A stretch of 56,957 bases of DNA from Candidatus Hydrogenedentota bacterium. Lineage in GTDB: Bacteria > Hydrogenedentota > Hydrogenedentia > Hydrogenedentales > CAITNO01. Below are positions 1-56,957 of this stretch, in pieces. The translations under genes and the position numbers were made by a program. Under the pieces are notes generated by a model. It was given only the letters and a program-made list of their open reading frames with translations, searched no databases and was not told the DNA's origin. Numbering within the stretch: position 1 is the stretch's first letter; each line of letters opens with the position of its first letter. Location of the stretch: the NCBI GenBank assembly GCA_012730105.1, contig JAAYBJ010000036.1, positions 1-56,957 on the forward strand, written 5' to 3'.

Positions 1-3000
1 AACTGTCCGCGTTGGAAGCCACCTTGGCCGCTTCCATATCCCCTATGAACAGGTCATCGTAAAGCCGGGCATAGTTGCGCAGGAAATACAGGGGCATGGC
101 GCGGGAGACAGTTTGTTCCACACACCCGTAGGGATATTGAAGCAGGTATTTCAATGCCGGACGGGCCTGCAGAAACAGGTCGTTCGACACCTCGATCCGG
201 GTATGCAACCCGGAATCCACATGAAAGGCAGTATTCTCAAAGAGCCGCGTTTCTCCCGGCATCACCGTGATGAATGCGGTTTCCGTCTGATAGGCGACGG
301 GCGGACGCACCGGCAGCGGCGCTTTTTCCGTGAGTGTTTCCAGCACGGCGCCGGCGGCATCCGTAACGGTCATGGTCCATTCAAGCAGTCCTTGGCCCGG
401 GGCACTCGCCGCGGTGACGGGCACACGAAAAGCCTTTTCCGCCCCGACGGCAAGTTCCAGCGCCTGTTCTCCCCCGCCGGACAGGGCGCCGGACGCACTC
501 CAGCGCACGGTAGCCTTGACCGGCGCTTCAGACAGATTCATGGGCACCGCGGTACACTCGAATTGATCCCCTGCAAGGGCGAAACGGGGCATTGAGGTGC
601 GCAGGATATACGGCCGGCGCACGATCACCGGCGCAGCGGCGACACCCGAGGCCTTTGAAGTAACCGCCACAGCAACCAGACGCAGTTGCCCGATAAACTC
701 CGGCACCTCAAAGGTGACGGCAGCCCTGCCCAACGCATCGGACCGCACCACGCCGCTCCACAAGGCCACCGGCCGGATCCAGTTTTCATCCACCTGGGAA
801 GTCAGTCCGAGCCGCCGCATCATGTCGCCGCCCTCCGGCGAATCCCCCGGATCATAAAACACCTTGTCATAGTAGTGGGCCTGACGCACGTCCATCTTGC
901 GGGGACGCTGGAAATACGTGTAGGGATCCGGATTCTCGTAGCCCAGGATGGTATGGATGCCCTCGTCCACGGCAGCCACGGTAATTTCCGCCGACACCGG
1001 GTTGCCCCCCTGGTCTTTGGTTTCTAGGACAATTTCCAAGGGCTGCGCGGGCAGCACGCTTTCCGGAACATTCAGAAAGGCGGTTTCTATACGACGGTCC
1101 GGGTCATCCAAGGGCACGTTGATCATGGCAAAACTGCTGTAGGGGTAATGGGACACATCGCGGTTTTCCGTATTGCGTACCACGGAAACCTGCAGCCAGG
1201 TGTTGGGGAACCATTCCCGGGGCACCATAAAGGCGGTTTTCGCCTCGCCGCCGGCAACCGGCACGGTCCGGGTTTCCTTGATCTGATCCCCCTGGGCCAC
1301 GATATAGGCCATGCCGTCGTAGGGCGATTCGATGCGCAGTTCAAGATGGTCGCCTGCGCGGAACATTTCCTGGTTCACGGTAAGACGGATCAGTTCCGGG
1401 CGCGAGGCGGACTCGACACTCAACTGCCCCCACCAGCGGTTGAACATGAGGGTGCTGTACATCCGCGTCTCGTCATGGTGAACGCGCAGGCGGTATTCCC
1501 CGTAATTGGGATAGGGTAATTCCAGCGTACCCTTACCGTCCGCCAAGTTGACATCGTAGGTTTGCACGGGGGTGAAGACCTTGTCCCAGCGCGGATCATT
1601 TCGGTTGTTCAGGCGGCGCAGATAGTAATTCCATTGCTGGCGTTCAAGCGTCACCTTGACACTGGCCAATTTCGCCGGCGTCTCATCGGCATTCAACGCG
1701 AGAACATGCACATCCAGGACTTCTTTGTCCGGCCGGGGTGCGGCCGCCATACCCAGCATGATCGCATCAGGGAAGGCAATGGCTTCGGCGGCATCGGATA
1801 CGGCGCGGCCGCCCAGTTCCAGGACACGTCCGCTCGCGACCACTTCCAGCGGCATGGTGGCATCTTCAGCCGGTTCAAACACATATTCAAACGAGGACTG
1901 CCCGTTGGAGTCGGTAACGGATTCACCGAGGGAGAAGAGGCTTTGTTCGAGTTCATCCTCGTTGCCGAAGTAATAACCGGGCCAGTTCTTACTCTCATAC
2001 CGCATGGGTTTCAGAAAAACGCGGCCCTCCGTTTTGCGGCCGGTCGCCACGCCGCCGAACAGATTTTCCGCAATTACCGACAATAACGCCGTGTCACCGG
2101 GCGCCAGGCGTTCCACGTTAAATGTCGCCTTGGCACGAAGCCTGTTCGGCACGAACTCTTCCAGATTGAAAGAGGCTGTGCCGACCGGTTCGGCCGCCTC
2201 CGGAACTCGCAGTTGCACGGTATACTTGCCCGTGGGGTGTATACGCTCGGACTGAAAATCAAAACTGCCCGTCCCGAATTCGGACAGAGTCACGGCCGTT
2301 TCATGAATCCATCGGCCCTGCGGGTTAGCAATACGCAGTTGCAGGGGCACACCGGCCAGAGCATCCACATAGTGTGTTCGCGTTATCCAACGGATGTGCA
2401 CCGTTTCTCCGGGCCGGTAAAGATTGCGGTCCATGTAAAGATAGGCATCATAGCCTTCCGGATCAAAAAGCGGCATGTCCGGGGTAAACGGTGTCTTGTG
2501 CTCCTGTTTTTCCCGCAGGTCAAGGAACGTATAATCCTCCCCCTTCTCAATTACAACGAGGGCGGGTGCGCCCAATGTCTTGTCGAAATTACCCAACCTG
2601 GCCACACCATCAGCGCCGGTATTGACACTTCCCATGGGCTGGAACTTGCTGGAATAGAGGGTAACCTGCGCCTGCGCGACAGGTTCGAGGGTGAAAAGGT
2701 CGTGAACAAAAACGGCCAATTCCGTATCGCTCCAATGTGCCAGCGCGCCCATGTCGGTATAGACCAGGATACGCTGCGCGTTTTGCCACCCATAGACCGG
2801 ATCAACGGTCATGATGAAGACGCCGCGCTTGTCCACAGGCATCAGGGCGCTCATGTCCAGCGGCTTTGTATAGGTCTTATCACGCGTCTCCGGAAAGTTG
2901 AGTTCCAAAGTACCCAATTCTCCCGCGTAGGAATCCAAGAGTTCCTGGTTCTCCTCGTATTCCAGATATTCACGGACAAAGACCGGCAGGTTACTCGGGA

Positions 3001-4618
3001 AAATCCGGGCCAGTTTCACCTTGGCACTGGTGATATTGCGCGCTTTGACCCGTGGCGGCACCGCTTCTTTGCGCAGGAAATAATACAAACCCGGCGAGTC
3101 GAATTGAGCGCCTGAATTCAAAGGGGTCTTATCCAGACTGACCGCCCTGTCCTCGCTCAGTCGCGCAGTGCCATCCGAGGATTTCAGTCCAGCTGCCAGA
3201 TGCAGGATGTAGTCTTTCTCCGATTCCCAGCCGCCTCGAATAATCATCTGGGTCCCGTAGGATCCGACATCCACGCGCAGGTTGTCGATGGGAGGCGCAA
3301 CCCGTATGTGACGCGATAGTTCTTCCGCAGTCACCGGGTTGGAAAAGGAAATGCGGAGTTCGTAGCCGTCCACGTTTCCATCATTCCAGTACTGGTACTC
3401 GGTGGCAAGCTCTTCAATCGATACGGGCGACTCCTCTTCTTCGGCTTTGTCCTTCTTTCTGGAATCCCGCAGGGAAAGCGTTTCCCGCACCTCTTCGCCA
3501 AGGATCGCCATCCCGTCACTGGACGGCAATATCGATGAGATCCGGGTTTCCAGGAGCGAAGGGGGCTCTTCATTCTCAGCCAGGGGAATATCAAAAACGA
3601 ACTCGCCGCCCGAAACGTTCGCAAGCGCCGGTTTAAGAGGATCTTTCGTATCGGCCCGTTTCACCTCAAGCAGGCTGAGGAGCATTTCGGCCCGCACCGG
3701 CTCGGAGAACCGGAGGAGCAAGGCGGCTTTCCCGTCATAATAATATCGCTTTTCCGTAACACGCAGGGCTTTGCCGGAGGGGAATTTGGCCTGAAGCACT
3801 TCAGAGACATACTGCCCCTGTTCTCCCCAACGGAGGCCGTGGCCGATGGCCAACGTCACGGGAAAATCCGTTGACGGGGGGAACTGAAGCGTCACCCGCT
3901 CCGGGGTGTCCTGCTCCGCTTGCGCAACGGTCCACGCGACGGGGGCGCCACCATCTTCCCGCATCATCAGCAGGTCTTTCAACTGAACCTTATCCACGCG
4001 GTGCGTAAAAAACAGGGTAATGGCGGCGTTATCAGGCGCCGTTCCCGAATATTGAATCTTGTCAACACCCAATTTCGCATTGGTGAAAGCCAGTAAACGG
4101 TCTTCCGCGCGCAGCCGTTTTCCAGACACGGAACGCAATTCCGGATGGAGTATCGCCTTGATTTCCTTTACTGCGGGATTTCGCGCCAGCAGCGCCAGGT
4201 AAGGCGAGGAAAAGCGCAGGCGATTGGCCGAAATCTCTATGTGTCCCTCCACGTCAGGATCGAGCATGACGGGAACGCGTGGCATGCCGGTGTCCGGAAG
4301 GGGGACAATGTCCTCATTGAAAAAAAGGACTATTTCGTCTCTCACGCGCATTCCCGGAAGCGGATAAGAACCGACGACACGCAACGCCTGGTCCTGGGGG
4401 GGATCAGCCTCCGCCTCCCCTTCGAGAGCGCCGAACCCCGGACCACCGTAAGCCGCGCTTATCGCCTGCGGAGATTCCCGCTGAATCGCCTCGAAGACGT
4501 TCATCTGTATTTCGGGCAGGGCCGTCTCGAACTCGCGCAGCGTCAAGTTCCCGGAAAAAGCCGACACGCCACATACGAACACGGTTCCCACTGCCACAAG
4601 AAAACGAGAGGTACGCAT
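1..4618 (-). CDS. Alpha-2-macroglobulin family protein, exported (C-terminus outside window)
   Basis: Reading leftwards from the ATG at 4618, the frame stays open to base 1, giving 1539 codons with no stop, so the C-terminus lies outside. The N-terminus (MRTSRFLVAVGTVFVCG) is a Sec signal peptide without a clear lipobox. Around residue 760 there is the macroglobulin segment MDRNLYRPGETVHIRW, followed by beta-rich macroglobulin domains. At residue 1499 the thioester motif PYGCVEQT is intact (Cys codon 122-124, Gln codon 113-115) and is followed by the helical thioester-domain sequence. Bacterial alpha-2-macroglobulins are thought to trap invading proteases by covalent thioester attachment in the periplasm. 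The E. coli protein is about 1650 residues with its thioester near 1187, so this one carries roughly 300 extra residues before the thioester. Its usual partner, a PbpC-type transglycosylase, could only lie beyond the left edge. Family assignment is firm; the target is unknown. Confidence 0.9.
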   Translation of the reverse strand, partial: MRTSRFLVAVGTVFVCGVSAFSGNLTLREFETALPEIQMNVFEAIQRESPQAISAAYGGPGFGALEGEAEADPPQDQALRVVGSYPLPGMRVRDEIVLFFNEDIVPLPDTGMPRVPVMLDPDVEGHIEISANRLRFSSPYLALLARNPAVKEIKAILHPELRSVSGKRLRAEDRLLAFTNAKLGVDKIQYSGTAPDNAAITLFFTHRVDKVQLKDLLMMREDGGAPVAWTVAQAEQDTPERVTLQFPPSTDFPVTLAIGHGLRWGEQGQYVSEVLQAKFPSGKALRVTEKRYYYDGKAALLLRFSEPVRAEMLLSLLEVKRADTKDPLKPALANVSGGEFVFDIPLAENEEPPSLLETRISSILPSSDGMAILGEEVRETLSLRDSRKKDKAEEEESPVSIEELATEYQYWNDGNVDGYELRISFSNPVTAEELSRHIRVAPPIDNLRVDVGSYGTQMIIRGGWESEKDYILHLAAGLKSSDGTARLSEDRAVSLDKTPLNSGAQFDSPGLYYFLRKEAVPPRVKARNITSAKVKLARIFPSNLPVFVREYLEYEENQELLDSYAGELGTLELNFPETRDKTYTKPLDMSALMPVDKRGVFIMTVDPVYGWQNAQRILVYTDMGALAHWSDTELAVFVHDLFTLEPVAQAQVTLYSSKFQPMGSVNTGADGVARLGNFDKTLGAPALVVIEKGEDYTFLDLREKQEHKTPFTPDMPLFDPEGYDAYLYMDRNLYRPGETVHIRWITRTHYVDALAGVPLQLRIANPQGRWIHETAVTLSEFGTGSFDFQSERIHPTGKYTVQLRVPEAAEPVGTASFNLEEFVPNRLRAKATFNVERLAPGDTALLSVIAENLFGGVATGRKTEGRVFLKPMRYESKNWPGYYFGNEDELEQSLFSLGESVTDSNGQSSFEYVFEPAEDATMPLEVVASGRVLELGGRAVSDAAEAIAFPDAIMLGMAAAPRPDKEVLDVHVLALNADETPAKLASVKVTLERQQWNYYLRRLNNRNDPRWDKVFTPVQTYDVNLADGKGTLELPYPNYGEYRLRVHHDETRMYSTLMFNRWWGQLSVESASRPELIRLTVNQEMFRAGDHLELRIESPYDGMAYIVAQGDQIKETRTVPVAGGEAKTAFMVPREWFPNTWLQVSVVRNTENRDVSHYPYSSFAMINVPLDDPDRRIETAFLNVPESVLPAQPLEIVLETKDQGGNPVSAEITVAAVDEGIHTILGYENPDPYTYFQRPRKMDVRQAHYYDKVFYDPGDSPEGGDMMRRLGLTSQVDENWIRPVALWSGVVRSDALGRAAVTFEVPEFIGQLRLVAVAVTSKASGVAAAPVIVRRPYILRTSMPRFALAGDQFECTAVPMNLSEAPVKATVRWSASGALSGGGEQALELAVGAEKAFRVPVTAASAPGQGLLEWTMTVTDAAGAVLETLTEKAPLPVRPPVAYQTETAFITVMPGETRLFENTAFHVDSGLHTRIEVSNDLFLQARPALKYLLQYPYGCVEQTVSRAMPLYFLRNYARLYDDLFIGDMEAAKVASNADS

Positions 4619-4776
4619 GCCCCATTCCTTTCTGGATTACGGTTATACCGCCTGTTCAACTTATCCACACAAACAGGCATCCGGGGCACGCGCAGAAAGG
4701 CGCCCCGCAGACTGCCTTTCAAAAAGCGTTTTCATATACTACGCGCCGCATAGACATAAGCCCTGCGTCGCGATAT

Positions 4777-5535
4777 TCAATCAAGTTTTTTTATGAAGAT
4801 ATTCCGAAACTGTACCAACGAAGGCGGACCGGCCCATACGCCATCCTTCTTCGCCCCGTGATGTTGAAGCGCAATAGGTCCTGACTCCGGAATTCCGGGT
4901 AGTTCGGCGTTATCAAGGACAGTCTTGCCGTTGAGTTCCACCGTCAACCTGTTGCCTTTCATGGTAATGACAAAGCGGTTCCACTGACCGATATCATTGT
5001 CGGCGTTTATTTTCGGCGTTACCCCGGCACGCACTTCGGGTGGCATGTTCTGGTCCATACGATATCCATACACTTCACCGGACCCTACCGGCCAGCACCA
5101 GATGTTGATCTGGGCCTTGGACGTGCCGCGGACATAAATGCCTGAATCCGAATCGGGCACCACTATTGTTATGAGATTGCCGTCCGCGTCCAGCTTATGA
5201 CTGCCGTCCGGTTTGACGATCGGCACATTTGGATTGAGAAAGGGAGTTTCCTTAATGCGCCAGTCCAGCTGCAGAACGAAATCGCCATATTCTTCTTCCG
5301 TCCACAGGGATTTGTCGCCGGCAGCCTCACTCAACGCGTCATAGTCAATCACCCCGTCCACCACACGCCAATGCCCGTTGTCCCCTTCCGGCACTTTCCA
5401 GTTGTTAAAATCCGTGCCGTTGAATAAAACAGAGAATCCTTCCGGAGGCTCGACCGACCCTGCCCACCCGCTCAACGCCACCAGACCCGCTATAATCATT
5501 ACAGCAAACCCGCGCCTTGGAAGCCACATATTCAC
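4777..5535 (-). CDS. Secreted DUF1080 (3-keto-disaccharide hydrolase family) protein
   Basis: 252 residues. The start is a GTG at 5535, nine bases after GGAG; the in-frame ATG two codons later has poorer spacing. A signal peptide (MIIAGLVALSGWAGS) is followed by one concanavalin-like jelly-roll domain. It shows the family hallmarks FSVLFNGTDFNNWKV, then DFVLQLDWRI, SGIYVRG, NRFVITMKGNRLTVELNG and a C-terminal GPIALQHHG. DUF1080 proteins in gut Bacteroides hydrolyse glycosides that an oxidoreductase has first converted to 3-keto sugars. That function is plausible here because Tat-exported Gfo/Idh/MocA enzymes occur in the same window, the nearest at 6807-8183, but the substrate cannot be read from sequence. 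The gene precedes the macroglobulin gene on the same strand with a 158-base gap and no visible strong terminator. Confidence 0.85.
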   Translation of the reverse strand: MNMWLPRRGFAVMIIAGLVALSGWAGSVEPPEGFSVLFNGTDFNNWKVPEGDNGHWRVVDGVIDYDALSEAAGDKSLWTEEEYGDFVLQLDWRIKETPFLNPNVPIVKPDGSHKLDADGNLITIVVPDSDSGIYVRGTSKAQINIWCWPVGSGEVYGYRMDQNMPPEVRAGVTPKINADNDIGQWNRFVITMKGNRLTVELNGKTVLDNAELPGIPESGPIALQHHGAKKDGVWAGPPSLVQFRNIFIKKLD

Positions 5536-5795
5536 GTTTCAATTCTCCTTGTGTTTAAAGACGCACAACCGGCTGTTATACGCAGGGAACCGAACAACCC
5601 TACCGCACCATCGTTTTATCATAGCATAGGGCGGCTTACAATACCAGTAGGGAAAACATGTGAACACGCCCGGATGTTCCCAGGAGGGTTGTTGTATCCG
5701 TGATGTCTCGCTTACAATAACGACAGGATCAAACGAATATTTGACAAAACGGGATGGTACCTGAATTGCCATCCACAGGGCACGGAGAAACAACC

Positions 5796-6746
5796 ATGAA
5801 ACGTCGTGAGTTTATAGGCACACTTGCTGGTTCCGCCGCAATGTTAACAGCAGTTCCGACCGCACGCCCGGAAGATGCGGGCGGAGCGCTCCCGAAACGC
5901 CCCCTGGGCACGACTGGCCTGTCGCTGTCCGTCATTGGTTTCAGCGGCCTGGTCGCCCGGGACAGCAGTCCCGAGGCGGCGGACCGTATCGTGGGCGAGT
6001 CGCTCGAAAAGGGCGTCAATTTTTTTGACGCCGCCGCCTCATACGGCAATTCGGAGGAAATGCTTGCGCCGATCCTTCGCCCGCACAGAAAGGACATTAT
6101 ATTAAGTTCAAAGACGCGGGAGCGCACCCGGGAAGGCGCCGAAAGAGATTTCAGCCGCTCCTGTGAGATTTACAGCACGGACTATTTCGATCTGTACCTT
6201 GTCCACGGGATTCAAGATGTCGCCCGTGACGTGGACGCGGCATTTTCCGCCGGCGGGGTCATGGAATGGGCGTTGGAAAAGCGGCAGGCGGGCGGCATCC
6301 ATTTCCTAGGCTTTTCCGCGCATTCCACGGAAGCGGCCCTGGCCGCGCTCGACCGCCACCCGTTCGATTTCTTCTATTTCCCCATCAGCTATGTGCCGTA
6401 TTTAAAGGCGGATTTCGGACCGGCAGTGCTGGCCAAAGCATCTGAGAAGAGTGTGCCCTGTGTTTCTTTGAAATCACTGGCACGGCAACGCTGGCCCGAA
6501 GGCTCCTCAAAATCGGATCGTTGCGCAAAATGCTGGTATCAGCCCATTGAAGACGCCGCAGAGGCATCCCTTGCCATTCGCTGGGCGTTGAGTCAACAGG
6601 TTGTAAGCATCCTGCCGCCCGGCGAAGAACAGTACTACCGCATGGCCCTGACGCTGAGCGGCAATCTTTCCCCCATCACACCGGAAGAAACAGAACGGTT
6701 GAGAACGCTGGCCGCGGACATGCTGCCCCTGTTTCCCAGGGGATAA
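5796..6746 (+). CDS. Tat-exported aldo/keto reductase family protein
   Basis: 316 residues. The ATG at 5796 follows GGAGAAACAACC; an in-frame upstream ATG at 5754 has no ribosome binding site and would bury the signal. The N-terminus MKRREFIGTLAGSAAML is a twin-arginine signal. The body is an aldo/keto reductase TIM barrel: RPLGTTGLSLSVIGFSG, then GVNFFDAAASYGNSEEML with the conserved Asp and Tyr, a Lys in ILSSKTRER, and YFDLYLVHGI carrying the family His. Near the C-terminus, SDRCAKCWYQPIEDA has a CxxC pair, and SLAIRWALSQQVVSILPP is the usual cofactor-side helix. Export of a nicotinamide enzyme through Tat fits pre-loading with cofactor. The substrate is unknown, probably a sugar or aldehyde. 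It diverges from DUF1080 and converges on the GH109-type gene. Confidence 0.85.
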   Translation: MKRREFIGTLAGSAAMLTAVPTARPEDAGGALPKRPLGTTGLSLSVIGFSGLVARDSSPEAADRIVGESLEKGVNFFDAAASYGNSEEMLAPILRPHRKDIILSSKTRERTREGAERDFSRSCEIYSTDYFDLYLVHGIQDVARDVDAAFSAGGVMEWALEKRQAGGIHFLGFSAHSTEAALAALDRHPFDFFYFPISYVPYLKADFGPAVLAKASEKSVPCVSLKSLARQRWPEGSSKSDRCAKCWYQPIEDAAEASLAIRWALSQQVVSILPPGEEQYYRMALTLSGNLSPITPEETERLRTLAADMLPLFPRG

Positions 6747-6752
6747 TTCATA

Positions 6753-6788
6753 GGACGGATCGGTCCGATCTGACGGATCCGACAGGTT
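6753..6788. repeat. Degenerate GTCYGAC-type intergenic repeat, copy 1
   Basis: The 60-base gap between two convergent genes is filled by GGTCCGATCTGACGGATCCG and flanking copies of the same core (GTCCGAT at 6763, ATCTGAC at 6768, ATCCGAC at 6777). CGGATC at 6756 and GATCCG at 6776 can also pair as a hairpin. It resembles the cleaner 10-bp-period arrays at 22286 and 55679 but its spacing is irregular. Confidence 0.45.
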
Positions 6789-6806
6789 GTGTTCTATCGG
6801 AATTGC

Positions 6807-8183
6807 CTACGCCCCGCCCGGCACTTCAATCTGGGGGCGTTCGCGCCAGCGACCGCGCGTAAAATCCGGCACATCGGTCACGGCGGCGCGCCCGGCGACA
6901 CTGCGTTCACTGAGCGGTCCAATGGAACTCCACGCCACAGCGTCATAGACGTCCTGGTCGGTGGGCAGGCCGCCGCGCAGGCTCTCGATCAGGCGCATAT
7001 CTTCCAGGAAGTCCATGCCGCCATGACCATACTGGGTCACCATGGCTCCCTGGTCACGCCACAGTTTGGCATCATATTTTTCATAGTAAGCCTCCATGGA
7101 CTCCCATTCATGGGCGGGACTGACACCATCTATATAAACGCGGTCGGGGTATCCCTGCACGATACCCCGCGTGCCCTGCACCAAGTTGATCCGGCTGTAG
7201 GGGCGCGGATTATTGCAGTTGTACATCACGGTTATGGTCCGGCCCAGGTGCGTCTGAATCAATACGGTATTCACGTCGCCCGACTTAAAGACAAGGTCAC
7301 GGCGCGGATCGCCCTCCGGTAGTTTCTCCCGGGCGTACTCGGCAAGCCCCAGCCCGGGGCTGCTCATGGAAACCAAGTGCGAGAACTGATCTCCCCGGTT
7401 GATGTTCATGCACTGCGCCACGGGTCCAAGACCGTGGGTAGGATACAGGTTGCCATTCCGGGTCAGCGGGTTCTCCTGAAACCACTCCCGGCCCGGGGCC
7501 ATCTGCAGGTACAGATCCCGGACGTCGTGCAGGTAACCACATTCGGCGTGGAGCAGTTCCCCGAGCACACCCTTGCGCACCATGTTCAGCACCGCCATCT
7601 CGGTGCGCCCGTAACAGCAGTTTTCCATCATGACACAGTGCTTTCCCCGGGCCTCGGCCGTTTCCACCAGTTGCCAGCATCCCTCAAGAGTGATGGCTGC
7701 GGGCACCTCCGTGGCCGCGTGTTTTCCGTTCTCCATGGCCGCGACACAGACCGGCACATGCCATTTGTGGGGTGTGGCGGTGTACACCAGATCCAATTCT
7801 TGCTCAGCGCACATCCGTTCAAAATCCCGTTCTCCCTTTGAATACCCTTCCGGTCTTTGTTGACCGGCCGCCACAACCATATCCTGGATACGGGTCACTC
7901 TTTCTTCCAAGATATCACAGACCGCCTTAATTTCCACCCCCTCGAGTTTTAACAGATTCCCGATATGGTTGGTGCCCATGCTTCCCACGCCCACGAAACC
8001 GACGCGCACCCGTTCCATAGGCGGAGCGGTGAAAAAGGCAGGCGTCTTTCCCTGTGCGGAGACGGTGTGTGCCGCCTTTCCCAACAGGGACCATGCGGCG
8101 CCGGCGGCCACGCCAATCCTCACAAAATCACGGCGGTTCGGGGCCTTTGCATCCATGCTGTTATCATGACGGAAACTATCCAT
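6807..8183 (-). CDS. Tat-exported Gfo/Idh/MocA oxidoreductase, GH109-type glycosidase
   Basis: 458 residues. The ATG at 8183 is preceded by GAGAGGTGCCC; the GTG at 8189 is less well placed. A Tat signal (NRRDFVRIGVAAGAAWSLL) leads into a Rossmann domain (VRVGFVGVGSMGTNH) and the conserved YTATPHKWHVPVCVAAMENG. EVPAAITLEGCWQLVETAE and MENCCYGRTEMAVLNMVRKG follow, a combination typical of GH109 rather than generic Gfo/Idh proteins. GH109 enzymes (founding activity alpha-N-acetylgalactosaminidase) use tightly bound NAD to oxidise C3 of the sugar, eliminate the aglycone and add water. Export with bound NAD is expected. The sugar cleaved is inferred from family only. It neighbours the DUF1080 and aldo/keto reductase genes and converges on the latter. 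Confidence 0.88.
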   Translation of the reverse strand: MDSFRHDNSMDAKAPNRRDFVRIGVAAGAAWSLLGKAAHTVSAQGKTPAFFTAPPMERVRVGFVGVGSMGTNHIGNLLKLEGVEIKAVCDILEERVTRIQDMVVAAGQQRPEGYSKGERDFERMCAEQELDLVYTATPHKWHVPVCVAAMENGKHAATEVPAAITLEGCWQLVETAEARGKHCVMMENCCYGRTEMAVLNMVRKGVLGELLHAECGYLHDVRDLYLQMAPGREWFQENPLTRNGNLYPTHGLGPVAQCMNINRGDQFSHLVSMSSPGLGLAEYAREKLPEGDPRRDLVFKSGDVNTVLIQTHLGRTITVMYNCNNPRPYSRINLVQGTRGIVQGYPDRVYIDGVSPAHEWESMEAYYEKYDAKLWRDQGAMVTQYGHGGMDFLEDMRLIESLRGGLPTDQDVYDAVAWSSIGPLSERSVAGRAAVTDVPDFTRGRWRERPQIEVPGGA

Positions 8184-8381
8184 GGGCACCTCTCTTTCTG
8201 GTTGTTTGCGCCCGCCGCGACTTCCGGCGGAATGTATGGCACATGCATGGCGGATATTATGCGATAAACAAAGGGATGTTGTATATCCATCGAATCCTAT
8301 ACCGAGCAGGGCAGCCGTGATTCGAAGCGCTATCCTCTACCCGGGTGGCATTCCTGCTCTCCCCAGGCAGGCATAAAGCGA

Positions 8382-8409
8382 GCGGCCGGACCTTGTCAGG
8401 CCCGGCCGC
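8382..8409 (-). terminator. GC-rich hairpin downstream of the PhoPQ-related gene
   Basis: GCGGCCGG and CCGGCCGC form an 11-bp stem (one G-U on the minus transcript) around a TGACAA loop, 20 bases past the stop at 8430. The following TTT is short, so it is a weak intrinsic terminator or a 3'-end-protecting hairpin. GCCGGAC at 8385 and GTCAGGC at 8395 match the 10-bp repeat family seen elsewhere in the window. Confidence 0.5.
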
Positions 8410-8429
8410 CACGGGTATTTTAATCAAGG

Positions 8430-11400
8430 TTATTCCACTACAGGATAGGTGTCCGGAGTCACCCAAATCCGGGTGGTAAAGATATGGTCGATACTGGATT
8501 CCGGACCGGAGAAGGTCACCTTCATAAATCCGGCACTATACCCAGCCACCGGCGCGGGAATGCTATCCCGGTAGGCGCCGTCCGGAGAGGGACTCACCGT
8601 CTTGCTAGTCCACTTATCCCCAAGCGTTACCTGGCGGAAATCACGGAATTTCGGAGCATTGGCGGACCAGAATGTGACCGACTTCGGCGTTTCGCCCGGC
8701 CACAGGGTAATTTGCCGTGTTCCCGGATTATAGGAGGCGGTCATGGCGGGCAAATCGGAACCCTTTACCTGGGCGATATAGAAGGCGCCGATCGCCTCCT
8801 GTGACGCCTCATCCAGATCAAAGGTGTTCAACACGCTGTAATCCGTGTTGGGCGCGAAATGCAGATAGCTGGGTCCCAGCAGATTATCAGCAAAGAATTG
8901 TGACGAATCCGGCAGGAAGGAGCGGTCACCCGTCGAGTTGATAAGGAGTTTGGGCATCGTCAGCAGCTCGCGGTAACGGTAAGGATCCACAATTTTCAGC
9001 AGTGACTCGCCCGCGGGGGTGTCAAGCCGGCTAAAGACATTGTAGTCGACATAGTCTCGCAAGGAGGACGAATAGCCGCCATAAATATATTTTATGGAGG
9101 AATTCAACGGGTAATCCGCGTAGGCCTTGGCCTGATGTTCCATCTGTGCGTTGAGGTTCAGGAAATCCGCAGCCATGGGCACGACTGCGGAAACGCGTTC
9201 ATCCACCGCGGCCGCGAGCCAGGCGGCCCAGCCGCGCTTGGCAATGCCAGCCACCACGAATTTGTCTATGTTACGCACCCGTCCGGGTTTTCCGGCCATA
9301 AAATCCTGCATCGTATCCATGGCGCGCACCGCAGCGCGTGTCATGGGCAGCAGGGCCGGCCACGCGGCATCCCGGACGCCCGCGTTGTAGCTGTTCAGGT
9401 ACTCGTTAAAGCTATAGGCGATAATTTCGTCCTCGTTGGAGGGAAGCGTCTCCCCCTCGAAAGCGAGGGGCTGGTTGGGAACCGTGGTCAGCATGGCGAT
9501 TGCGGTGCGACTGCCAACCGCCAGGATACCGAGTTGTTCCACCAGCGCCAGTTCGTCCTCGGTCAGAATGTCATCATTGGCGCTGCCGCCCGTAATGTAC
9601 AGCATGCTGGTAGTTTCACTGATATTGGAAGGTTCAATAACCACCAGTTTGTGTTTCCAGAGCGTTTCATCCACGTCCTGAGCGCTTCGCCACACGCCGG
9701 AGGTCATACGGAGTATGTAGACCACGCAGCCGTAGGTCGTGCTGTAATCAATGACCTGTTCCAGTTCATAGTCGTACTGCGGGTCAAAGGTGGAAACATA
9801 GCGCGCGAGCACGCCTTCATCACCTACGGGAAGGTCGGAATAGGTCTTGATCGTAAGGGTAAGATCCGCGGCATCCTCGTATTGCAGGTTTGCGGCAAGC
9901 AGAATGATGCGGTTGTCGCAGTCCATATCCACACACCCGAGCCCCTGGACCCGGACGGTGTCGGTGCGCCCGTCTCCGTCAGTGTCGATCAGGCTGTAAT
10001 TGCGCACATCACCCGGCATGTCGGAAAATTCCACACCCGATTGGCCATGCCGGTAAACGGCAACCCGGGGCACATAGCTGTAACTCATCATTGCGGTGTC
10101 CAGGAAGATGTCCGCGCTAGTGGTCATGGGATTCAAATCGATTACAATCGCCCGGGCCGTCATAGGTTCTATGCCCGCCAGGTTAATATTTTTATCCGGC
10201 GTCAATTCAACCTCGGAAGCCGCTTCGGTAAAGGTGACGGAGACGAGCGACTCGGCGGCGAAACGATCTTCATTGAAACTATAAGGCAGGCGCAAGGTAT
10301 CGCTGGGGCGCACAATAGCATCCCACCCATTGACATAGGCGAATTCTTTCAAAAACTCCCAATACAAATCCGCCAGCGAGGAAAAAGCCGCGGTGTCATC
10401 ATCTTTTATGGCCTTATCCAACGCCTTGTACATGGCCGACTGGGCTTCCCTGTAATAAATGGGCCGGGTATAGGTGGCGACCATCTCTTGCAGGGCGTTA
10501 TTCATCCCTTCGAGGGAGCGGGCCACCATGGACAGTGGATCATCCACATATCCCGTGCCGTCCAGCCATGCCAGCAGTTCATGCCCCGCGTAACTGTATC
10601 CAGGCACATAGGGGCTGTAAGGGAACAGCGCGGGGGAGGACAATTCACCATACTCATTGTCACCAAAGCCGCGGCCCTTGTAATTGAGGGCGCGCCTGCC
10701 GAAATAGAGCGCGGCCCCGTCTTGAAGCGCCTGTATAAAGGGAACGGGCTTTACCTCGCCGGAAACGGTGCGATCGGCGGGAACAGGCAGGCCGAACACG
10801 GAATTGCCCGTCGTGGTAATGGAAGGTATTTCATACCCGGGGTACACCGACTGAACCAGGGCCTCACCAAAGGCGGATTCGGGATAAAACCGTTCCGTAA
10901 AATCCAACGCATCCTCGTCGGCCGCCGCAACGCGCAGATTGCGTATGGCAACCGCGACCAATTGCCCGGGGTCCAACACCATATGGCCGAAGAAGGTGTC
11001 ATAAGAAGGCAGGTCGGTTGCCCGTTCAAAGTCATAAGTATACGCCGGGTACATGTTGAAGAGGTTCAACGTGTAGGTGCCGCCTTCATCAACCAGTATG
11101 GGCGCGCTCATGCCGGTTGCGGCGAGATCATTACGAGCCTCGTGAATGGAATCCGTAAACACCCGCATGGACTGTTCCACGGCAAGCGCGGAGAAGTCGC
11201 TGCGTTTGAAGGAAGTCTCGCTGCTCATGGAGCCCCGGTACAGGGCCGTGATCTCCTGTTCCGTTTCATTGCTGGCATAAATGGTGAAGTAATCCACCCA
11301 TGCTTCAGCGGAGGCTTTGGGCGCCACCCCTTGATCCACGCCCTTGGTGCTCACACGGGTAACGGTCATTTCAGCGCGCCGCACCACGACGTAGTCCGCC

Positions 11401-12137
11401 CGTTCGGGCAGGCGCAGTACGGACACCACGAACTTATGATCCACGACCTGGCCGGGAATGGGCACGATCCGCCCGTCCTCAAGGCGCGCGAACAACTGGG
11501 CCTTGCTCAGGGGAACGGTGGAAAGAGGAAGCGGACTTAACAGGGAAAAGGAGACGGTCGCAGGCACCACCACGCCGTTAACGTCAAAAACGAAAAGGTC
11601 GGGAGATTCCTGGGTGTGACGAATGGTGTAAACGGGAGAAACAACTTCCGCCGGTCCGTAGGCACCCAAGGCGATCTGGGCCGTATCCTTGGCAACACCA
11701 AATACGATACTTTTTTCATACTCTTGGGGAAGCTGGATAGTTACTCCCCTCGAGGTGAACCTATTGGCTTCATCCGGCGCGCCAAAATCGTTTGAATCAT
11801 TGACGGCAACAGCCCCTTCTTTGACAACGGAAAAATTGCCCTGACTCGTTGTGATTAAAAGCGTCACATCATAGACACCGGGCACCCTGTACACATGTTC
11901 AGGATTCCGACTGTTGCTGACACTGCCGTCACCAAAATCCCAGGACCATGCCTGTATTGCGCCGGAGCCCGGATCTGAGGTGTCCTCAAAACGCACCGTA
12001 AGCGGCGCGGTGCCTTCCCCTGGAGCGAAGGTAAACTGGGGTATCGGCTGAACGTCCGTTCTATCCGGACATCCCGCCAGCAACAGGGCAAGCGTTATAA
12101 GTACGACCGCGTACTTGACATAGTGCACCTTCGGCAT
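8430..12137 (-). CDS. PKD-domain lipoprotein with PhoPQ-activated pathogenicity-related (PqaA) domain
   Basis: 1235 residues. The ATG at 12137 is chosen because GGAGAAAGG lies eight bases upstream and a lipoprotein signal ending in LLLAGC follows at once; the longer frame from 12167 is unlikely. Residues about 30-110 form a PKD domain (WSWDFGDGS, NPEHVYRVPGVYDVTLLI). A large middle region of about 650 residues is not recognised. The C-terminal third matches the PhoPQ-related alpha/beta-hydrolase-like family: VVYILRMTSGVWR, HKLVVIEP, YITGG, PNQPLAFEGE and KLLINSTGDRSFLPDSS. The family's GASKRGW nucleophile elbow reads GIAKRGW here (GCC codon, about 9228), so the presumed catalytic Ser is Ala. 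The late Asp in STGDRSF is kept. It is probably surface-anchored and may bind rather than cleave. It stands alone between gaps. Confidence 0.8.
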   Translation of the reverse strand: MPKVHYVKYAVVLITLALLLAGCPDRTDVQPIPQFTFAPGEGTAPLTVRFEDTSDPGSGAIQAWSWDFGDGSVSNSRNPEHVYRVPGVYDVTLLITTSQGNFSVVKEGAVAVNDSNDFGAPDEANRFTSRGVTIQLPQEYEKSIVFGVAKDTAQIALGAYGPAEVVSPVYTIRHTQESPDLFVFDVNGVVVPATVSFSLLSPLPLSTVPLSKAQLFARLEDGRIVPIPGQVVDHKFVVSVLRLPERADYVVVRRAEMTVTRVSTKGVDQGVAPKASAEAWVDYFTIYASNETEQEITALYRGSMSSETSFKRSDFSALAVEQSMRVFTDSIHEARNDLAATGMSAPILVDEGGTYTLNLFNMYPAYTYDFERATDLPSYDTFFGHMVLDPGQLVAVAIRNLRVAAADEDALDFTERFYPESAFGEALVQSVYPGYEIPSITTTGNSVFGLPVPADRTVSGEVKPVPFIQALQDGAALYFGRRALNYKGRGFGDNEYGELSSPALFPYSPYVPGYSYAGHELLAWLDGTGYVDDPLSMVARSLEGMNNALQEMVATYTRPIYYREAQSAMYKALDKAIKDDDTAAFSSLADLYWEFLKEFAYVNGWDAIVRPSDTLRLPYSFNEDRFAAESLVSVTFTEAASEVELTPDKNINLAGIEPMTARAIVIDLNPMTTSADIFLDTAMMSYSYVPRVAVYRHGQSGVEFSDMPGDVRNYSLIDTDGDGRTDTVRVQGLGCVDMDCDNRIILLAANLQYEDAADLTLTIKTYSDLPVGDEGVLARYVSTFDPQYDYELEQVIDYSTTYGCVVYILRMTSGVWRSAQDVDETLWKHKLVVIEPSNISETTSMLYITGGSANDDILTEDELALVEQLGILAVGSRTAIAMLTTVPNQPLAFEGETLPSNEDEIIAYSFNEYLNSYNAGVRDAAWPALLPMTRAAVRAMDTMQDFMAGKPGRVRNIDKFVVAGIAKRGWAAWLAAAVDERVSAVVPMAADFLNLNAQMEHQAKAYADYPLNSSIKYIYGGYSSSLRDYVDYNVFSRLDTPAGESLLKIVDPYRYRELLTMPKLLINSTGDRSFLPDSSQFFADNLLGPSYLHFAPNTDYSVLNTFDLDEASQEAIGAFYIAQVKGSDLPAMTASYNPGTRQITLWPGETPKSVTFWSANAPKFRDFRQVTLGDKWTSKTVSPSPDGAYRDSIPAPVAGYSAGFMKVTFSGPESSIDHIFTTRIWVTPDTYPVVE

Positions 12138-12451
12138 AACGATAAACCTTTCTCCGTCGCCAGACATCCGACCCGACGCTACTCGATACCTCGGATGAAA
12201 CGGTCTTCACACTAATAAGTAAAACATACTTATTTTGCGATATTTTCATCAAAAAGTCAAGTATTTACTCACTGCTCATCCTTGGAATAACTACCGCGCC
12301 TCCAAGCCTTGATACCTACATGTGTTTTTTCGGAAGAACTACTGCTAATACCCATTATACTTTAGAACGGTCGCTGTACGCACAATTTTATTTAGCACGC
12401 GCCTCCAAGATCGCCTTTCCGTGAAACACGACACTGGATTGGAGGCCATAA
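12138..12451. other. 314-base gap upstream of the PKD lipoprotein gene
   Basis: AT-rich between about 12200 and 12390. It should hold the promoter for the minus-strand lipoprotein gene (start 12137) and the 3' end of thiC. I see no convincing terminator, riboswitch or small gene in it. Confidence 0.4.
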
Positions 12452-15765
<3,314 letters not shown>

Positions 15766-15820
15766 GAATATTTCTGCCTTCGTATCGTCTGAATGTGGTA
15801 GCGTGAAGAAGATGTAACAG

Positions 15821-15849
15821 TTTACGCCCGTTGGATGTATAGTTTATAG
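15821..15849 (+). promoter_or_regulatory. Candidate sigma-70-type promoter for the 43-residue peptide gene
   Basis: TTTACG at 15821 and TTATAG at 15844 are separated by 17 bases, leaving a short leader before the ATG at 15884. It is a consensus match only; no transcription start is known. Confidence 0.45.
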
Positions 15850-15883
15850 GAACGCAGCCGAACCAAGCGAAAGAGGCCGGACG

Positions 15884-16015
15884 ATGAATTTCGCGGATAC
15901 CCTGGCGCAAATCGTAAATGATTTTGTTTTCAACTTAATTGACGCCATTCTGGGCATCGTAAACTCCATCGTCGCTCTGCTGGCTTCCCTGTTCGACGGT
16001 GTTTCCAGCACGTAA
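15884..16015 (+). CDS. 43-residue acidic amphipathic peptide
   Basis: ATG at 15884 after AAGAGGCCGGACG; TAA at 16013. The peptide begins MNFADTLAQIVNDFVFNLID and ends SLFDGVSST. It has four Asp and no Lys or Arg at all. Polar residues fall at 5, 9, 12/13, 17, 20, 27/28, 35 and 38, a 3-4 spacing that puts them on one face of a long helix with Ile, Leu, Val and Phe on the other. This is an amphipathic helix, not a classical membrane span. The unit is complete: candidate promoter, ribosome binding site, frame and a strong intrinsic terminator, standing alone between an M32 gene (divergent) and htpG (convergent). I do not recognise a family. Membrane-surface binding, a toxin-like or modulin-like role, or a gas-vesicle or compartment scaffold are guesses only. 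Confidence 0.6.
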   Translation: MNFADTLAQIVNDFVFNLIDAILGIVNSIVALLASLFDGVSST

Positions 16016-16064
16016 AACGGCGCTCTGTCCTGCAGGCGAAACACGCATGCAGTGTAAATACACA

Positions 16065-16103
16065 TGGACGCTTTCCCAATGGGAGAGCGTCCACATTTTT
16101 TTT
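16065..16103 (+). terminator. Strong rho-independent terminator after the 43-residue gene
   Basis: TGGACGCT at 16065 pairs with AGCGTCCA at 16086; the inner TTCCC/GGGAG extends the stem to 13 pairs (one G-U) with an AAT loop. A run of eight T residues follows on the plus strand (16096-16103). Orientation matches the small gene rather than htpG. Confidence 0.88.
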
Positions 16104-16116
16104 CAGGAACATTAGG

Positions 16117-18069
16117 TTAAAGCGCTTTCAGCATGATATCGGCAATGTGTCTGCTCAATGCCGCGGGGTCGGACGCCTGCCCCCCCTCGGCGAGCAGCGC
16201 CTGGCCGTACAAGAGTTCGGCATAAGGTTTCAAGTCCTCCTGCGAAGCCGATGCGGCACAAAAGGCGTTGAGTTTTTCCAGCAGCGGGTGGCCGGGATTC
16301 AGTTCCAGGATGCGTTTGACCGCCGGTGCTTCCTGCCCCATCATGCGCATCATTTTCTCCATCTGGGGCGAGATGTCCTGCGGGTCGATTACCAGGCAGG
16401 CCGGGGACGAGGTAAGGCGCCCTGACAGGCGCACCTCTTTGACCTGTTCCGCGAGAAGGCTCTGAAGCGCCTCAAGGAGCGCCCCGTATTCTTTGGCCTT
16501 CTCGTCACGAACCTTGCGGCCCTCCTCCTTTTCACTGTCCGTGCCGAGTTCTACAGCGCCCCGGCCCGCGGCCTGCAGTTTCTTTTCGCGGCACTCCGAA
16601 ATGGACTGGGTCCAGATTTCATCGACTGGGTCGCTGAGCAGGATAACCTCATAGCCCTTATCCCGAAACGCCTCCAGGTGGGGTGACGCCTGCAAGGCGG
16701 CGCGGGATTCCCCCGTAATGTAATACATGTCCTCCTGGCCGGGTTTCATCCGCCCCGTATAGGTTTCGAAAGATACCGGAGTATCCCCGGATTCGGTGGT
16801 ATCGAAGAGGATCAGGTCCAGCAACGCCTCGCGGTTGTCATAATCCGTCAACAGGCCTTCCTTGAGAATGCGGCCGAACTGGGTCCAGAAGAGGCGGTAC
16901 TTTTCAGGCTCGTTGTCGCGCAAGGCCTTTAATGTGGCGAGTATTTTGCCCACGATGCCCTTGCTCATGCGCTGGACCTGCCGGTTTTCCTGGAGCAGTT
17001 CCCGCGAGACGTTCAGGGGCAGGTCTTCCGAATCCACAACGCCCCGCACGAAGCGCAGATAATCGGGCAGCAGTTCGTGGCAGTCGTCCATAATGAAGAT
17101 CCGCTTGATATACAGGTGCAAGCCCTGCCGGCGCAGGGCTTCGGGCATCATGACGTCAAAGGGCGCCTTCTCGGGGATATACAGAAGAATTCTGTATTCC
17201 AGCACACCTTCCATCTTGGCCTGAATGCGGAGCAGCGGATTGTTCCAGTCATGGCTGATATGCTTGTAGAATTCGTTGTATTCCTCTTCGGACACTTCTT
17301 CCTTGTCGCGCAGCCACAGCGCCTTCATAGAATTGAGGCGTTCTTCTTTGACCACGGTCTTTTCCGGAGCGCCTGGTACGGGCTTGCCGTCCTGGTCCCG
17401 TTCCACTTCCGTACGCTCAACGGCCAAGTAAATCGGGTAGGCGACGAAATCACTGTAGCGCTTGATAATTTCTCGAATTTCCCACTCGGCGGCGTAATCT
17501 TTCAGTCCGTCTTCCGTGTCAGCCGCTTTCAGGTGGAGGGTGACAGTCGTGCCCGCCTCATCCCGCCCGGTCTCGCTCAGGGTGTATTTGCCGTCGCCGG
17601 CGCTTTCCCAAAGCGTTGCGGTATCTTCACCGGCGCGACGGGTAAGCAGCTGCACCCGGTCCGCAACCATGAAGGTGGAATAAAAGCCCACGCCGAACTG
17701 CCCGATCAGTTCCGGCAGACCCGCGGCATCTTTCGACTCACGCAAGGCCTTCATGAATTCCTGGGCGCCCGACCGCGCGATGGTACCGATAAAGTTCTTC
17801 ACCTCGTCTCGGCTCATACCGATGCCGTTGTCGGACACCGACAGGGTGCGTGCTTTCGCGTCAAAGGCGATATGAATGGCGGCTTCTCCCGCCGATGCCA
17901 GTTCCGGGGCTTTCACGGACTCAAAGCGGCGCTTGTCCAGGGCGTCGGAACTGTTTGAAATCAATTCGCGCAGAAAGATGTCCTTGTTCGAGTAGACCGA
18001 ATGAATCATCAAGTCCAGGACCTGCCGCGCTTCTGTTTTAAATTTATATGTTTCTGACGCTTTACTCAT
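16117..18069 (-). CDS. htpG: Molecular chaperone HtpG (bacterial Hsp90)
   Basis: 650 residues. The ATG at 18069 follows GGAGGAAAATAGCC; the frame runs open to 18276 but that extension lacks homology. The GHKL ATPase motifs are complete: FLRELISNSSDALDKRR, LSVSDNGIGMSRDEV, TIARSGAQEF and LIGQFGVGFYSTFMVAD. The middle domain includes LPLNVSRELLQENR with the catalytic-loop Arg. The C-terminal dimerisation domain is present. HtpG is a cytosolic ATP-dependent folding and remodelling chaperone. I saw no CIRCE element upstream. The aminotransferase gene ends 98 bases upstream on the same strand. Confidence 0.97.
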   Translation of the reverse strand: MSKASETYKFKTEARQVLDLMIHSVYSNKDIFLRELISNSSDALDKRRFESVKAPELASAGEAAIHIAFDAKARTLSVSDNGIGMSRDEVKNFIGTIARSGAQEFMKALRESKDAAGLPELIGQFGVGFYSTFMVADRVQLLTRRAGEDTATLWESAGDGKYTLSETGRDEAGTTVTLHLKAADTEDGLKDYAAEWEIREIIKRYSDFVAYPIYLAVERTEVERDQDGKPVPGAPEKTVVKEERLNSMKALWLRDKEEVSEEEYNEFYKHISHDWNNPLLRIQAKMEGVLEYRILLYIPEKAPFDVMMPEALRRQGLHLYIKRIFIMDDCHELLPDYLRFVRGVVDSEDLPLNVSRELLQENRQVQRMSKGIVGKILATLKALRDNEPEKYRLFWTQFGRILKEGLLTDYDNREALLDLILFDTTESGDTPVSFETYTGRMKPGQEDMYYITGESRAALQASPHLEAFRDKGYEVILLSDPVDEIWTQSISECREKKLQAAGRGAVELGTDSEKEEGRKVRDEKAKEYGALLEALQSLLAEQVKEVRLSGRLTSSPACLVIDPQDISPQMEKMMRMMGQEAPAVKRILELNPGHPLLEKLNAFCAASASQEDLKPYAELLYGQALLAEGGQASDPAALSRHIADIMLKAL

Positions 18070-18167
18070 GGCTATTTTCCTCCTGTCGCCCCGGACGGCC
18101 GGGGCACACTCACCCGTGCAACAGTTTACCACCGGCGCGGCGGCCCGCAAGCCGGCCGCGTGACCGG

Positions 18168-19469
18168 TCAACTTCCAACGTAGGCGTCGATGCTTTCCCG
18201 AAGGGTCCTGAAAATCCAGGCCCGCTTGGCATCGTCCGTCTCCAGCAAGGTCACGCGGAATCCCGCATGGCCGCACTGGAAACCGGTCAGGGGCACCACA
18301 ACGATGCCCGTCGCGCCCATGAGATAATATACAAACCGCTTGTCGGGGCTGACATTACGCACCAGGGCTTCTATGCGCTCGCGCACGACCCGGTTTTCTA
18401 TGGGAAGCGCCTGGCCGTCGTTCAGCACGCCGTCTTTGAACATGACGGTCAGGTAGAACGCACCACCGGGCTTGTTCACGATGACCGAATCACACCCTCC
18501 AAAGAAACCAACCGCTTCATCGGCCCGTTTGCTGAACATTAACGCCCGTTCTTCCAGATGACGCTTGTAGCGACCGTTGCCGCACACGAGGGGCAGCGAC
18601 ATCTGGGGCAGCGTCGTGGAACACACCTCAAGCCGCTTGGCAGCCAGAAGGCTATTCACATAAGTATTAAAATTCTCGTCCCGGGTCCGGTTCAGCACCT
18701 CAATCCAGCCGCAGCGCGCCCCGGGCCAGGGATATTCCTTGCTGATGCCGCGCATGGCTAAGGCGGGCACGTCCTGGATCCACTGGCTCATGTGCATCCT
18801 CGGATAACCGGGATAAGTGATATGAGTGTAAATTTCGTCCGCGATCATGAACAAATCATGTTCTTGGGCTATGGCAACGATCTCATCCAGAATCTCCCGG
18901 GGATACACCGCCCCGGTGGGATTGTCGGGGCTCAACAGCAGGATACCCGCGATGGAATCGTTATATTTGACCTTGTTGCGAATGTCATCCACGTTGGGCA
19001 TCCACCCGTTGTACGGGTCGAGATCGTAAGTAACATGGTTGTAGCCGGAATGGGCCGCCTCGGCGGAGGAATGGGTGCTGTACGCCGGGGACGGACCGAG
19101 CACCCGCGCCTCGCGCTTGAGAAATCCGTACACCCGGGCTACCGCATCGCCAATGCCGTTAAAGAAAATAATGTCCTCCGGGGTGATCTGGATGCCGTCT
19201 TCACGGCCATTTACGGCTTCCGCGAGGAAGGCGCGCGTTTCGAGCACCCCGGCCGTGTCGCAATACCGGTAGGAAGTCGGCAGCTCGAGCAACTCATGCA
19301 GAATATCGCGAATCCAAGGGGCGAGCGCCTCGCCTTTTTCCACGGGATCGCCGATATTTTCCCAGGTTATCGTCTGGCCAAGCGACCGAATCTCCCGCGC
19401 CACACCAACGATTTCCCGAATTTCATATTTAAGGTTGGTGGCGCCTTCATGTACAATGCTGCGTCTCAT
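18168..19469 (-). CDS. PLP-dependent class I/II aminotransferase
   Basis: 433 residues, fold type I. Recognisable are ENIGDPVEKGE, LSPDNPTGAVYPREIL with the substrate-binding Asn, MIADEIYTHITY with the PLP-pyridine Asp and Tyr, and GISKEYPWPGARCGWIE with the Schiff-base Lys. Such proteins include alanine and aspartate aminotransferases; the YPWPGAR segment is typical of an AlaA-like branch, but the amino-acid substrate is not determinable. Cytoplasmic, no signal. The start ATG at 19469 has a weak upstream site. Downstream htpG lies 98 bases away. Confidence 0.9.
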   Translation of the reverse strand: MRRSIVHEGATNLKYEIREIVGVAREIRSLGQTITWENIGDPVEKGEALAPWIRDILHELLELPTSYRYCDTAGVLETRAFLAEAVNGREDGIQITPEDIIFFNGIGDAVARVYGFLKREARVLGPSPAYSTHSSAEAAHSGYNHVTYDLDPYNGWMPNVDDIRNKVKYNDSIAGILLLSPDNPTGAVYPREILDEIVAIAQEHDLFMIADEIYTHITYPGYPRMHMSQWIQDVPALAMRGISKEYPWPGARCGWIEVLNRTRDENFNTYVNSLLAAKRLEVCSTTLPQMSLPLVCGNGRYKRHLEERALMFSKRADEAVGFFGGCDSVIVNKPGGAFYLTVMFKDGVLNDGQALPIENRVVRERIEALVRNVSPDKRFVYYLMGATGIVVVPLTGFQCGHAGFRVTLLETDDAKRAWIFRTLRESIDAYVGS

Positions 19470-19698
19470 TTGAAAATGGTTCTTTCGTTACGATTAAACT
19501 TATGGAATGCCCTGGGAGCCCGGAAGGACTCCTATCGCGCCGTTACGCATTCCCTGTAGAATTAAAACACGGCCACAGTGGGACGGGAGCTACATTCGTA
19601 GCCTGTATATATGATAGGCTTTTCCCCGGTGGTAATGCAATTGCACCGGGTTCCCGACCAACGTTGTCCGCCGCGTTTATCCAGGAGAAAAATCATCC

Positions 19699-19842
19699 AT
19701 GAATCCACCAGAACAAGGCACCAACAAGGATTTTTGGGACTTTTTCGCGGGCGCCGCTGTTTTTTATGCCGTCTTCGTCCTCATTGTCGGCGGTCTGTTC
19801 ACTCTGATGCTCCTCTTTGGAGAGCCCGTGGTAGAGGCGTGA
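19699..19842 (+). CDS. 47-residue single-span membrane protein
   Basis: ATG at 19699 after CCAGGAGAAAAATCATCC, a good ribosome binding site; TGA at 19840. The sequence starts MNPPEQGTNKDFWDFFAG, then has one hydrophobic stretch of about 22 residues (AVFYAVFVLIVGGLFTLMLL) and a short acidic tail GEPVVEA. The topology is probably N-in, given one Lys before the span. It lies 160 bases before the secreted glycosidase-like gene on the same strand and could share its transcript. No family recognised. The strong ribosome binding site and codon pattern make it more likely real than chance. Confidence 0.6.
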   Translation: MNPPEQGTNKDFWDFFAGAAVFYAVFVLIVGGLFTLMLLFGEPVVEA

Positions 19843-20001
19843 TATTCCTTGCTACGCCGGTATTGCGAGCATTTGAGAGAGAAGGATCTCATTGTCTGCG
19901 CGCCTTCCAAGCGTTTTTCCGCACCGCATGTCTTGCTTGTCTGGCTATCCCAAAGAGCCAAAGCATACTGAAGACCCGTCATGAATACCAGGGAGATACT
20001 T

Positions 20002-20979
20002 ATGTCTGATTTAAATGTCAGGTTTACCCTCCGGGTTTTAACCGTGCTCTTCATCGCCGTTGGATTGGCCTGCGCCGGAGCAGCACCTGCCGCGAACCCC
20101 GCGCCCGTCGCCATCCAAAAGTTGGGCACCATCGATGTAGACTTGGTCGAAACCACGCCCATCGTATTCAAGAACAGGGTATACCGTTTTGAGTATGTGC
20201 GACAGAATTACTGGAACAACAAAACGGGCGATTCCTACTTCCGCTTTATCGACCACGAGACCGGCGAGACAACACCGTCCTTCGCCAAGGGCTACCATCT
20301 CGGCAGCGCCGCCGTAGACGGTGACCTGGCCATCGTGACCGCCGTGAACATCTGGGACGGAGACAGGATTGACCTGTTCGTTTCCCGCGATCTGAAGACC
20401 TGGGAATCCTGGAACGCGCTGACCCTGCCGGGTTACGGCATGTTCAATACCTCCCTTTGCAAGGCGGAGGACAATTATGTGCTCATGTTCGAGGTAGGCA
20501 AACCGCCGGAAGTAGCGGGCAACCCCTTTACCGCGCGCTTCGCCATGTCGAAAGACCTGAAAACCTGGACGCTGACCCCGCCGGAATGCACCTATGACAA
20601 AAGCCGGTACACCGCGCCTCATTGCCTGCGCTATTTTGAAGGGTATTATTATAACTTTTTCCTGGAAGCGGTAAAGGGCGGGTATGAACAGTATGTCGTG
20701 CGTTCCAAAGACTTGATCCACTGGGAATCCAGCCCCTTGAACCCCGTATTGAAAGCCTCGGACGAAGACAAGATCATCCATAACCAAAAACTGACCCCGG
20801 AACAGTGCAAACGTATTGCGGAAGCAAAGAATATCAACAACTCCGATTTTGACTATTGTGAATTCGGAGGCCAGTTAATTATTAATTACTCCTGGGGCAA
20901 TCAGCAGGGTGTTGAACATCTGGCAGAGGCACGCTACAAAGGCACTGAAGCGGAGTTTTTACGGGCGCTGTTTCCGTAA
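20002..20979 (+). CDS. Secreted five-bladed beta-propeller glycosidase-like protein (GH43/GH32 fold)
   Basis: 325 residues. The ATG at 20002 is six bases after GGGAG; the in-frame ATG at 19981 has no such site. A signal peptide (VLTVLFIAVGLACAGA) precedes repeated propeller-blade signatures: LFVSRDLKTWESW, FAMSKDLKTWTLT and VVRSKDLIHWESS, three copies of the S-K/R-D-L-x-x-W repeat, with RYTAPHCLRYFEGYYYNFFLE between them. This fold covers GH43, GH32, GH62 and GH117 arabinanases, xylosidases and relatives. The catalytic acidic residues are not certain from reading, so substrate and even activity are open. The protein is presumably periplasmic or extracellular. It converges on dgkA. Confidence 0.75.
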   Translation: MSDLNVRFTLRVLTVLFIAVGLACAGAAPAANPAPVAIQKLGTIDVDLVETTPIVFKNRVYRFEYVRQNYWNNKTGDSYFRFIDHETGETTPSFAKGYHLGSAAVDGDLAIVTAVNIWDGDRIDLFVSRDLKTWESWNALTLPGYGMFNTSLCKAEDNYVLMFEVGKPPEVAGNPFTARFAMSKDLKTWTLTPPECTYDKSRYTAPHCLRYFEGYYYNFFLEAVKGGYEQYVVRSKDLIHWESSPLNPVLKASDEDKIIHNQKLTPEQCKRIAEAKNINNSDFDYCEFGGQLIINYSWGNQQGVEHLAEARYKGTEAEFLRALFP

Positions 20980-21017
20980 CTCGCTACCTCCATATCAGAT
21001 GCCGCAATAGAAGCACT

Positions 21018-21425
21018 TTATTCCGGCAGTCCGTACCAGCACATCAATAACCGGAGCACATAGGGTCCCAGAACCAGAAAGCCTATTACGGCGGAGCCGA
21101 TGGCGGCAATGAGCACCGCCCCGGCCGCGACATCCTTTGCCTGTTTCACCAGCGGATGGAATTCCGGCGAAGCGACATCGGCCAGCCGTTCAAAGGCGGT
21201 ATTCAGCGCTTCCGCTGTCCACACGGCCATGATGGCCAGCACCAGCCAACACCATTCACCCGATGATACCCGGAAGAACAGACCCGTCCCCACCACTGAC
21301 AGGGTGGCGCAGGCATGGATCCAGGCATTCTGCTGGGATTTCAGCATGGTCCACAGGCCGGTGAAGGCATACTTGAAACTTCGCACACGATCCATCAGCA
21401 GTTGGAAGGGTTTTAACATTTTCAT
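21018..21425 (-). CDS. dgkA: Diacylglycerol / undecaprenol kinase family membrane protein
   Basis: 135 residues with an N-terminal amphipathic segment and three predicted spans (residues about 38-52, 58-75 and 98-125). The family signature is clear: TAEALNTAFERLADV, then QAKDVAAGAVLIAAIGSAVIG, containing the Glu-Asn and Lys-Asp pairs used for ATP and magnesium binding. The ALNTAFE and KDVAAGAVL patterns resemble the Gram-positive-type enzyme that phosphorylates undecaprenol, feeding the lipid carrier for wall synthesis. Lipid preference is inferred. It sits in the inner membrane and is transcribed divergently from the flavin reductase gene. Confidence 0.9.
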   Translation of the reverse strand: MKMLKPFQLLMDRVRSFKYAFTGLWTMLKSQQNAWIHACATLSVVGTGLFFRVSSGEWCWLVLAIMAVWTAEALNTAFERLADVASPEFHPLVKQAKDVAAGAVLIAAIGSAVIGFLVLGPYVLRLLMCWYGLPE

Positions 21426-21574
21426 TCCCGCTTACAAGATGTTTGTCAAAGTAAAAGGGCTGTCTCGCAATCGCTTTACGCTGTTGGAAATGATAGTATA
21501 CCAAGGTTGGTATATTTTGCCAGCACATGAACAGAACCAACAAAAAACGGCAAACCAGAAAAGAGGGTTTCCTT

Positions 21575-22261
21575 ATGCAACACAAGAAGGGCATGGCCAT
21601 GCAAAAACGCGCCCGAAGCGTGGTATTAAAGCACACAAAACAAGCCCCGGCCCGAAGGGTTCGTGCCGGATACAAAGCCACCATCACCAAACAAGTCTGG
21701 AAACCCGGCACCATGCTGTTCCCGCTGCCGGTGGTCATGATCACTTCCGCGGACAAAAGCGGCAAGCCCAACATCTGTACCGTAGCCTGGACGGGCACGG
21801 TATGCACCGACCCGCCCATGCTCTCCATTTCCCTGCGCAAGGAACGGTATTCCCACAGCCTGATCAGCGCCTCCCGGGAATTCGTCGTGAATGTGCCCTC
21901 GGTAAAGGAAATCAGGCTGACGGATTACTGCGGGGTGGTATCCGGCCGTGATGTGGACAAGTTCGAAAAGACCGGCCTGACCCCGGCCCCTTCTTCCGCA
22001 GTCAAAACACCCCTGATCCTGGAATGCCCGGTGAACCTGGAATGCAAAGTAAAAAAGACACTCGAGTTAGGATCGCACACCATGTTCGTTGCTGTAGTCG
22101 TCGCGGTCCAGGTAAACGCCGACCTGCTGACACCTTCCGGACGGCTGGCCTTGGAGAAAGCCGGCCTGGCCGCGTTTGTTCATGGAGGATATTACGAGAT
22201 CGGCAAAAAACTGGGATTTTTCGGATATTCAGTGCAGAAAAAGAAACCAGGCAGAAAATAG
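21575..22261 (+). CDS. Flavin reductase-like (FMN-binding split-barrel) protein
   Basis: 228 residues. The ATG at 21575 lies nine bases after AGAGGG; a longer frame begins at 21527. A basic N-terminal tail of about 40 residues (many Lys and Arg) precedes the PF01613-type split barrel: FPLPVVMITSADKSGKPNICTVAWTG, LSISLRKERYSHSLI, REFVVNVPS, DYCGVVSGRDVDKFEKTGL and LECKVKKTLELGSHTMFVAVV. These proteins bind FMN and reduce it with NAD(P)H, or act as stand-alone flavoproteins. No monooxygenase partner is nearby. The gene ends in a 10-bp-periodic repeat. Confidence 0.85.
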   Translation: MQHKKGMAMQKRARSVVLKHTKQAPARRVRAGYKATITKQVWKPGTMLFPLPVVMITSADKSGKPNICTVAWTGTVCTDPPMLSISLRKERYSHSLISASREFVVNVPSVKEIRLTDYCGVVSGRDVDKFEKTGLTPAPSSAVKTPLILECPVNLECKVKKTLELGSHTMFVAVVVAVQVNADLLTPSGRLALEKAGLAAFVHGGYYEIGKKLGFFGYSVQKKKPGRK

Positions 22262-22285
22262 AAGTACCCGTGCAGACATCCTGTG

Positions 22286-22326
22286 GTCGGACCTTGTCAG
22301 ACCAAGTCGGACTGAGTCAGACCGAC
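22286..22326. repeat. 10-bp-period GTCRGAC array, copy 2
   Basis: GTCGGAC at 22286, GTCAGAC at 22296, GTCGGAC at 22306 and GTCAGAC at 22316, each followed by a three-base spacer; the period is exactly 10 and G/A alternates at the fourth base. It lies in the 103-base gap between convergent stops. Confidence 0.8.
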
Positions 22327-22364
22327 TGCCCTACAGGAAAGGCCCTTATCCAGAATATAACCTT

Positions 22365-23705
22365 TTACTTGCCGAGAACCGTCAGCGCCAGCGCGTCGGT
22401 AATCAACGGTTCCGCACCAGGTTCCACCCAACACCAGGATTCGTCATTATACCCTTCGGCGGAAGCGATTGCCGTGGGTATATAGCCCGGGGCACATTCA
22501 CCAAAACCCGCCGTGACCACCGGGGCGTCCGGGCTCATACCCTGGGCTGTGATCTGATACTGCACGAAGGATTCGCCGGGCAGGATGAGAAATTTTGCCT
22601 TGCCGAAATCCACCACGGGCACGTCAATGGGCTGGCCCGCATCCACACGCTTGCGATAACTGAGCGCCATGGCGGCAAGATTGCGGGTAAAGGTTTTCAC
22701 GGAAGCATCCGCCAGGGTCGCCCGCGCGTCCGCTTCGGAATACCCGCCGAAACTTTTCGGAACAAGGTTCAGCGGTGCCACACGCAGGGTTGCCTGTTCC
22801 AGGGGATAACGCTGTGTGTTCTCCCAGGCTTTCACCATGCCCTGGTACATCTTATCGGCAAGGACCGGCCGGTTCGCCGGATCGCCGTCATTGAACTTGC
22901 CCGCCGTGGTATCACCGCTGCACCCGGTGAAATACATCTGGAACACCTCCGGCAATTCCGCCTGCCGGCGGGCGCGGGCCATACCCACGAAATCGGCGGA
23001 CACGCCGCCCTTGCCATAGTAACTCATGGGATGGGTGGAATAGGCGCTCAGCGCCGCCAGGGGGGTGTCGCCGTCCCAGAAACTCAGCGTTTTCAGGTAC
23101 GGGTCAATAATGCCTTCAGGCAGCGCCTGCAATGCCGGGTCTTTGGTGGCGCTACCGCGCCCATAAGAAACAGTGCCGTCCGGCAGCACGATGCGCCGGT
23201 TGGAGGTCACACCTTCCACCTTACCGATACCAATGCCGTAATGAGTCACAGGTTGGGGTGTTTTCAAGGCTTCTTTCATGGCGGCAACGACCCGGTCCAC
23301 GCACTGCCTTGCGAAGGGCACATCGCACAGGGATTTTTCCAGGCCGACCGCATCGAGAAGCCGCTGCGCCTCGTAGTCCACCACCGGGGCGTCATGCTGA
23401 TGCACACTGGCGAGAAGCACCCGTTCCGGCGTAGTGCCCGCGGCTTCCGCCAAGGCGGTACGCCAGTGGTCGTAGGCATCGTTGCGGATTTCACACCAGT
23501 CCACGGTCGCAAATACCAGCGGCTTCTCCGCGCCCAGCAGCACCACCCCATGGGCATACAGGGGGTCCACCACTTCCGTTGCGGGAGACACCCCGCCGCC
23601 CATACAGGCATGGCCGAGAGGAATGGTGACGTCTTCACGGAACGTGGCCAGTTGATAAGGAGCGGACAACACGCATACTGCGGCGAGCAGGGATGGGACG
23701 AACAT
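22365..23705 (-). CDS. Secreted neutral ceramidase-like / DUF-type amidohydrolase
   Basis: 446 residues; ATG at 23705 after AAAGGACAGTCC. A short signal peptide (MFVPSLLAAVCVLSA) is followed by a domain like the N-terminal catalytic part of neutral/alkaline ceramidases: VTIPLGHACMGGG, VLLASVHQHDAPVVDYEA, AALSAYSTHPMSYYG with candidate zinc His residues, and MYFTGCSGDTTAGKFNDG. True neutral ceramidases are longer with an extra immunoglobulin-like domain, so the substrate need not be ceramide. This family is frequent in planctomycete-like genomes and mostly uncharacterised. A second, lipoprotein member lies at 46762. It is transcribed alone. Confidence 0.72.
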   Translation of the reverse strand: MFVPSLLAAVCVLSAPYQLATFREDVTIPLGHACMGGGVSPATEVVDPLYAHGVVLLGAEKPLVFATVDWCEIRNDAYDHWRTALAEAAGTTPERVLLASVHQHDAPVVDYEAQRLLDAVGLEKSLCDVPFARQCVDRVVAAMKEALKTPQPVTHYGIGIGKVEGVTSNRRIVLPDGTVSYGRGSATKDPALQALPEGIIDPYLKTLSFWDGDTPLAALSAYSTHPMSYYGKGGVSADFVGMARARRQAELPEVFQMYFTGCSGDTTAGKFNDGDPANRPVLADKMYQGMVKAWENTQRYPLEQATLRVAPLNLVPKSFGGYSEADARATLADASVKTFTRNLAAMALSYRKRVDAGQPIDVPVVDFGKAKFLILPGESFVQYQITAQGMSPDAPVVTAGFGECAPGYIPTAIASAEGYNDESWCWVEPGAEPLITDALALTVLGK

Positions 23706-23934
23706 GGACTGTCCTTTCGTGGTTTAGACCGGTTGATTAACCCGGATACATTGTACGATTTGCGCGGAAGTGACTTCTAAACATTGATCCGGGGTAAAAG
23801 AACGTTTACAGAGGGGCGTTGCTCCAACCGTCACCTTGATTGACGCAGATCGAGCCGCGACGCCCATTCAATCTCTCATCGTTAGCCTGCAGAGTTCCCC
23901 GGATTACCCGGTTAAGTCCAAATTAGGTACGCTT

Positions 23935-24252
23935 CTATGTTGAACGAGTGGAAAGGGCGTGGCCTATTAACCGGGGATCGCGCGCGCAGTGGAAAAGACC
24001 AAAGACGATTATCCGGTTGCTTGTTTCGTCCGCCACGAAGTAGACGGCATAAGGGAAACGATTCAATAAGCAACGGCGGAAAGGGCCATACAGTTTGGGA
24101 TATGCATAGGGATTATATTGAATCTTTTCCGTGCTTTCGTAAAAAGCGCGTAAAAAGACTTCGCCCAGTCCATCTGACTTTTCCGTATACCATGCGTAAC
24201 CGGTCATGGCATCTTCTTCAACTTCAGCGCGTATCCGCAACAAGAACTTCAT
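23935..24252 (-). CDS. RelE/ParE-family toxin
   Basis: 105 residues with the ParE fold: basic N-terminal helix, then IQYNPYAYPKLYGPFRRCLLNRFPYAVYFVAD and IIVFGLFHCARDP. The arginine cluster and C-terminal HCARDP are normal for the family. ParE toxins inhibit gyrase; RelE ones cleave mRNA. The YGPFRR form suggests ParE, but this is not decisive. Its ATG overlaps the antitoxin stop by four bases (ATGA), the usual coupled arrangement with antitoxin first. Confidence 0.85.
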   Translation of the reverse strand: MKFLLRIRAEVEEDAMTGYAWYTEKSDGLGEVFLRAFYESTEKIQYNPYAYPKLYGPFRRCLLNRFPYAVYFVADETSNRIIVFGLFHCARDPRLIGHALSTRST

Positions 24253-24470
24253 TTTCGTTGTTCAATACGCTGTTGAAGTTCCTCCACAGTAAGCAGAGCG
24301 CCTGGTTCTTTTCGATGGCATTCCCACCGTTTGTCCAATTCCTGCTTATGGCACTCGGGCACGGGAATGCACGATGCATCAGCACTTATATCGTCCCATA
24401 ACTCCTCGATCAACAGGATCTTTTCCGGGGTAGTTAATGATGCGATTTCGGGTATGTCCGCGATATGCAT
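24249..24470 (-). CDS. Addiction-module antitoxin component (PF09720-like)
   Basis: 73 residues. The sequence LTTPEKILLIEELWDDI and the C-terminal GALLTVEELQQRIEQRK match the short putative addiction module component family that pairs with ParE/RelE toxins. It neutralises the toxin and usually represses the operon. The order antitoxin-toxin and the four-base overlap support a functional pair. An inverted repeat about 60 bases upstream may be its operator. Confidence 0.82.
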   Translation of the reverse strand: MHIADIPEIASLTTPEKILLIEELWDDISADASCIPVPECHKQELDKRWECHRKEPGALLTVEELQQRIEQRK

Positions 24471-24775
24471 AAGACTTATCCTGCGTGGTTGTGTCTGGCA
24501 AAGCCCATTTACCTTGTCCTGATATTGTCAGGTAGCCGTACCTACCAATTTCACTATAACTATCAATATAAAGATGGTAACGTTAATCCCAAATTGTAGT
24601 CAAACATCAGCCACAATGAGTATACCCTATCGGGTGGTATTTCCGCGAAACACAGGGGATTGACTGCAGAGATTAGATACATGACTCTGTTTTATTGCGT
24701 GACGTGGCTCAGCATGATTGTTACCCTAACCCCTACGAGGCCACCCCGCCCAAATCAGAAATTTACCGAATTACA
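24471..24775. other. 305-base AT-rich gap
   Basis: Lies between the toxin-antitoxin operon start and the end of the beta-helix gene. Apart from the inverted repeat at 24531 and a weak hairpin around 24622-24640 (ATACC/GGTAT), I see no gene or terminator. Confidence 0.35.
24531..24546. promoter_or_regulatory. Possible operator of the toxin-antitoxin operon
   Basis: GGTAG and CTACC form a perfect 5-bp inverted repeat with a 6-base spacer, 61 bases upstream of the antitoxin start. Antitoxins commonly autoregulate through such sites. The short arms mean chance is possible. Confidence 0.25.
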
Positions 24776-26119
24776 TCAGGATGAACGGCCATCTTCAACC
24801 GTAACAGAAAATCCTTCTATGTGATTGTCTGCCAATGTATTCTCCCCTGAGTCCGCACCCAAACGGATACCCACACATTGGGCGGGTGCCCGGGTTTCCA
24901 GGAGTGTGTTGTTCGCAATGGTATTGCCCATTGTTACGCCTTGTATGTCTATCGCCACCCCGTCCTCCGGGCCGGAATCCACGATGCGATTGTTTTCCAC
25001 GCGGTTGCCCGTGGCGGTGAATCCTTCCCCCCGTTCCGGGCGGAACAGGATACCGGTCTTCCCGCTGTTCAAGATTTCATTTTCACGAATTATATTCTCA
25101 TGGTCCCGGTGACCGATGGAAATACCGCAGTCGCGGTTGTCACGAATCGTGTTCTTTTCCGCCAGTCCGTATTGAACGCCCCAGCAGAAGAAGATGCCGA
25201 TGTTATTGCGCTCGATCACGTTGCTCCGGATGACGGTGCGCTGGGAACCCGAACCGGGATGCATGCCAAGCCCGGTATTGTCCATGCTTTGGCATTCCTC
25301 GACCCGCACATCGTGGCAAATCTGCCAGCTAATGCCGTCACCGTTGTAATTACGGGCGATAACCTTCCGAATGACAACACGGCTGCAGTCCTGAATCCAG
25401 ACGCATCCGGCGTAGTTGCCGTCCAGGTTGGCGTTGTTATCCTTATTACCGTCCAGGCAGATGTCCTCTATAGCGAAATCCGCTGCCTCTTCCGCCGTCA
25501 CGATGGGAAACAGCGTAGCGACCGTGGCATTGCCGATTTTCCAGGTGTTCTCACGCAGCGCGCGGTCCAGTTTAAAGCGGTTGCCGCTGCGCGCGATCAG
25601 GGTGCGCTTGACCACCACGGGGGCCTTGGTGTCGGAATTGACGGCGCGAATACAGACGGCATCGCCGACTTGGAAGCCGGAAGCGTCCGTCAGGGTAATC
25701 TCCTGGTCATACCAGTCGGAATCTTCGGCAAGGGTGGATTCGATGGAGGGTTCCTTGATCAGGACGGTTTCGGGGCCGCTTCCCTGAAGTCTCACATGAT
25801 CGTAAAGACGAACCGGGGCGCGTAAACGGTAAACGCCGGGCAACACCTTGACCGTGCCGCCACCCCGTCGGGCGACATATTCAACTGCCGCCTGCAGCGC
25901 CTTATCCGTGAAGCCGACAATATCCGCCTTGTCCGGGCCGACCGTAATGTACAGGTGTTCTTCCCACTCGGGTTCGACAGCGGTATCCCCGGACGTGGCG
26001 CGGGGACGGACAACTTGAGGAAGTCCTTCAGATGCGACAACTGTAGCGCTTACACTTATGCCGGATGCAAGTTGAAGCCACCCGCGCCGGGTTAACGAAA
26101 ATGGAGCGGAAGTATTCAT
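24776..26119 (-). CDS. Exported right-handed parallel beta-helix protein
   Basis: 447 residues. An N-terminal TRRGWLQLASG stretch resembles a Tat signal with Ala-rich h-region. After the family opener (ALQAAVEYVARRGGGTVKVLPGVYRL) there are successive beta-helix coils of about 22 residues rich in Asn, Val and Ile: VVIRKVIARNYNGDGISW, VIRSNVIERNNIGIFF, NIIRENEILNSGKTGILF and NTIANNTLLE. The fold includes pectate lyases, alginate epimerases and NosD-like proteins; no catalytic set is recognised. It is the last gene of an apparent operon, starting 18 bases after the nitrilase-like gene, which itself follows the GH127 gene. A role in secreted polysaccharide binding or lysis is inferred. Confidence 0.8.
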   Translation of the reverse strand: MNTSAPFSLTRRGWLQLASGISVSATVVASEGLPQVVRPRATSGDTAVEPEWEEHLYITVGPDKADIVGFTDKALQAAVEYVARRGGGTVKVLPGVYRLRAPVRLYDHVRLQGSGPETVLIKEPSIESTLAEDSDWYDQEITLTDASGFQVGDAVCIRAVNSDTKAPVVVKRTLIARSGNRFKLDRALRENTWKIGNATVATLFPIVTAEEAADFAIEDICLDGNKDNNANLDGNYAGCVWIQDCSRVVIRKVIARNYNGDGISWQICHDVRVEECQSMDNTGLGMHPGSGSQRTVIRSNVIERNNIGIFFCWGVQYGLAEKNTIRDNRDCGISIGHRDHENIIRENEILNSGKTGILFRPERGEGFTATGNRVENNRIVDSGPEDGVAIDIQGVTMGNTIANNTLLETRAPAQCVGIRLGADSGENTLADNHIEGFSVTVEDGRSS

Positions 26120-26137
26120 TTTGGGAATCTCACAAAC

Positions 26138-27835
26138 TTAGTCAACCAAGGGCCCATAAAGGTCCGAACGCCGGTCCTGAAGATGATTATCCTCCTTCGC
26201 CTCGCCAAGATCTATATCGCAGACCAGCACGCCCGGGGTATCGTATTGGCTGGCCTGAATATCCCCGGATGGATTTAACACCAGCCCCTGTTCCGGGTGA
26301 GTGAACGCGATGAAACACTGGTTCTCAAAAGCCCGTGTGCGCATCCACCATTGATTGTCATGATGGTGCATGCCGTAGGTGGGATTCAGGATAAGCCTCG
26401 CCCCCTGCAACCGCAGGGCGCGCGCCGTTTCCGGCCAGCGCCGGTCCGCACAAATCATGATGCCCACAGGACCCCAGGGCGTCGGGAAAGGCGCAAGGGC
26501 GGGCCCCGGCGTATATTGCAGGTCATGGGTCTGCAGATGGGTCTTGTGATACAGGCCCGTGAGTTCGCCTTGATCATTCCAAAGCCCGGCGGTATTGTAA
26601 AGTTTTCCGTCCAGGCGGGCGCTGAATCCGAAACAGATCCATATCTTGCGTTCCCGCGCCTCCTCCGCCACCCGGGCGAGATAGGGACTCGCGGCCGGAT
26701 CCTGGGCCACTTCCAACAGCCGTTCGGGGGTGGACGTCTTGTCGGCGGCCGCATAGCCGTCGAGCCAACACTCGGGTGTGACGAAGATTTGGGCGTTCCG
26801 CGTGTCATCCAGATAGCGCAGAAACGTATCGAAGTTTTTGTCCAGGTTCCATTTTTCGGGAACGGCCTGCATCAGCGCCAGGCGCACCTGATCGCCGTTC
26901 CCGTCCTGAACCGTTTCCGGAAGATCGAGCGCATTCAGACGCGCCTTGAGTTCTTCCACCCCCGCCTCCATCCACGGCCCCAGCATTTTCCCCTCGGCAC
27001 TGCGTAACGCGTTACGCCGGCTCGCCTTCTGAGGTTGCAGGTCGTACATCAGCAGGGCATCTTCGAGGGCGGACGCCTGGGCGACCACCACCCCGGCGGG
27101 ATCGACCATGCGGCTCTCTCCCAGACTCAAGCTTTCCGCCCCACCCAAGGGACCGTAACCGTTACTCTGCACCACCCATATATTGTTTTCCGCGGCACGG
27201 GCAATGAGCTGGGCGCGGTACCCTTCCTGTTTGCGCAAGGCGGACACTATCTCGTTAATTTCATAGCTGATGTAAAAGCAAATACGCGCGCCCGCCATTA
27301 CGGGGATACGGACCAGTTCCGGATAGCGGCTGTCATGGCAGACGATGACGGTAGCGGGAATACCGTCTATTTCAAAGAGGGCGAGGCGTTCCCCCGGTTC
27401 AAACCAGTTCTCCGGGAAACTCTTATGATAGCGAAAGATTTCCGTGCCATCAGGCCCGACGACAATGGCGCTGTTATAGGGCTTTTCGTGGGGCGAAGGG
27501 GTCGCGCTGCCGTAAATCACATAACAGTCCAGTTCCTTCGCCAAAGCCGCAATTTTAACCATTGCCGCATTTAATGCCGTCCAATCCAGCGCCACAATGG
27601 TCACTTCATCAAAGCCGGAAAGGGCGGTTTCGGGGAAGACCACCACACGCGCGCCTGCGGCCGCCGCCTCCCGGATACCGGTTTCAATGCGGTTCAGGTT
27701 GCGGCCCAAGTCAGGGGTAACCTCCATTTGCACCGAAGCAACTCGAAGTGTTTTCCCGGCAGCAAACACTTCATGGCTATATAGGGTCAATCCCGCAAAC
27801 AGGCAGACGGCCATTGATAAATATCGTCTTGCCAT
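26138..27835 (-). CDS. Exported tandem carbon-nitrogen hydrolase (two nitrilase domains)
   Basis: 565 residues; ATG at 27835 with GGAGGAGACCT just upstream. A signal peptide (MAVCLFAGLTLYSHEVFAAG) precedes two full nitrilase-superfamily domains. Domain 1 (about 30-270) has Glu in VVFPETALSGF, Lys in FRYHKSFPENW and Cys in VIVCHDSRYPELVR. Domain 2 (about 310-550) has Glu in FVTPECWLDGY, Lys in GLYHKTHLQ and Cys in IMICADRRWPETAR. Both Glu-Lys-Cys triads are intact, so both halves may hydrolyse amides or nitriles. Most nitrilases are cytoplasmic single-domain proteins, so an exported tandem is unusual. It sits between a GH127 enzyme and a beta-helix protein, suggesting action on an N-acyl or amide group of a polysaccharide; that is inference. 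Confidence 0.88.
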   Translation of the reverse strand: MARRYLSMAVCLFAGLTLYSHEVFAAGKTLRVASVQMEVTPDLGRNLNRIETGIREAAAAGARVVVFPETALSGFDEVTIVALDWTALNAAMVKIAALAKELDCYVIYGSATPSPHEKPYNSAIVVGPDGTEIFRYHKSFPENWFEPGERLALFEIDGIPATVIVCHDSRYPELVRIPVMAGARICFYISYEINEIVSALRKQEGYRAQLIARAAENNIWVVQSNGYGPLGGAESLSLGESRMVDPAGVVVAQASALEDALLMYDLQPQKASRRNALRSAEGKMLGPWMEAGVEELKARLNALDLPETVQDGNGDQVRLALMQAVPEKWNLDKNFDTFLRYLDDTRNAQIFVTPECWLDGYAAADKTSTPERLLEVAQDPAASPYLARVAEEARERKIWICFGFSARLDGKLYNTAGLWNDQGELTGLYHKTHLQTHDLQYTPGPALAPFPTPWGPVGIMICADRRWPETARALRLQGARLILNPTYGMHHHDNQWWMRTRAFENQCFIAFTHPEQGLVLNPSGDIQASQYDTPGVLVCDIDLGEAKEDNHLQDRRSDLYGPLVD

Positions 27836-27881
27836 AGGTCTCCTCCAATATCCCGTTCAAAATATGATTATCCGAGTCCGG

Positions 27882-30701
27882 CTATTCCAGTTTCAAGCCC
27901 GTTTCATATACTCGGCGAATCTCTTCCCCGGTCATCGCCCGGGCATAGAGGGCAAATTCCGCAAGCCGCCCAGTGTAATACTCGTTGCCTCTGTAGTTTG
28001 GATTCGCGCCCAGAGCGATGTTCGCGGCAGTCGTCTGATCGAGACTCGCCGGGGCCTTGCCCTGTTGCCGAAGCCCGCCGTTCAGGTACAGCGCCAGGTC
28101 GGCGCCGTTCTTCACGACGGCAATATGCGTCCACGCGCCGAAGGGTATGGGTTCGCCGGGCAGGGATGCGTTGTCGCCGCCTTCAATGCCGACATGCAAC
28201 GCGTTGTCCTTAAGAAAAACCCGAAGCGGATCGTCCATGGAACGTGCCCAGGCGCTGAACAGCTGACGAATATGCCCGGCCGGCTCACCCTCCGGGCACG
28301 CCCATAAAAGCAGCGTGCATTCCCGGTGCGGAAATTCAGGGATGGTGTAGCGCAGCATGCCTTCTCCTTCAAAGCGTACGGCACCGTCCGCCGTTTCGTT
28401 TCGACCCGGCACGGCGGTGATTCCCGCCTCCTTTTCCAGGACGCCATACACGGGCGTCCCATTTCCCCGCAGCCAAGCACCGACCACCAGATCATCCTCC
28501 CGGTACTGGACCAGTGCAGGATTAGTCAGGAAGGGATTTTCAAGCGTGGCATCCAAAACAAAGGAACGCGGACCGTCCACCGCTTCCACCCGGCCATGGG
28601 CATTCACCGCCTGCACGGTCCAGTAATAGGTTCGTCCCGGTTCCAGTTCGGCCTCAAGGACGGCCCTCGACTTGTCAAGGTCCGTAAGCGTATATACAGG
28701 ATCTGCCATGGAGGCTGTTTCGCTCACCACCAACGTGTAGGTTTTGTTTTCCGCATGTGCGGGACCCTGCCATTGAAATTGATTGGGGCCTGCGGGCAGG
28801 CGCGCTCCATCTTCGGGGGAAACAAGGCGGAACGCGGGCGGCGGCAGCTTCGCGGCGGGCAGCCACGAGGCATAGTGGGTGCCGTATGCGCCCGCGTTGG
28901 CGAAATCGGACAACACCAGTTTCCCGCCCTCCGCCGTGGTGAATTCAAAAGATACAAGGGGCGGAAACGCTTCCTCTTCCAAGGGCACAGGCATATACGA
29001 AAGATTCGTATAATCCAGCGGGGGCAGAGCATCGGTGTCCATCATATTGCGTTTCTGGTCAAAAGCCAGCAGCAGGGGCCCGTAATACAGGGACATCCTG
29101 TCCGCCCGCGCTTCATCACCCACCCAGGCCCGCAGGGCCATGTCCAGCTGCAGGTCAATGACGTCACCATCCTGCCAGTCCCGTTCCAGCGCGAGGTAGG
29201 CGCCCGGCACGACGCCATCTACACCTTCGCCGTTTGCCTTGACAACGGTATGCGCCGACCAGGTGGGAATGCGTAAGGAGATGGTAAAGGTGGCCGGGAC
29301 ATCCAGACCAAGCACGATGCGCACCTGACTATCGCGGGGATAGGCGGTTTCCTGACGCAACCGTATCTGCCGCCCTTCCGCAAGGGGCAGGTCCGCTTCC
29401 ATGGGCCCGTAAAAGTTCACGACCAGGCCGTCCGCGCCCTCCCGCATGACAGCCCACTCGGAGAGCATGCCCAGGCCGCGCGGCGCGTTTACCGAACAAC
29501 AGTTCAGTTCCGGGGTGCCGTGCCGTGCCTGAAACACGATGGAATGGGCCGAGGCTTCCCGGACCCCGTTACTCGGTGTGTTGTAGGTGCTCCACCGCCC
29601 GCTGGGGTGCTGGTAGCCGAGTGTGGCGTTCCAGAAACCTTGCTCCAGACAATCCGCCACAGCCGGTTCACCTGTAAGAGCCAGCATATCCACGCTCATG
29701 TAAGTCCACGCGACATGGCAACAGGTTTCCACCGCACCGATCCGGAAGGGACTTCCTACGGCCTGCTCATCGGTGGAGAAAGCGCCGCTGTTGTGCAGGT
29801 CATAATCGTGAATGCCGTGCCACAGGTTTTCGAAGGCGGTCTTGTAGGAAGCATCCCCCGTGATACGGTACAGTTCCACCAGCCCCTGAATGCCGTGCAG
29901 GCTCTCCCAGCGCGGTTTCGGGGTTTTGTAGAAGGGTACGCCGGACATTCCCTGCCGGTAATAATCACCGGTTTCGGGAGACTCCCAGTCCTCCACAATG
30001 CGGTTCATCATACGCAGATACCGCTCGTCTCCCGTGTGACGATACAAGCGCCCGAAGCCATGGATGATGGAGAGATTCATTTCGGTAGAACCCGCGTCTT
30101 TCGGGCGGCGATCCCCCTCCAGATATGCTTTGCAGATCAAATCAGCAGCACGCAGGACACAGTCCAGGGCGTCCTGGTCGCCGGTGCGTTCATGCCACAT
30201 CATCAAGGCCAGCATGACATGGTAATGGCCCCAGAGATCCCAGTTGCCCATCAGGCGTTCTTCTTTCGCGAAGGGTCCCAGGTAACCGTCCTCCGCCTGG
30301 GTGCGTATCAGTTCCGCAATGACATGGGCCACTTTGGATTCCAGGCGCGGGTCCTTGCTCATGCGCAGCGCCTGAACAGCCGAGATCAGATACTTACCGA
30401 CAAACTCTCCCGCCCAGGGCACCAGCGCGGGCTTGGGTGAACGGTCCCGCACCCGGAACATTTCCAACATGCCCGGGTTGGCGTCAGGCGCGGACAACAG
30501 CCACTGGTCAATATTGTTTTGAATGCGTTTCCCGACACTGTCGGAAAAAGTGTATCGGCAGGATTCGATCGGGGAAAAGCGCAAGGCACCCCGCTCACCT
30601 GGCGGACCCTGCGCTGTTGCCTCCATGGCAAACGACAAGGCCAATGCAACGGCCACAAAAATCATTGGAAGAAAACGCCCGAACCACGATGGTGTTGCCA
30701 T
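27882..30701 (-). CDS. Secreted GH127-like (DUF1680) glycosidase with C-terminal LamG domain
   Basis: 939 residues with an N-terminal signal (MIFVAVALALSFAMEATAQ). Residues about 40-560 are the GH127 alpha/alpha barrel: NWDLWGHYHVMLALMMWHE, RWESLHGIQGLVELYRITG, then AVETCCHVAW and ELNCCSVNAPRGLG. GH127 beta-L-arabinofuranosidases bind zinc through Glu-x-Cys and a Cys-Cys pair, and both signatures (ETC and NCC) are present. A fibronectin-like segment (about 640-730, FRLVSPEDGARLPAGPNQF) follows. A LamG/concanavalin domain ends the protein (about 750-939, ECTLLLWACPEG, WTHIAVVKNGADLALYLNG). The C-terminal domain is probably carbohydrate-binding. It heads a three-gene operon with 46- and 18-base gaps. 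The exact sugar is unknown. Confidence 0.88.
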   Translation of the reverse strand: MATPSWFGRFLPMIFVAVALALSFAMEATAQGPPGERGALRFSPIESCRYTFSDSVGKRIQNNIDQWLLSAPDANPGMLEMFRVRDRSPKPALVPWAGEFVGKYLISAVQALRMSKDPRLESKVAHVIAELIRTQAEDGYLGPFAKEERLMGNWDLWGHYHVMLALMMWHERTGDQDALDCVLRAADLICKAYLEGDRRPKDAGSTEMNLSIIHGFGRLYRHTGDERYLRMMNRIVEDWESPETGDYYRQGMSGVPFYKTPKPRWESLHGIQGLVELYRITGDASYKTAFENLWHGIHDYDLHNSGAFSTDEQAVGSPFRIGAVETCCHVAWTYMSVDMLALTGEPAVADCLEQGFWNATLGYQHPSGRWSTYNTPSNGVREASAHSIVFQARHGTPELNCCSVNAPRGLGMLSEWAVMREGADGLVVNFYGPMEADLPLAEGRQIRLRQETAYPRDSQVRIVLGLDVPATFTISLRIPTWSAHTVVKANGEGVDGVVPGAYLALERDWQDGDVIDLQLDMALRAWVGDEARADRMSLYYGPLLLAFDQKRNMMDTDALPPLDYTNLSYMPVPLEEEAFPPLVSFEFTTAEGGKLVLSDFANAGAYGTHYASWLPAAKLPPPAFRLVSPEDGARLPAGPNQFQWQGPAHAENKTYTLVVSETASMADPVYTLTDLDKSRAVLEAELEPGRTYYWTVQAVNAHGRVEAVDGPRSFVLDATLENPFLTNPALVQYREDDLVVGAWLRGNGTPVYGVLEKEAGITAVPGRNETADGAVRFEGEGMLRYTIPEFPHRECTLLLWACPEGEPAGHIRQLFSAWARSMDDPLRVFLKDNALHVGIEGGDNASLPGEPIPFGAWTHIAVVKNGADLALYLNGGLRQQGKAPASLDQTTAANIALGANPNYRGNEYYTGRLAEFALYARAMTGEEIRRVYETGLKLE

Positions 30702-30937
30702 AGGAATATGCTCTCCCGGAATTGAGGTTTATGGACGGAATTACTGTATCACGGCGGGATGGACATGCTCAAAGAAAAGGAGTTGTGCAAAAGATAATCA
30801 CGCATGGTCCCGGTGTTTTCATACGCACCAACGTATAGTCAGCGGAATCGTTTCAAGCGCTGGTATTTTTATTTATACCTGACAGGTCAGTTGCCATAAT
30901 TCTTTTCCTTTCGGCATACTTTATATCGTAAAAAAGC

Positions 30938-31195
30938 ATGGGTAAATCGCGCCGCATGAAAGGAATCTGGTATGAGGCATCTATGCCTGACGGCAGTATT
31001 CAAAAAACCCTTGGGGGTATATCGCTTGTGGGGGAGCAACTGCCCGGTGCGAATGCACAAGGGCTAACCCTTGAAGAGGCACGCGCCAACCTGACCGAGA
31101 GGGAGGAAATGGTGCTTGATGCAAATCGTGCACTGGCCGAGGAAGATTTATGCGGCGCCGATGTCATCCGGGAACCTCTTGAGATATTTGTGTAA
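30938..31195 (+). CDS. HicB-like solitary antitoxin-type protein
   Basis: 85 residues. The central part LPGANAQGLTLEEARANLTEREEMVLDANR follows the HicB pattern (LPGC..QG.T.EEA..N..EA....L). The N-terminus is atypical and has a basic MGKSRRMKG start. No HicA toxin gene is visible on either side. The ribosome binding site is poor, and the ATG at 30956 is an alternative start. It may be an orphan antitoxin, a regulator or a decaying remnant. Confidence 0.55.
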   Translation: MGKSRRMKGIWYEASMPDGSIQKTLGGISLVGEQLPGANAQGLTLEEARANLTEREEMVLDANRALAEEDLCGADVIREPLEIFV

Positions 31196-31337
31196 AACGT
31201 GTAGCCCTGAGAACCTTTTGATTTTTACTGCGCCCTTGGCTGGTGATATGATACACGCGTTAGCGTGCTTTGCCGCTAAGGGCTTGGTTGTTTCAGGTTG
31301 CGAAGCGCGTCCATAACCCCAAAAAAAGGAGACCCCA

Positions 31338-32237
31338 ATGAAATCAGCACGTTTTATTGTAACGCTATCAAGTCTGATGCTTGTCCTTGCCGTGTTCAGC
31401 GTTCTTCCGGCGGCTGCGGCCGGTCCCGGCGCACCCGCCGCGGAAGCTATCGGGTGGCGTGTCGGTTGCCAGTTGTGGAGTTTCAATAAGTTTACCTTTA
31501 TGGAGGCAATCGACAAGGTCGCTTCCCTTGGCCTGAAATATGCCGAGGCCTTCCCGGGCCAGCGCTTGAGCCAGGACCTTCCCGAAGATATCAAGTTCGA
31601 ACATACCATGAGCGAGGAACACCGCCAATTGGCCCAGAAAAAACTGGAAGAGACCGGCGTGAAGTTGCTTTGCTACGGCGTGGTGGGCATTTCCAATAAT
31701 GAGGGAGATGCGCGAAAGGTCTTTGATTTCGCCAAGGTCATGGGTATTGAAACCGTTGTTTCCGAGCCTGCTCGGAAGAACCTGCCCTCTGTGGATAAAC
31801 TCGCGAACGAATACGGCATCAATGTGGCCATTCACAACCATCCCAAGCCTTCGCTTTACTGGGACTACAATGTGGCGGTTGAAGCTTTAAAAGACTGCGG
31901 TCCGCGCTTAGGCGTATGTGCCGACACTGGGCACTGGGCCCGTTCGGGACAGGATCCCCTGGAAGCCGTAAAGGCGCTCAAGGGACGGCTAATTTCCTTC
32001 CACCTCAAGGATCTGAACGCGTTTGGTGAACGCGATGCTCATGACGTTATCTGGGGCACCGGTGTCCTTGATCTTAAGAGCGTGTTGAACGAGGTGAAAC
32101 AACAGGGCGTGGAAAAGCCGGTCTTCTCGATTGAATATGAATACAACTGGGACAATAACGTTCCGGACATCGCCCAATGTGTTGCCTATTTCGACAAAGT
32201 CGTTTCAGAATTCGAAAGCACCCCCGCCGCCAAGTAA
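31338..32237 (+). CDS. Secreted sugar phosphate isomerase/epimerase-like TIM-barrel protein
   Basis: 299 residues; ATG after AAAAAGGAGACCCCA. A signal peptide (TLSSLMLVLAVFSVLPAAAA) precedes an AP endonuclease 2-type TIM barrel: WRVGCQLWSFNKFTFMEAID, GLKYAEAFPG, VNVAIHNHPKPSLYW-like segment (written INVAIHNHPKP), LGVCADTGHWARSG and RLISFHLKDLNAFGERDAHDVIWGTG, ending with FSIEYEYNWDNN. Putative metal ligands (Glu, Asp-His, His, Glu) are conserved. Cytoplasmic relatives isomerise inositol or keto sugars. Exported members accompany DUF1080 and Gfo/Idh proteins in oxidative glycoside pathways, which fits this window but is inference. A clear terminator follows. Confidence 0.85.
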   Translation: MKSARFIVTLSSLMLVLAVFSVLPAAAAGPGAPAAEAIGWRVGCQLWSFNKFTFMEAIDKVASLGLKYAEAFPGQRLSQDLPEDIKFEHTMSEEHRQLAQKKLEETGVKLLCYGVVGISNNEGDARKVFDFAKVMGIETVVSEPARKNLPSVDKLANEYGINVAIHNHPKPSLYWDYNVAVEALKDCGPRLGVCADTGHWARSGQDPLEAVKALKGRLISFHLKDLNAFGERDAHDVIWGTGVLDLKSVLNEVKQQGVEKPVFSIEYEYNWDNNVPDIAQCVAYFDKVVSEFESTPAAK

Positions 32238-32650
32238 ATGCTTTACAGCATGAACTGGACAAGCAAGAGACGCCGCGCTGTCTGCGGCGTCTTTTTATTG
32301 GCCCTTAAATATGGTATACTTTAATTTGACAACAGTAACTGCTCCGATTGCTACATTAGGGGGTGTTACGGCAGCATACCACTTTATGTTGTTGTCCTCC
32401 CCGGCAGTGACATGAACACTCAAAAATGTGCTATAAACTATTCATACCAGAACAATTGAAACATAATATGATTTTGATTGTAAAGTAGTCAGTAGGTTGC
32501 GCAAGACTTGTAAATATTTTTCAGGCTACGATAAATGTGTATAGAGTCTTCTCACGATTTTTATCCTTTTGGCATAAAAAAGACTTGACTTTTCATCGTA
32601 CTTCCCTTAGAATCTGTACATAAATTTTCTGGTAAATCGGAGTTATAGTG
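32238..32650. other. 413-base AT-rich gap
   Basis: Holds the terminator at 32268 and then about 350 AT-rich bases before the next start. The region 32580-32640 (TTGACT and downstream TTAGAATCT) could include a promoter for the duplicated small protein gene. No gene seen. Confidence 0.4.
32268..32297 (+). terminator. Rho-independent terminator after the isomerase-like gene
   Basis: AGACGCCGC at 32268 pairs perfectly with GCGGCGTCT at 32284 (9 bp, 7-base loop), followed by TTTTTATT. Confidence 0.9.
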
Positions 32651-33025
32651 ATGACCATGACGATGGATCTTAAAGAAAATAATCCCTGTGATTATTATGA
32701 CATGCTCCGGGGAATGATTGAGGAGGCGGAAAGACGCGCCATTAACCGGCATAAATACTATATGTCCATGGAGCAGGGGGAGGATGTCGGTTTTGAAACT
32801 GCTGCGCGGGACTGGTTCCAAAATTACGCAAAGGCCTGGCATGAAAACCGCATGCAAAAAATGCTCCAGATGCAGCGCGAAGAAATCAGCCGCTATAAAT
32901 GGATAGAATCTGAACGCGCGCGTCAAGATCTTGGTCGCTCGGCCGTGGAAGAGTGGGTGCACAAGCATGCGGCCGACTGGCGCGTCAATTGGGAAGCCTC
33001 CAATCTGGATGATGAAGACGTGTGA
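32651..33025 (+). CDS. Small protein made of two homologous ~36-residue repeats
   Basis: 124 residues. The ATG at 32651 is eight bases after GGAG; a GTG lies one codon earlier. The sequence holds an internal duplication. Repeat 1 (residues about 31-68) carries INRHKYYMSMEQGEDVG and ARDWFQNYAKAWHEN; repeat 2 (about 76-112) carries ISRYKWIESERARQDLG and VEEWVHKHAADWRVN. Conserved positions are I-x-R-x-K, S, D-x-G, A, W, A, W and N. Each looks like a pair of helices, and the protein is highly charged and cytoplasmic. I do not recognise a named family. It converges on the DUF5011 protein gene and is preceded by an AT-rich gap. Confidence 0.7.
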   Translation: MTMTMDLKENNPCDYYDMLRGMIEEAERRAINRHKYYMSMEQGEDVGFETAARDWFQNYAKAWHENRMQKMLQMQREEISRYKWIESERARQDLGRSAVEEWVHKHAADWRVNWEASNLDDEDV

Positions 33026-33056
33026 CAGTTTCGCAGGAACTGTACTGCAGGGAGAA

Positions 33057-34316
33057 TTAACGTCCTTTTGGGGGAACCCGTTTCACGGGGCTGTAAGCAA
33101 GGCGCCATACCAAGTATCCGCAGAGGGTCGCCGAAACCGCCAGAACACCTCCAATGAGCCAGTACAGGAGGCAGCCTCTTTCTGCCGTTATCTTTCTTAC
33201 TGCAATTCCTGTGGTGACTTTCTCGCCGCGGTCCGTGATATTGTCCCGGTCTTTTCTGTCACGCCCCCCGTCACGGTCTGTTGATGCCTTTTTCTGTAGA
33301 CTGGGCAAATCCGCTCCCGCCTCGCCGTCGTTGCCTATCTGGTCTATTTCGCCGGTTTCTGAGGTGGAAGACGGCGGTATCGCTTCCGGCCTTTCATGAG
33401 GTACCGGGCGCAGGGCAGAAAGGTCGGGCAGGACGGGAAAGGAACCGGTGTCCCCGACGCCGTCAGCGTTTCCGAGCGCCGAAGCGGGCTGCGCGATACC
33501 CGCCGTCAGGGTTGTGGGCGTTTCAAAGGGCCTTCCCGCCGGAGAGGCCGTGCTTCTGGGCACCAGGGGATTCGAAGGCGCTTCGGGTGCAAGGTCTTCC
33601 ACTACGGTAACGGTTCTCGAAGCCGAGGCGGAGAGGCCGCTTGTTCTCGAGGTTACCCGGTATTCCAGCGTATAGGTACCCTCCTCCCCGGTGTTTACCG
33701 ACCCTGTAACCAGCACATAGCCTGAGATATCCTGCTCGTCATGGTCCTGGGCGGTGTATCCGGGTTCCATCCAAGGAGTATTCTTGCGGACCTCCATGGG
33801 ATTATTTCCCAGAAGCGTCAATGTGGGGGGCTGCGGGTCCGGTCCGTTAAGTAGGGTAACCGCGGGCGCTGCCTGCAGCGCTCCGCCGTCAATCCGATAT
33901 TCCAGGACCCCGTAGAGTTCTTTTTGGCCCCAGGCGCTTTCCGGAACCATCACCGTGTAGGTGAACGCGCAGGGCGGGGCAGGCGGCATAATCCACGCGA
34001 AATCAAAAGGCGGCGCGGCGCCGGAAGAAGGGAAGATGTCCGGTGCAACGCCGGCATCTCCCTGTACTGAAACCAGCAACCAGTCTTCCGGCAGGTCCTC
34101 TTCAAGTCCCATGGCCCGCAGGACTTCCAAGTCCGGCCCTTCAATCGTAATGGTGATATCCAGCGGCTTGCCGGGCTCATAGGTGTCTATATGGTATCGG
34201 GAAAGAACCATCCCGAGCGGAACGGACGCCTCCCCATCCGTAAGGTCCTGCGGAAATGCCGCAAATGCGAGACCGGCCGCACAAGTCAAAAGTATCAGGC
34301 TTTGGCGCCCTGTCAT
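33057..34316 (-). CDS. Exported membrane-anchored protein with an immunoglobulin-like DUF5011 domain
   Basis: 419 residues from the ATG at 34316, which follows AGAGGAACCTGAACCC. A signal peptide (LILLTCAAGLAFAAF) precedes a beta-rich region. A DUF5011-type domain (about 175-245) follows: PPTLTLLGNNPMEVRKN, WMEPGYTAQDHDEQDISG, GTYTLEYRV and RTVTVVED. Next come about 110 low-complexity residues rich in Pro, Ser, Thr, Gly and Asp. A C-terminal span (CLLYWLIGGVLAVSATLCGYLVW) and basic tail KRVPPKGR end the protein, resembling a sorting-type tripartite tail, though the motif before the span is not a known sorting signal. It is the last gene of the minus-strand sigma-factor cluster, 51 bases after the glycosyltransferase. 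Confidence 0.72.
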   Translation of the reverse strand: MTGRQSLILLTCAAGLAFAAFPQDLTDGEASVPLGMVLSRYHIDTYEPGKPLDITITIEGPDLEVLRAMGLEEDLPEDWLLVSVQGDAGVAPDIFPSSGAAPPFDFAWIMPPAPPCAFTYTVMVPESAWGQKELYGVLEYRIDGGALQAAPAVTLLNGPDPQPPTLTLLGNNPMEVRKNTPWMEPGYTAQDHDEQDISGYVLVTGSVNTGEEGTYTLEYRVTSRTSGLSASASRTVTVVEDLAPEAPSNPLVPRSTASPAGRPFETPTTLTAGIAQPASALGNADGVGDTGSFPVLPDLSALRPVPHERPEAIPPSSTSETGEIDQIGNDGEAGADLPSLQKKASTDRDGGRDRKDRDNITDRGEKVTTGIAVRKITAERGCLLYWLIGGVLAVSATLCGYLVWRLAYSPVKRVPPKGR

Positions 34317-34367
34317 GGGTTCAGGTTCCTCTCGGGACATCGGGGCCCGATGATTCTGCCGCTTCAC

Positions 34368-35126
34368 TCATGTAACGCCCCCAGCGCCCGGCGGGGTTAA
34401 CCTGTGTTGGGTGTACAAGGAGCGCAGCAGGACGGCGTAAATGCGCAGGGAATCCCGTACCTTGCGAAAATGCGAGCTTCGGTTGCCCGGTTCGTACAGC
34501 GTCCTTACCGGGGCGGACGCCAATTTGTGCCCGGACCTGACGGCGAAAAGAATCATCCGCATTTCGGTTTCATATCTGCCGCCGGGCACGGAAGCGGCGA
34601 ACGCCTCCGCGAAACGGGGGGACAGCAGACGATAGCCGCACTGGGTGTCGTCGAGGGGGCACGCGAAAAGACGCTGCGACACCCAGGCGGTCACTCGGTT
34701 GCCGAAACGGCTGCGCCAGGGCGTCTTGGTCTTGTCCAGGTGGCGCGCTCCGATCAGAAGATCGGCGCCGGCGGCGCGAAACACGTCGTAAAGCCCGGGT
34801 AGTTCCCGGGGATCGTGCTGTCCATCGGCATCCAGCAGCGCCACCACCTCCACGCCCGGCAGGGACACCGCCCTGCGGATGCCTTCGATCAGGGCATGGC
34901 CTTTGCCCCGGTTTTGGGGGAATACGATTCGTGTTATCGGCAGATCTTCCAAACCGGCTGTGCCGCCGTCGGTGCTTCCGTCATCCACCAATACCACCCG
35001 GTCCACGAAAGACAGCGCCTGTTCCACAACCCCGCGTACGCGCGAGCCAGCGTTATAACAGGGTATGACGGCAACGGCACGATGTTTTAGATCCCCGGTG
35101 TCGGGAATTGGAGTGGAATCGCTCAT
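34368..35126 (-). CDS. Family 2 glycosyltransferase (dolichol-phosphate-mannose-synthase-like)
   Basis: 252 residues from the ATG at 35126 (AGAAGG upstream); a longer frame to 35195 lacks homology. GT-A motifs are clear: VAVIPCYNAGSRVRGVVEQA, VVLVDDGSTDGGT, FPQNRGKGHALIEGI, LLDADGQHDPRELPGL (DxD-type metal site) and DDTQCGYRLLS. It has no spans, so it acts on the cytoplasmic face. Such enzymes transfer sugars to polyprenyl phosphate or other lipids; the sugar is unknown. It lies in the sigma-factor cluster, upstream of the DUF5011 membrane protein. Confidence 0.88.
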   Translation of the reverse strand: MSDSTPIPDTGDLKHRAVAVIPCYNAGSRVRGVVEQALSFVDRVVLVDDGSTDGGTAGLEDLPITRIVFPQNRGKGHALIEGIRRAVSLPGVEVVALLDADGQHDPRELPGLYDVFRAAGADLLIGARHLDKTKTPWRSRFGNRVTAWVSQRLFACPLDDTQCGYRLLSPRFAEAFAASVPGGRYETEMRMILFAVRSGHKLASAPVRTLYEPGNRSSHFRKVRDSLRIYAVLLRSLYTQHRLTPPGAGGVT

Positions 35127-35317
35127 GGTCTGTGGCCTTCTGTTTACGTTACCATATACCTGTAGGCTTCCTGGCGGGGGAATGGGCAAACTCAAGGTCC
35201 CATGGTATCATGGGTTTCCGTCTGGGGAACAATTTTTACGGGCTGCGGGCCATAGGAAACCAAGACATGATGGGGTATGGAATCCCGACGCGGGTCGGAG
35301 CAACCACACTGCGCCCG

Positions 35318-36130
35318 TTATTCCACCGTTACCAGGTTGCGCACGGCTTCCAACTTCTTTTCGCCTATGCCGTGCACCTCCATGAGTTCATCGATGTGCT
35401 TGAAGTGGCGCTGTTGCCGGTACGCAATAATTTTCTCTGCGGTCTTGGGTCCTATCCCCGGCAATTCCTGCAATTCTGACGACGAGGCGGTATTCAGATT
35501 GATCGGTCTGTTTGAGCCGAGGGTGGCTGGTGAATTGGACATGCCTTCAGCCGAGGTCTCCTGAGCGGCGGCTGAAAACGTTGCGGCGGGCAGCGGTGTG
35601 TCCGACCGCGCCAGTCCCGCCCACCCACTGCGGGTATAGCGCCCGGGGTTCATCTCCACGGCGGTGGCCGTGCGCTTGGCCACCAGGGAACGGCCGTCCT
35701 GCTGGGTGTATATCTGGAACGGGATATACAGGGTGGTATCGTCCAACAGCCTTGCAGCTATGTTGATGTCCTCTATGTCCGCGTCGTCAAGGAGACCTCC
35801 CGCGCTGCGTATGGCGTCCTGCACGCGGCTGTCCCTTTCAAATCGGTAGATACCGCCCCGTTTTACCGCGCCGCAAACGGAAACCACGATTGGCCGTTCA
35901 AGTTCGTCCCCGGGCGGGTCGGGCCCGGGTGGAACGCTTATTGTTTGCGTCGACTGCGCCGCCGGGGTTGGGGCTTCGCCCTCGGCATGGGAAGACGGGG
36001 CCTCCCTTTCACCGGAATAAGAGGGTGACGGCGTCATGCCGGGTTTCGCCGTCCAGACTGTTGCCAGAACCCCCAGAGCCACTCCCAGAACAAGGGCGCC
36101 TGCCGCAAGCATATAGGGCTTTTTATCCAT
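35318..36130 (-). CDS. ComEA-like protein: SLBB-type plus helix-hairpin-helix DNA-binding domains
   Basis: 270 residues; ATG at 36130 after AGGGAG. One N-terminal membrane anchor (MLAAGALVLGVALGVLATVW), a Pro/Ser-rich linker, and an SLBB-like domain (about 78-142, VVSVCGAVKRGGIYRFERD and RVQDAIRSAGGLL) are followed by a Gly/Ser/Ala-rich linker. A C-terminal tandem helix-hairpin-helix (about 208-270) shows INLNTASSSELQELPGIGP and TAEKIIAYRQQ. This is the ComEA plan: an anchored periplasmic DNA receptor for uptake. No other competence genes are in the window, so a general DNA-binding envelope role is possible. Lies in the sigma-factor cluster. Confidence 0.85.
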   Translation of the reverse strand: MDKKPYMLAAGALVLGVALGVLATVWTAKPGMTPSPSYSGEREAPSSHAEGEAPTPAAQSTQTISVPPGPDPPGDELERPIVVSVCGAVKRGGIYRFERDSRVQDAIRSAGGLLDDADIEDINIAARLLDDTTLYIPFQIYTQQDGRSLVAKRTATAVEMNPGRYTRSGWAGLARSDTPLPAATFSAAAQETSAEGMSNSPATLGSNRPINLNTASSSELQELPGIGPKTAEKIIAYRQQRHFKHIDELMEVHGIGEKKLEAVRNLVTVE

Positions 36131-36158
36131 GCCGCCACTCTCCCTCTAACCCGACCGC

Positions 36159-36668
36159 CTAAGCCTTGGACTGCCGCCCGCCTTCCTGTTTCGTTATGGA
36201 TTGTTCAATGGCCAGTAGCGTTTCCGGGTCAAGACCCCGTGAAAGGGCAACCGCGCAAGTGTCGATTCTGCGGTGCAGGTATTCCAGCCACAGGCCGAGA
36301 AAAAACCAGAAGGGCGCATAGGTCAGGGTGATATAGCCGTGAAGGTTCAGCGGACGCCTGCTGTAGTTCCATATCTCCAACCCGACCAGCTCGAAGAGTG
36401 CGCCGAACAGGTATTCCACGACAAAAATCAACATCATGTATAAAAGTGCGCGCGGGATAAGAGAAATGCGATGGCGTTTCAAGGCATCCGAGACGGGAGC
36501 GACAAACAGGCCCAGGAGGCCGTAAACCGGCATCATCCACGGGGACGCATTGCCCTCCATGTCCCAGTCGCCTTTAAAAATCCGGCCAACACCGGTGAAG
36601 AATACCTCGATGAGCAGTCCGAGAAGGGCGAAAAACAACACGCGAAGCGCCACCCGTTTCCAATTCAT
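36159..36668 (-). CDS. Integral membrane protein, putative ABC-transporter-permease-like (CmpB type)
   Basis: 169 residues from the ATG at 36668, which follows GGAAGGAAAGTAGG. About four spans: residues 6-26, 40-60, 70-92 and 105-130. The segment GLEIWNYSRRPLNLHGYITLTYAPFW matches the family whose members end in a W-x-Y, P-N-x-x-G-x-I-x-L motif (PF06541). The biochemical role of this family is not established; no ABC partner is nearby. It is followed after 28 bases by the comEA-like gene and preceded by the DUF4097 gene, so it is part of the same cluster. Confidence 0.72.
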   Translation of the reverse strand: MNWKRVALRVLFFALLGLLIEVFFTGVGRIFKGDWDMEGNASPWMMPVYGLLGLFVAPVSDALKRHRISLIPRALLYMMLIFVVEYLFGALFELVGLEIWNYSRRPLNLHGYITLTYAPFWFFLGLWLEYLHRRIDTCAVALSRGLDPETLLAIEQSITKQEGGRQSKA

Positions 36669-36773
36669 CCTACTTTCCTTCCTTAGTCGTCCCGTTGGTT
36701 TGAACAGGGGCATTCTTCCCTGTTCCGCAGTGTCGAAGCGGCAATACGCGCCGCAATGCCCGCGCGTCGGGGC

Positions 36774-38675
36774 TTAATTCAAAATCACATCGCCGCTGTG
36801 GCTTTCCAGTCTTAACGTAAACGTACCTTCATTAATACGCCCGAAAAACTCTTGCACATCCTGTTTGATGGAGCCGGTAAGCGGAAGCGCGCTCTGCACA
36901 CGCCCCCCGCTGGTCCTGATGGTTATGGAAGCGTCGGAATCCGGGTTTATAAAAGCGTTCAGGCCGCCTTCCTCCACCAGAATGTCATAATTGCCCTTGA
37001 CAGGTTCCAGGGACAGCAAGCGCACATCCCCCCGTTTGCTGCGAACGGTAACATTGCCGCCGGGCGCGTCGACATAGGTATGGCCTTCTTCCGCGTTGAC
37101 ACGGAGATCACCCACCAGCTGCTCAATGGTGGTGGTGCCGTACCGGGTGTTGATTTCGGCTGAACCGCTGCAGTTTTTCAGGGTAACCGCGCCCGTGTTG
37201 TTCACCACCGTGAACGCACCTCCGGAATTCTCTATGACCACCTCGCCCTTGGCCTGCTCCAGGTGTCCGCCCGCCTCGACCTTTATGACGGTGGTAATGC
37301 CTTCGGCGGCTTGCACGGTAATCGGCATGGTGCTGGGCACCTGCACATTCAGGTCAACGCGGTACGATTCGCAGCCGAACGCGGCCATGCTTTCACGCGC
37401 GGAGGTCTCCAGCTGGATGACGCCGGGCTTTCGTTCCGTTTCCACATGCAGGGCTTCCAGCGCGTCCATACCCGCGGCCGCCGAAGGCGTCCAGACCACG
37501 CGGGTGGCGGAAAGCGCCACCTGGTCCTCATCCACGCCTTCAATATGGATATTTCCGGGAATGGCGACAATGACCATGGAATTATCCTCCGAGATGGGAA
37601 TGTTTTCGGTAAGAACGTCCGTAAACGCCTTGAAGTCGCCGGCCGGAGGGGTGACTGTTTCGGAAGTCTTCCCTTCCATCGCGATGGATACGTCGCTGAA
37701 GGTAGCGTTAATCAGGATGCGCTGGTCCGTGTTGAGGTTGGGGTGGCGCGCCAGCAACTGCTGGCCCCGCACCTGTCGCGTTACTTCCAGTTCCGATTCA
37801 AACTTGCCGTAGGAAAGGGTCGCGTTTACATCGGGATCGGCGTTCGGCGGCAAAAATATCTGGGCGCGCCCGCTGTCGCTCGAGAGCACTATGGAAGATT
37901 GCGGCGCGGGACGCCTGAACGTGACCGTGCCGCGAAAATGCTGGACGGACATCTCTCCCTGAAAATCGCTGAAATCCGCGCTGGCATTCTGAAGTTTGAA
38001 GAACCCGCCCTGTTTCAGCCCAGTAGCATTGACATGAAAGTCACCCACGACCTGCGCGCGAACCGCCCCGGCAATCTGGGACAACTCCAAGCCCCCGTAT
38101 TGGACTTCCGCAGTCAGTGAACCGCCCAGCCCGGCAACATGGACATCCCCGAAAAAATTTTCAACGGACAATCCGGCGTCCCGAGGTACCAGGATCTGGT
38201 AATTCACCGCCATGGAGACCTTGTCGCCCCCCTTGATGTCGGGGAGCCGGGACCGGCATTCCAAATAATCCAAGCCCTGGGTAACGCTTATTTCGATCAA
38301 TTCGGCCACCTGTTCGGCCGAGGCGCTGGTATCCGCTCCGACCACAATGGAGGCGCTGATACGCACAAGCCGCTCGTTCCACACGTTGACGCGCACTTCG
38401 CCAAATTCATTGGAAAGCAGGATGGTGGGGGCGGGGCCGAGCGAATACTGTTCATCAAACGTGCGCTGCGCAACAGCCGCCGCGCTGTCTCCCTCGGAGA
38501 GGGATATGCCTGAACCCAGCATTTCCCCCGCGCGCCGGCCCACATAATCCATGCCCCGTGCCAAGTCCTCAATGCCAGTCTGGATGTTTTCAATAATCTG
38601 TGCACTGGCGATGCAGACCGCCAGCAACGGCACAAGAAAAAAATACGGGATACCTCTCCTGTGCGCCGCTACCAT
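36774..38675 (-). CDS. Exported DUF4097 beta-helix protein of the sigma-factor operon
   Basis: 633 residues; start at the ATG at 38675 preceded by GGGGAACACCAG. A signal peptide (GIPYFFLVPLLAVCIASAQ) leads to about 30 short Val/Gly-rich beta-strand repeats. These include LSVENFFGDVHVAGLGGSL, IENSGGAFTVVNNTGAVTL, INTRYGTTTIEQLVGDLRV, VRSKRGDVRLLSLEPVKGN and the closing FTLRLESHSGDVILN, the DUF4097/DUF4098 adhesin-like repeat. The two halves look like two copies of the domain. Such proteins are often encoded after an ECF sigma and an anti-sigma gene, as here (25-base gap), and are thought to be the sensed or regulated envelope component. The true function is unknown. Confidence 0.8.
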   Translation of the reverse strand: MVAAHRRGIPYFFLVPLLAVCIASAQIIENIQTGIEDLARGMDYVGRRAGEMLGSGISLSEGDSAAAVAQRTFDEQYSLGPAPTILLSNEFGEVRVNVWNERLVRISASIVVGADTSASAEQVAELIEISVTQGLDYLECRSRLPDIKGGDKVSMAVNYQILVPRDAGLSVENFFGDVHVAGLGGSLTAEVQYGGLELSQIAGAVRAQVVGDFHVNATGLKQGGFFKLQNASADFSDFQGEMSVQHFRGTVTFRRPAPQSSIVLSSDSGRAQIFLPPNADPDVNATLSYGKFESELEVTRQVRGQQLLARHPNLNTDQRILINATFSDVSIAMEGKTSETVTPPAGDFKAFTDVLTENIPISEDNSMVIVAIPGNIHIEGVDEDQVALSATRVVWTPSAAAGMDALEALHVETERKPGVIQLETSARESMAAFGCESYRVDLNVQVPSTMPITVQAAEGITTVIKVEAGGHLEQAKGEVVIENSGGAFTVVNNTGAVTLKNCSGSAEINTRYGTTTIEQLVGDLRVNAEEGHTYVDAPGGNVTVRSKRGDVRLLSLEPVKGNYDILVEEGGLNAFINPDSDASITIRTSGGRVQSALPLTGSIKQDVQEFFGRINEGTFTLRLESHSGDVILN

Positions 38676-38700
38676 CTGGTGTTCCCCGTCATGGCGCCCC

Positions 38701-39384
38701 CTAGAAACTGCGGTCAAGGTAAAGGTCGCGCAGGCCTTCCAACTGGCGCTCAAGACTCACCACAAGTACCTGGTTGGCGCGCGTGTTGCCCGGGTTGCGC
38801 TGCAGGGCATTGCGCGCGGCTTTCAGGTCGTAGTCGAGCAGTTCAAGAGCACGCCTGTATTCCGTCTTGCGGGGGGAATCCGCAAATTCATTCCGTATGG
38901 ACAGGGACGAAGAAAGCGCCTCCACCGTGGCTGTACGCTGGAGTACGGCGCCGGGGTTGGTGGATTGTTGGGAAGACGGCAAAGAAACGCTGGGTTGGTC
39001 GGTTTCTGAACGGGCGGAAGCATCATTCAGTGCCGTGCTAAAAGAATAGAGGGCAAGCGCCGAGACCGCCACCGCGCACAGGGCGTATTGGAGCGTCCGA
39101 AAAACGAGGGCACCCCGTTTCGGCCGGCTGCGCCGGCTTAACTCGGCGCGCGCGCGGATGACGATTTCCTGTGTCAGTACCCCGGACGGGTTCGGCGGGG
39201 ACGATAATTCCGCCAGTTCCAGCGAGGTGCGCATCCGCTTGATTTCATGGGCACACCGGGGACAGGCGGCGATATGCGCCGCCAGTACCGCGGAAACAGA
39301 GGCCTGACGATCCACCAGGGATTCCGTAAAATCTACCAGCTGGCTTTGTGTCGGGTGCCCTATGCCCTTGTAATCAAAACGCAT
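38701..39384 (-). CDS. Zinc-finger anti-sigma factor
   Basis: 227 residues. The N-terminal domain carries the anti-sigma zinc motif HIAACPRC (H-x3-C-x2-C; residues about 37-44). A single span follows (LQYALCAVAVSALALYSF, about 97-115), then a periplasmic domain of about 110 residues with an alpha-helical end (EYRRALELLDYDLKAARNALQRNPGNTR). It would hold the adjacent sigma factor inactive and release it on an envelope signal. It starts 17 bases after the sigma stop, the normal order sigma then anti-sigma. The periplasmic part is not recognised. Confidence 0.85.
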   Translation of the reverse strand: MRFDYKGIGHPTQSQLVDFTESLVDRQASVSAVLAAHIAACPRCAHEIKRMRTSLELAELSSPPNPSGVLTQEIVIRARAELSRRSRPKRGALVFRTLQYALCAVAVSALALYSFSTALNDASARSETDQPSVSLPSSQQSTNPGAVLQRTATVEALSSSLSIRNEFADSPRKTEYRRALELLDYDLKAARNALQRNPGNTRANQVLVVSLERQLEGLRDLYLDRSF

Positions 39385-39401
39385 TCAGGAGGATTCCGTT
39401 G

Positions 39402-40094
39402 TTAATCCTGCAAGTACTCGCGAAACCGTTCCAGATAAGGACGCAGCCCGCGTTCCGCGCGGACCACGCGTGATTTTATCGTGCCCACGGGGCAATCGGT
39501 AATTTCCGCTATTTCCTCGTAGGACAGATCCATAAACCTGCGCAGCACAAAGGCCTCCCGGTAATGTTCCGGCAAATGCTTCAACGCCTCGTTCACCGCG
39601 TCGGAGATTTCGCCCCGCTTGAAAGCGCTGACTACGCAGGCTTTTTCATCGCGGAGCGTTTCAAGGGGGGCGGGATCATCGCTGCCATTTTCCTGCGCGC
39701 CGCTCCAGAAGGAAAGACTGAAAAACTTCGGCCGCGTACGACGCTGCTCCCATTCTTTATGAATTTTGTTGGAGGCAATAGCAAACAGGTAGGAGGCGAA
39801 TTTACCCTGGCTTTCATACCGGTCCGCATTCCGGACCAGGGCCAGGAACACTTCCTGGGTTAATTCTTCCGCAATATGCTTATTCTGAAGCATGCGGTAA
39901 ATATACCCGAATATACTGCGCTGATAGCGTCGGACCAGTTCCTCAAAGGCGGACTCTGAACCTTCCTGATGGGCGGCCATCAGGGCGTCATCTTCCATTT
40001 CCTGAAGTGCCGGAGAGGCCACGGCGAGTTTCAAGTCCGGGGAAGACTGTATTTCCGCGCTCTTGACCGGCCCCGCTTTAGATGTGGCTGCCAT
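39402..40094 (-). CDS. ECF-type RNA polymerase sigma factor
   Basis: 230 residues. A nonconserved N-terminal 35 residues precede sigma region 2 (SAFEELVRRYQRSIFGYIYRML, IAEELTQEVFLALVRNADRY, FASYLFAIASNKIHKEWE). A linker is followed by region 4 (LPEHYREAFVLRRFMDLSYEEIAEI, then CPVGTIKSRVVRAERGLRPYLE). It directs transcription of its own operon in most such systems, but I cannot fix a promoter in the 263-base upstream gap. Order: sigma, anti-sigma, DUF4097, membrane protein, ComEA-like, glycosyltransferase, DUF5011 protein. Confidence 0.93.
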   Translation of the reverse strand: MAATSKAGPVKSAEIQSSPDLKLAVASPALQEMEDDALMAAHQEGSESAFEELVRRYQRSIFGYIYRMLQNKHIAEELTQEVFLALVRNADRYESQGKFASYLFAIASNKIHKEWEQRRTRPKFFSLSFWSGAQENGSDDPAPLETLRDEKACVVSAFKRGEISDAVNEALKHLPEHYREAFVLRRFMDLSYEEIAEITDCPVGTIKSRVVRAERGLRPYLERFREYLQD

Positions 40095-40357
40095 AATGAA
40101 TTCTTTTCATTTTAAAATTAGTGCTTCTTATCTTATTAGATATCACAAGTGCCTTTGGAGTTTCATTACACAGGGCATAGTGTATCAGAAAAGGAAACGT
40201 TTTACCAGAAAAACAACATTCCAAGGCCGGTTTTTTATTTGATTATAACCAGAGATGTGTTGTTGTAGTTATTTTTAATTCCAGCGGACATGTACACCAT
40301 GGATGGTATCAATCGTATGTGCAGAACCTATTCATGGTAGCGTCGAGAAATGACTTT

Positions 40358-41767
40358 TCAGCTCTCTGTATTGACGGGAGCAAGGTCAACGGGAATGTGC
40401 ATCCAGTCCCTTGAACTGAAAACCAGGGCCGTAAGTACCAGCCGCAGGGCGTGACTTACAAAAATGGCCGTCCAGATCAGCGTGGCGCTCAGGATGCCCA
40501 GACTGGCAAATACCTGACACAGCCCGAGTAATGCCACGATCTGGGTGGCAAAGGCGATCACCATAGGCGGCCTGGTGGCGCCGGCGCCCTGTATAGCGCC
40601 TGTCAAGGCCTGAGTTATAGTGAAAAACAGCCCGGAAAAGGCCAGAAAACGTAACAGGCTGACACCGTAGCCCCGCACAGGTTCTCCTGTGGCATTAAAA
40701 ATTCCCAGCAGCGTGTCGGGCATGGTCCAGAAAACGGCACCCACCAGTAGGGCCCAGACGGCGCCCAAACCGGAGGCGAGCATCACGCATTCCTTGCCCC
40801 GTTGGGCCTGGCCCGCGCCGATATTCTGTCCCATCAGGGTGCCCGATGCGTTACGCAGGCCGAAGGAAGTCCAGGTGATCAGGGCAAACAATTGCGTATA
40901 ACAGATAGTGTACGCGGCCTGGGCGGCCGCGCTGTGCTGCAGGGAACTGATATACCATACCAGTACAACGCCGCCTATATTGAGCAATACGCCCTGGATA
41001 CCGGTGGGTACGCCGATTTTTGTCATGACCCGCAGTAAACGCAAGTCGGGGATCAAATGAAATTTTTCAGGGGGCTGGATAATCATGCGCCGACTGTATA
41101 TAAGGTACAGGCCTGTCGCGCAACTGAAAACGGGGGCGAGCACGGTGCCCAGCCCGGCGCCGAGTACGCCCAGGGCGGGAAAAGGCCCGACACCTGTGAT
41201 AAGTAGCGTACTGATCAGAATATTCAACCCGGTAGTGAGAATACCCAGTTTCAAGGGTGTTTTCGGGTCGCCGGATGCGTTGAAGGCGCCGGTAAGCAGA
41301 AACATCAGGAACAGGGGGGCGCCGCACAGGAACAAAAGGCGGAGATACGGAAGAGCGTGGCGGTGCACTTCGGGCGCCACCTCAAGCAGTTTCAGCAATC
41401 CCGGGGAGCAGTAGTACCCGGCCGGCGCCACGATGAATACCAGGCAGAACACCGACGCCATCAGCGCCGTGTGAAACACTTCACTGATGGTTTTGCGATC
41501 CTGCCGGCCCGAATACCGGGCGATCAGCACATTCATACCCTGAAAGATGGAGACCACCAGCACCACGATGACCATGAACACCTGCCAGGCCACGCCAATG
41601 GCGGCGTTGGCGGCGTTGTCGGGCGACTCGATAAAACGTCCGATGAGCACATGATCGACAAAACCGTGGGCGCCGTTGACGAGGTTCAACGTGACCAGGG
41701 GCCAGGTGAGTACCCATACCGAGCGTAATTTGGTGCCCGATAGTATTTGCGGATCAAAGGGTTTCAA
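40358..41767 (-). CDS. MATE-family multidrug/metabolite antiporter
   Basis: 469 residues with about twelve spans in two similar halves. The start is a TTG at 41767; no ATG lies before the first span, and no strong ribosome binding site is seen, so the start is uncertain. MATE features: WPLVTLNLVNGAHGFVDHVLIGRF, FQGMNVLIARYSGRQD, LTGAFNASGDPKTPLKLGILTTGLNI, ALGVLGAGLGTVLA and, in the second half, GLRNASGTLMGQNIGAGQAQRGKE and ALTGAIQGAGATRPPM. It probably exports drugs or metabolites with Na+ or H+. It is single and divergent from the YchF-like gene. Confidence 0.92.
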   Translation of the reverse strand: MKPFDPQILSGTKLRSVWVLTWPLVTLNLVNGAHGFVDHVLIGRFIESPDNAANAAIGVAWQVFMVIVVLVVSIFQGMNVLIARYSGRQDRKTISEVFHTALMASVFCLVFIVAPAGYYCSPGLLKLLEVAPEVHRHALPYLRLLFLCGAPLFLMFLLTGAFNASGDPKTPLKLGILTTGLNILISTLLITGVGPFPALGVLGAGLGTVLAPVFSCATGLYLIYSRRMIIQPPEKFHLIPDLRLLRVMTKIGVPTGIQGVLLNIGGVVLVWYISSLQHSAAAQAAYTICYTQLFALITWTSFGLRNASGTLMGQNIGAGQAQRGKECVMLASGLGAVWALLVGAVFWTMPDTLLGIFNATGEPVRGYGVSLLRFLAFSGLFFTITQALTGAIQGAGATRPPMVIAFATQIVALLGLCQVFASLGILSATLIWTAIFVSHALRLVLTALVFSSRDWMHIPVDLAPVNTES

Positions 41768-41970
41768 GGGAATTCTGTTCTTTGTTCGGGTTTAACAGGC
41801 GGTGTGCGCCCTGGACCGGGGCAGGAAAAGACCGTTCATTCCTGCCAAGTTTATAGCACGAGTTCCCCCCGGAACCCAAACGTCTCTCCCGTTTGCGTTA
41901 CGTGTGCCCACACCGCCGCCTGTGATAAAATGGGTGTCTGATACATGTTCGAACCCAGGAGAAAACGCAA

Positions 41971-43029
41971 ATGAAAGTGGGTCTTATCGGTTTCGCACGG
42001 TCGGGGAAGACCACGGTGTTCAATGCCATCACGGGGGCCAAGGCCGAGGTGGGCGCCTACGGCAGCCGTGAAGCCAATGTCGCCGTAATAAAGGTGCCGG
42101 ACGCGCGGGTGGACGCGCTGGCGGAAATTTTCAAGCCGAAAAAGAAAACCTACGCGGAAATAGAATTTATTGACATCGCCCCGGTGGAAGGGACGGATCA
42201 GGACAAGGCCCTGGACAACGCGGCCCTGAACCTGCTGAAAAACGCGGACGCACTGGTGCATGTGGTGCGCGCCTTTGAAAATGAAAATGTGATGCATCCC
42301 CGGGACAGTGTCAATCCGGAACGGGATGTTGTCTCCCTTGAGGAGGAATTGCAGCTGACGGACCTAATTATCGTGGAGAAACGAATCGAACGCCTGGAAA
42401 AAGAGCATAAAAAAGACACGGAGCACGAACTGCTGGTGCGCTGCAAGGAACACCTTGAGACGGGGGCCCCCTTGCGGACCCTTGATCTGAACACCCAGGA
42501 AGAAGCCTCCCTGCGAAATTTCACCTTCCTGTCGCAAAAGCCGATGATGCTTCTCGGCAATTATGGGGATGACGCCATCGGCAACGATAATCCTTCAGGC
42601 CTTCGTGATGTCGCCCGAAAACTGAATCTTCAACTGATCGAGTTCTGCGGCGCCCTGGAAATGGAGGTAAACCAGCTGCCCGAGGAGGAGCGGGCTTCCT
42701 TCCGCGAGGAATTGGGGCTGGGCGAGGAGTCGCGAACCCGGTTCATCCAGTTTGCCTACGACATGCTGGGCTTGATCAGTTTCCTGACCGCAGGGGAGCC
42801 GGAGGTGCGCGCCTGGACCATACGCAAGGGCACCCACGCCGTGGATGCGGCCGGCGTCATTCACTCCGATATCAAGCGGGGATTCATACGCGCGGAAACC
42901 GTGGCCTACGACCATTTCATGGAAGCGGGGTCCATGGCGAAAGCCAAGGAAAAGGGATGGGTGCGACTGGAAGGAAAGGAATATGTCGTCCTAAACGGGG
43001 ACATGATGCTGTTCCGGTTCAACGTATAA
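41971..43029 (+). CDS. YchF/OLA1-like P-loop GTPase/ATPase (DUF933-containing)
   Basis: 352 residues; ATG after AGGAGAAAACGCAA. The N-terminus has a P-loop GFARSGKTTVFNAITG instead of the usual YchF GLPNVGKST. Next come the switch-like VPDARVDALAEIFKPKKKTYAEIEFIDIA, a coiled-coil helical hairpin (about 120-170) and a C-terminal TGS-like DUF933 domain (LGLISFLTAGEPEVRAWTIRKG, AVDAAGVIHSDIKRGFIRAETVAY, LEGKEYVVLNGDMMLFRFNV). YchF binds ribosomes and prefers ATP over GTP. The altered P-loop marks it as a divergent subfamily, and its nucleotide preference is unclear. Confidence 0.85.
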   Translation: MKVGLIGFARSGKTTVFNAITGAKAEVGAYGSREANVAVIKVPDARVDALAEIFKPKKKTYAEIEFIDIAPVEGTDQDKALDNAALNLLKNADALVHVVRAFENENVMHPRDSVNPERDVVSLEEELQLTDLIIVEKRIERLEKEHKKDTEHELLVRCKEHLETGAPLRTLDLNTQEEASLRNFTFLSQKPMMLLGNYGDDAIGNDNPSGLRDVARKLNLQLIEFCGALEMEVNQLPEEERASFREELGLGEESRTRFIQFAYDMLGLISFLTAGEPEVRAWTIRKGTHAVDAAGVIHSDIKRGFIRAETVAYDHFMEAGSMAKAKEKGWVRLEGKEYVVLNGDMMLFRFNV

Positions 43030-43047
43030 ACCTGTCGTCGTTTCCCG

Positions 43048-44784
43048 CTACCGGGAAAAATGGATGGGAGCCAGGTCGCCGATGAACTGGGGCCATGCGT
43101 CATAGGCCCGCTCTAAGGCCTGTCCATCGGCGGTTTCCATGACCCAGGTGCCTTTGGGCGCATCCGGCTCATATTCCAGTACCGTACCGTCGGGATGGAT
43201 AAAGCGTGTCCGGAGCGATTCGGAATCCCCATTCACGGCAAGGATGGCCTCCAGGAGGGACTCCGGGGTCTGAGCGCATTCCGGAAATAACGACAGAATA
43301 CCGACGCGCTTGTCTTCATAGACGGCGATGAGAAAATCTTTCGGTCGCACAGCGCGATAGATGCGCCAGCCATATCCTTCCGCGACCGGCTGCATGGTCG
43401 CGGGAACATGGACCGATCCGTTCGCGCAGGCGAATCGGGAATACACGCCCGTAGTATTCCAGGAAAACCAAGGCCCTTTCCCACGGATATGGAAGCAGTC
43501 TTGTATTTCGGTCGACCCGTCGGAGAGAAGTAGCGTTACCGGGCGGGCAACGATATGGGAGCGGAAACCTCGGTTGGCGCCGCCCGCACTCAGCAGGTAG
43601 CCCGGCCCGCCGCTGTATATTTCGGGGCAGCCGCTGGGGCCGCGTCCGAAGCGGACAAAATAGGGAACCTCTTTGCGCACGGTCCAGGCGGCTATATCTT
43701 TCGGTAAACGGTAGGGAAGCAATTCCGCCAGCAGGACATGTCCGGAATAGCGGTTCATTTCCCATTCCGGCGGAACCCTTTCTTGGGACAGTTGCAGCCA
43801 CGCACGCATATAGGCGCTGTGGGGATCGTCATTCAATTCCGTTTCGTCGGTCTTTTCGTAGCGGCGTCTGAAAGGCGGATTACGGCGCAGATCGAGACTC
43901 CCCAGGGCATATTGGAGATTCATGATGTCAAGCAGATACCGCGCTTTGCGCCGGATGACCGGAGATTCCGGAAAGGCTTCCAAATTCAGCAATGCCTGGA
44001 GCGTGTATCCGGCATACGGGTTGGAATTGAACTCATAAACGCCCTCATGAATCATAAGGTCCAGGTAGGCCGAAATCCAGGCGGCCATGCCATTGGCTTC
44101 GTTGTCGTACAGCGGATTGCCGCGTTGTTCCGCGTCGCCGTAGTTTCGAAGCCATTGATTTTTCAGGTAACGGCTTCCCTCCGTCATGAGGTGGTGGTTT
44201 TCAGTGTCCAGCACCAGCCCGAAAGTAAGTGGCGCCGTAACCAGCGGGGTGTCGCCCTCCTCCGTCAGCAGCACCTCCAGCAGGTGTCGGAGGGTCTCCG
44301 GATATAACCGGTCCGGGTCATTTCCGAAGAGATACAAAATGGTGGTCAGCGTGGTCAGCGTGAAATCGTAATCTCCTTTGAAAAGCAGCCAGTTGGAACC
44401 CGCACCGCTCCATGGTGTGCTTTCCCGGAGGTATCGGTTCGTCGCTTCGATATCCCGGTTGGAGGCCAGTTTGGCCAGCACGACACGCGGCGCGGTAACC
44501 TTCCCCTTGGTCTGCCAATCCGGAAGGGGCTGTTCACTCCAGTCTCCCACGGCCTTACCGCCGCGGACGCTGTTGTTTGCGGGTATCCAGGGATCCGGGG
44601 ATACGGAGTCCATGGGGGGCAGGCCCTTGCCCAAAGGTAAAGGACGCATCTGGTGGCGGCCTGCCCCGATCCAGTTTAATTGGGCATTGGGGAGTATTGC
44701 CTGCCCTGCCACGGCGGGGAATAAAAGAAGTAAAACCAGCACGCACAATTTGATTGGTTGATATGGTTTTTGTGATGTTTTCAT
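43048..44784 (-). CDS. Secreted protein with predicted alpha/alpha-toroid fold, family not recognised
   Basis: 578 residues from the ATG at 44784, chosen because a signal peptide (LCVLVLLLLFPAVAGQA) follows. The open frame continues to 45393 but only by running antisense through the neighbouring Gfo/Idh gene. The first 330 residues are helical with an ETENHHLMTEGSRYLKNQ-like segment (written DTENHHLMTEGSRYL), then YAGYTLQALLNLEAFPES and YLLDIMNLQYALGS. The last 200 are beta-rich with EIYSGGPGYLLSAGGANRGF, a pattern reminiscent of heparinase II/III-type lyases. No catalytic set can be assigned. It is divergent from the Tat oxidoreductase gene at 45017, so an exported carbohydrate role is likely but unproven. 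Confidence 0.7.
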   Translation of the reverse strand: MKTSQKPYQPIKLCVLVLLLLFPAVAGQAILPNAQLNWIGAGRHQMRPLPLGKGLPPMDSVSPDPWIPANNSVRGGKAVGDWSEQPLPDWQTKGKVTAPRVVLAKLASNRDIEATNRYLRESTPWSGAGSNWLLFKGDYDFTLTTLTTILYLFGNDPDRLYPETLRHLLEVLLTEEGDTPLVTAPLTFGLVLDTENHHLMTEGSRYLKNQWLRNYGDAEQRGNPLYDNEANGMAAWISAYLDLMIHEGVYEFNSNPYAGYTLQALLNLEAFPESPVIRRKARYLLDIMNLQYALGSLDLRRNPPFRRRYEKTDETELNDDPHSAYMRAWLQLSQERVPPEWEMNRYSGHVLLAELLPYRLPKDIAAWTVRKEVPYFVRFGRGPSGCPEIYSGGPGYLLSAGGANRGFRSHIVARPVTLLLSDGSTEIQDCFHIRGKGPWFSWNTTGVYSRFACANGSVHVPATMQPVAEGYGWRIYRAVRPKDFLIAVYEDKRVGILSLFPECAQTPESLLEAILAVNGDSESLRTRFIHPDGTVLEYEPDAPKGTWVMETADGQALERAYDAWPQFIGDLAPIHFSR

Positions 44785-45016
44785 ACGCACTATATGACTG
44801 TTTTCTTCCGTGTGAAGTTTCAGGCGACTTCGAACACGGGATGTTTTGGTCCTGTCCTTACGTCGTATAGGCCACAGACTGATTTCCTGAAAAAGGACAT
44901 CGGCCCGAACGGTGTTATTCCTGGCACCGCACCCGGCAACGATCCGACGCGCAACTTGACTTGATTTTCCCTGTCCGTTAGGATGCAATAACACAACCGA
45001 TAGGAGAATACAGGTC

Positions 45017-46297
45017 ATGTCAAGTGAATTTAATCGCCGCCAGTTTCTCGCCGGCACCCTTGTGGGTGGTGCGGTGTTGACTTCGGGGCTTCGGGCCGCC
45101 GCCCAGGCGGATGCGGAAACGGTTACCGTGGGCGTGGTGGGTATGAACCGGGGCAAGGCCCTTGCCCTGGATTTCTTGAAGGCGCCGGGATGCCGCATCA
45201 AGTATGTGTGCGATCTGGATAATAACCGCAGGGAGGAGGGCAAAGCGGCCATTGGCAAGGCAAGCGGAACTACCCCCGAAGCCGTTGCTGATTTCCGCCA
45301 CATTCTCGATGATCCGGAAGTCGACGCGGTCGCTTTCGCCCTGCCCGTACACTGGCATGCCCCGGCCGCCATTTTGGCCTGCAAGGCGGGCAAGCATGTC
45401 TATGTGGAAAAACCCTGCTGCCACAATCCCCGCGAAGGGGAACTGCTGGTGGAGGCGGCCCGGAAATACAATCGCGCCGTGCAGATGGGCGCCCAGCGTC
45501 GTTCTTCCGCGGTCATCAACGAGGGCATGACAAAACTGTTGGGCGGTGCCATTGGCCGTGCGTATTATGCCCGGGGCTGGTATGCGGCCCAGCGGGGCGG
45601 CATGGGAAGGGGCGAAGTCATGGATCCTCCCGAACAGCTCGATTACGATCTGTGGCAGGGGCCCGCGCCGCGCAGGCCGTACAAGAGCAATGTCATTCAC
45701 TACAACTGGCACTGGCTCTGGCATTACGGCACCGGGGAAGCGGGGAACAACGGCACCCACATGTTCGACCTTGGCCGCTGGGGGCTTGGCGTGGACTATC
45801 CGCTTCGCGTGACCTCCGCCGGCGGGCGTTACCGCTATGACGACGACCAGGAGACGCCCGACACCCACATGATCACCTATGATTTTGAGGGGGGGAAAAC
45901 GCTCACCTGGGAAGGTCTCAGCTGCAACCAACCCGGTCCGGAGGGCATGTTCGTCGGTATTACCTTCTACGGGGAGAACGGCAGCATGATCTTCGGGCAC
46001 GATAGTTATGTCCTCCGCGACGGGAGCGGCAAAGTGGTCGAGGAGGCCAAGGGCGATGTGGGTGGCGTTGACCACGTGGTGAATCTTCTGAACGCCATAC
46101 GGACAAACACGCCCGAATCCCTGAATTGTCAGATTGAAACCGGTTACAAGAGCACCCTGCTCGCCCACTTGGGTAATATCGCCCATCGCACAGGGCGCGT
46201 TTTACGCTGCGATGATGCAGGACACATCCTTGATGACACCGAAGCCCAAGCCCTCTGGCAACGGGAATATGAGCCCGGCTGGGAGCCGACGGTATAG
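45017..46297 (+). CDS. Tat-exported Gfo/Idh/MocA-family oxidoreductase
   Basis: 426 residues; ATG at 45017 after AGGAGAATACAGGTC. The signal NRRQFLAGTLVGGAVLTSG has the twin arginines. The Rossmann part reads VTVGVVGMNRGKALALDF, a shortened glycine loop. DPEVDAVAFALPVHWHAPAAILA, GKHVYVEKPCCHNPREGELLVEA with the catalytic-region EKP, and WHWLWHYGTGEAGNNGTHMFDLGRW (conserved His region) follow. It is predicted to oxidise a sugar ring with tightly bound nicotinamide cofactor in the periplasm. Substrate unknown. It diverges from the toroid-like gene. Confidence 0.88.
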   Translation: MSSEFNRRQFLAGTLVGGAVLTSGLRAAAQADAETVTVGVVGMNRGKALALDFLKAPGCRIKYVCDLDNNRREEGKAAIGKASGTTPEAVADFRHILDDPEVDAVAFALPVHWHAPAAILACKAGKHVYVEKPCCHNPREGELLVEAARKYNRAVQMGAQRRSSAVINEGMTKLLGGAIGRAYYARGWYAAQRGGMGRGEVMDPPEQLDYDLWQGPAPRRPYKSNVIHYNWHWLWHYGTGEAGNNGTHMFDLGRWGLGVDYPLRVTSAGGRYRYDDDQETPDTHMITYDFEGGKTLTWEGLSCNQPGPEGMFVGITFYGENGSMIFGHDSYVLRDGSGKVVEEAKGDVGGVDHVVNLLNAIRTNTPESLNCQIETGYKSTLLAHLGNIAHRTGRVLRCDDAGHILDDTEAQALWQREYEPGWEPTV

Positions 46298-46761
46298 TTC
46301 ACTTGCGGAATCTAAAATTCCAACGCAAGCATCGACCGTGTTTGATAGATTATCGGATCACAGTTGTGGGCAAACCACCGCGTGGCGTCGGGGTTATTTG
46401 TACGGAGAAAATGTTATTCATCGTCATTATGAGGCACCAAGCAATCCGGTTTGCAACAAGTCCGTGGCAACAGATAAGAAAACGTTTTTATCTTATTCAT
46501 TTCATGGGATATATGATCCATCGTTTTCTCATGGTATGGACAGCCTATGGGCGTGCAGGCTCTTTCCCAAATTCCATTTGGGAACGTAATCTCTCTTGAA
46601 ATTCAATTTCCCTTTTCGCGACAGTCCGCCTGGTATGTTTCGTCGCTTAACCAGGGTTACGAGGTAGAACTTCGCGGGCAAGTGCGTTCCCAATAGAATT
46701 TGGGAAAGAGAGAATAATTGCGAAAACGGACCATGCTACCGTGGTCGAAAAAGGATACATA
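46298..46761. other. 464-base gap containing a REP-like inverted repeat element
   Basis: Between the Gfo/Idh stop and the ceramidase-like lipoprotein. The first 260 bases carry no visible gene, then the element at 46560-46710, then a short leader with AAAAAGGA before the next ATG. Confidence 0.5.
46560..46710. repeat. REP-like (BIME/REPIN-type) inverted repeat element
   Basis: Two short palindromic units face each other about 100 bases apart. Unit 1 (46560-46586) has CCCAAAT / ATTTGGG around a TCC loop, then GGGAACG. Unit 2 (46685-46710) is its reverse complement, differing only by one C/T change and one missing T. Flanking CTCTTTCCC is also shared. The layout resembles RAYT-mobilised REP doublets. 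No transposase is present in the window. Confidence 0.7.
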
Positions 46762-48399
46762 ATGCACCTGAATAGCGCCTTCATCAAACGGCACAAGGGG
46801 TTAACGTTAGTAGTACTGCTACTGCTGGCGACGGCGGGATGTATTGGCTACCGCATGAAGGGCCCGTACCGGTCCTACTACCTCGATTTCATCAAAACCG
46901 GCGATGGATCGGCGGCGAAAACGATTCAGGTCGGAGTCGCCCTGCGTGACATCACCCCGGACATGGACAAGTACGACACCTTCGTGGATGTCGATAACGA
47001 CAACGCCTACAAACCTGCATCCGGATTCTTCAGTTTTTTTTCGTCCTTGAGGGGCCCCGACAGTTATGTCGACCGGAACGGGAACGGCAAGTTCGACGCG
47101 GCGTGGATGACCGGATTTACCACCGACCGTCCCGCCAAGGGCGTACATGATCCCATCCAGACGCGTGCCATTGTTTTAAGCAACAATGGCCTCCGCATTG
47201 CCATGGTTACGCTGGACGCGATTGGGATGTTCAACGACAAGGTCATCGACCTCCGCAAGCGCATCAACCCCGCTCTGAATATAGATCATGTGATTGTATC
47301 CTGCGTCCACAACCATGAGACGCCGGACACGATGGGCATCTACTGCGGCCCGATTCCCACACCGTGGGCCTTTGATAATGAGCATATGGAAGGAGTGCTG
47401 AACGCCTGCAAAGAGGCCGTCGAAGAGGCGGCCGAAAATCTGCAACCTGCGGAGATGTATTGCGTGACCCGTGAGCTGGCGCCCGAGGGCTTTGTCCGGG
47501 ATTCGCGGTTACCCACGGTTATTGACACACAGTTGCACTGTGTCCGCTTCGTCAAGCCGGGAACGGACGAGACCATAGCGACGCTGCTCAGCTGGGGCAA
47601 TCATCCCGAAACCTTGGGCGGCAAGAATCCCTACATCACGGCGGACTTCTGCGGGTACTGGCGCGACGGCGTGGAAAAGGGCGTGCCGGAACCCAACGGT
47701 GTGCAGGGGTTGGGCGGCATGTGCCTCTATTTTCAGGGAATGGTCGGCGGCCTGATGACCCAGCTGGAAATGGAAGTGCCCCACAGGGATGGTGTCCGTA
47801 CGTTCACGGAGGATTCCTTCGAGAAGGCAGAGGCCCTCGGCCAGAACCTCGCCATTGAAACGATCAATGCATTGCACAGTGACCGGGTTTGGAAGAACGA
47901 ACGGCCCGCCCTGGCGGTGGGCGCCAAGAATATCTATGGACCGGTGCGCGGTATCTTCGGCGCTGCGGTCATGACGGGCCTGATCCATCCGGGAATCTTC
48001 TGGCCTTTCAATGCGCGGTCCGAGATCAATGTCGCGCGTATCGGCGAGGTGGAAATCCTCACCGTCCCGGGTGAACTCTACCCGGAAATCGGCGACGGCG
48101 GCATCGAGAACCCGCCGGGCGCGGACTTTTATCCCCTCGACCCGGTGGAAGTGCCGCCCCTGCGCAAGGAGATCATGCAGGGGAAAATGCGGATGGTCTT
48201 TGGCTTGGCCAACGACCAGATCGGCTACATCATTCCCAAAAGCCAGTGGGACGCCGAACCGCCTTATGCCTACACGCCCGAGGGACAGTATGGGGAGCAG
48301 AATTCCCTGACACCTGAACTCGGCCCGTTAATTCATCGGGAATGTAAGGCGCTGCTTGATCGGCTCCACGCGGCGCTGAACCGAAAGCAAGCGTTGTAG
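46762..48399 (+). CDS. Neutral ceramidase-like lipoprotein
   Basis: 545 residues from the ATG at 46762 (AAAAAGGA upstream). A lipoprotein signal ends in LLLATAGC, so it is membrane-anchored. The catalytic-type domain has VGVALRDITPDMDKYDTF, a Ca-binding-like DVDNDNAY and DRNGNGKFDAAW, IDHVIVSCVHNHETPDTMG and ATLLSWGNHPETLGG with candidate zinc His. FCGYWRDGVEKG, then VEILTVPGELYPEIGDGG and DQIGYIIPKSQW follow. This resembles neutral/alkaline ceramidase N-terminal domains and is a paralogue-like partner of the secreted protein at 22365. Substrate is unknown; a lipid or acyl-amide is plausible. It has no close co-directional neighbour. Confidence 0.75.
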   Translation: MHLNSAFIKRHKGLTLVVLLLLATAGCIGYRMKGPYRSYYLDFIKTGDGSAAKTIQVGVALRDITPDMDKYDTFVDVDNDNAYKPASGFFSFFSSLRGPDSYVDRNGNGKFDAAWMTGFTTDRPAKGVHDPIQTRAIVLSNNGLRIAMVTLDAIGMFNDKVIDLRKRINPALNIDHVIVSCVHNHETPDTMGIYCGPIPTPWAFDNEHMEGVLNACKEAVEEAAENLQPAEMYCVTRELAPEGFVRDSRLPTVIDTQLHCVRFVKPGTDETIATLLSWGNHPETLGGKNPYITADFCGYWRDGVEKGVPEPNGVQGLGGMCLYFQGMVGGLMTQLEMEVPHRDGVRTFTEDSFEKAEALGQNLAIETINALHSDRVWKNERPALAVGAKNIYGPVRGIFGAAVMTGLIHPGIFWPFNARSEINVARIGEVEILTVPGELYPEIGDGGIENPPGADFYPLDPVEVPPLRKEIMQGKMRMVFGLANDQIGYIIPKSQWDAEPPYAYTPEGQYGEQNSLTPELGPLIHRECKALLDRLHAALNRKQAL

Positions 48400-48506
48400 G
48401 GTGGTAGCCCAGGGGGGCAATGTGCCGGTGACCCCTCTGCAGGATGAAATGTAGTACCATAAAATTACACACAGTTTCCCAAAAATTGCGGAATTGCCTA
48501 CTTTGA

Positions 48507-48728
48507 TCAAGATTTCCGTCCCCTTGATTCCTTTATTGCCTCCAAAATGCCTTGTGTTGTCGCTTTGGTCCTGATACTGGGTACATCGAACGGGGAATTC
48601 GAGGTGGTTCGGTAAGTAAGGCGAAACGTTTCACCGCCGCGTCGTGTAATAATCACGTCCTCCTTACGGGCCGTATCAAGGACTTCTGAAAGCCTTTGTC
48701 GCGTTTGTGAATACGTATATTTTTTCAT
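48507..48728 (-). CDS. Phd/YefM-type antitoxin
   Basis: 73 residues: YSQTRQRLSEVLDTARKEDVIITRRGGETFRLTYR follows the Phd/YefM DNA-binding pattern (S..R..L..VLD.A......I.RRG). The remainder is a flexible toxin-binding tail. Its ATG overlaps the stop of a truncated PIN-domain toxin by four bases, but the toxin comes first, the reverse of the usual order. It may be an orphaned antitoxin kept after toxin loss. Confidence 0.8.
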   Translation of the reverse strand: MKKYTYSQTRQRLSEVLDTARKEDVIITRRGGETFRLTYRTTSNSPFDVPSIRTKATTQGILEAIKESRGRKS

Positions 48729-48997
48729 GGTTGCTCCAGTACCATTATGCTGAGTTTCCGGGCAATCCGCTTCATTCGCCTGTCAAGCGTTAAAAGCGGA
48801 GCCCGCAGACTCAGAGCACATTCAAGAAAATAGGCATTATAAGCATAGATGCCAAAATGTGTTGCTATATTCAGCGCCGAACGCAAGTCAATGGGACGCA
48901 ATTCAACAAGAATTTTCTGTACAGCGTCCCAGCACGCTAAAACCTTAGTGGGCTCGAGTTTACCCTTCTTTCCCATGGCGACGATTGCGTTCCCTAT
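48725..48997 (-). pseudogene. 5'-truncated PIN-domain (VapC-like) toxin
   Basis: The frame from about 48997 reads IGNAIVAMGKKGKLEPTKV, then YAYNAYFLECALSLRAP and LLTLDRRMKRIARKL, the C-terminal two thirds of a VapC-type PIN ribonuclease with its late acidic residue (LTLDRR). The N-terminal ~45 residues with the first catalytic Asp are missing. The homology starts within a few bases of the stop of the PLP-enzyme gene (48994). The first in-frame ATG is 48976, giving at most 83 residues, so it should be inactive as a nuclease. The sequence further upstream in this frame is antitoxin-unrelated and simply antiphase to the enzyme gene. Confidence 0.7.
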
Positions 48998-50187
48998 ACA
49001 AAACACTGTCCCTCGCCGCGATAGGTCGGCACCTCGTCCACAATACGGCCCTCCGATACGAGCAGCAGTGTATTGAAGCGCTCGCATAATTCTCCCGCCT
49101 TTCCGTGTCGCATGAAAATGGGGTCGCCCAGGTTCAGTTGTTCCGGTCCCGCATAGAAAACCGGGGTTTGCACTTCGCCTGCGCCTTCATGGGCGGACAA
49201 GCGTGTGCCTTCCGGCAGGTACGGAACAGGCAGTTTGTCCGCACCCGCCGCACCGGAGGCGGTATACCCGCCGCCGTGGCAAGTGTAACATCCTGCACGG
49301 GGCTGCCGTACGATTTCAATGGCAAACCCCGCCGCCGGCTGCAGGCAAAACGCGTCATAATGATCGAAAAAGGTCGGCGCAAAGAATCCGGATCCCACGG
49401 TGATTTCGGTCACGGCAGGGTCCGCACAGGTGGTCTCCATGCTGCCCGTCCCGCCACCATTGACAAAGCCCGGGTTCCATCCCGCTTCCCGAAGCGCCTT
49501 TACAATTTCGGCGCGCCGTGCCGCCGCCAGAGACACAGACCGCCTTTTCAAATAGCGCAGCGCCAGGGTACGCAAATTTTTCCCCGGAATCCGGTCCGGC
49601 AGGGAAGCCACCTGCGCCTCGTACCCCATCACGCCCTCCAGGGAAACATTTGAACAATGGCGGATCAATTTCCAGAGTGACAGCGCCTTTTCAGGGATAC
49701 AGATGCTGGAGCGGAGCACCCCGAAGTGCAGGCCAGGATAACGCGCGGACATGTCAAGGTCCATGCACAAGGGAATCACCACGCCTGTTTCGGCGCCCAT
49801 GCGTTCCAGTCGTTCCACGTGATCGGCGCAGTCCACCATGAGCGTGATGGATGTACCCCGTTCAAGCGCTTGATGAAAAAAGGGCGTATCCACTTCCCCC
49901 CATACGGGATAAGCGACGAGGATATCCTTAAAGCCGTGTTCCGCCAGGAACAAGGCCTCCCGAACGCTATAGGACATGATGCCTCGGAATTGACCCGATG
50001 CGGATAGAATCCGCCGCAGCAGATTAATGCATCGAATGGATTTAGAGGCCACCCGTATGGGCATACTCTCGGCGCGTGCCAGGATAGCGTGAATATTCGC
50101 GTCAAAACAATCCAGATCAACGAAGGCAAACGGCATGGGGACGGCCTTGAACACATCGCAGTAATAATTATAACGGACAGTTCCCAT
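48994..50187 (-). CDS. PLP-dependent amino acid deaminase/aldolase (D-threonine aldolase / alanine racemase fold)
   Basis: 397 residues; ATG at 50187 after AAAGGAGCCGC. Fold type III: FAFVDLDCFDANIHAILARA, then the PLP Lys in PIRVASKSIRC, ILVAYPVWGEVD, VSLEGVMGYEAQVA and FVNGGGTGSMETTC. A C-terminal beta domain is close to D-serine dehydratase/D-threonine aldolase relatives with a metal site (CHGGGYTASGAAGADKLP, HGKAGELCERFN). It likely acts on D-amino acids; the reaction is not determinable. The end RGEGQCFV abuts the PIN remnant. Alone on its strand with its own upstream region of 262 bases. Confidence 0.85.
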   Translation of the reverse strand: MGTVRYNYYCDVFKAVPMPFAFVDLDCFDANIHAILARAESMPIRVASKSIRCINLLRRILSASGQFRGIMSYSVREALFLAEHGFKDILVAYPVWGEVDTPFFHQALERGTSITLMVDCADHVERLERMGAETGVVIPLCMDLDMSARYPGLHFGVLRSSICIPEKALSLWKLIRHCSNVSLEGVMGYEAQVASLPDRIPGKNLRTLALRYLKRRSVSLAAARRAEIVKALREAGWNPGFVNGGGTGSMETTCADPAVTEITVGSGFFAPTFFDHYDAFCLQPAAGFAIEIVRQPRAGCYTCHGGGYTASGAAGADKLPVPYLPEGTRLSAHEGAGEVQTPVFYAGPEQLNLGDPIFMRHGKAGELCERFNTLLLVSEGRIVDEVPTYRGEGQCFV

Positions 50188-50449
50188 GCGGCTCCTTTCT
50201 GATACTGGCGTGTATTGTCGGAAATGTTCGATCGGGACGTCCCTGGCGCCGATGATGCATTCATGACTGCGTCATAGGGCGATGATACGGATTATATCGT
50301 AAAAATTATGCCACTATTTAAACCAGGGTGTTTCTACACGTGGAATTTGAATTCAACCGTTTGATAGATGTGTCCGGGGCAAGTTTTCTGATAGTATGGA
50401 TCTCGCGTGCTTGCTCCTAAAATGGACAAAACAAAAGGACCTTGAAAAG

Positions 50450-50830
50450 ATGAAGATCTACATAATTTCCTTGGCGTGTCTTGTTGTTGGCGTTGCTGCA
50501 GGCGCAACATCGACGTACCTGATGCTCACCCGGCATTATAACCATTTTCTGGAGTCCCAGCATGCGATTATGGCGGTGGACCAGGTCAATGTGCTTTCAC
50601 ACCTGAAGAGCGGCAAAGGGGAAGAACTCATGATAACGTTGGAGGAGAAACTCCCTGAATGGGCGGCAAGCATACCCAGCATCATTCGAAATCCACAACG
50701 GGCAAATGAAGTCCTCTGGCAGGTGCAGCGCTACTATGAAAAGTATGGTGTTGAAATTCCCGAAGCACTCCGGCCGGTTCTGGACGCCCTGCCACCCCGC
50801 CCGCCGACCTCCTGCGAACTCAAACAGTAG
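50450..50830 (+). CDS. Small protein with N-terminal membrane anchor, function unknown
   Basis: 126 residues from the ATG at 50450, ten bases after AAAGGA; the earlier frame from 50396 lacks a site. A single hydrophobic segment (YIISLACLVVGVAAGATSTYLML) acts as signal or anchor. The rest is soluble and helical with VLSHLKSGKGEELMITLEEKL, then a Pro-rich end (DALPPRPPTSCELKQ). No family recognised. No operon partner: the next gene is 316 bases away. Confidence 0.6.
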   Translation: MKIYIISLACLVVGVAAGATSTYLMLTRHYNHFLESQHAIMAVDQVNVLSHLKSGKGEELMITLEEKLPEWAASIPSIIRNPQRANEVLWQVQRYYEKYGVEIPEALRPVLDALPPRPPTSCELKQ

Positions 50831-51146
50831 GCCAGGTGGATTGGAACCCATAGGTAATATGTTAATTACCATTCATACGAATGGATCCGCAACCCTGTAT
50901 ACACTTGTCCGCCAACCGATGACAACATGGCTGGTGTAACACAGCCAGGCTTGCCGTTTGGCTGCAGCCGGGTGGTGCCGTATATAATCACGCCTCACGA
51001 CGCAGGCCGTACGTAATCAACGCCCTTTGTCAGGAAAAGCCTGCTGTGGTCGCTCACGTTTTCAGAGTTCAAATCTGCGTCAGTCAAACTGCTTTAGAAC
51101 TCGGGACTTTGCCCGGCCACCAGCACAATAGCATCGAAAGGTTCCC
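50831..51146. other. 316-base gap before menA
   Basis: No gene, terminator or tRNA is convincing here. A GTTCAAATC at 51066 resembles a tRNA T-loop, but the flanking bases do not pair. Confidence 0.35.
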
Positions 51147-52034
51147 ATGTCCGATTCCTCCATAGGCGTATGGCTGAACGCGGCGCGTCCAAAAACGCTT
51201 CCTGCCGCGATATCGCCTGTTATTTTGGGTATCGCCCTGGCTTGGGATGCCGGCGCCTTGCATTTCCCGGCGGCGTTGTGCGCGCTGATGGGGGCTATCC
51301 TGATCCAGATTGCGGCGAATTACGCCAACGACTATTATGATTACCTCAAAGGTGCGGATGCCGGGGAACGGCTGGGCCCCGTGCGCGCCACCCAGGCGGG
51401 GCTGGTCAAGCCCGCGCAGATGAAACGGGCTATGGTTACCGTACTGGGGCTCGCCTCATTGTCCGGGCTCTACCTGGTCTACCGGGGCGGATGGCCCATT
51501 CTCGTGGTTGGCCTGCTGTCCATGCTCTTTGCCGTGCTGTATACTGCCGGCCCCTATCCGCTGGGCTACATCGGTGCTGCGGACCTGTTCGTCCTGATCT
51601 TCTTCGGGCCCGTGGCCGTCGCGGGAACCTATTATGTGCAGGCTCTGCACTTGCCCTGGACGCCCGTTTGGATCGGACTGGGTCCCGGCCTGCTATCCGT
51701 GGCCATTCTTACCGTGAATAACCTGCGCGATGTGAATCAAGACCGTCTGTCAGGTAAAAAAACGCTCGCCGTGCGTTTCGGTCCCTGGTACGCCCGGTTG
51801 CAATATAGCTTGTGCATAATCATTGCGGTGATTATCCTTCCCGTGGCTGCAGCCGTCCACAGTGGCCATATACTTGTCTGTGTCGCGATACTTGCCGCGG
51901 CTCCCGTCGGCTATTGCGTCCGGGTGGTGATAACAGAAACCAACGGAGTAACCTTGAACGACTGTCTCGCCCGCACAGGCAAAGTGCTGCTGCTTTACAG
52001 CCTTTTGTTCTCTCTGGGCTGGGTATTGTCCTGA
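51147..52034 (+). CDS. menA: 1,4-dihydroxy-2-naphthoate polyprenyltransferase
   Basis: 295 residues; ATG after GAAAGGTTCCC. A UbiA-family membrane enzyme of about nine spans. The first aspartate-rich motif is NYANDYYDYLKGAD and the second is LRDVNQDRLSGKKTLAVRFG, both intact for magnesium-prenyl diphosphate binding. The N-terminal WLNAARPKTLPAAISPVILGIA is characteristic of MenA. It makes demethylmenaquinone from DHNA, implying menaquinone-based respiration. No other men genes are nearby. Confidence 0.93.
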   Translation: MSDSSIGVWLNAARPKTLPAAISPVILGIALAWDAGALHFPAALCALMGAILIQIAANYANDYYDYLKGADAGERLGPVRATQAGLVKPAQMKRAMVTVLGLASLSGLYLVYRGGWPILVVGLLSMLFAVLYTAGPYPLGYIGAADLFVLIFFGPVAVAGTYYVQALHLPWTPVWIGLGPGLLSVAILTVNNLRDVNQDRLSGKKTLAVRFGPWYARLQYSLCIIIAVIILPVAAAVHSGHILVCVAILAAAPVGYCVRVVITETNGVTLNDCLARTGKVLLLYSLLFSLGWVLS

Positions 52035-52264
52035 AGCGGATAGAAACCAGATCTCCTTGTGCGCGCCCCGGACAATCCGCCACGCCACAAAAAATCTATG
52101 AGATACATGAGAATTGGCTTCCTTCCCGTCTGTTATTGTCACCTCCTTTATAAAATACCTATGGCGCGGACGAAAATGTTTTCACAACCCGCTGAAAATT
52201 CATATAATGGCATTCCCTGTTACCAATTGCCTCATGTCCGAGCCTTGCGGAAAGGAATGCCGGA

Positions 52265-53395
52265 ATGGTCCGTTGGCTGCCTGTAAGTGTTCTCTGTATT
52301 CTTGTTGTTCTTTCTCCTGCTATTGCCCGGGCGGACATGCCCTGCCCTGACGCCCATGTGTTTTATTACGGGTGGTACGGCAATCCGGAAACGGACGGCC
52401 AGTGGCGGCACTGGGATCACCCGACCTTGCCCCGCCAGGGCGCCGGCACACCTCATACGCCGCCGGAGGACATCGGCGCGAATTATTATCCAGGGGATGG
52501 CTTATGCAGCAGCCTGAACCGGGATGATGTGACGCGCCAGATGAAACAGATCAAGGATGCGGGCATCGGGGTTCTGGCCGCTTCCTGGTGGGGCAAAGAC
52601 GATATTTCCGACCAGTCCCTGGCGCTGCTTTTTGAAATCGCGCCGGAATACAGCATTCAGATTTGTTTTCATATAGAGCCCTTTCCCGGACGGAATGCGG
52701 AGACAACGCGCGCCGCGCTGGTCTATCTGCTTGACTGCTACGGCGATCATCCCGCCCTGTACCGTTGTTCCCAATCCGGCAACCGCCCCCTGATTTACCT
52801 CTATGATTCTTATCTGACCCCGGCGGAAGACTGGGCCGGCCTGTTTCAGTCAGGCGACAAGCAAAGCATCCGCGGCACGAAATATGACGTGGCCGCCATT
52901 GCCTTGTGGGTAAAGAAAAATGAACAGGGGTTTATGTTGCGGGGCGGCTTCGACGGTTTCTACACCTACTTTGCCACGGACAGGTTTACCTACGGATCCA
53001 CACCGTCGAACTGGCCTCAACTGGCCGCCTGGGCAAAAGAGAAAGGACTTATTTTTATTCCCAGTGTCGGACCGGGGTATATAGACACCCGCATCCGCCC
53101 GTGGAACAACGCCAATACGCGCGCCCGTGAAGACGGCGCTTATTACGACCGCATGTTTGAAAGCGCTCTGAAGTCCGGGGCGCCGCTGGTTTCCATCACT
53201 TCCTTCAACGAGTGGCACGAGGGTACCCAAATTGAACCTGCCGTGCCGAAAACCATAGAAGGCTATCAGTACGAGGATTACGGCGTCCGCTCGCCGATCT
53301 ATTATTTGGAACGCACCCTGTACTGGATTCAACGCTGGAAAGAAAAGGAGAACAACACATGCGCCTGGTTATTTTGCCGGCCATCCTTGTCCTAG
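52265..53395 (+). CDS. Secreted GH99-like endo-alpha-mannosidase/mannanase
   Basis: 376 residues; ATG after AAAGGAATGCCGGA. A signal peptide (LPVSVLCILVVLSPAIARA) precedes a TIM-barrel domain of the GH99 type: VFYYGWYGNPETDGQWRHW, IKDAGIGVLAASWWGKDD and FHIEPFPGR, which holds the pair of Glu/neighbouring residues used by the family. ITSFNEWHEGTQIEPA closes the barrel. GH99 enzymes cleave alpha-1,2-linked mannose (and related) structures by an epoxide mechanism. Its 3' end overlaps the next gene by 37 bases, so the two are translationally linked. The overlap suggests that its last ~12 residues (CAWLFCRPSLS) could be read from a shared region. First gene of the GH99 - DUF6807 - Gfo/Idh operon. 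Confidence 0.85.
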   Translation: MVRWLPVSVLCILVVLSPAIARADMPCPDAHVFYYGWYGNPETDGQWRHWDHPTLPRQGAGTPHTPPEDIGANYYPGDGLCSSLNRDDVTRQMKQIKDAGIGVLAASWWGKDDISDQSLALLFEIAPEYSIQICFHIEPFPGRNAETTRAALVYLLDCYGDHPALYRCSQSGNRPLIYLYDSYLTPAEDWAGLFQSGDKQSIRGTKYDVAAIALWVKKNEQGFMLRGGFDGFYTYFATDRFTYGSTPSNWPQLAAWAKEKGLIFIPSVGPGYIDTRIRPWNNANTRAREDGAYYDRMFESALKSGAPLVSITSFNEWHEGTQIEPAVPKTIEGYQYEDYGVRSPIYYLERTLYWIQRWKEKENNTCAWLFCRPSLS

Positions 53396-54318
53396 GATGC
53401 GCGGTCGCGGCGGCCGCACCGGGAGAATCCCCCTTGAAAATCAGCTTGAGCGACACGTTGCTTGAACTTCAGGAAGGAAACAGCCCGGTGTTGCAGTATA
53501 AGTACCGTAGCGTCCCCTTCAAGCCCTACGCCATGTCCTGGTTCACGCCGAAGGGGGTGAATGTTTTGCGCGATGCCCCCGAAGACCACAAGCACCACCA
53601 CAGTCTGATGTACGCCATCATGCTGGGGGATATCAATTTTTGGGAAGAAATCCCGGAAGCGGGGCGGCAGTTACACCGCACTTTTGCGAACGTCTCCGTT
53701 GACCCGAAACGGGCCGGCTTCACGGAAACACTCGTGTGGCAGGGTCCCAAGCGCGGGAAAATCATGCTGTTTGAGCAACGACGGCTGACGCACCACCTTA
53801 CAGATGGCGGTTCGGCACGGCTGCTGACGTGGCAGTCGGAACTCAAATGCCCGAAAGGAGAAGAGCGCGTCACCTTGGTGGGTAAAATCTATCACGGCCT
53901 GGGTATGCGTTTTCCTGTGTTCATGGACAAGGTGGGGTCGTTCCAATTCGCGCAGGATGAAACCGGCGCCTTTGACGACGGCCCCCATCACCTCGCCCAG
54001 GCGTCCTGGTGCGCCTACACCGTTGCCGACGGGGAGCATCCCGTGACGGTTGCCATGTTCAGCGCGAAGGAGAACCCCCGCCCCACGCTGTGGTTCACCA
54101 TGCTGGAGCCTTTCTCCTACCTGGCGGGCACCTTTGATCTCTCAAGGAACCCCATAACGCTTGAGGCCGGCAAGACCCTCACCGCAAAATACGGGCTGGC
54201 GGCGTGGGACGGCATCGTTGACAACGAGACGGTTCAGGCCCTTTACGAGCAATGGCAGAAGATTTTGGAAAACAAGGACAATAAACATCCGCGAAAAGCA
54301 AAGGAGCATGCGTCATGA
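53359..54318 (+). CDS. Secreted DUF6807 (PmoA-like) protein
   Basis: 319 residues; ATG after AAAGGAGAACAACAC, located inside the end of the GH99 gene. A signal peptide (LVILPAILVLGCAVAAAA) precedes the DUF6807 beta-sandwich: GVNVLRDAPEDHKHHHSLMYAIMLGDINFW, HRTFANVSVDPK and FPVFMDKVGSFQFAQDETGAF. FSAKENPRPTLWF and FSYLAGTFDLSRNPITLEAGKTL follow. The His-rich HKHHH is typical of the family. The family name 'PmoA' refers to a distant methane monooxygenase annotation and does not imply methane oxidation; members occur with Gfo/Idh oxidoreductases in carbohydrate loci. Its stop overlaps the next ATG (ATGA). Confidence 0.85.
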   Translation: MRLVILPAILVLGCAVAAAAPGESPLKISLSDTLLELQEGNSPVLQYKYRSVPFKPYAMSWFTPKGVNVLRDAPEDHKHHHSLMYAIMLGDINFWEEIPEAGRQLHRTFANVSVDPKRAGFTETLVWQGPKRGKIMLFEQRRLTHHLTDGGSARLLTWQSELKCPKGEERVTLVGKIYHGLGMRFPVFMDKVGSFQFAQDETGAFDDGPHHLAQASWCAYTVADGEHPVTVAMFSAKENPRPTLWFTMLEPFSYLAGTFDLSRNPITLEAGKTLTAKYGLAAWDGIVDNETVQALYEQWQKILENKDNKHPRKAKEHAS

Positions 54319-55592
54319 ATGAAAAGTATCACGAAGTAAACCGCCGCGCCTTCCTGGGACACACGGTGCTGGCGGGCGCGGTGGCGGCAGGTCTGGCGGC
54401 CATGCCGAAGCGGCATGTATTAGCCGCAAATGACAAATTGGGCGTTGCCGTCATCGGCTGCGGCGGACGCGGCAACAGTCACCTGGAAACATTAAAACAC
54501 ATCGCGGAGGCCGACAAGAGCATCGAGATTGTCGCCGTGTGCGATGTGTACCGGCCCCGGTTAAACAAGGCGGCTGAACGCTACGGCGTCCCGAAGGCTT
54601 ATATGGATCACCGCGAGCTGCTGGCGGACCCGGCGGTGGACCTGGTAACCATCGCCACGCCGGATCATATCCACGGCTACCAGGCGCTTGACGCCATCGC
54701 GGCCGGCAAGGACGTATACTGTGAGAAACCGGTCACCCACTGGCGCCAGTTCGAACTCACCAAAAAACTGGCCAAGGAAGTGGCCGCCTCCGGACGGGTC
54801 TTCCAGTGCGGCACCCAGGGCATGAGCGACTCCGCCTGGAAACAAATCGGGCAGCTGGTGCGCGAAGGCAAAATCGGGCAGCCGATTCATGCCGAATGCG
54901 GTTATTTTCGCGTAGGCGACTGGGGCGAGGCGGGCATGCCGATCGACGACCCGAACGCGCAACCCGGGCCAGACCTCAACTGGGAGGCCTTCCTGGGCGA
55001 CTCTCCGAAACGCGATTTCGACGTGAGCCGTTTCTTCCGCTGGCGCATGTACGAGGACTACGCGGGCGGGCCCTGCACCGACCTGTTCCCCCACATTCTG
55101 ACACCGGTCATGCACATGATGAACGCGAAGCTGCCGTCGGTCGCCGTGGCCACGGGCGGCATGTACCGCTATACGGAACGGGAGGTGCCCGACACCTTCA
55201 ACATGCTCGTGGACTTCCCGGAAAAATTCACCATTGCCGTGCTCGGCACCCAGGGCAATGACTACCAGGCCACCGAAGAACGCGGTTCCGGCGGGCGCAT
55301 TCCCGTTATCCGGGGTTGGGACGGCACGCTGACGGTCAAGAATAATGAAATCGTCTTCATTCCGAACCGGGGCTCGGATGCGAAGGCGGAAAACATCCCC
55401 ATCGGGCGTCAGGAAAACCTGTTACACCACTTCCAGGAACTCATCGACTGCAGCAAGGCGGGGGATCCGAACACCAGCAGCCCGATGGAACTTGCCTACC
55501 ATGTGCAGACCGCGCTGATCATGTCGTTCCTTTCCCTGCGCGGAGGGAAGGCGGTGCGCTTCGACCATGCGAATGAAGCGCTGATCGTGTAA
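54315..55592 (+). CDS. Tat-exported Gfo/Idh/MocA-family oxidoreductase (operon with GH99)
   Basis: 425 residues. The start overlaps the DUF6807 stop by four bases and has AAAGGAGCATGCGTC upstream. The Tat signal NRRAFLGHTVLAGAVAAGL leads to LGVAVIGCGGRGNSHLETL, DLVTIATPDHIHGYQALDAIAAG, KDVYCEKPVTHWRQFELTKKLA and RFFRWRMYEDYAGGPCTDLFPHILTPV. These are the NAD-binding, EKP and His/Asp regions of the family. Together with the upstream GH99 and DUF6807 proteins it forms a three-gene exported unit, with a clear terminator downstream. The substrate is probably a sugar released or presented by GH99; this is inference. Confidence 0.9.
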   Translation: MNEKYHEVNRRAFLGHTVLAGAVAAGLAAMPKRHVLAANDKLGVAVIGCGGRGNSHLETLKHIAEADKSIEIVAVCDVYRPRLNKAAERYGVPKAYMDHRELLADPAVDLVTIATPDHIHGYQALDAIAAGKDVYCEKPVTHWRQFELTKKLAKEVAASGRVFQCGTQGMSDSAWKQIGQLVREGKIGQPIHAECGYFRVGDWGEAGMPIDDPNAQPGPDLNWEAFLGDSPKRDFDVSRFFRWRMYEDYAGGPCTDLFPHILTPVMHMMNAKLPSVAVATGGMYRYTEREVPDTFNMLVDFPEKFTIAVLGTQGNDYQATEERGSGGRIPVIRGWDGTLTVKNNEIVFIPNRGSDAKAENIPIGRQENLLHHFQELIDCSKAGDPNTSSPMELAYHVQTALIMSFLSLRGGKAVRFDHANEALIV

Positions 55593-55616
55593 GTAACATA
55601 AAAGATGCAGTCTTTC

Positions 55617-55652
55617 ACGCCTGTGAGGTTTCGAAAGCCTCACAGGCGTTTT
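55617..55652 (+). terminator. Rho-independent terminator of the GH99 operon
   Basis: ACGCCTGTGAGG at 55617 pairs perfectly with CCTCACAGGCGT at 55638 over a 9-base loop, ending in TTTT. Confidence 0.9.
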
Positions 55653-55678
55653 GCTGAGGAAAGGACTTTATCTGGCAG

Positions 55679-55745
55679 GTCTGACCGGGTCCGACGGGGT
55701 CTGACAGAATCCGACGAGGTCCGACACAGTGCGACCTTATCCTAC
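55679..55745. repeat. 10-bp-period GTCYGAC array, copy 3
   Basis: Seven units at 55679, 55689, 55699, 55709, 55719, 55729 and 55739: GTCTGAC, GTCCGAC, GTCTGAC, ATCCGAC, GTCCGAC, GTGCGAC and ATCCTAC, each with a three-base spacer. It lies just after the operon terminator and before the next gene. Reverse-complement units (GTCRGAC) make up copy 2 at 22286. Confidence 0.85.
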
Positions 55746-55874
55746 AAAACGCCGCGGCGTGTTATTTTTCAAGAACCTTTGCGAGAAGTTCCTTGCCCGC
55801 CAGTATAAACGGGTATAATCCAGTGTAAGACACATTTCTCTTCAAACCTGTGTCACAGACGATTGGGAGTTTTC

Positions 55875-56957
55875 ATGAATCTACGTTCGTTTACTTTTTT
55901 AATACTTGCGGTGCCTGTTCTTATGAGCAGCACCAGGGCTGAAACAACGTTCCAGATGATTCCTTACAAACCCGACCCCCCCATCGCCATTGACGGGAAA
56001 ACGGGCGATTGGCAGGCGGTGTCTTCCGCCTGGGAGTGCGCGCCGGAAACAACCGCCCGTGCCGCGTGGCGCGGCGAGGCGTTGTTCCTTGCCGTGGAAT
56101 CGAAGGCCGATAGGCCGCAACCAGTATTTCTCGCCGTGGACAACGGTCTTGAAAACGGAACTCACCTACTGCGTTTCGATCCGGCTGCAACGCCGCCGTC
56201 TATAACGACGATCCTGCCTGAAGGCGCCGTCACCACGGACATTCATGCCGCCGCCGAAAGGGGCGAGCAGGCCTGGGCCCTTGAAACTTCCATCCCCTGG
56301 GCGACCCTGGGCGGACTCGAAGCCCGGGCAGGACAGGTGTTCCGCCTGTCCGTGTCGCTGACAAATGGTCCACTCCCCGAAAATACCGCCATACCAACGG
56401 TCCTGTTGACCGGCGCCGACGGCACATTAAACGACGCGCCACCCCTGGCCCAACTCTTCACGGAAGAGCAGATTCCTCCGGGCGAAAAACAATCCTTCAC
56501 GTTCGAGATACCACCCTGCCCTGAAGGATTACGAGCTGTGCTGTCCCTGTATGCGCGTCAGGATTCCAAGCAGGTGGCGGGTCACGCGCCCGTGCTGCGG
56601 GTACGCGTGAACGATGTCCCGGCCGGCGGAGAAAGGATGCGCAACCGGCCGCAACGACTCAAGGCGCGCGGCGGCGACTTGTATTCCATGGCGGCGGGTG
56701 AGCGGCTGGCGGTGTATTACAGCCCCGATTTCACCAGTCCCGATACGCATCCCCATTACGGGCCGGCGGATCCCATACAGGTCTGCCTGATCGAACTCGA
56801 TGTGACGGATATGGTCAAGGCAGGCGCGAACACGGTGGAACTCGAACAGACGGAACCATCCATTGCCCACACACTCATACTGGCGGACGGACAAGTACGC
56901 TTTATGCTGCCGCCCCCACCGCCACGGAAGAAATCAGGGCCGCCGGAAGGTCCACTG
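55875..56957 (+). CDS. Exported protein with a CBM9-like domain (C-terminus outside window)
   Basis: Open from the ATG at 55875 (GGGAG five bases upstream) through the right edge: 361 codons with no stop. A signal peptide (FLILAVPVLMSSTRA) precedes a CBM9-like carbohydrate-binding domain (about 35-190) with PIAIDGKTGDWQAVSSAWE, ARAAWRGEALFLAVESKAD and WALETSIPWATLGGLEARAGQ. A beta-rich part follows, ending near a Pro-rich PPPPPRKKSGPPEGP stretch. Proteins of this layout often continue into a catalytic or family-2-like region. Function cannot be called from the visible part. Confidence 0.75.
   Translation, partial: MNLRSFTFLILAVPVLMSSTRAETTFQMIPYKPDPPIAIDGKTGDWQAVSSAWECAPETTARAAWRGEALFLAVESKADRPQPVFLAVDNGLENGTHLLRFDPAATPPSITTILPEGAVTTDIHAAAERGEQAWALETSIPWATLGGLEARAGQVFRLSVSLTNGPLPENTAIPTVLLTGADGTLNDAPPLAQLFTEEQIPPGEKQSFTFEIPPCPEGLRAVLSLYARQDSKQVAGHAPVLRVRVNDVPAGGERMRNRPQRLKARGGDLYSMAAGERLAVYYSPDFTSPDTHPHYGPADPIQVCLIELDVTDMVKAGANTVELEQTEPSIAHTLILADGQVRFMLPPPPPRKKSGPPEGPL

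Follow-up and report, generated by a model that had tools for sequence, protein, structure and literature searches.

The two GTCNGAC arrays of the window, by which the whole analysed stretch of 56,957 nucleotides from a Candidatus Hydrogenedentota genome (G000) is meant, are gene-less, dispersed copies of arrays that flank a gene elsewhere in the same genome. They are probably the dispersed flank copies of a small family of mobile elements, whose arrangement is REPIN/RAYT-like but built on a non-transposase, S23-like oligomer recognising a private repeat. The association between gene and arrays is strong, and both properties of the repeat were shown to follow the protein: its period (7-8 or 9-10 bp) goes with the protein subfamily, its motif with the protein lineage.

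Repeat arrays in the window

The arrays of the window and the features next to them are as follows.

6754..6785, no strand assigned: 9-bp array of GATCNGNC, which belongs to another family and has its exact core at 6758-6779
8382..8409, + strand: lone GC-rich stem-loop (fold z = -1.9), no array
22259..22261, + strand: stop codon of a gene on the + strand, 25 bp ahead of the 22286 array
22286..22322, - strand: four perfect GTCNGAC units at 10-bp spacing, with pyrimidine centres on the - strand; dispersed copy without a gene
22365..22367, - strand: stop codon of the convergent gene on the - strand, 43 bp past the 22286 array
55590..55592, + strand: stop codon ending the + strand gene that precedes the 55679 array
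55679..55735, + strand: GTCNGAC 10-bp array, six units of which four are perfect, with pyrimidine centres on the + strand; dispersed copy without a gene

The exact 10-bp period that the preliminary description had reported for the arrays at 22286 and 55679 was borne out, with four perfect units in each. In the former, units start at 22286, 22296, 22306 and 22316, and the + strand reads GTCGGAC/GTCAGAC, the GTCYGAC form thus lying on the - strand. The latter contains a unit with one mismatch at 55709 and a decayed one at 55729, and a further decayed unit extends to about 55745. Both arrays are located downstream of + strand genes, yet they have opposite polarity to each other. Between the stop codon at 55590..55592 and the 55679 array, a terminator-like stem-loop occupies positions 55616-55653. 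In the window as a whole, the pattern TCNGAC-N4-TCNGAC (at most one mismatch) yielded 17 matches, as opposed to 3.15 +/- 1.83 in shuffled sequences, none of 100 shuffles reaching 17.

The repeat family itself is real, but the preliminary description had merged two families, of 10-bp and 9-bp period, and added a hairpin. Its third site, at 6753, belongs to the 9-bp family, the exact core (6758-6779) reading GATCGGTCC GATCTGACG GATC, and the supposed degenerate fourth copy at 8385 is the lone stem-loop listed above. The single 10-bp family was split into GTCNGAC-10 and GATCNGNC-9, the genome-wide matches of which are given below. Within one array of G000 the centre base is mostly all purine or all pyrimidine, whereas the 3-nt spacers vary; since the spacers differ between units while the core is fixed, simple slippage does not explain the arrays. 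An Rfam scan of the whole window gave no match, and with a 7-bp core and 3-bp spacers the arrays are unlike CRISPR arrays, which have repeats of 23-47 bp and unique spacers of similar length.

Dispersal and placement in the genome

Scanning G000 for three GTCNGAC units at 10-bp spacing (at most two mismatches) returned 60 forward matches and none of the reversed control pattern. Likewise, the GATCNGNC-9 (GATC-9) family gave 43 matches against none in the control, and a dispersed GTCCNY-9 motif 67+66 matches against 1+5; many of the GTCC-type arrays form inverted pairs. The arrays mostly prefer sites just 3' of stop codons, in agreement with the placement at gene 3' ends that had been proposed. 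Among 22 fetched arrays, a small and incomplete sample of G000 whose surroundings were annotated with a rough codon-usage gene caller, 19 are intergenic, compared with 14% of all bases; eight lie in convergent gaps, which make up 12% of the intergenic bases (p = 0.001), and all eight arrays in tandem gaps are closer to the upstream stop than to the downstream start (p = 0.004).

The cognate gene and its protein

Both a matching protein family and corresponding arrays in related genomes, for which the preliminary description had recommended looking, were found. At locus L132 on contig C69 of G000, GTCNGAC-10 arrays at 5319-5375 and 6069-6145 bracket one gene; the 3' array reaches into the part of the gene that encodes the C terminus, where the repeats are translated as GRTKSDHVGQGRTASD. 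Three Bacteroidales loci picked by DNA pattern alone (L048, L075 and L080) display the same two-array layout around a homologous gene with 38-39% identity. The protein belongs to TIGR04258 (NCBIfam, four helix bundle suffix), with 65.5 bits for the C69 gene and 82.9 for L048 at a curated cut-off of 40. Matches to TIGR02436 (S23, 23S rRNA intervening-sequence protein) reach 26.6 and 29.1 bits (cut-off 24), while those to PF05635 (23.8 and 28.5 bits) stay below the cut-off of 33.8. A Pfam and NCBIfam scan of these two cognate proteins detected four-helix-bundle families only and no nuclease or transposase domain. The TIGR04258 gene of the GATCNGNC-9 family is located at G000:C112.

TIGR04258 is present in 26 of 40 relatives but in none of 14 control genomes, with eight copies in G000. 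All 18 genomes of Bacteroidota and the PVC group that were probed on the strength of their arrays contain a TIGR04258 match, 16 of them above the cut-off, whereas seven genomes with solitary VNTR-like matches lack one; the actinobacterial, Geobacter, Kuenenia and similar pattern matches were discarded as probable chance VNTRs. Phages were likewise dismissed as carriers, only two stretches lying in viral contigs. Structurally, two solved S23 structures, 2gsc, a reported homopentamer (PMC4990558), and 2rld, match the TIGR02436 protein of L229. The AF2 model of the L048 protein (pLDDT 83, pTM 0.75) has the same two structures as top matches, with a TM score of at most 0.83 normalised to 2rld_E and E > 0.001; a PDB sequence search with the TIGR04258 alignment gave no match.

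Linkage of genes, arrays and motifs

A flanking array accompanies 59 of the 72 TIGR04258 genes examined, and 31 carry arrays on both flanks. For 48 TIGR02436-only genes drawn from G000, Bacteroidales and plasmids the corresponding figures are 41 and 27, in comparison to 9 and 0 for 64 unselected control genes. The period in TIGR04258 flanks is 9 bp in 72 cases, 10 in 13, 8 in 3 and 11 in 2 (9 or 10 in 85 of 90), while 66 of 68 TIGR02436 flanks have a period of 7 or 8 bp. The arrays are usually direct in TIGR04258 and usually inverted in TIGR02436. The earlier notion that a period near one helical turn places every core on the same DNA face does not hold as a general rule, because close TIGR04258 relatives use 9, 10, 8 and 11 bp and the TIGR02436 parent family 7 or 8; as close relatives differ in repeat length, it is the protein subfamily, not the helix, that the period tracks.

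The two flanks of one gene share their motif, the median similarity being 7.0-7.5 against -1.6 and -2.5 for swapped pairs. Flank motifs of TIGR04258 genes include TATAGGWCC (L160), GTCCAC (L162), GTCCAT (L163), GTCCTTT (L164), GTCAAT (L171), GATCSGWCS (L159) and GTCNGAC (L132). Mapped on the protein tree, 12 motif classes require 13 changes compared with a shuffled mean of 35 and a minimum of 31, with 6 of 60 rows unclassified; since the classes were judged visually on each array consensus with the tree already known, bias may have been introduced. GTCNGAC occurs in two separate clades, PVC/Hydrogenedentota and Bacteroidales, and hence its shared descent is not proven.

Several loci deserve separate mention. 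The GTCAAT arrays of L171 (1028-1110, G003) form a perfect inverted hairpin including the spacers and adjoin the gene, and an 11-bp array, TCTTGCCCGCG, near the TIGR04258 gene of L334 (1436-1510, G024) is unlike the usual motif types. Verrucomicrobia WAS_Bin_30 carries very long homogeneous arrays (L016, L029 and L093), some mixing 9- and 10-bp units, with recurring flanks such as AATCATTCAT.

The prediction that arrays accompany their gene was tested with GATC arrays: seven of the eight genomes that carry a GATC-type gene contain them, compared with 8 of 32 in which no such gene was found (p = 0.002). The exceptions, in which arrays are present although no cognate gene was detected, are G002, G003, G012, G015, G024, G025, G031 and G036; G024 has 42 GATC matches, though no GATC-type gene was found in it. 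GTCNGAC-10 arrays were also observed in G002, G003 and G010, MAGs of 82-88% completeness in which no GTCNGAC-type gene was found; G003 (same genus) and G010 (same family) are Hydrogenedentota, as their arrays coincide with those of L106 and L103. From G002, G003, G010 and G024 it follows that arrays can outlive or lack their gene, or that the gene is unassembled.

Occupied and empty sites

On cyanobacterial plasmids, orthologous sites differ in whether they carry a TIGR02436 gene together with its inverted heptamers. Occupied L278 corresponds to empty L322, L323 and L331, L272 to L324-L326, L277 and L332 to L327 and L328, and L273, between nrdB and nrdA, to L330. At L333 the same three-gene operon as at L278 is found, but there the insertion separates the next pair of genes; L329 has gene-less arrays of the GGGAAC/GTTCCC type, as at L277, at the L277 site. 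The insertions at L278, L272 and L277 start at or a few bases from stop codons, and insertion boundaries match the arrays with deviations of between a few and some tens of bases; target duplications are inconsistent and suggested only for L278. The inverted heptamer arrays that bracket the genes at L273, L277, L278 and L272 are exemplified by AGTAGGG / TCCCTAC. In L271, L274 and L280, an S23-type gene resides within CRISPR operons, in the cas6-cas4 and cas10-cmr3 gaps.

Since empty as well as occupied plasmid sites exist for the heptamer version, the heptamer element moves. Mobility was shown in this manner for the 7-bp TIGR02436 relatives only, and the GTCNGAC arrays presumably move as well. 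The orthologous gap in G001 is devoid of the window array, although the intergenic region is too diverged for clean boundaries.

Proposed mechanism

The only constant gene of such an element would encode an S23/IVP-like four-helix-bundle protein, here of the TIGR04258 "suffix" subfamily, and each protein lineage would possess a private motif that flanks its own gene and is scattered in addition, namely GTCNGAC-10 (G000:C69) and GATCNGNC-9 (G000:C112). We infer that the protein forms an oligomer, as its S23 relatives do, and recognises its own repeats with one subunit or dimer per unit, and that bound arrays are then copied or moved with or without the gene. Because the protein showed no nuclease or transposase domain, the DNA chemistry would have to be supplied by host replication or repair or by a partner enzyme, e.g. 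a reverse transcriptase, as in the case of the related Avd. As the arrays are mostly direct in one subfamily and mostly inverted in the other, a single mechanism may not cover both.

Alternative explanations

The four-helix-bundle protein could instead bind the arrays for autoregulation or nucleoid organisation, the dispersed arrays being functional host sites. The conservation of arrays as ordered units with variable spacers, the specificity of the motif for each gene and the extragenic location all suit this reading, and an ordered protein array, as originally envisaged, is compatible with the evidence. The arrays, however, belong to what looks like a mobile-element family, and not demonstrably to nucleoid organisation. 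Their presence is sporadic within genus and family, the orthologous gap of G001 has none, relatives of the gene are inserted in cas, nrd and conjugation operons, and one genome holds several unrelated motif families. A host function of this kind is therefore considered unlikely.

A role at the RNA level, with transcribed arrays that fold and, like the intervening sequences (IVS) of 23S rRNA, are processed (e.g. by RNase III) or shield the 3' ends of mRNAs, appears more doubtful still. It gains some appeal from the naming of the protein family after IVS ORFs, from the Coxiella IVS with its inverted ends and tandem heptamers before the S23p ORF (PMC4990558), and from the frequency of inverted pairs among 7-bp and GTCC-type arrays. 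However, folding of the arrays was no better than that of shuffles (z = -1.0, -1.25, +0.65 and -0.55), TIGR04258 flanks are mostly direct instead of inverted, and with respect to the genes upstream of them the two window arrays point in opposite directions, which also speaks against the mRNA 3' protection and special RNA structure considered in the preliminary description. Plain replication-slippage microsatellites devoid of a protein partner, whose linkage to the gene would reflect coincidence or base-composition bias, are highly improbable. The homogeneous arrays of Verrucomicrobia WAS_Bin_30 and Lentisphaeria UBA1407 do resemble expanded VNTRs; yet in G000 the spacers differ between units of fixed core, arrays on both flanks distinguish the genes of both families from the controls, and the motif tracks the protein tree. 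Slippage moreover fails to account for the matching motifs on a gene's two flanks and is strongly disfavoured.

Relation to known systems

Reading the arrays as flank copies of a mobile element places them close to REPIN/RAYT systems, in which a gene has short repeats of its own on either side, these repeats are also dispersed extragenically without the gene, and several independent families per genome as well as inverted pairs occur (PMC3116915). Gene-specific repeats that both flank the gene and are dispersed extragenically were indeed found here. On the contrary, the protein is a four-helix bundle without a detected transposase domain, no Y1 (HUH) tyrosine transposase was found in the two cognate proteins scanned, and the units are head-to-tail repeats of 7-10 bp instead of palindromes of 20-40 bp. 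Lacking the transposase, the system is functionally REPIN/RAYT-like, yet no member of REPIN/RAYT.

The 23S rRNA IVS shares the protein superfamily (TIGR02436/PF05635), and tandem heptamers beside one S23p ORF were described for the Coxiella IVS without being generalised (PMC4990558). Here, on the other hand, arrays lie between protein genes rather than in an rRNA gene, consistent with the missing Rfam match, they occur on both sides of the gene, and dispersed copies consist of arrays only. Short tandem repeats of the STRR type and the GGGAATC heptamers of Xanthomonas and Nostoc likewise form dispersed extragenic heptamer arrays, and the parts consulted of the paper on the latter name no source for the repeats (PMC4692102). 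Cyanobacterial S23-type genes are themselves flanked by heptamers, and TIGR02436 relatives have 7-bp units, whereas the window system has units of 9-10 bp (10 or 9 in its arrays) and a protein with the suffix domain. Finally, Avd of diversity-generating retroelements is a structurally related four-helix-bundle protein (PMC10053308), but an unsystematic look beside the genes examined revealed no reverse transcriptase, template or variable repeat.

Significance

The elements were found here in Hydrogenedentota, Planctomycetota, Verrucomicrobiota/Lentisphaerae, Bacteroidota and Cyanobacteria. They may well constitute an unrecognised class of bacterial mobile elements, in which an S23-like gene is the only constant gene, private short tandem arrays serve as ends, the period follows the subfamily and the motif the lineage, and from which STRR-type repeats would originate. 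The comment that NCBI attaches to TIGR04258 may refer to repeats. The open-access literature searched on the motif, on TIGR04258 and on S23 with tandem repeats yielded no description of the gene-array association, and we could not find S23-like elements with private repeats of this kind described there.

S23-type genes within CRISPR operons could cause false "CRISPR-associated" calls. For the S23/IVP proteins (TIGR02436 and TIGR04258), which are widespread but of unknown role, the results provide a hypothesis of function and a candidate maker of dispersed short tandem repeats. To our knowledge, the origin of STRR-type repeats has so far been unexplained, and S23-like elements may be the source of the cyanobacterial STRR heptamers. 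The natural pairs of protein and motif, with at least 12 motif classes here, would offer a good system for studying the evolution of DNA recognition, and if no catalytic partner exists, the elements would represent DNA mobility without a known transposase.

Follow-up and report, generated by a model that had tools for sequence, protein, structure and literature searches.

The window, that is, the whole stretch of 56,957 nucleotides analysed here, belongs to a metagenome-assembled genome of Hydrogenedentota (G000). On its forward strand, an ORF check placed three genes where a preliminary description had located them: a GH99 endo-alpha-mannosidase/mannanase of 376 aa (52265..53395), a DUF6807 protein of 319 aa (53359..54318), and a Gfo/Idh/MocA oxidoreductase of 425 aa, putatively Tat-exported (54315..55592). 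The GH99 stop codon, TAG, occupies positions 53393-53395 and the DUF6807 ATG lies at 53359, which makes a 37-nt overlap (53359..53395) that has the same length in the congeneric genome G008. DUF6807 and Gfo overlap by 4 bases, ATGA. Upstream of GH99, a site that is promoter-like by consensus match only (52181..52208, forward strand, TTCACA-16-TATAAT, 11/12 matches) ends about 57 nt before the start codon. Downstream of Gfo lies a terminator-like hairpin of 15 bp followed by TTTT (55617..55649, forward strand), with a fold of -25.8 kcal/mol and a z of -4.65, which only 1 of 200 shuffles equalled in stability. A consensus terminator scan did not list this hairpin, and the T run that follows it is only 4 long. 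Both overlaps were as first described, and the terminator announced there corresponds to this strong hairpin. The layout, read directly from the DNA, is that of one transcription unit, and at the level of sequence it bears out the view that the three proteins are made together. The suggestion that all three are exported also fits, as GH99 and DUF6807 have Sec-like N-termini and Gfo carries the Tat motif RRAFL; the unit is consistent with three proteins that look exported.

The three encoded proteins

The GH99 protein matched PF16317 at 439.5 bits (cut-off 33) over model positions 6-340 of 341, and phmmer aligned it with the solved bacterial GH99 structures 4acy and 4ad1 at E values of about 1e-104 to 1e-106. 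We take these two to be Bacteroides mannan enzymes. A WW pair at residues 108-109 is the same in both, and presumably corresponds to position 189 of the human enzyme. The window protein thus resembles these endo-mannanases by full-length homology, by the WW pair and by the EWHE motif, but unlike them it sits with DUF6807 and Gfo. The motif (NEWHEG, residues 315-320, with E316 and E319) was present in 14/14 aligned sequences. Its two Glu have been named for human MANEA and for bacterial enzymes, and a Trp at the human 189 position marks the mannanase type (PMC11025385). Between G000 and G008, 286 of 376 GH99 residues were identical, and a dN of 0.146 with a dS of 0.95 indicated purifying selection. 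These two sequences paired in the GH99 tree, in which deeper forks were mostly weak. Of the further alpha-mannan enzymes that mark an alpha-mannan utilisation locus, GH92 was checked: the window contig has none, and the single copy of the genome lies on contig C334.

The DUF6807 protein has a putative signal peptide and matched PF14100 at 136.1 bits (cut-off 27); 28/28 aligned members also matched this model. We observed that its DHxxH motif (H77/H80), R184, W95, W217 and N239 are conserved across the span from Hydrogenedentota to archaea, at sequence identities of 17-26%. DUF6807 was found in 68/68 Hydrogenedentota genomes examined, often in multiple copies. An AlphaFold2 model built on two rows, the window sequence and a 107-aa fragment (L070), had a pLDDT of 30; comparison with solved structures gave short chance matches only, and viral contigs yielded no DUF6807 homologues for a deeper alignment. 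Homology with PF06439 was considered and rejected, as profile comparison gave hhalign probabilities of 0.9% and 0.6%. A literature search found no reaction for any DUF6807 protein. Some annotations name it 'PmoA family protein', and a 2023 paper counts PF14100 as methane oxygenase (PMC10291797).

The oxidoreductase matched the PF01408 Rossmann domain at 83.2 bits (cut-off 24). All 34 orthologs carry a Tat-type RRx[FL][LMVI] motif and conserve E137, K138, P139, D256 and H260, and we take this EKP, Asp and His to be catalytic. Against NF058561, the model of the BT_2158 glycoside 3-dehydrogenase, the operon Gfo scored 132.2 bits over residues 9-304 only, far below the cut-off of 750, so oxidation at C3 is not established by this match. 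It did not match PF21252, the GH109 C-terminal domain, at E 0.01. The window also holds a separate Gfo (6807-8189) that matches PF21252 at 191.8 bits.

Genomic partners of DUF6807 and of GH99

Forty-four loci of this DUF6807 subfamily were found in the phylum. Seven were cut by contig ends; among the 37 testable loci, an orthologous Gfo lay downstream on the same strand in 34, leaving 3 true absences. Over 68 genomes, uncorrected for phylogeny, the two occurred together in 41, one alone in 3 and 3, and neither in 21. In records from a plasmid collection, DUF6807 adjoined Gfo in 5 of 6, namely in the archaeon Halomontanus and in Granulicella, Hymenobacter, Paenarthrobacter and Nonomuraea, the exception being Gemmatirosa. 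The pair is thus found in an archaeon, Acidobacteriota, Bacteroidota and Actinomycetota. A sugar isomerase lies 2.7 kb off the Halomontanus pair, and a sugar ABC importer accompanies that of Paenarthrobacter. Among the best 30 PF14100 loci by score, Gfo was on the same strand within 1.5 kb in 2. Judged from this gene order, DUF6807 and Gfo form the ancient unit.

A PF01261 TIM barrel was on the same strand in 15/44 loci of the subfamily, and 13 of these 15 stretches also contained Gfo. Its best-conserved form was 69-84% identical in 40/68 genomes besides the query's own, G000 included. In the window genome, this commonest partner elsewhere is encoded on another contig, C328 (positions 3157-3975), outside the operon locus. 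ThuA-DUF6807 fusions were observed in five genomes of the phylum; four stand beside Gfo, and two of those four also have the TIM barrel.

The distribution of GH99 was different. Two genomes of a single genus (G000 and G008) have it next to this DUF6807 subfamily; G009 is compatible with the arrangement, which contig ends interrupt there, and in G007, of the same genus, DUF6807-Gfo follows menA with no GH99 between. Twelve phylum genomes have a full-length GH99; in 9 of them the flanks examined showed no DUF6807 next to it, and elsewhere in the phylum GH99 had unrelated neighbours. Over the 68 genomes, co-occurrence of GH99 with this DUF6807 subfamily was not beyond chance (10/12 vs 34/56, p 0.19), unlike that of DUF6807 with Gfo, and most DUF6807-Gfo pairs had no GH99 nearby. 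Outside the phylum, DUF6807 was absent anywhere in G070 and G071, GH99 was found in 2/20 genomes of the phylum of G070, and among 395 Bacteroidota genomes three had a full-length GH99, none of them beside DUF6807.

An earlier reading, in which the GH99 link was a single event in one genus, rested on a search with the window DUF6807 alone. It was dropped once broader profiles revealed a GH99-DUF6807 fusion of 686 aa in G053, a distant relative from another family of the phylum. This fusion carries a different DUF6807 subfamily. It has no adjoining Gfo, which counts against the keto-sugar reading proposed below. In Nonomuraea, GH99 is part of a ThuA-PF06439-CBM6-GH99 fusion, PF06439 being the 3-keto-disaccharide hydrolase family. 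Collectively, these data suggest, from gene neighbourhoods, that GH99 is a local addition to DUF6807-Gfo, yet not a one-off link. The preliminary description had offered the GH99 link, and with it alpha-mannan-type substrates, as a clue to the activity of DUF6807, and had called for a search for the same gene order in other genomes. That search ruled out an arrangement unique to this genome, GH99-DUF6807 recurring in G008 and in the G053 fusion. Alpha-mannan as the substrate of DUF6807 in general was not supported, given the many pairs without GH99, the 9 of 12 GH99 genomes without an adjoining DUF6807 and the p value above.

Keto-sugar systems and the proposed route

The partners with which DUF6807 occurs, Gfo, PF01261 and ThuA, have all been tied in print to keto-glycoside pathways, so that the preliminary description aimed well in looking towards ketosugar products. 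We compared the locus with such systems as far as excerpts of the sources describe them. Levoglucosan is degraded by PF01261 and Gfo enzymes through steps of oxidation, elimination, hydration and reduction (PMC7676230, PMC10066097). That LgdA-LgdB1-LgdB2-LgdC system likewise joins Gfo oxidoreductases with PF01261 TIM barrels, but it has no GH99, no DUF6807 is named in the excerpts, and the window locus has no TIM barrel. In Bacteroides, the glycoside 3-dehydrogenase BT2158 is located in the periplasm (PMC11300592), and BT2157, a PF06439 protein, is a 3-ketotrehalose hydrolase (PMC9007349). Here too an exported glycoside dehydrogenase works with a separate keto-disaccharide hydrolase; this hydrolase, however, is PF06439 and not DUF6807, and the window Gfo falls far under the cut-off of the BT_2158 model. 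ThuA-ThuB serve trehalose/maltose assimilation through 3-keto derivatives (PMC4765114), and in relatives DUF6807 is fused to ThuA beside Gfo, whereas the window locus has GH99 instead of ThuA. Finally, on the metagenomic clone Lac161, two beta-galactosidases obtained by functional selection possibly share an operon with a PF14100 gene (PMC5342196); a word search of the available text found no Gfo/oxidoreductase, and PF14100 is read there as methane oxygenase.

We lean slightly towards reading the operon as an envelope module for oxidative glycan cleavage by way of keto-sugars, to whose front a hydrolase has been added. What was observed, and speaks for this reading, is the transcription unit, the conserved DUF6807-Gfo(-TIM) linkage, the fusions and the conserved residues; all the reactions, the C3 position and the substrate are what we infer here. 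The exported GH99, judging by its family, would cut alpha-1,2-mannan-type chains into short oligosaccharides. The Tat-exported Gfo would take its own NAD(P) outside and oxidise an oligosaccharide hydroxyl, most likely at C3. DUF6807 would then act on the keto-glycoside, most likely cleaving its glycosidic linkage through elimination or hydrolysis, a task that in known keto-glycoside pathways falls to PF06439 or PF01261 enzymes. The TIM barrel encoded elsewhere in the genome would process the freed keto-sugar. It lacks a signal peptide in most genomes, which counts against this route, and because it is also absent from the locus, it may belong to a different compartment or pathway. Further points against the route are the lack of a reported reaction for DUF6807, its low-pLDDT model, the missing PF06439 homology, the low NF058561 score of the Gfo and the 9 GH99 genomes in which no DUF6807 adjoins. 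On the best reading of its neighbours, DUF6807 belongs to the keto-sugar toolkit, where it probably occupies the slot of the 3-keto-disaccharide hydrolase, and GH99 would set the local substrate.

A more specific proposal is tentative, and we regard it as doubtful. DUF6807 would be an unrecognised class of keto-glycoside lyase/hydrolase, with DHxxH and Arg184 as active site, unrelated to the 3-keto-disaccharide hydrolase and found in the same slot beside Gfo/ThuA/GH99 in bacteria and archaea. GH99-DUF6807 fusions and operons would then be single-pass machines for alpha-mannan hydrolysis, followed by oxidative finishing of the fragments.

Alternative readings and significance

GH99 might be incidental, having come under this promoter in a single genus, with DUF6807-Gfo serving another substrate, for instance an inositol glycoside or a disaccharide resembling trehalose. 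The menA-linked pair of G007, the unrelated neighbours of GH99 elsewhere in the phylum and its lack of association with this DUF6807 subfamily point that way. We nevertheless consider it rather unlikely: the 37-nt overlap was kept in G008 despite GH99 being only 286/376 identical, the G053 fusion is an independent case with another DUF6807 subfamily, and the Nonomuraea fusion joins GH99 to a 3-keto-disaccharide hydrolase.

The residues that DUF6807 keeps at 17-26% identity form an active-site pattern, and it often stands without Gfo, as in most of the 30 best PF14100 loci. Both observations argue against a role as a mere accessory of Gfo (sugar-binding, mutarotase-like or cofactor-keeping), with cleavage left to Gfo or PF01261 enzymes. 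Non-catalytic partners often diverge faster, and DUF6807 does diverge faster than Gfo, at about 40% vs 54-90% identity; nor did fold or homology searches connect it with a known enzyme, and we give the accessory role a modest probability. Improbable, by comparison, is a Gfo of the GH109 kind that would cleave alone as an NAD+-dependent glycosidase, DUF6807 handling the product. Tat export and the Gfo fold are common to GH109-like proteins, and the window does hold a Gfo with the GH109 C-terminal domain; it is, however, the separate one at 6807-8189, and the operon Gfo had no such match.

If the keto-sugar placement of DUF6807 is true, it corrects the 'PmoA'/methane oxygenase labelling and gives the family a directly testable function. 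An oxidative route would then be coupled to a classical endo-glycosidase, both by operon and by gene fusion.

Organization and distribution of the GH99-DUF6807-Gfo operon

The window spans the entire contig C273, which belongs to a metagenome-assembled genome of the phylum Hydrogenedentota. The GH99 gene (52265-53395), the DUF6807 (PF14100) gene (53359-54318) and the Gfo/Idh/MocA oxidoreductase (Gfo) gene (54315-55592), all on the + strand, lie at the positions named in the preliminary description and, by Pfam, fall into the families given there. GH99 and DUF6807 overlap by 37 bases and DUF6807 and Gfo by 4 bases. The proposed unit is real and meaningful. A promoter-like site lies upstream of GH99, and a 15-bp hairpin (z -4.65) lies 3' of Gfo. 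The GH99 protein has solved bacterial endo-mannosidases as close relatives and keeps the EWHE motif. Gfo carries the Tat motif RRAFL, and RRx[FL][LMVI] was present in 34/34 Gfo orthologs.

Full-length GH99 was found in 12 of the 68 phylum genomes. It adjoins DUF6807 in the window genome (G000) and its congener G008, and is fused with it in G053; the flanks inspected around the remaining nine copies, which were short for G011, showed no DUF6807. In G008 the GH99-DUF6807 order comes with an equal 37-base overlap, and comparison of G000 with G008 revealed purifying selection on GH99. In the congener G009, GH99 is cut by a contig end and a cut DUF6807, then Gfo, lies on a separate contig, a layout that fits the arrangement of the window. 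There, a UPF0175 gene (L177 342-605, 64.7 bits) stands between DUF6807 and Gfo, breaking the ATGA coupling. In G007, the fourth congener, menA and DUF6807-Gfo share a neighbourhood in which GH99 was not found, so either DUF6807-Gfo predated GH99 there or G007 lost GH99. The menA gene (1,4-dihydroxy-2-naphthoate polyprenyltransferase; window 51147-52034, + strand) lies directly upstream of the operon in G000, G008 and G009, and close to the DUF6807-Gfo pair in G007. Over the 68 genomes, GH99 and the window-type DUF6807 subfamily did not co-occur beyond chance. The general alpha-mannan substrate suggested for DUF6807 was an overreach.

Other genes were noticed in the window. A second Gfo/Idh/MocA gene (6807-8189, - strand) matches PF21252, the C-terminal domain of GH109, at 191.8 bits and is, from its sequence, a candidate NAD+-dependent glycosidase. 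A third (45017-46297, + strand), with a weak TAT-signal match, is next to a neutral-ceramidase-like gene (46741-48399) and precedes the operon by ~6 kb. A GH127-like protein (27882-30701, - strand) bears a LamG domain.

The DUF6807-Gfo pair and the TIM barrel

DUF6807 occurs in 68/68 phylum genomes and its window-type subfamily in 44 (43 members at >100 bits plus the contig-edge fragment of G009 at 88.7 bits), with 37-54% identity among 27 aligned members. An orthologous Gfo lies downstream on the same strand in 34 of these 44 loci; seven hit a contig edge before any Gfo could show, and Gfo is truly absent at three (G003, G042, G061). Over the 68 genomes, and ignoring shared ancestry, both genes were present in 41, neither in 21 and just one of the two in 6. 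Among the best 30 PF14100-scoring loci, only two had a same-strand Gfo no more than 1.5 kb away.

A PF01261 xylose-isomerase-like TIM barrel is found on the same strand in 15/44 loci; it sits between DUF6807 and Gfo in G005 and G006. Its best-conserved form shows 69-84% identity over 40 genomes besides the query's own; one of the 40 is the window genome, whose ortholog lies on another contig (G000:C328:3157-3975). Across the phylum, this form is conserved far better than DUF6807. Among solved structures it has no near relative, the top match scoring 33.7 bits.

Gene fusions involving DUF6807, GH99 and ThuA

In G053, from another family of the phylum, a single 686-residue protein combines GH99 (49-383, 448 bits) with DUF6807 (400-667, 139 bits). 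This DUF6807 scored 148 bits with the broad profile versus 37 bits with the window-type profile and belongs to another subfamily, so GH99 and DUF6807 have joined a second, independent time. ThuA-DUF6807 fusions were seen in 5 (G034, G043, G049, G060, G067) of 13 Hydrogenedentota DUF6807 genes inspected, most of the 13 having been picked for long open frames. Gfo adjoins four of the five, plus one further DUF6807 gene (G050), and the conserved TIM barrel is also present at two fusion loci (G034, G049). In G056, TIM, Gfo and DUF6807 are consecutive. The G043 protein (L238 1403-5530, 1375 aa) comprises ThuA, HEAT repeats, an F5/8 type C-like domain and DUF6807. A Nonomuraea protein of 863 residues that looks secreted combines ThuA, the 3-keto-disaccharide hydrolase PF06439, CBM6 and GH99. 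Fusions and neighbourhoods thus place DUF6807 beside ThuA and GH99 as PF06439 is. In a Streptomyces record, a single open frame carries ThuA and PF06439 and lacks GH99, showing that ThuA-PF06439 also occurs without GH99.

A possible keto-sugar pathway

The genes of the operon are linked, and by analogy with the published enzymes described below their chemistry may be as follows: an alpha-mannan would be hydrolysed outside the cytoplasm, Tat-exported Gfo would oxidise the fragments, and DUF6807 would cleave the resulting keto-glycosides. The ketosugar chemistry hinted at in the preliminary description was strengthened, mainly by fusions outside the window. A Nature 2024 paper reportedly deals with a pathway of this kind. 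Several points speak against this reading. The window Gfo falls far under the BT_2158 equivalog cut-off, homology between DUF6807 and PF06439 was not detectable, and the predicted DUF6807 model was not usable. The chance-level co-occurrence of GH99 with the window-type subfamily is a further point. In most genomes the TIM barrel has no signal peptide, so the steps may not all share one compartment; the exception is G004-G006, where the operon copy starts with a Tat-like RREFM.

Published excerpts describe related chemistry. Levoglucosan undergoes oxidation, beta-elimination, hydration and reduction by Gfo and PF01261 enzymes (PMC7676230, PMC10066097), BT2157 (PF06439) is a 3-ketotrehalose hydrolase (PMC9007349), BT2158 is a periplasmic glycoside 3-dehydrogenase (PMC11300592), and 3-keto derivatives are linked to ThuA-ThuB (PMC4765114). 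As far as the portions consulted of the open-access PMC literature go, no function is assigned to a DUF6807/PF14100/PmoA family protein, and papers elsewhere are possible. In such excerpts, two beta-galactosidases obtained by functional selection may share an operon with a PF14100 gene (PMC5342196), PF14100 is taken as methane oxygenase (PMC10291797), and DUF6807 is mentioned merely as a number (PMC10971088).

A plasmid collection held DUF6807 in six records. Gfo adjoins it in five (Halomontanus, Granulicella, Hymenobacter, Paenarthrobacter, Nonomuraea) and not in Gemmatirosa; in the archaeon Halomontanus, a sugar isomerase lies near the pair. Among 15 DUF6807 proteins from the phylum and plasmid-collection groups, G66, H80, W95, R184, W217, N239 and P242 are invariant and H77 nearly so. 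On pTC2 of Paenarthrobacter aurescens TC1 (L204, L207), the gene order is LacI, sugar ABC importer, Gfo, DUF6807, cupin, which places the pair between importer and cupin. This plasmid provides a culturable system carrying the DUF6807-Gfo pair.
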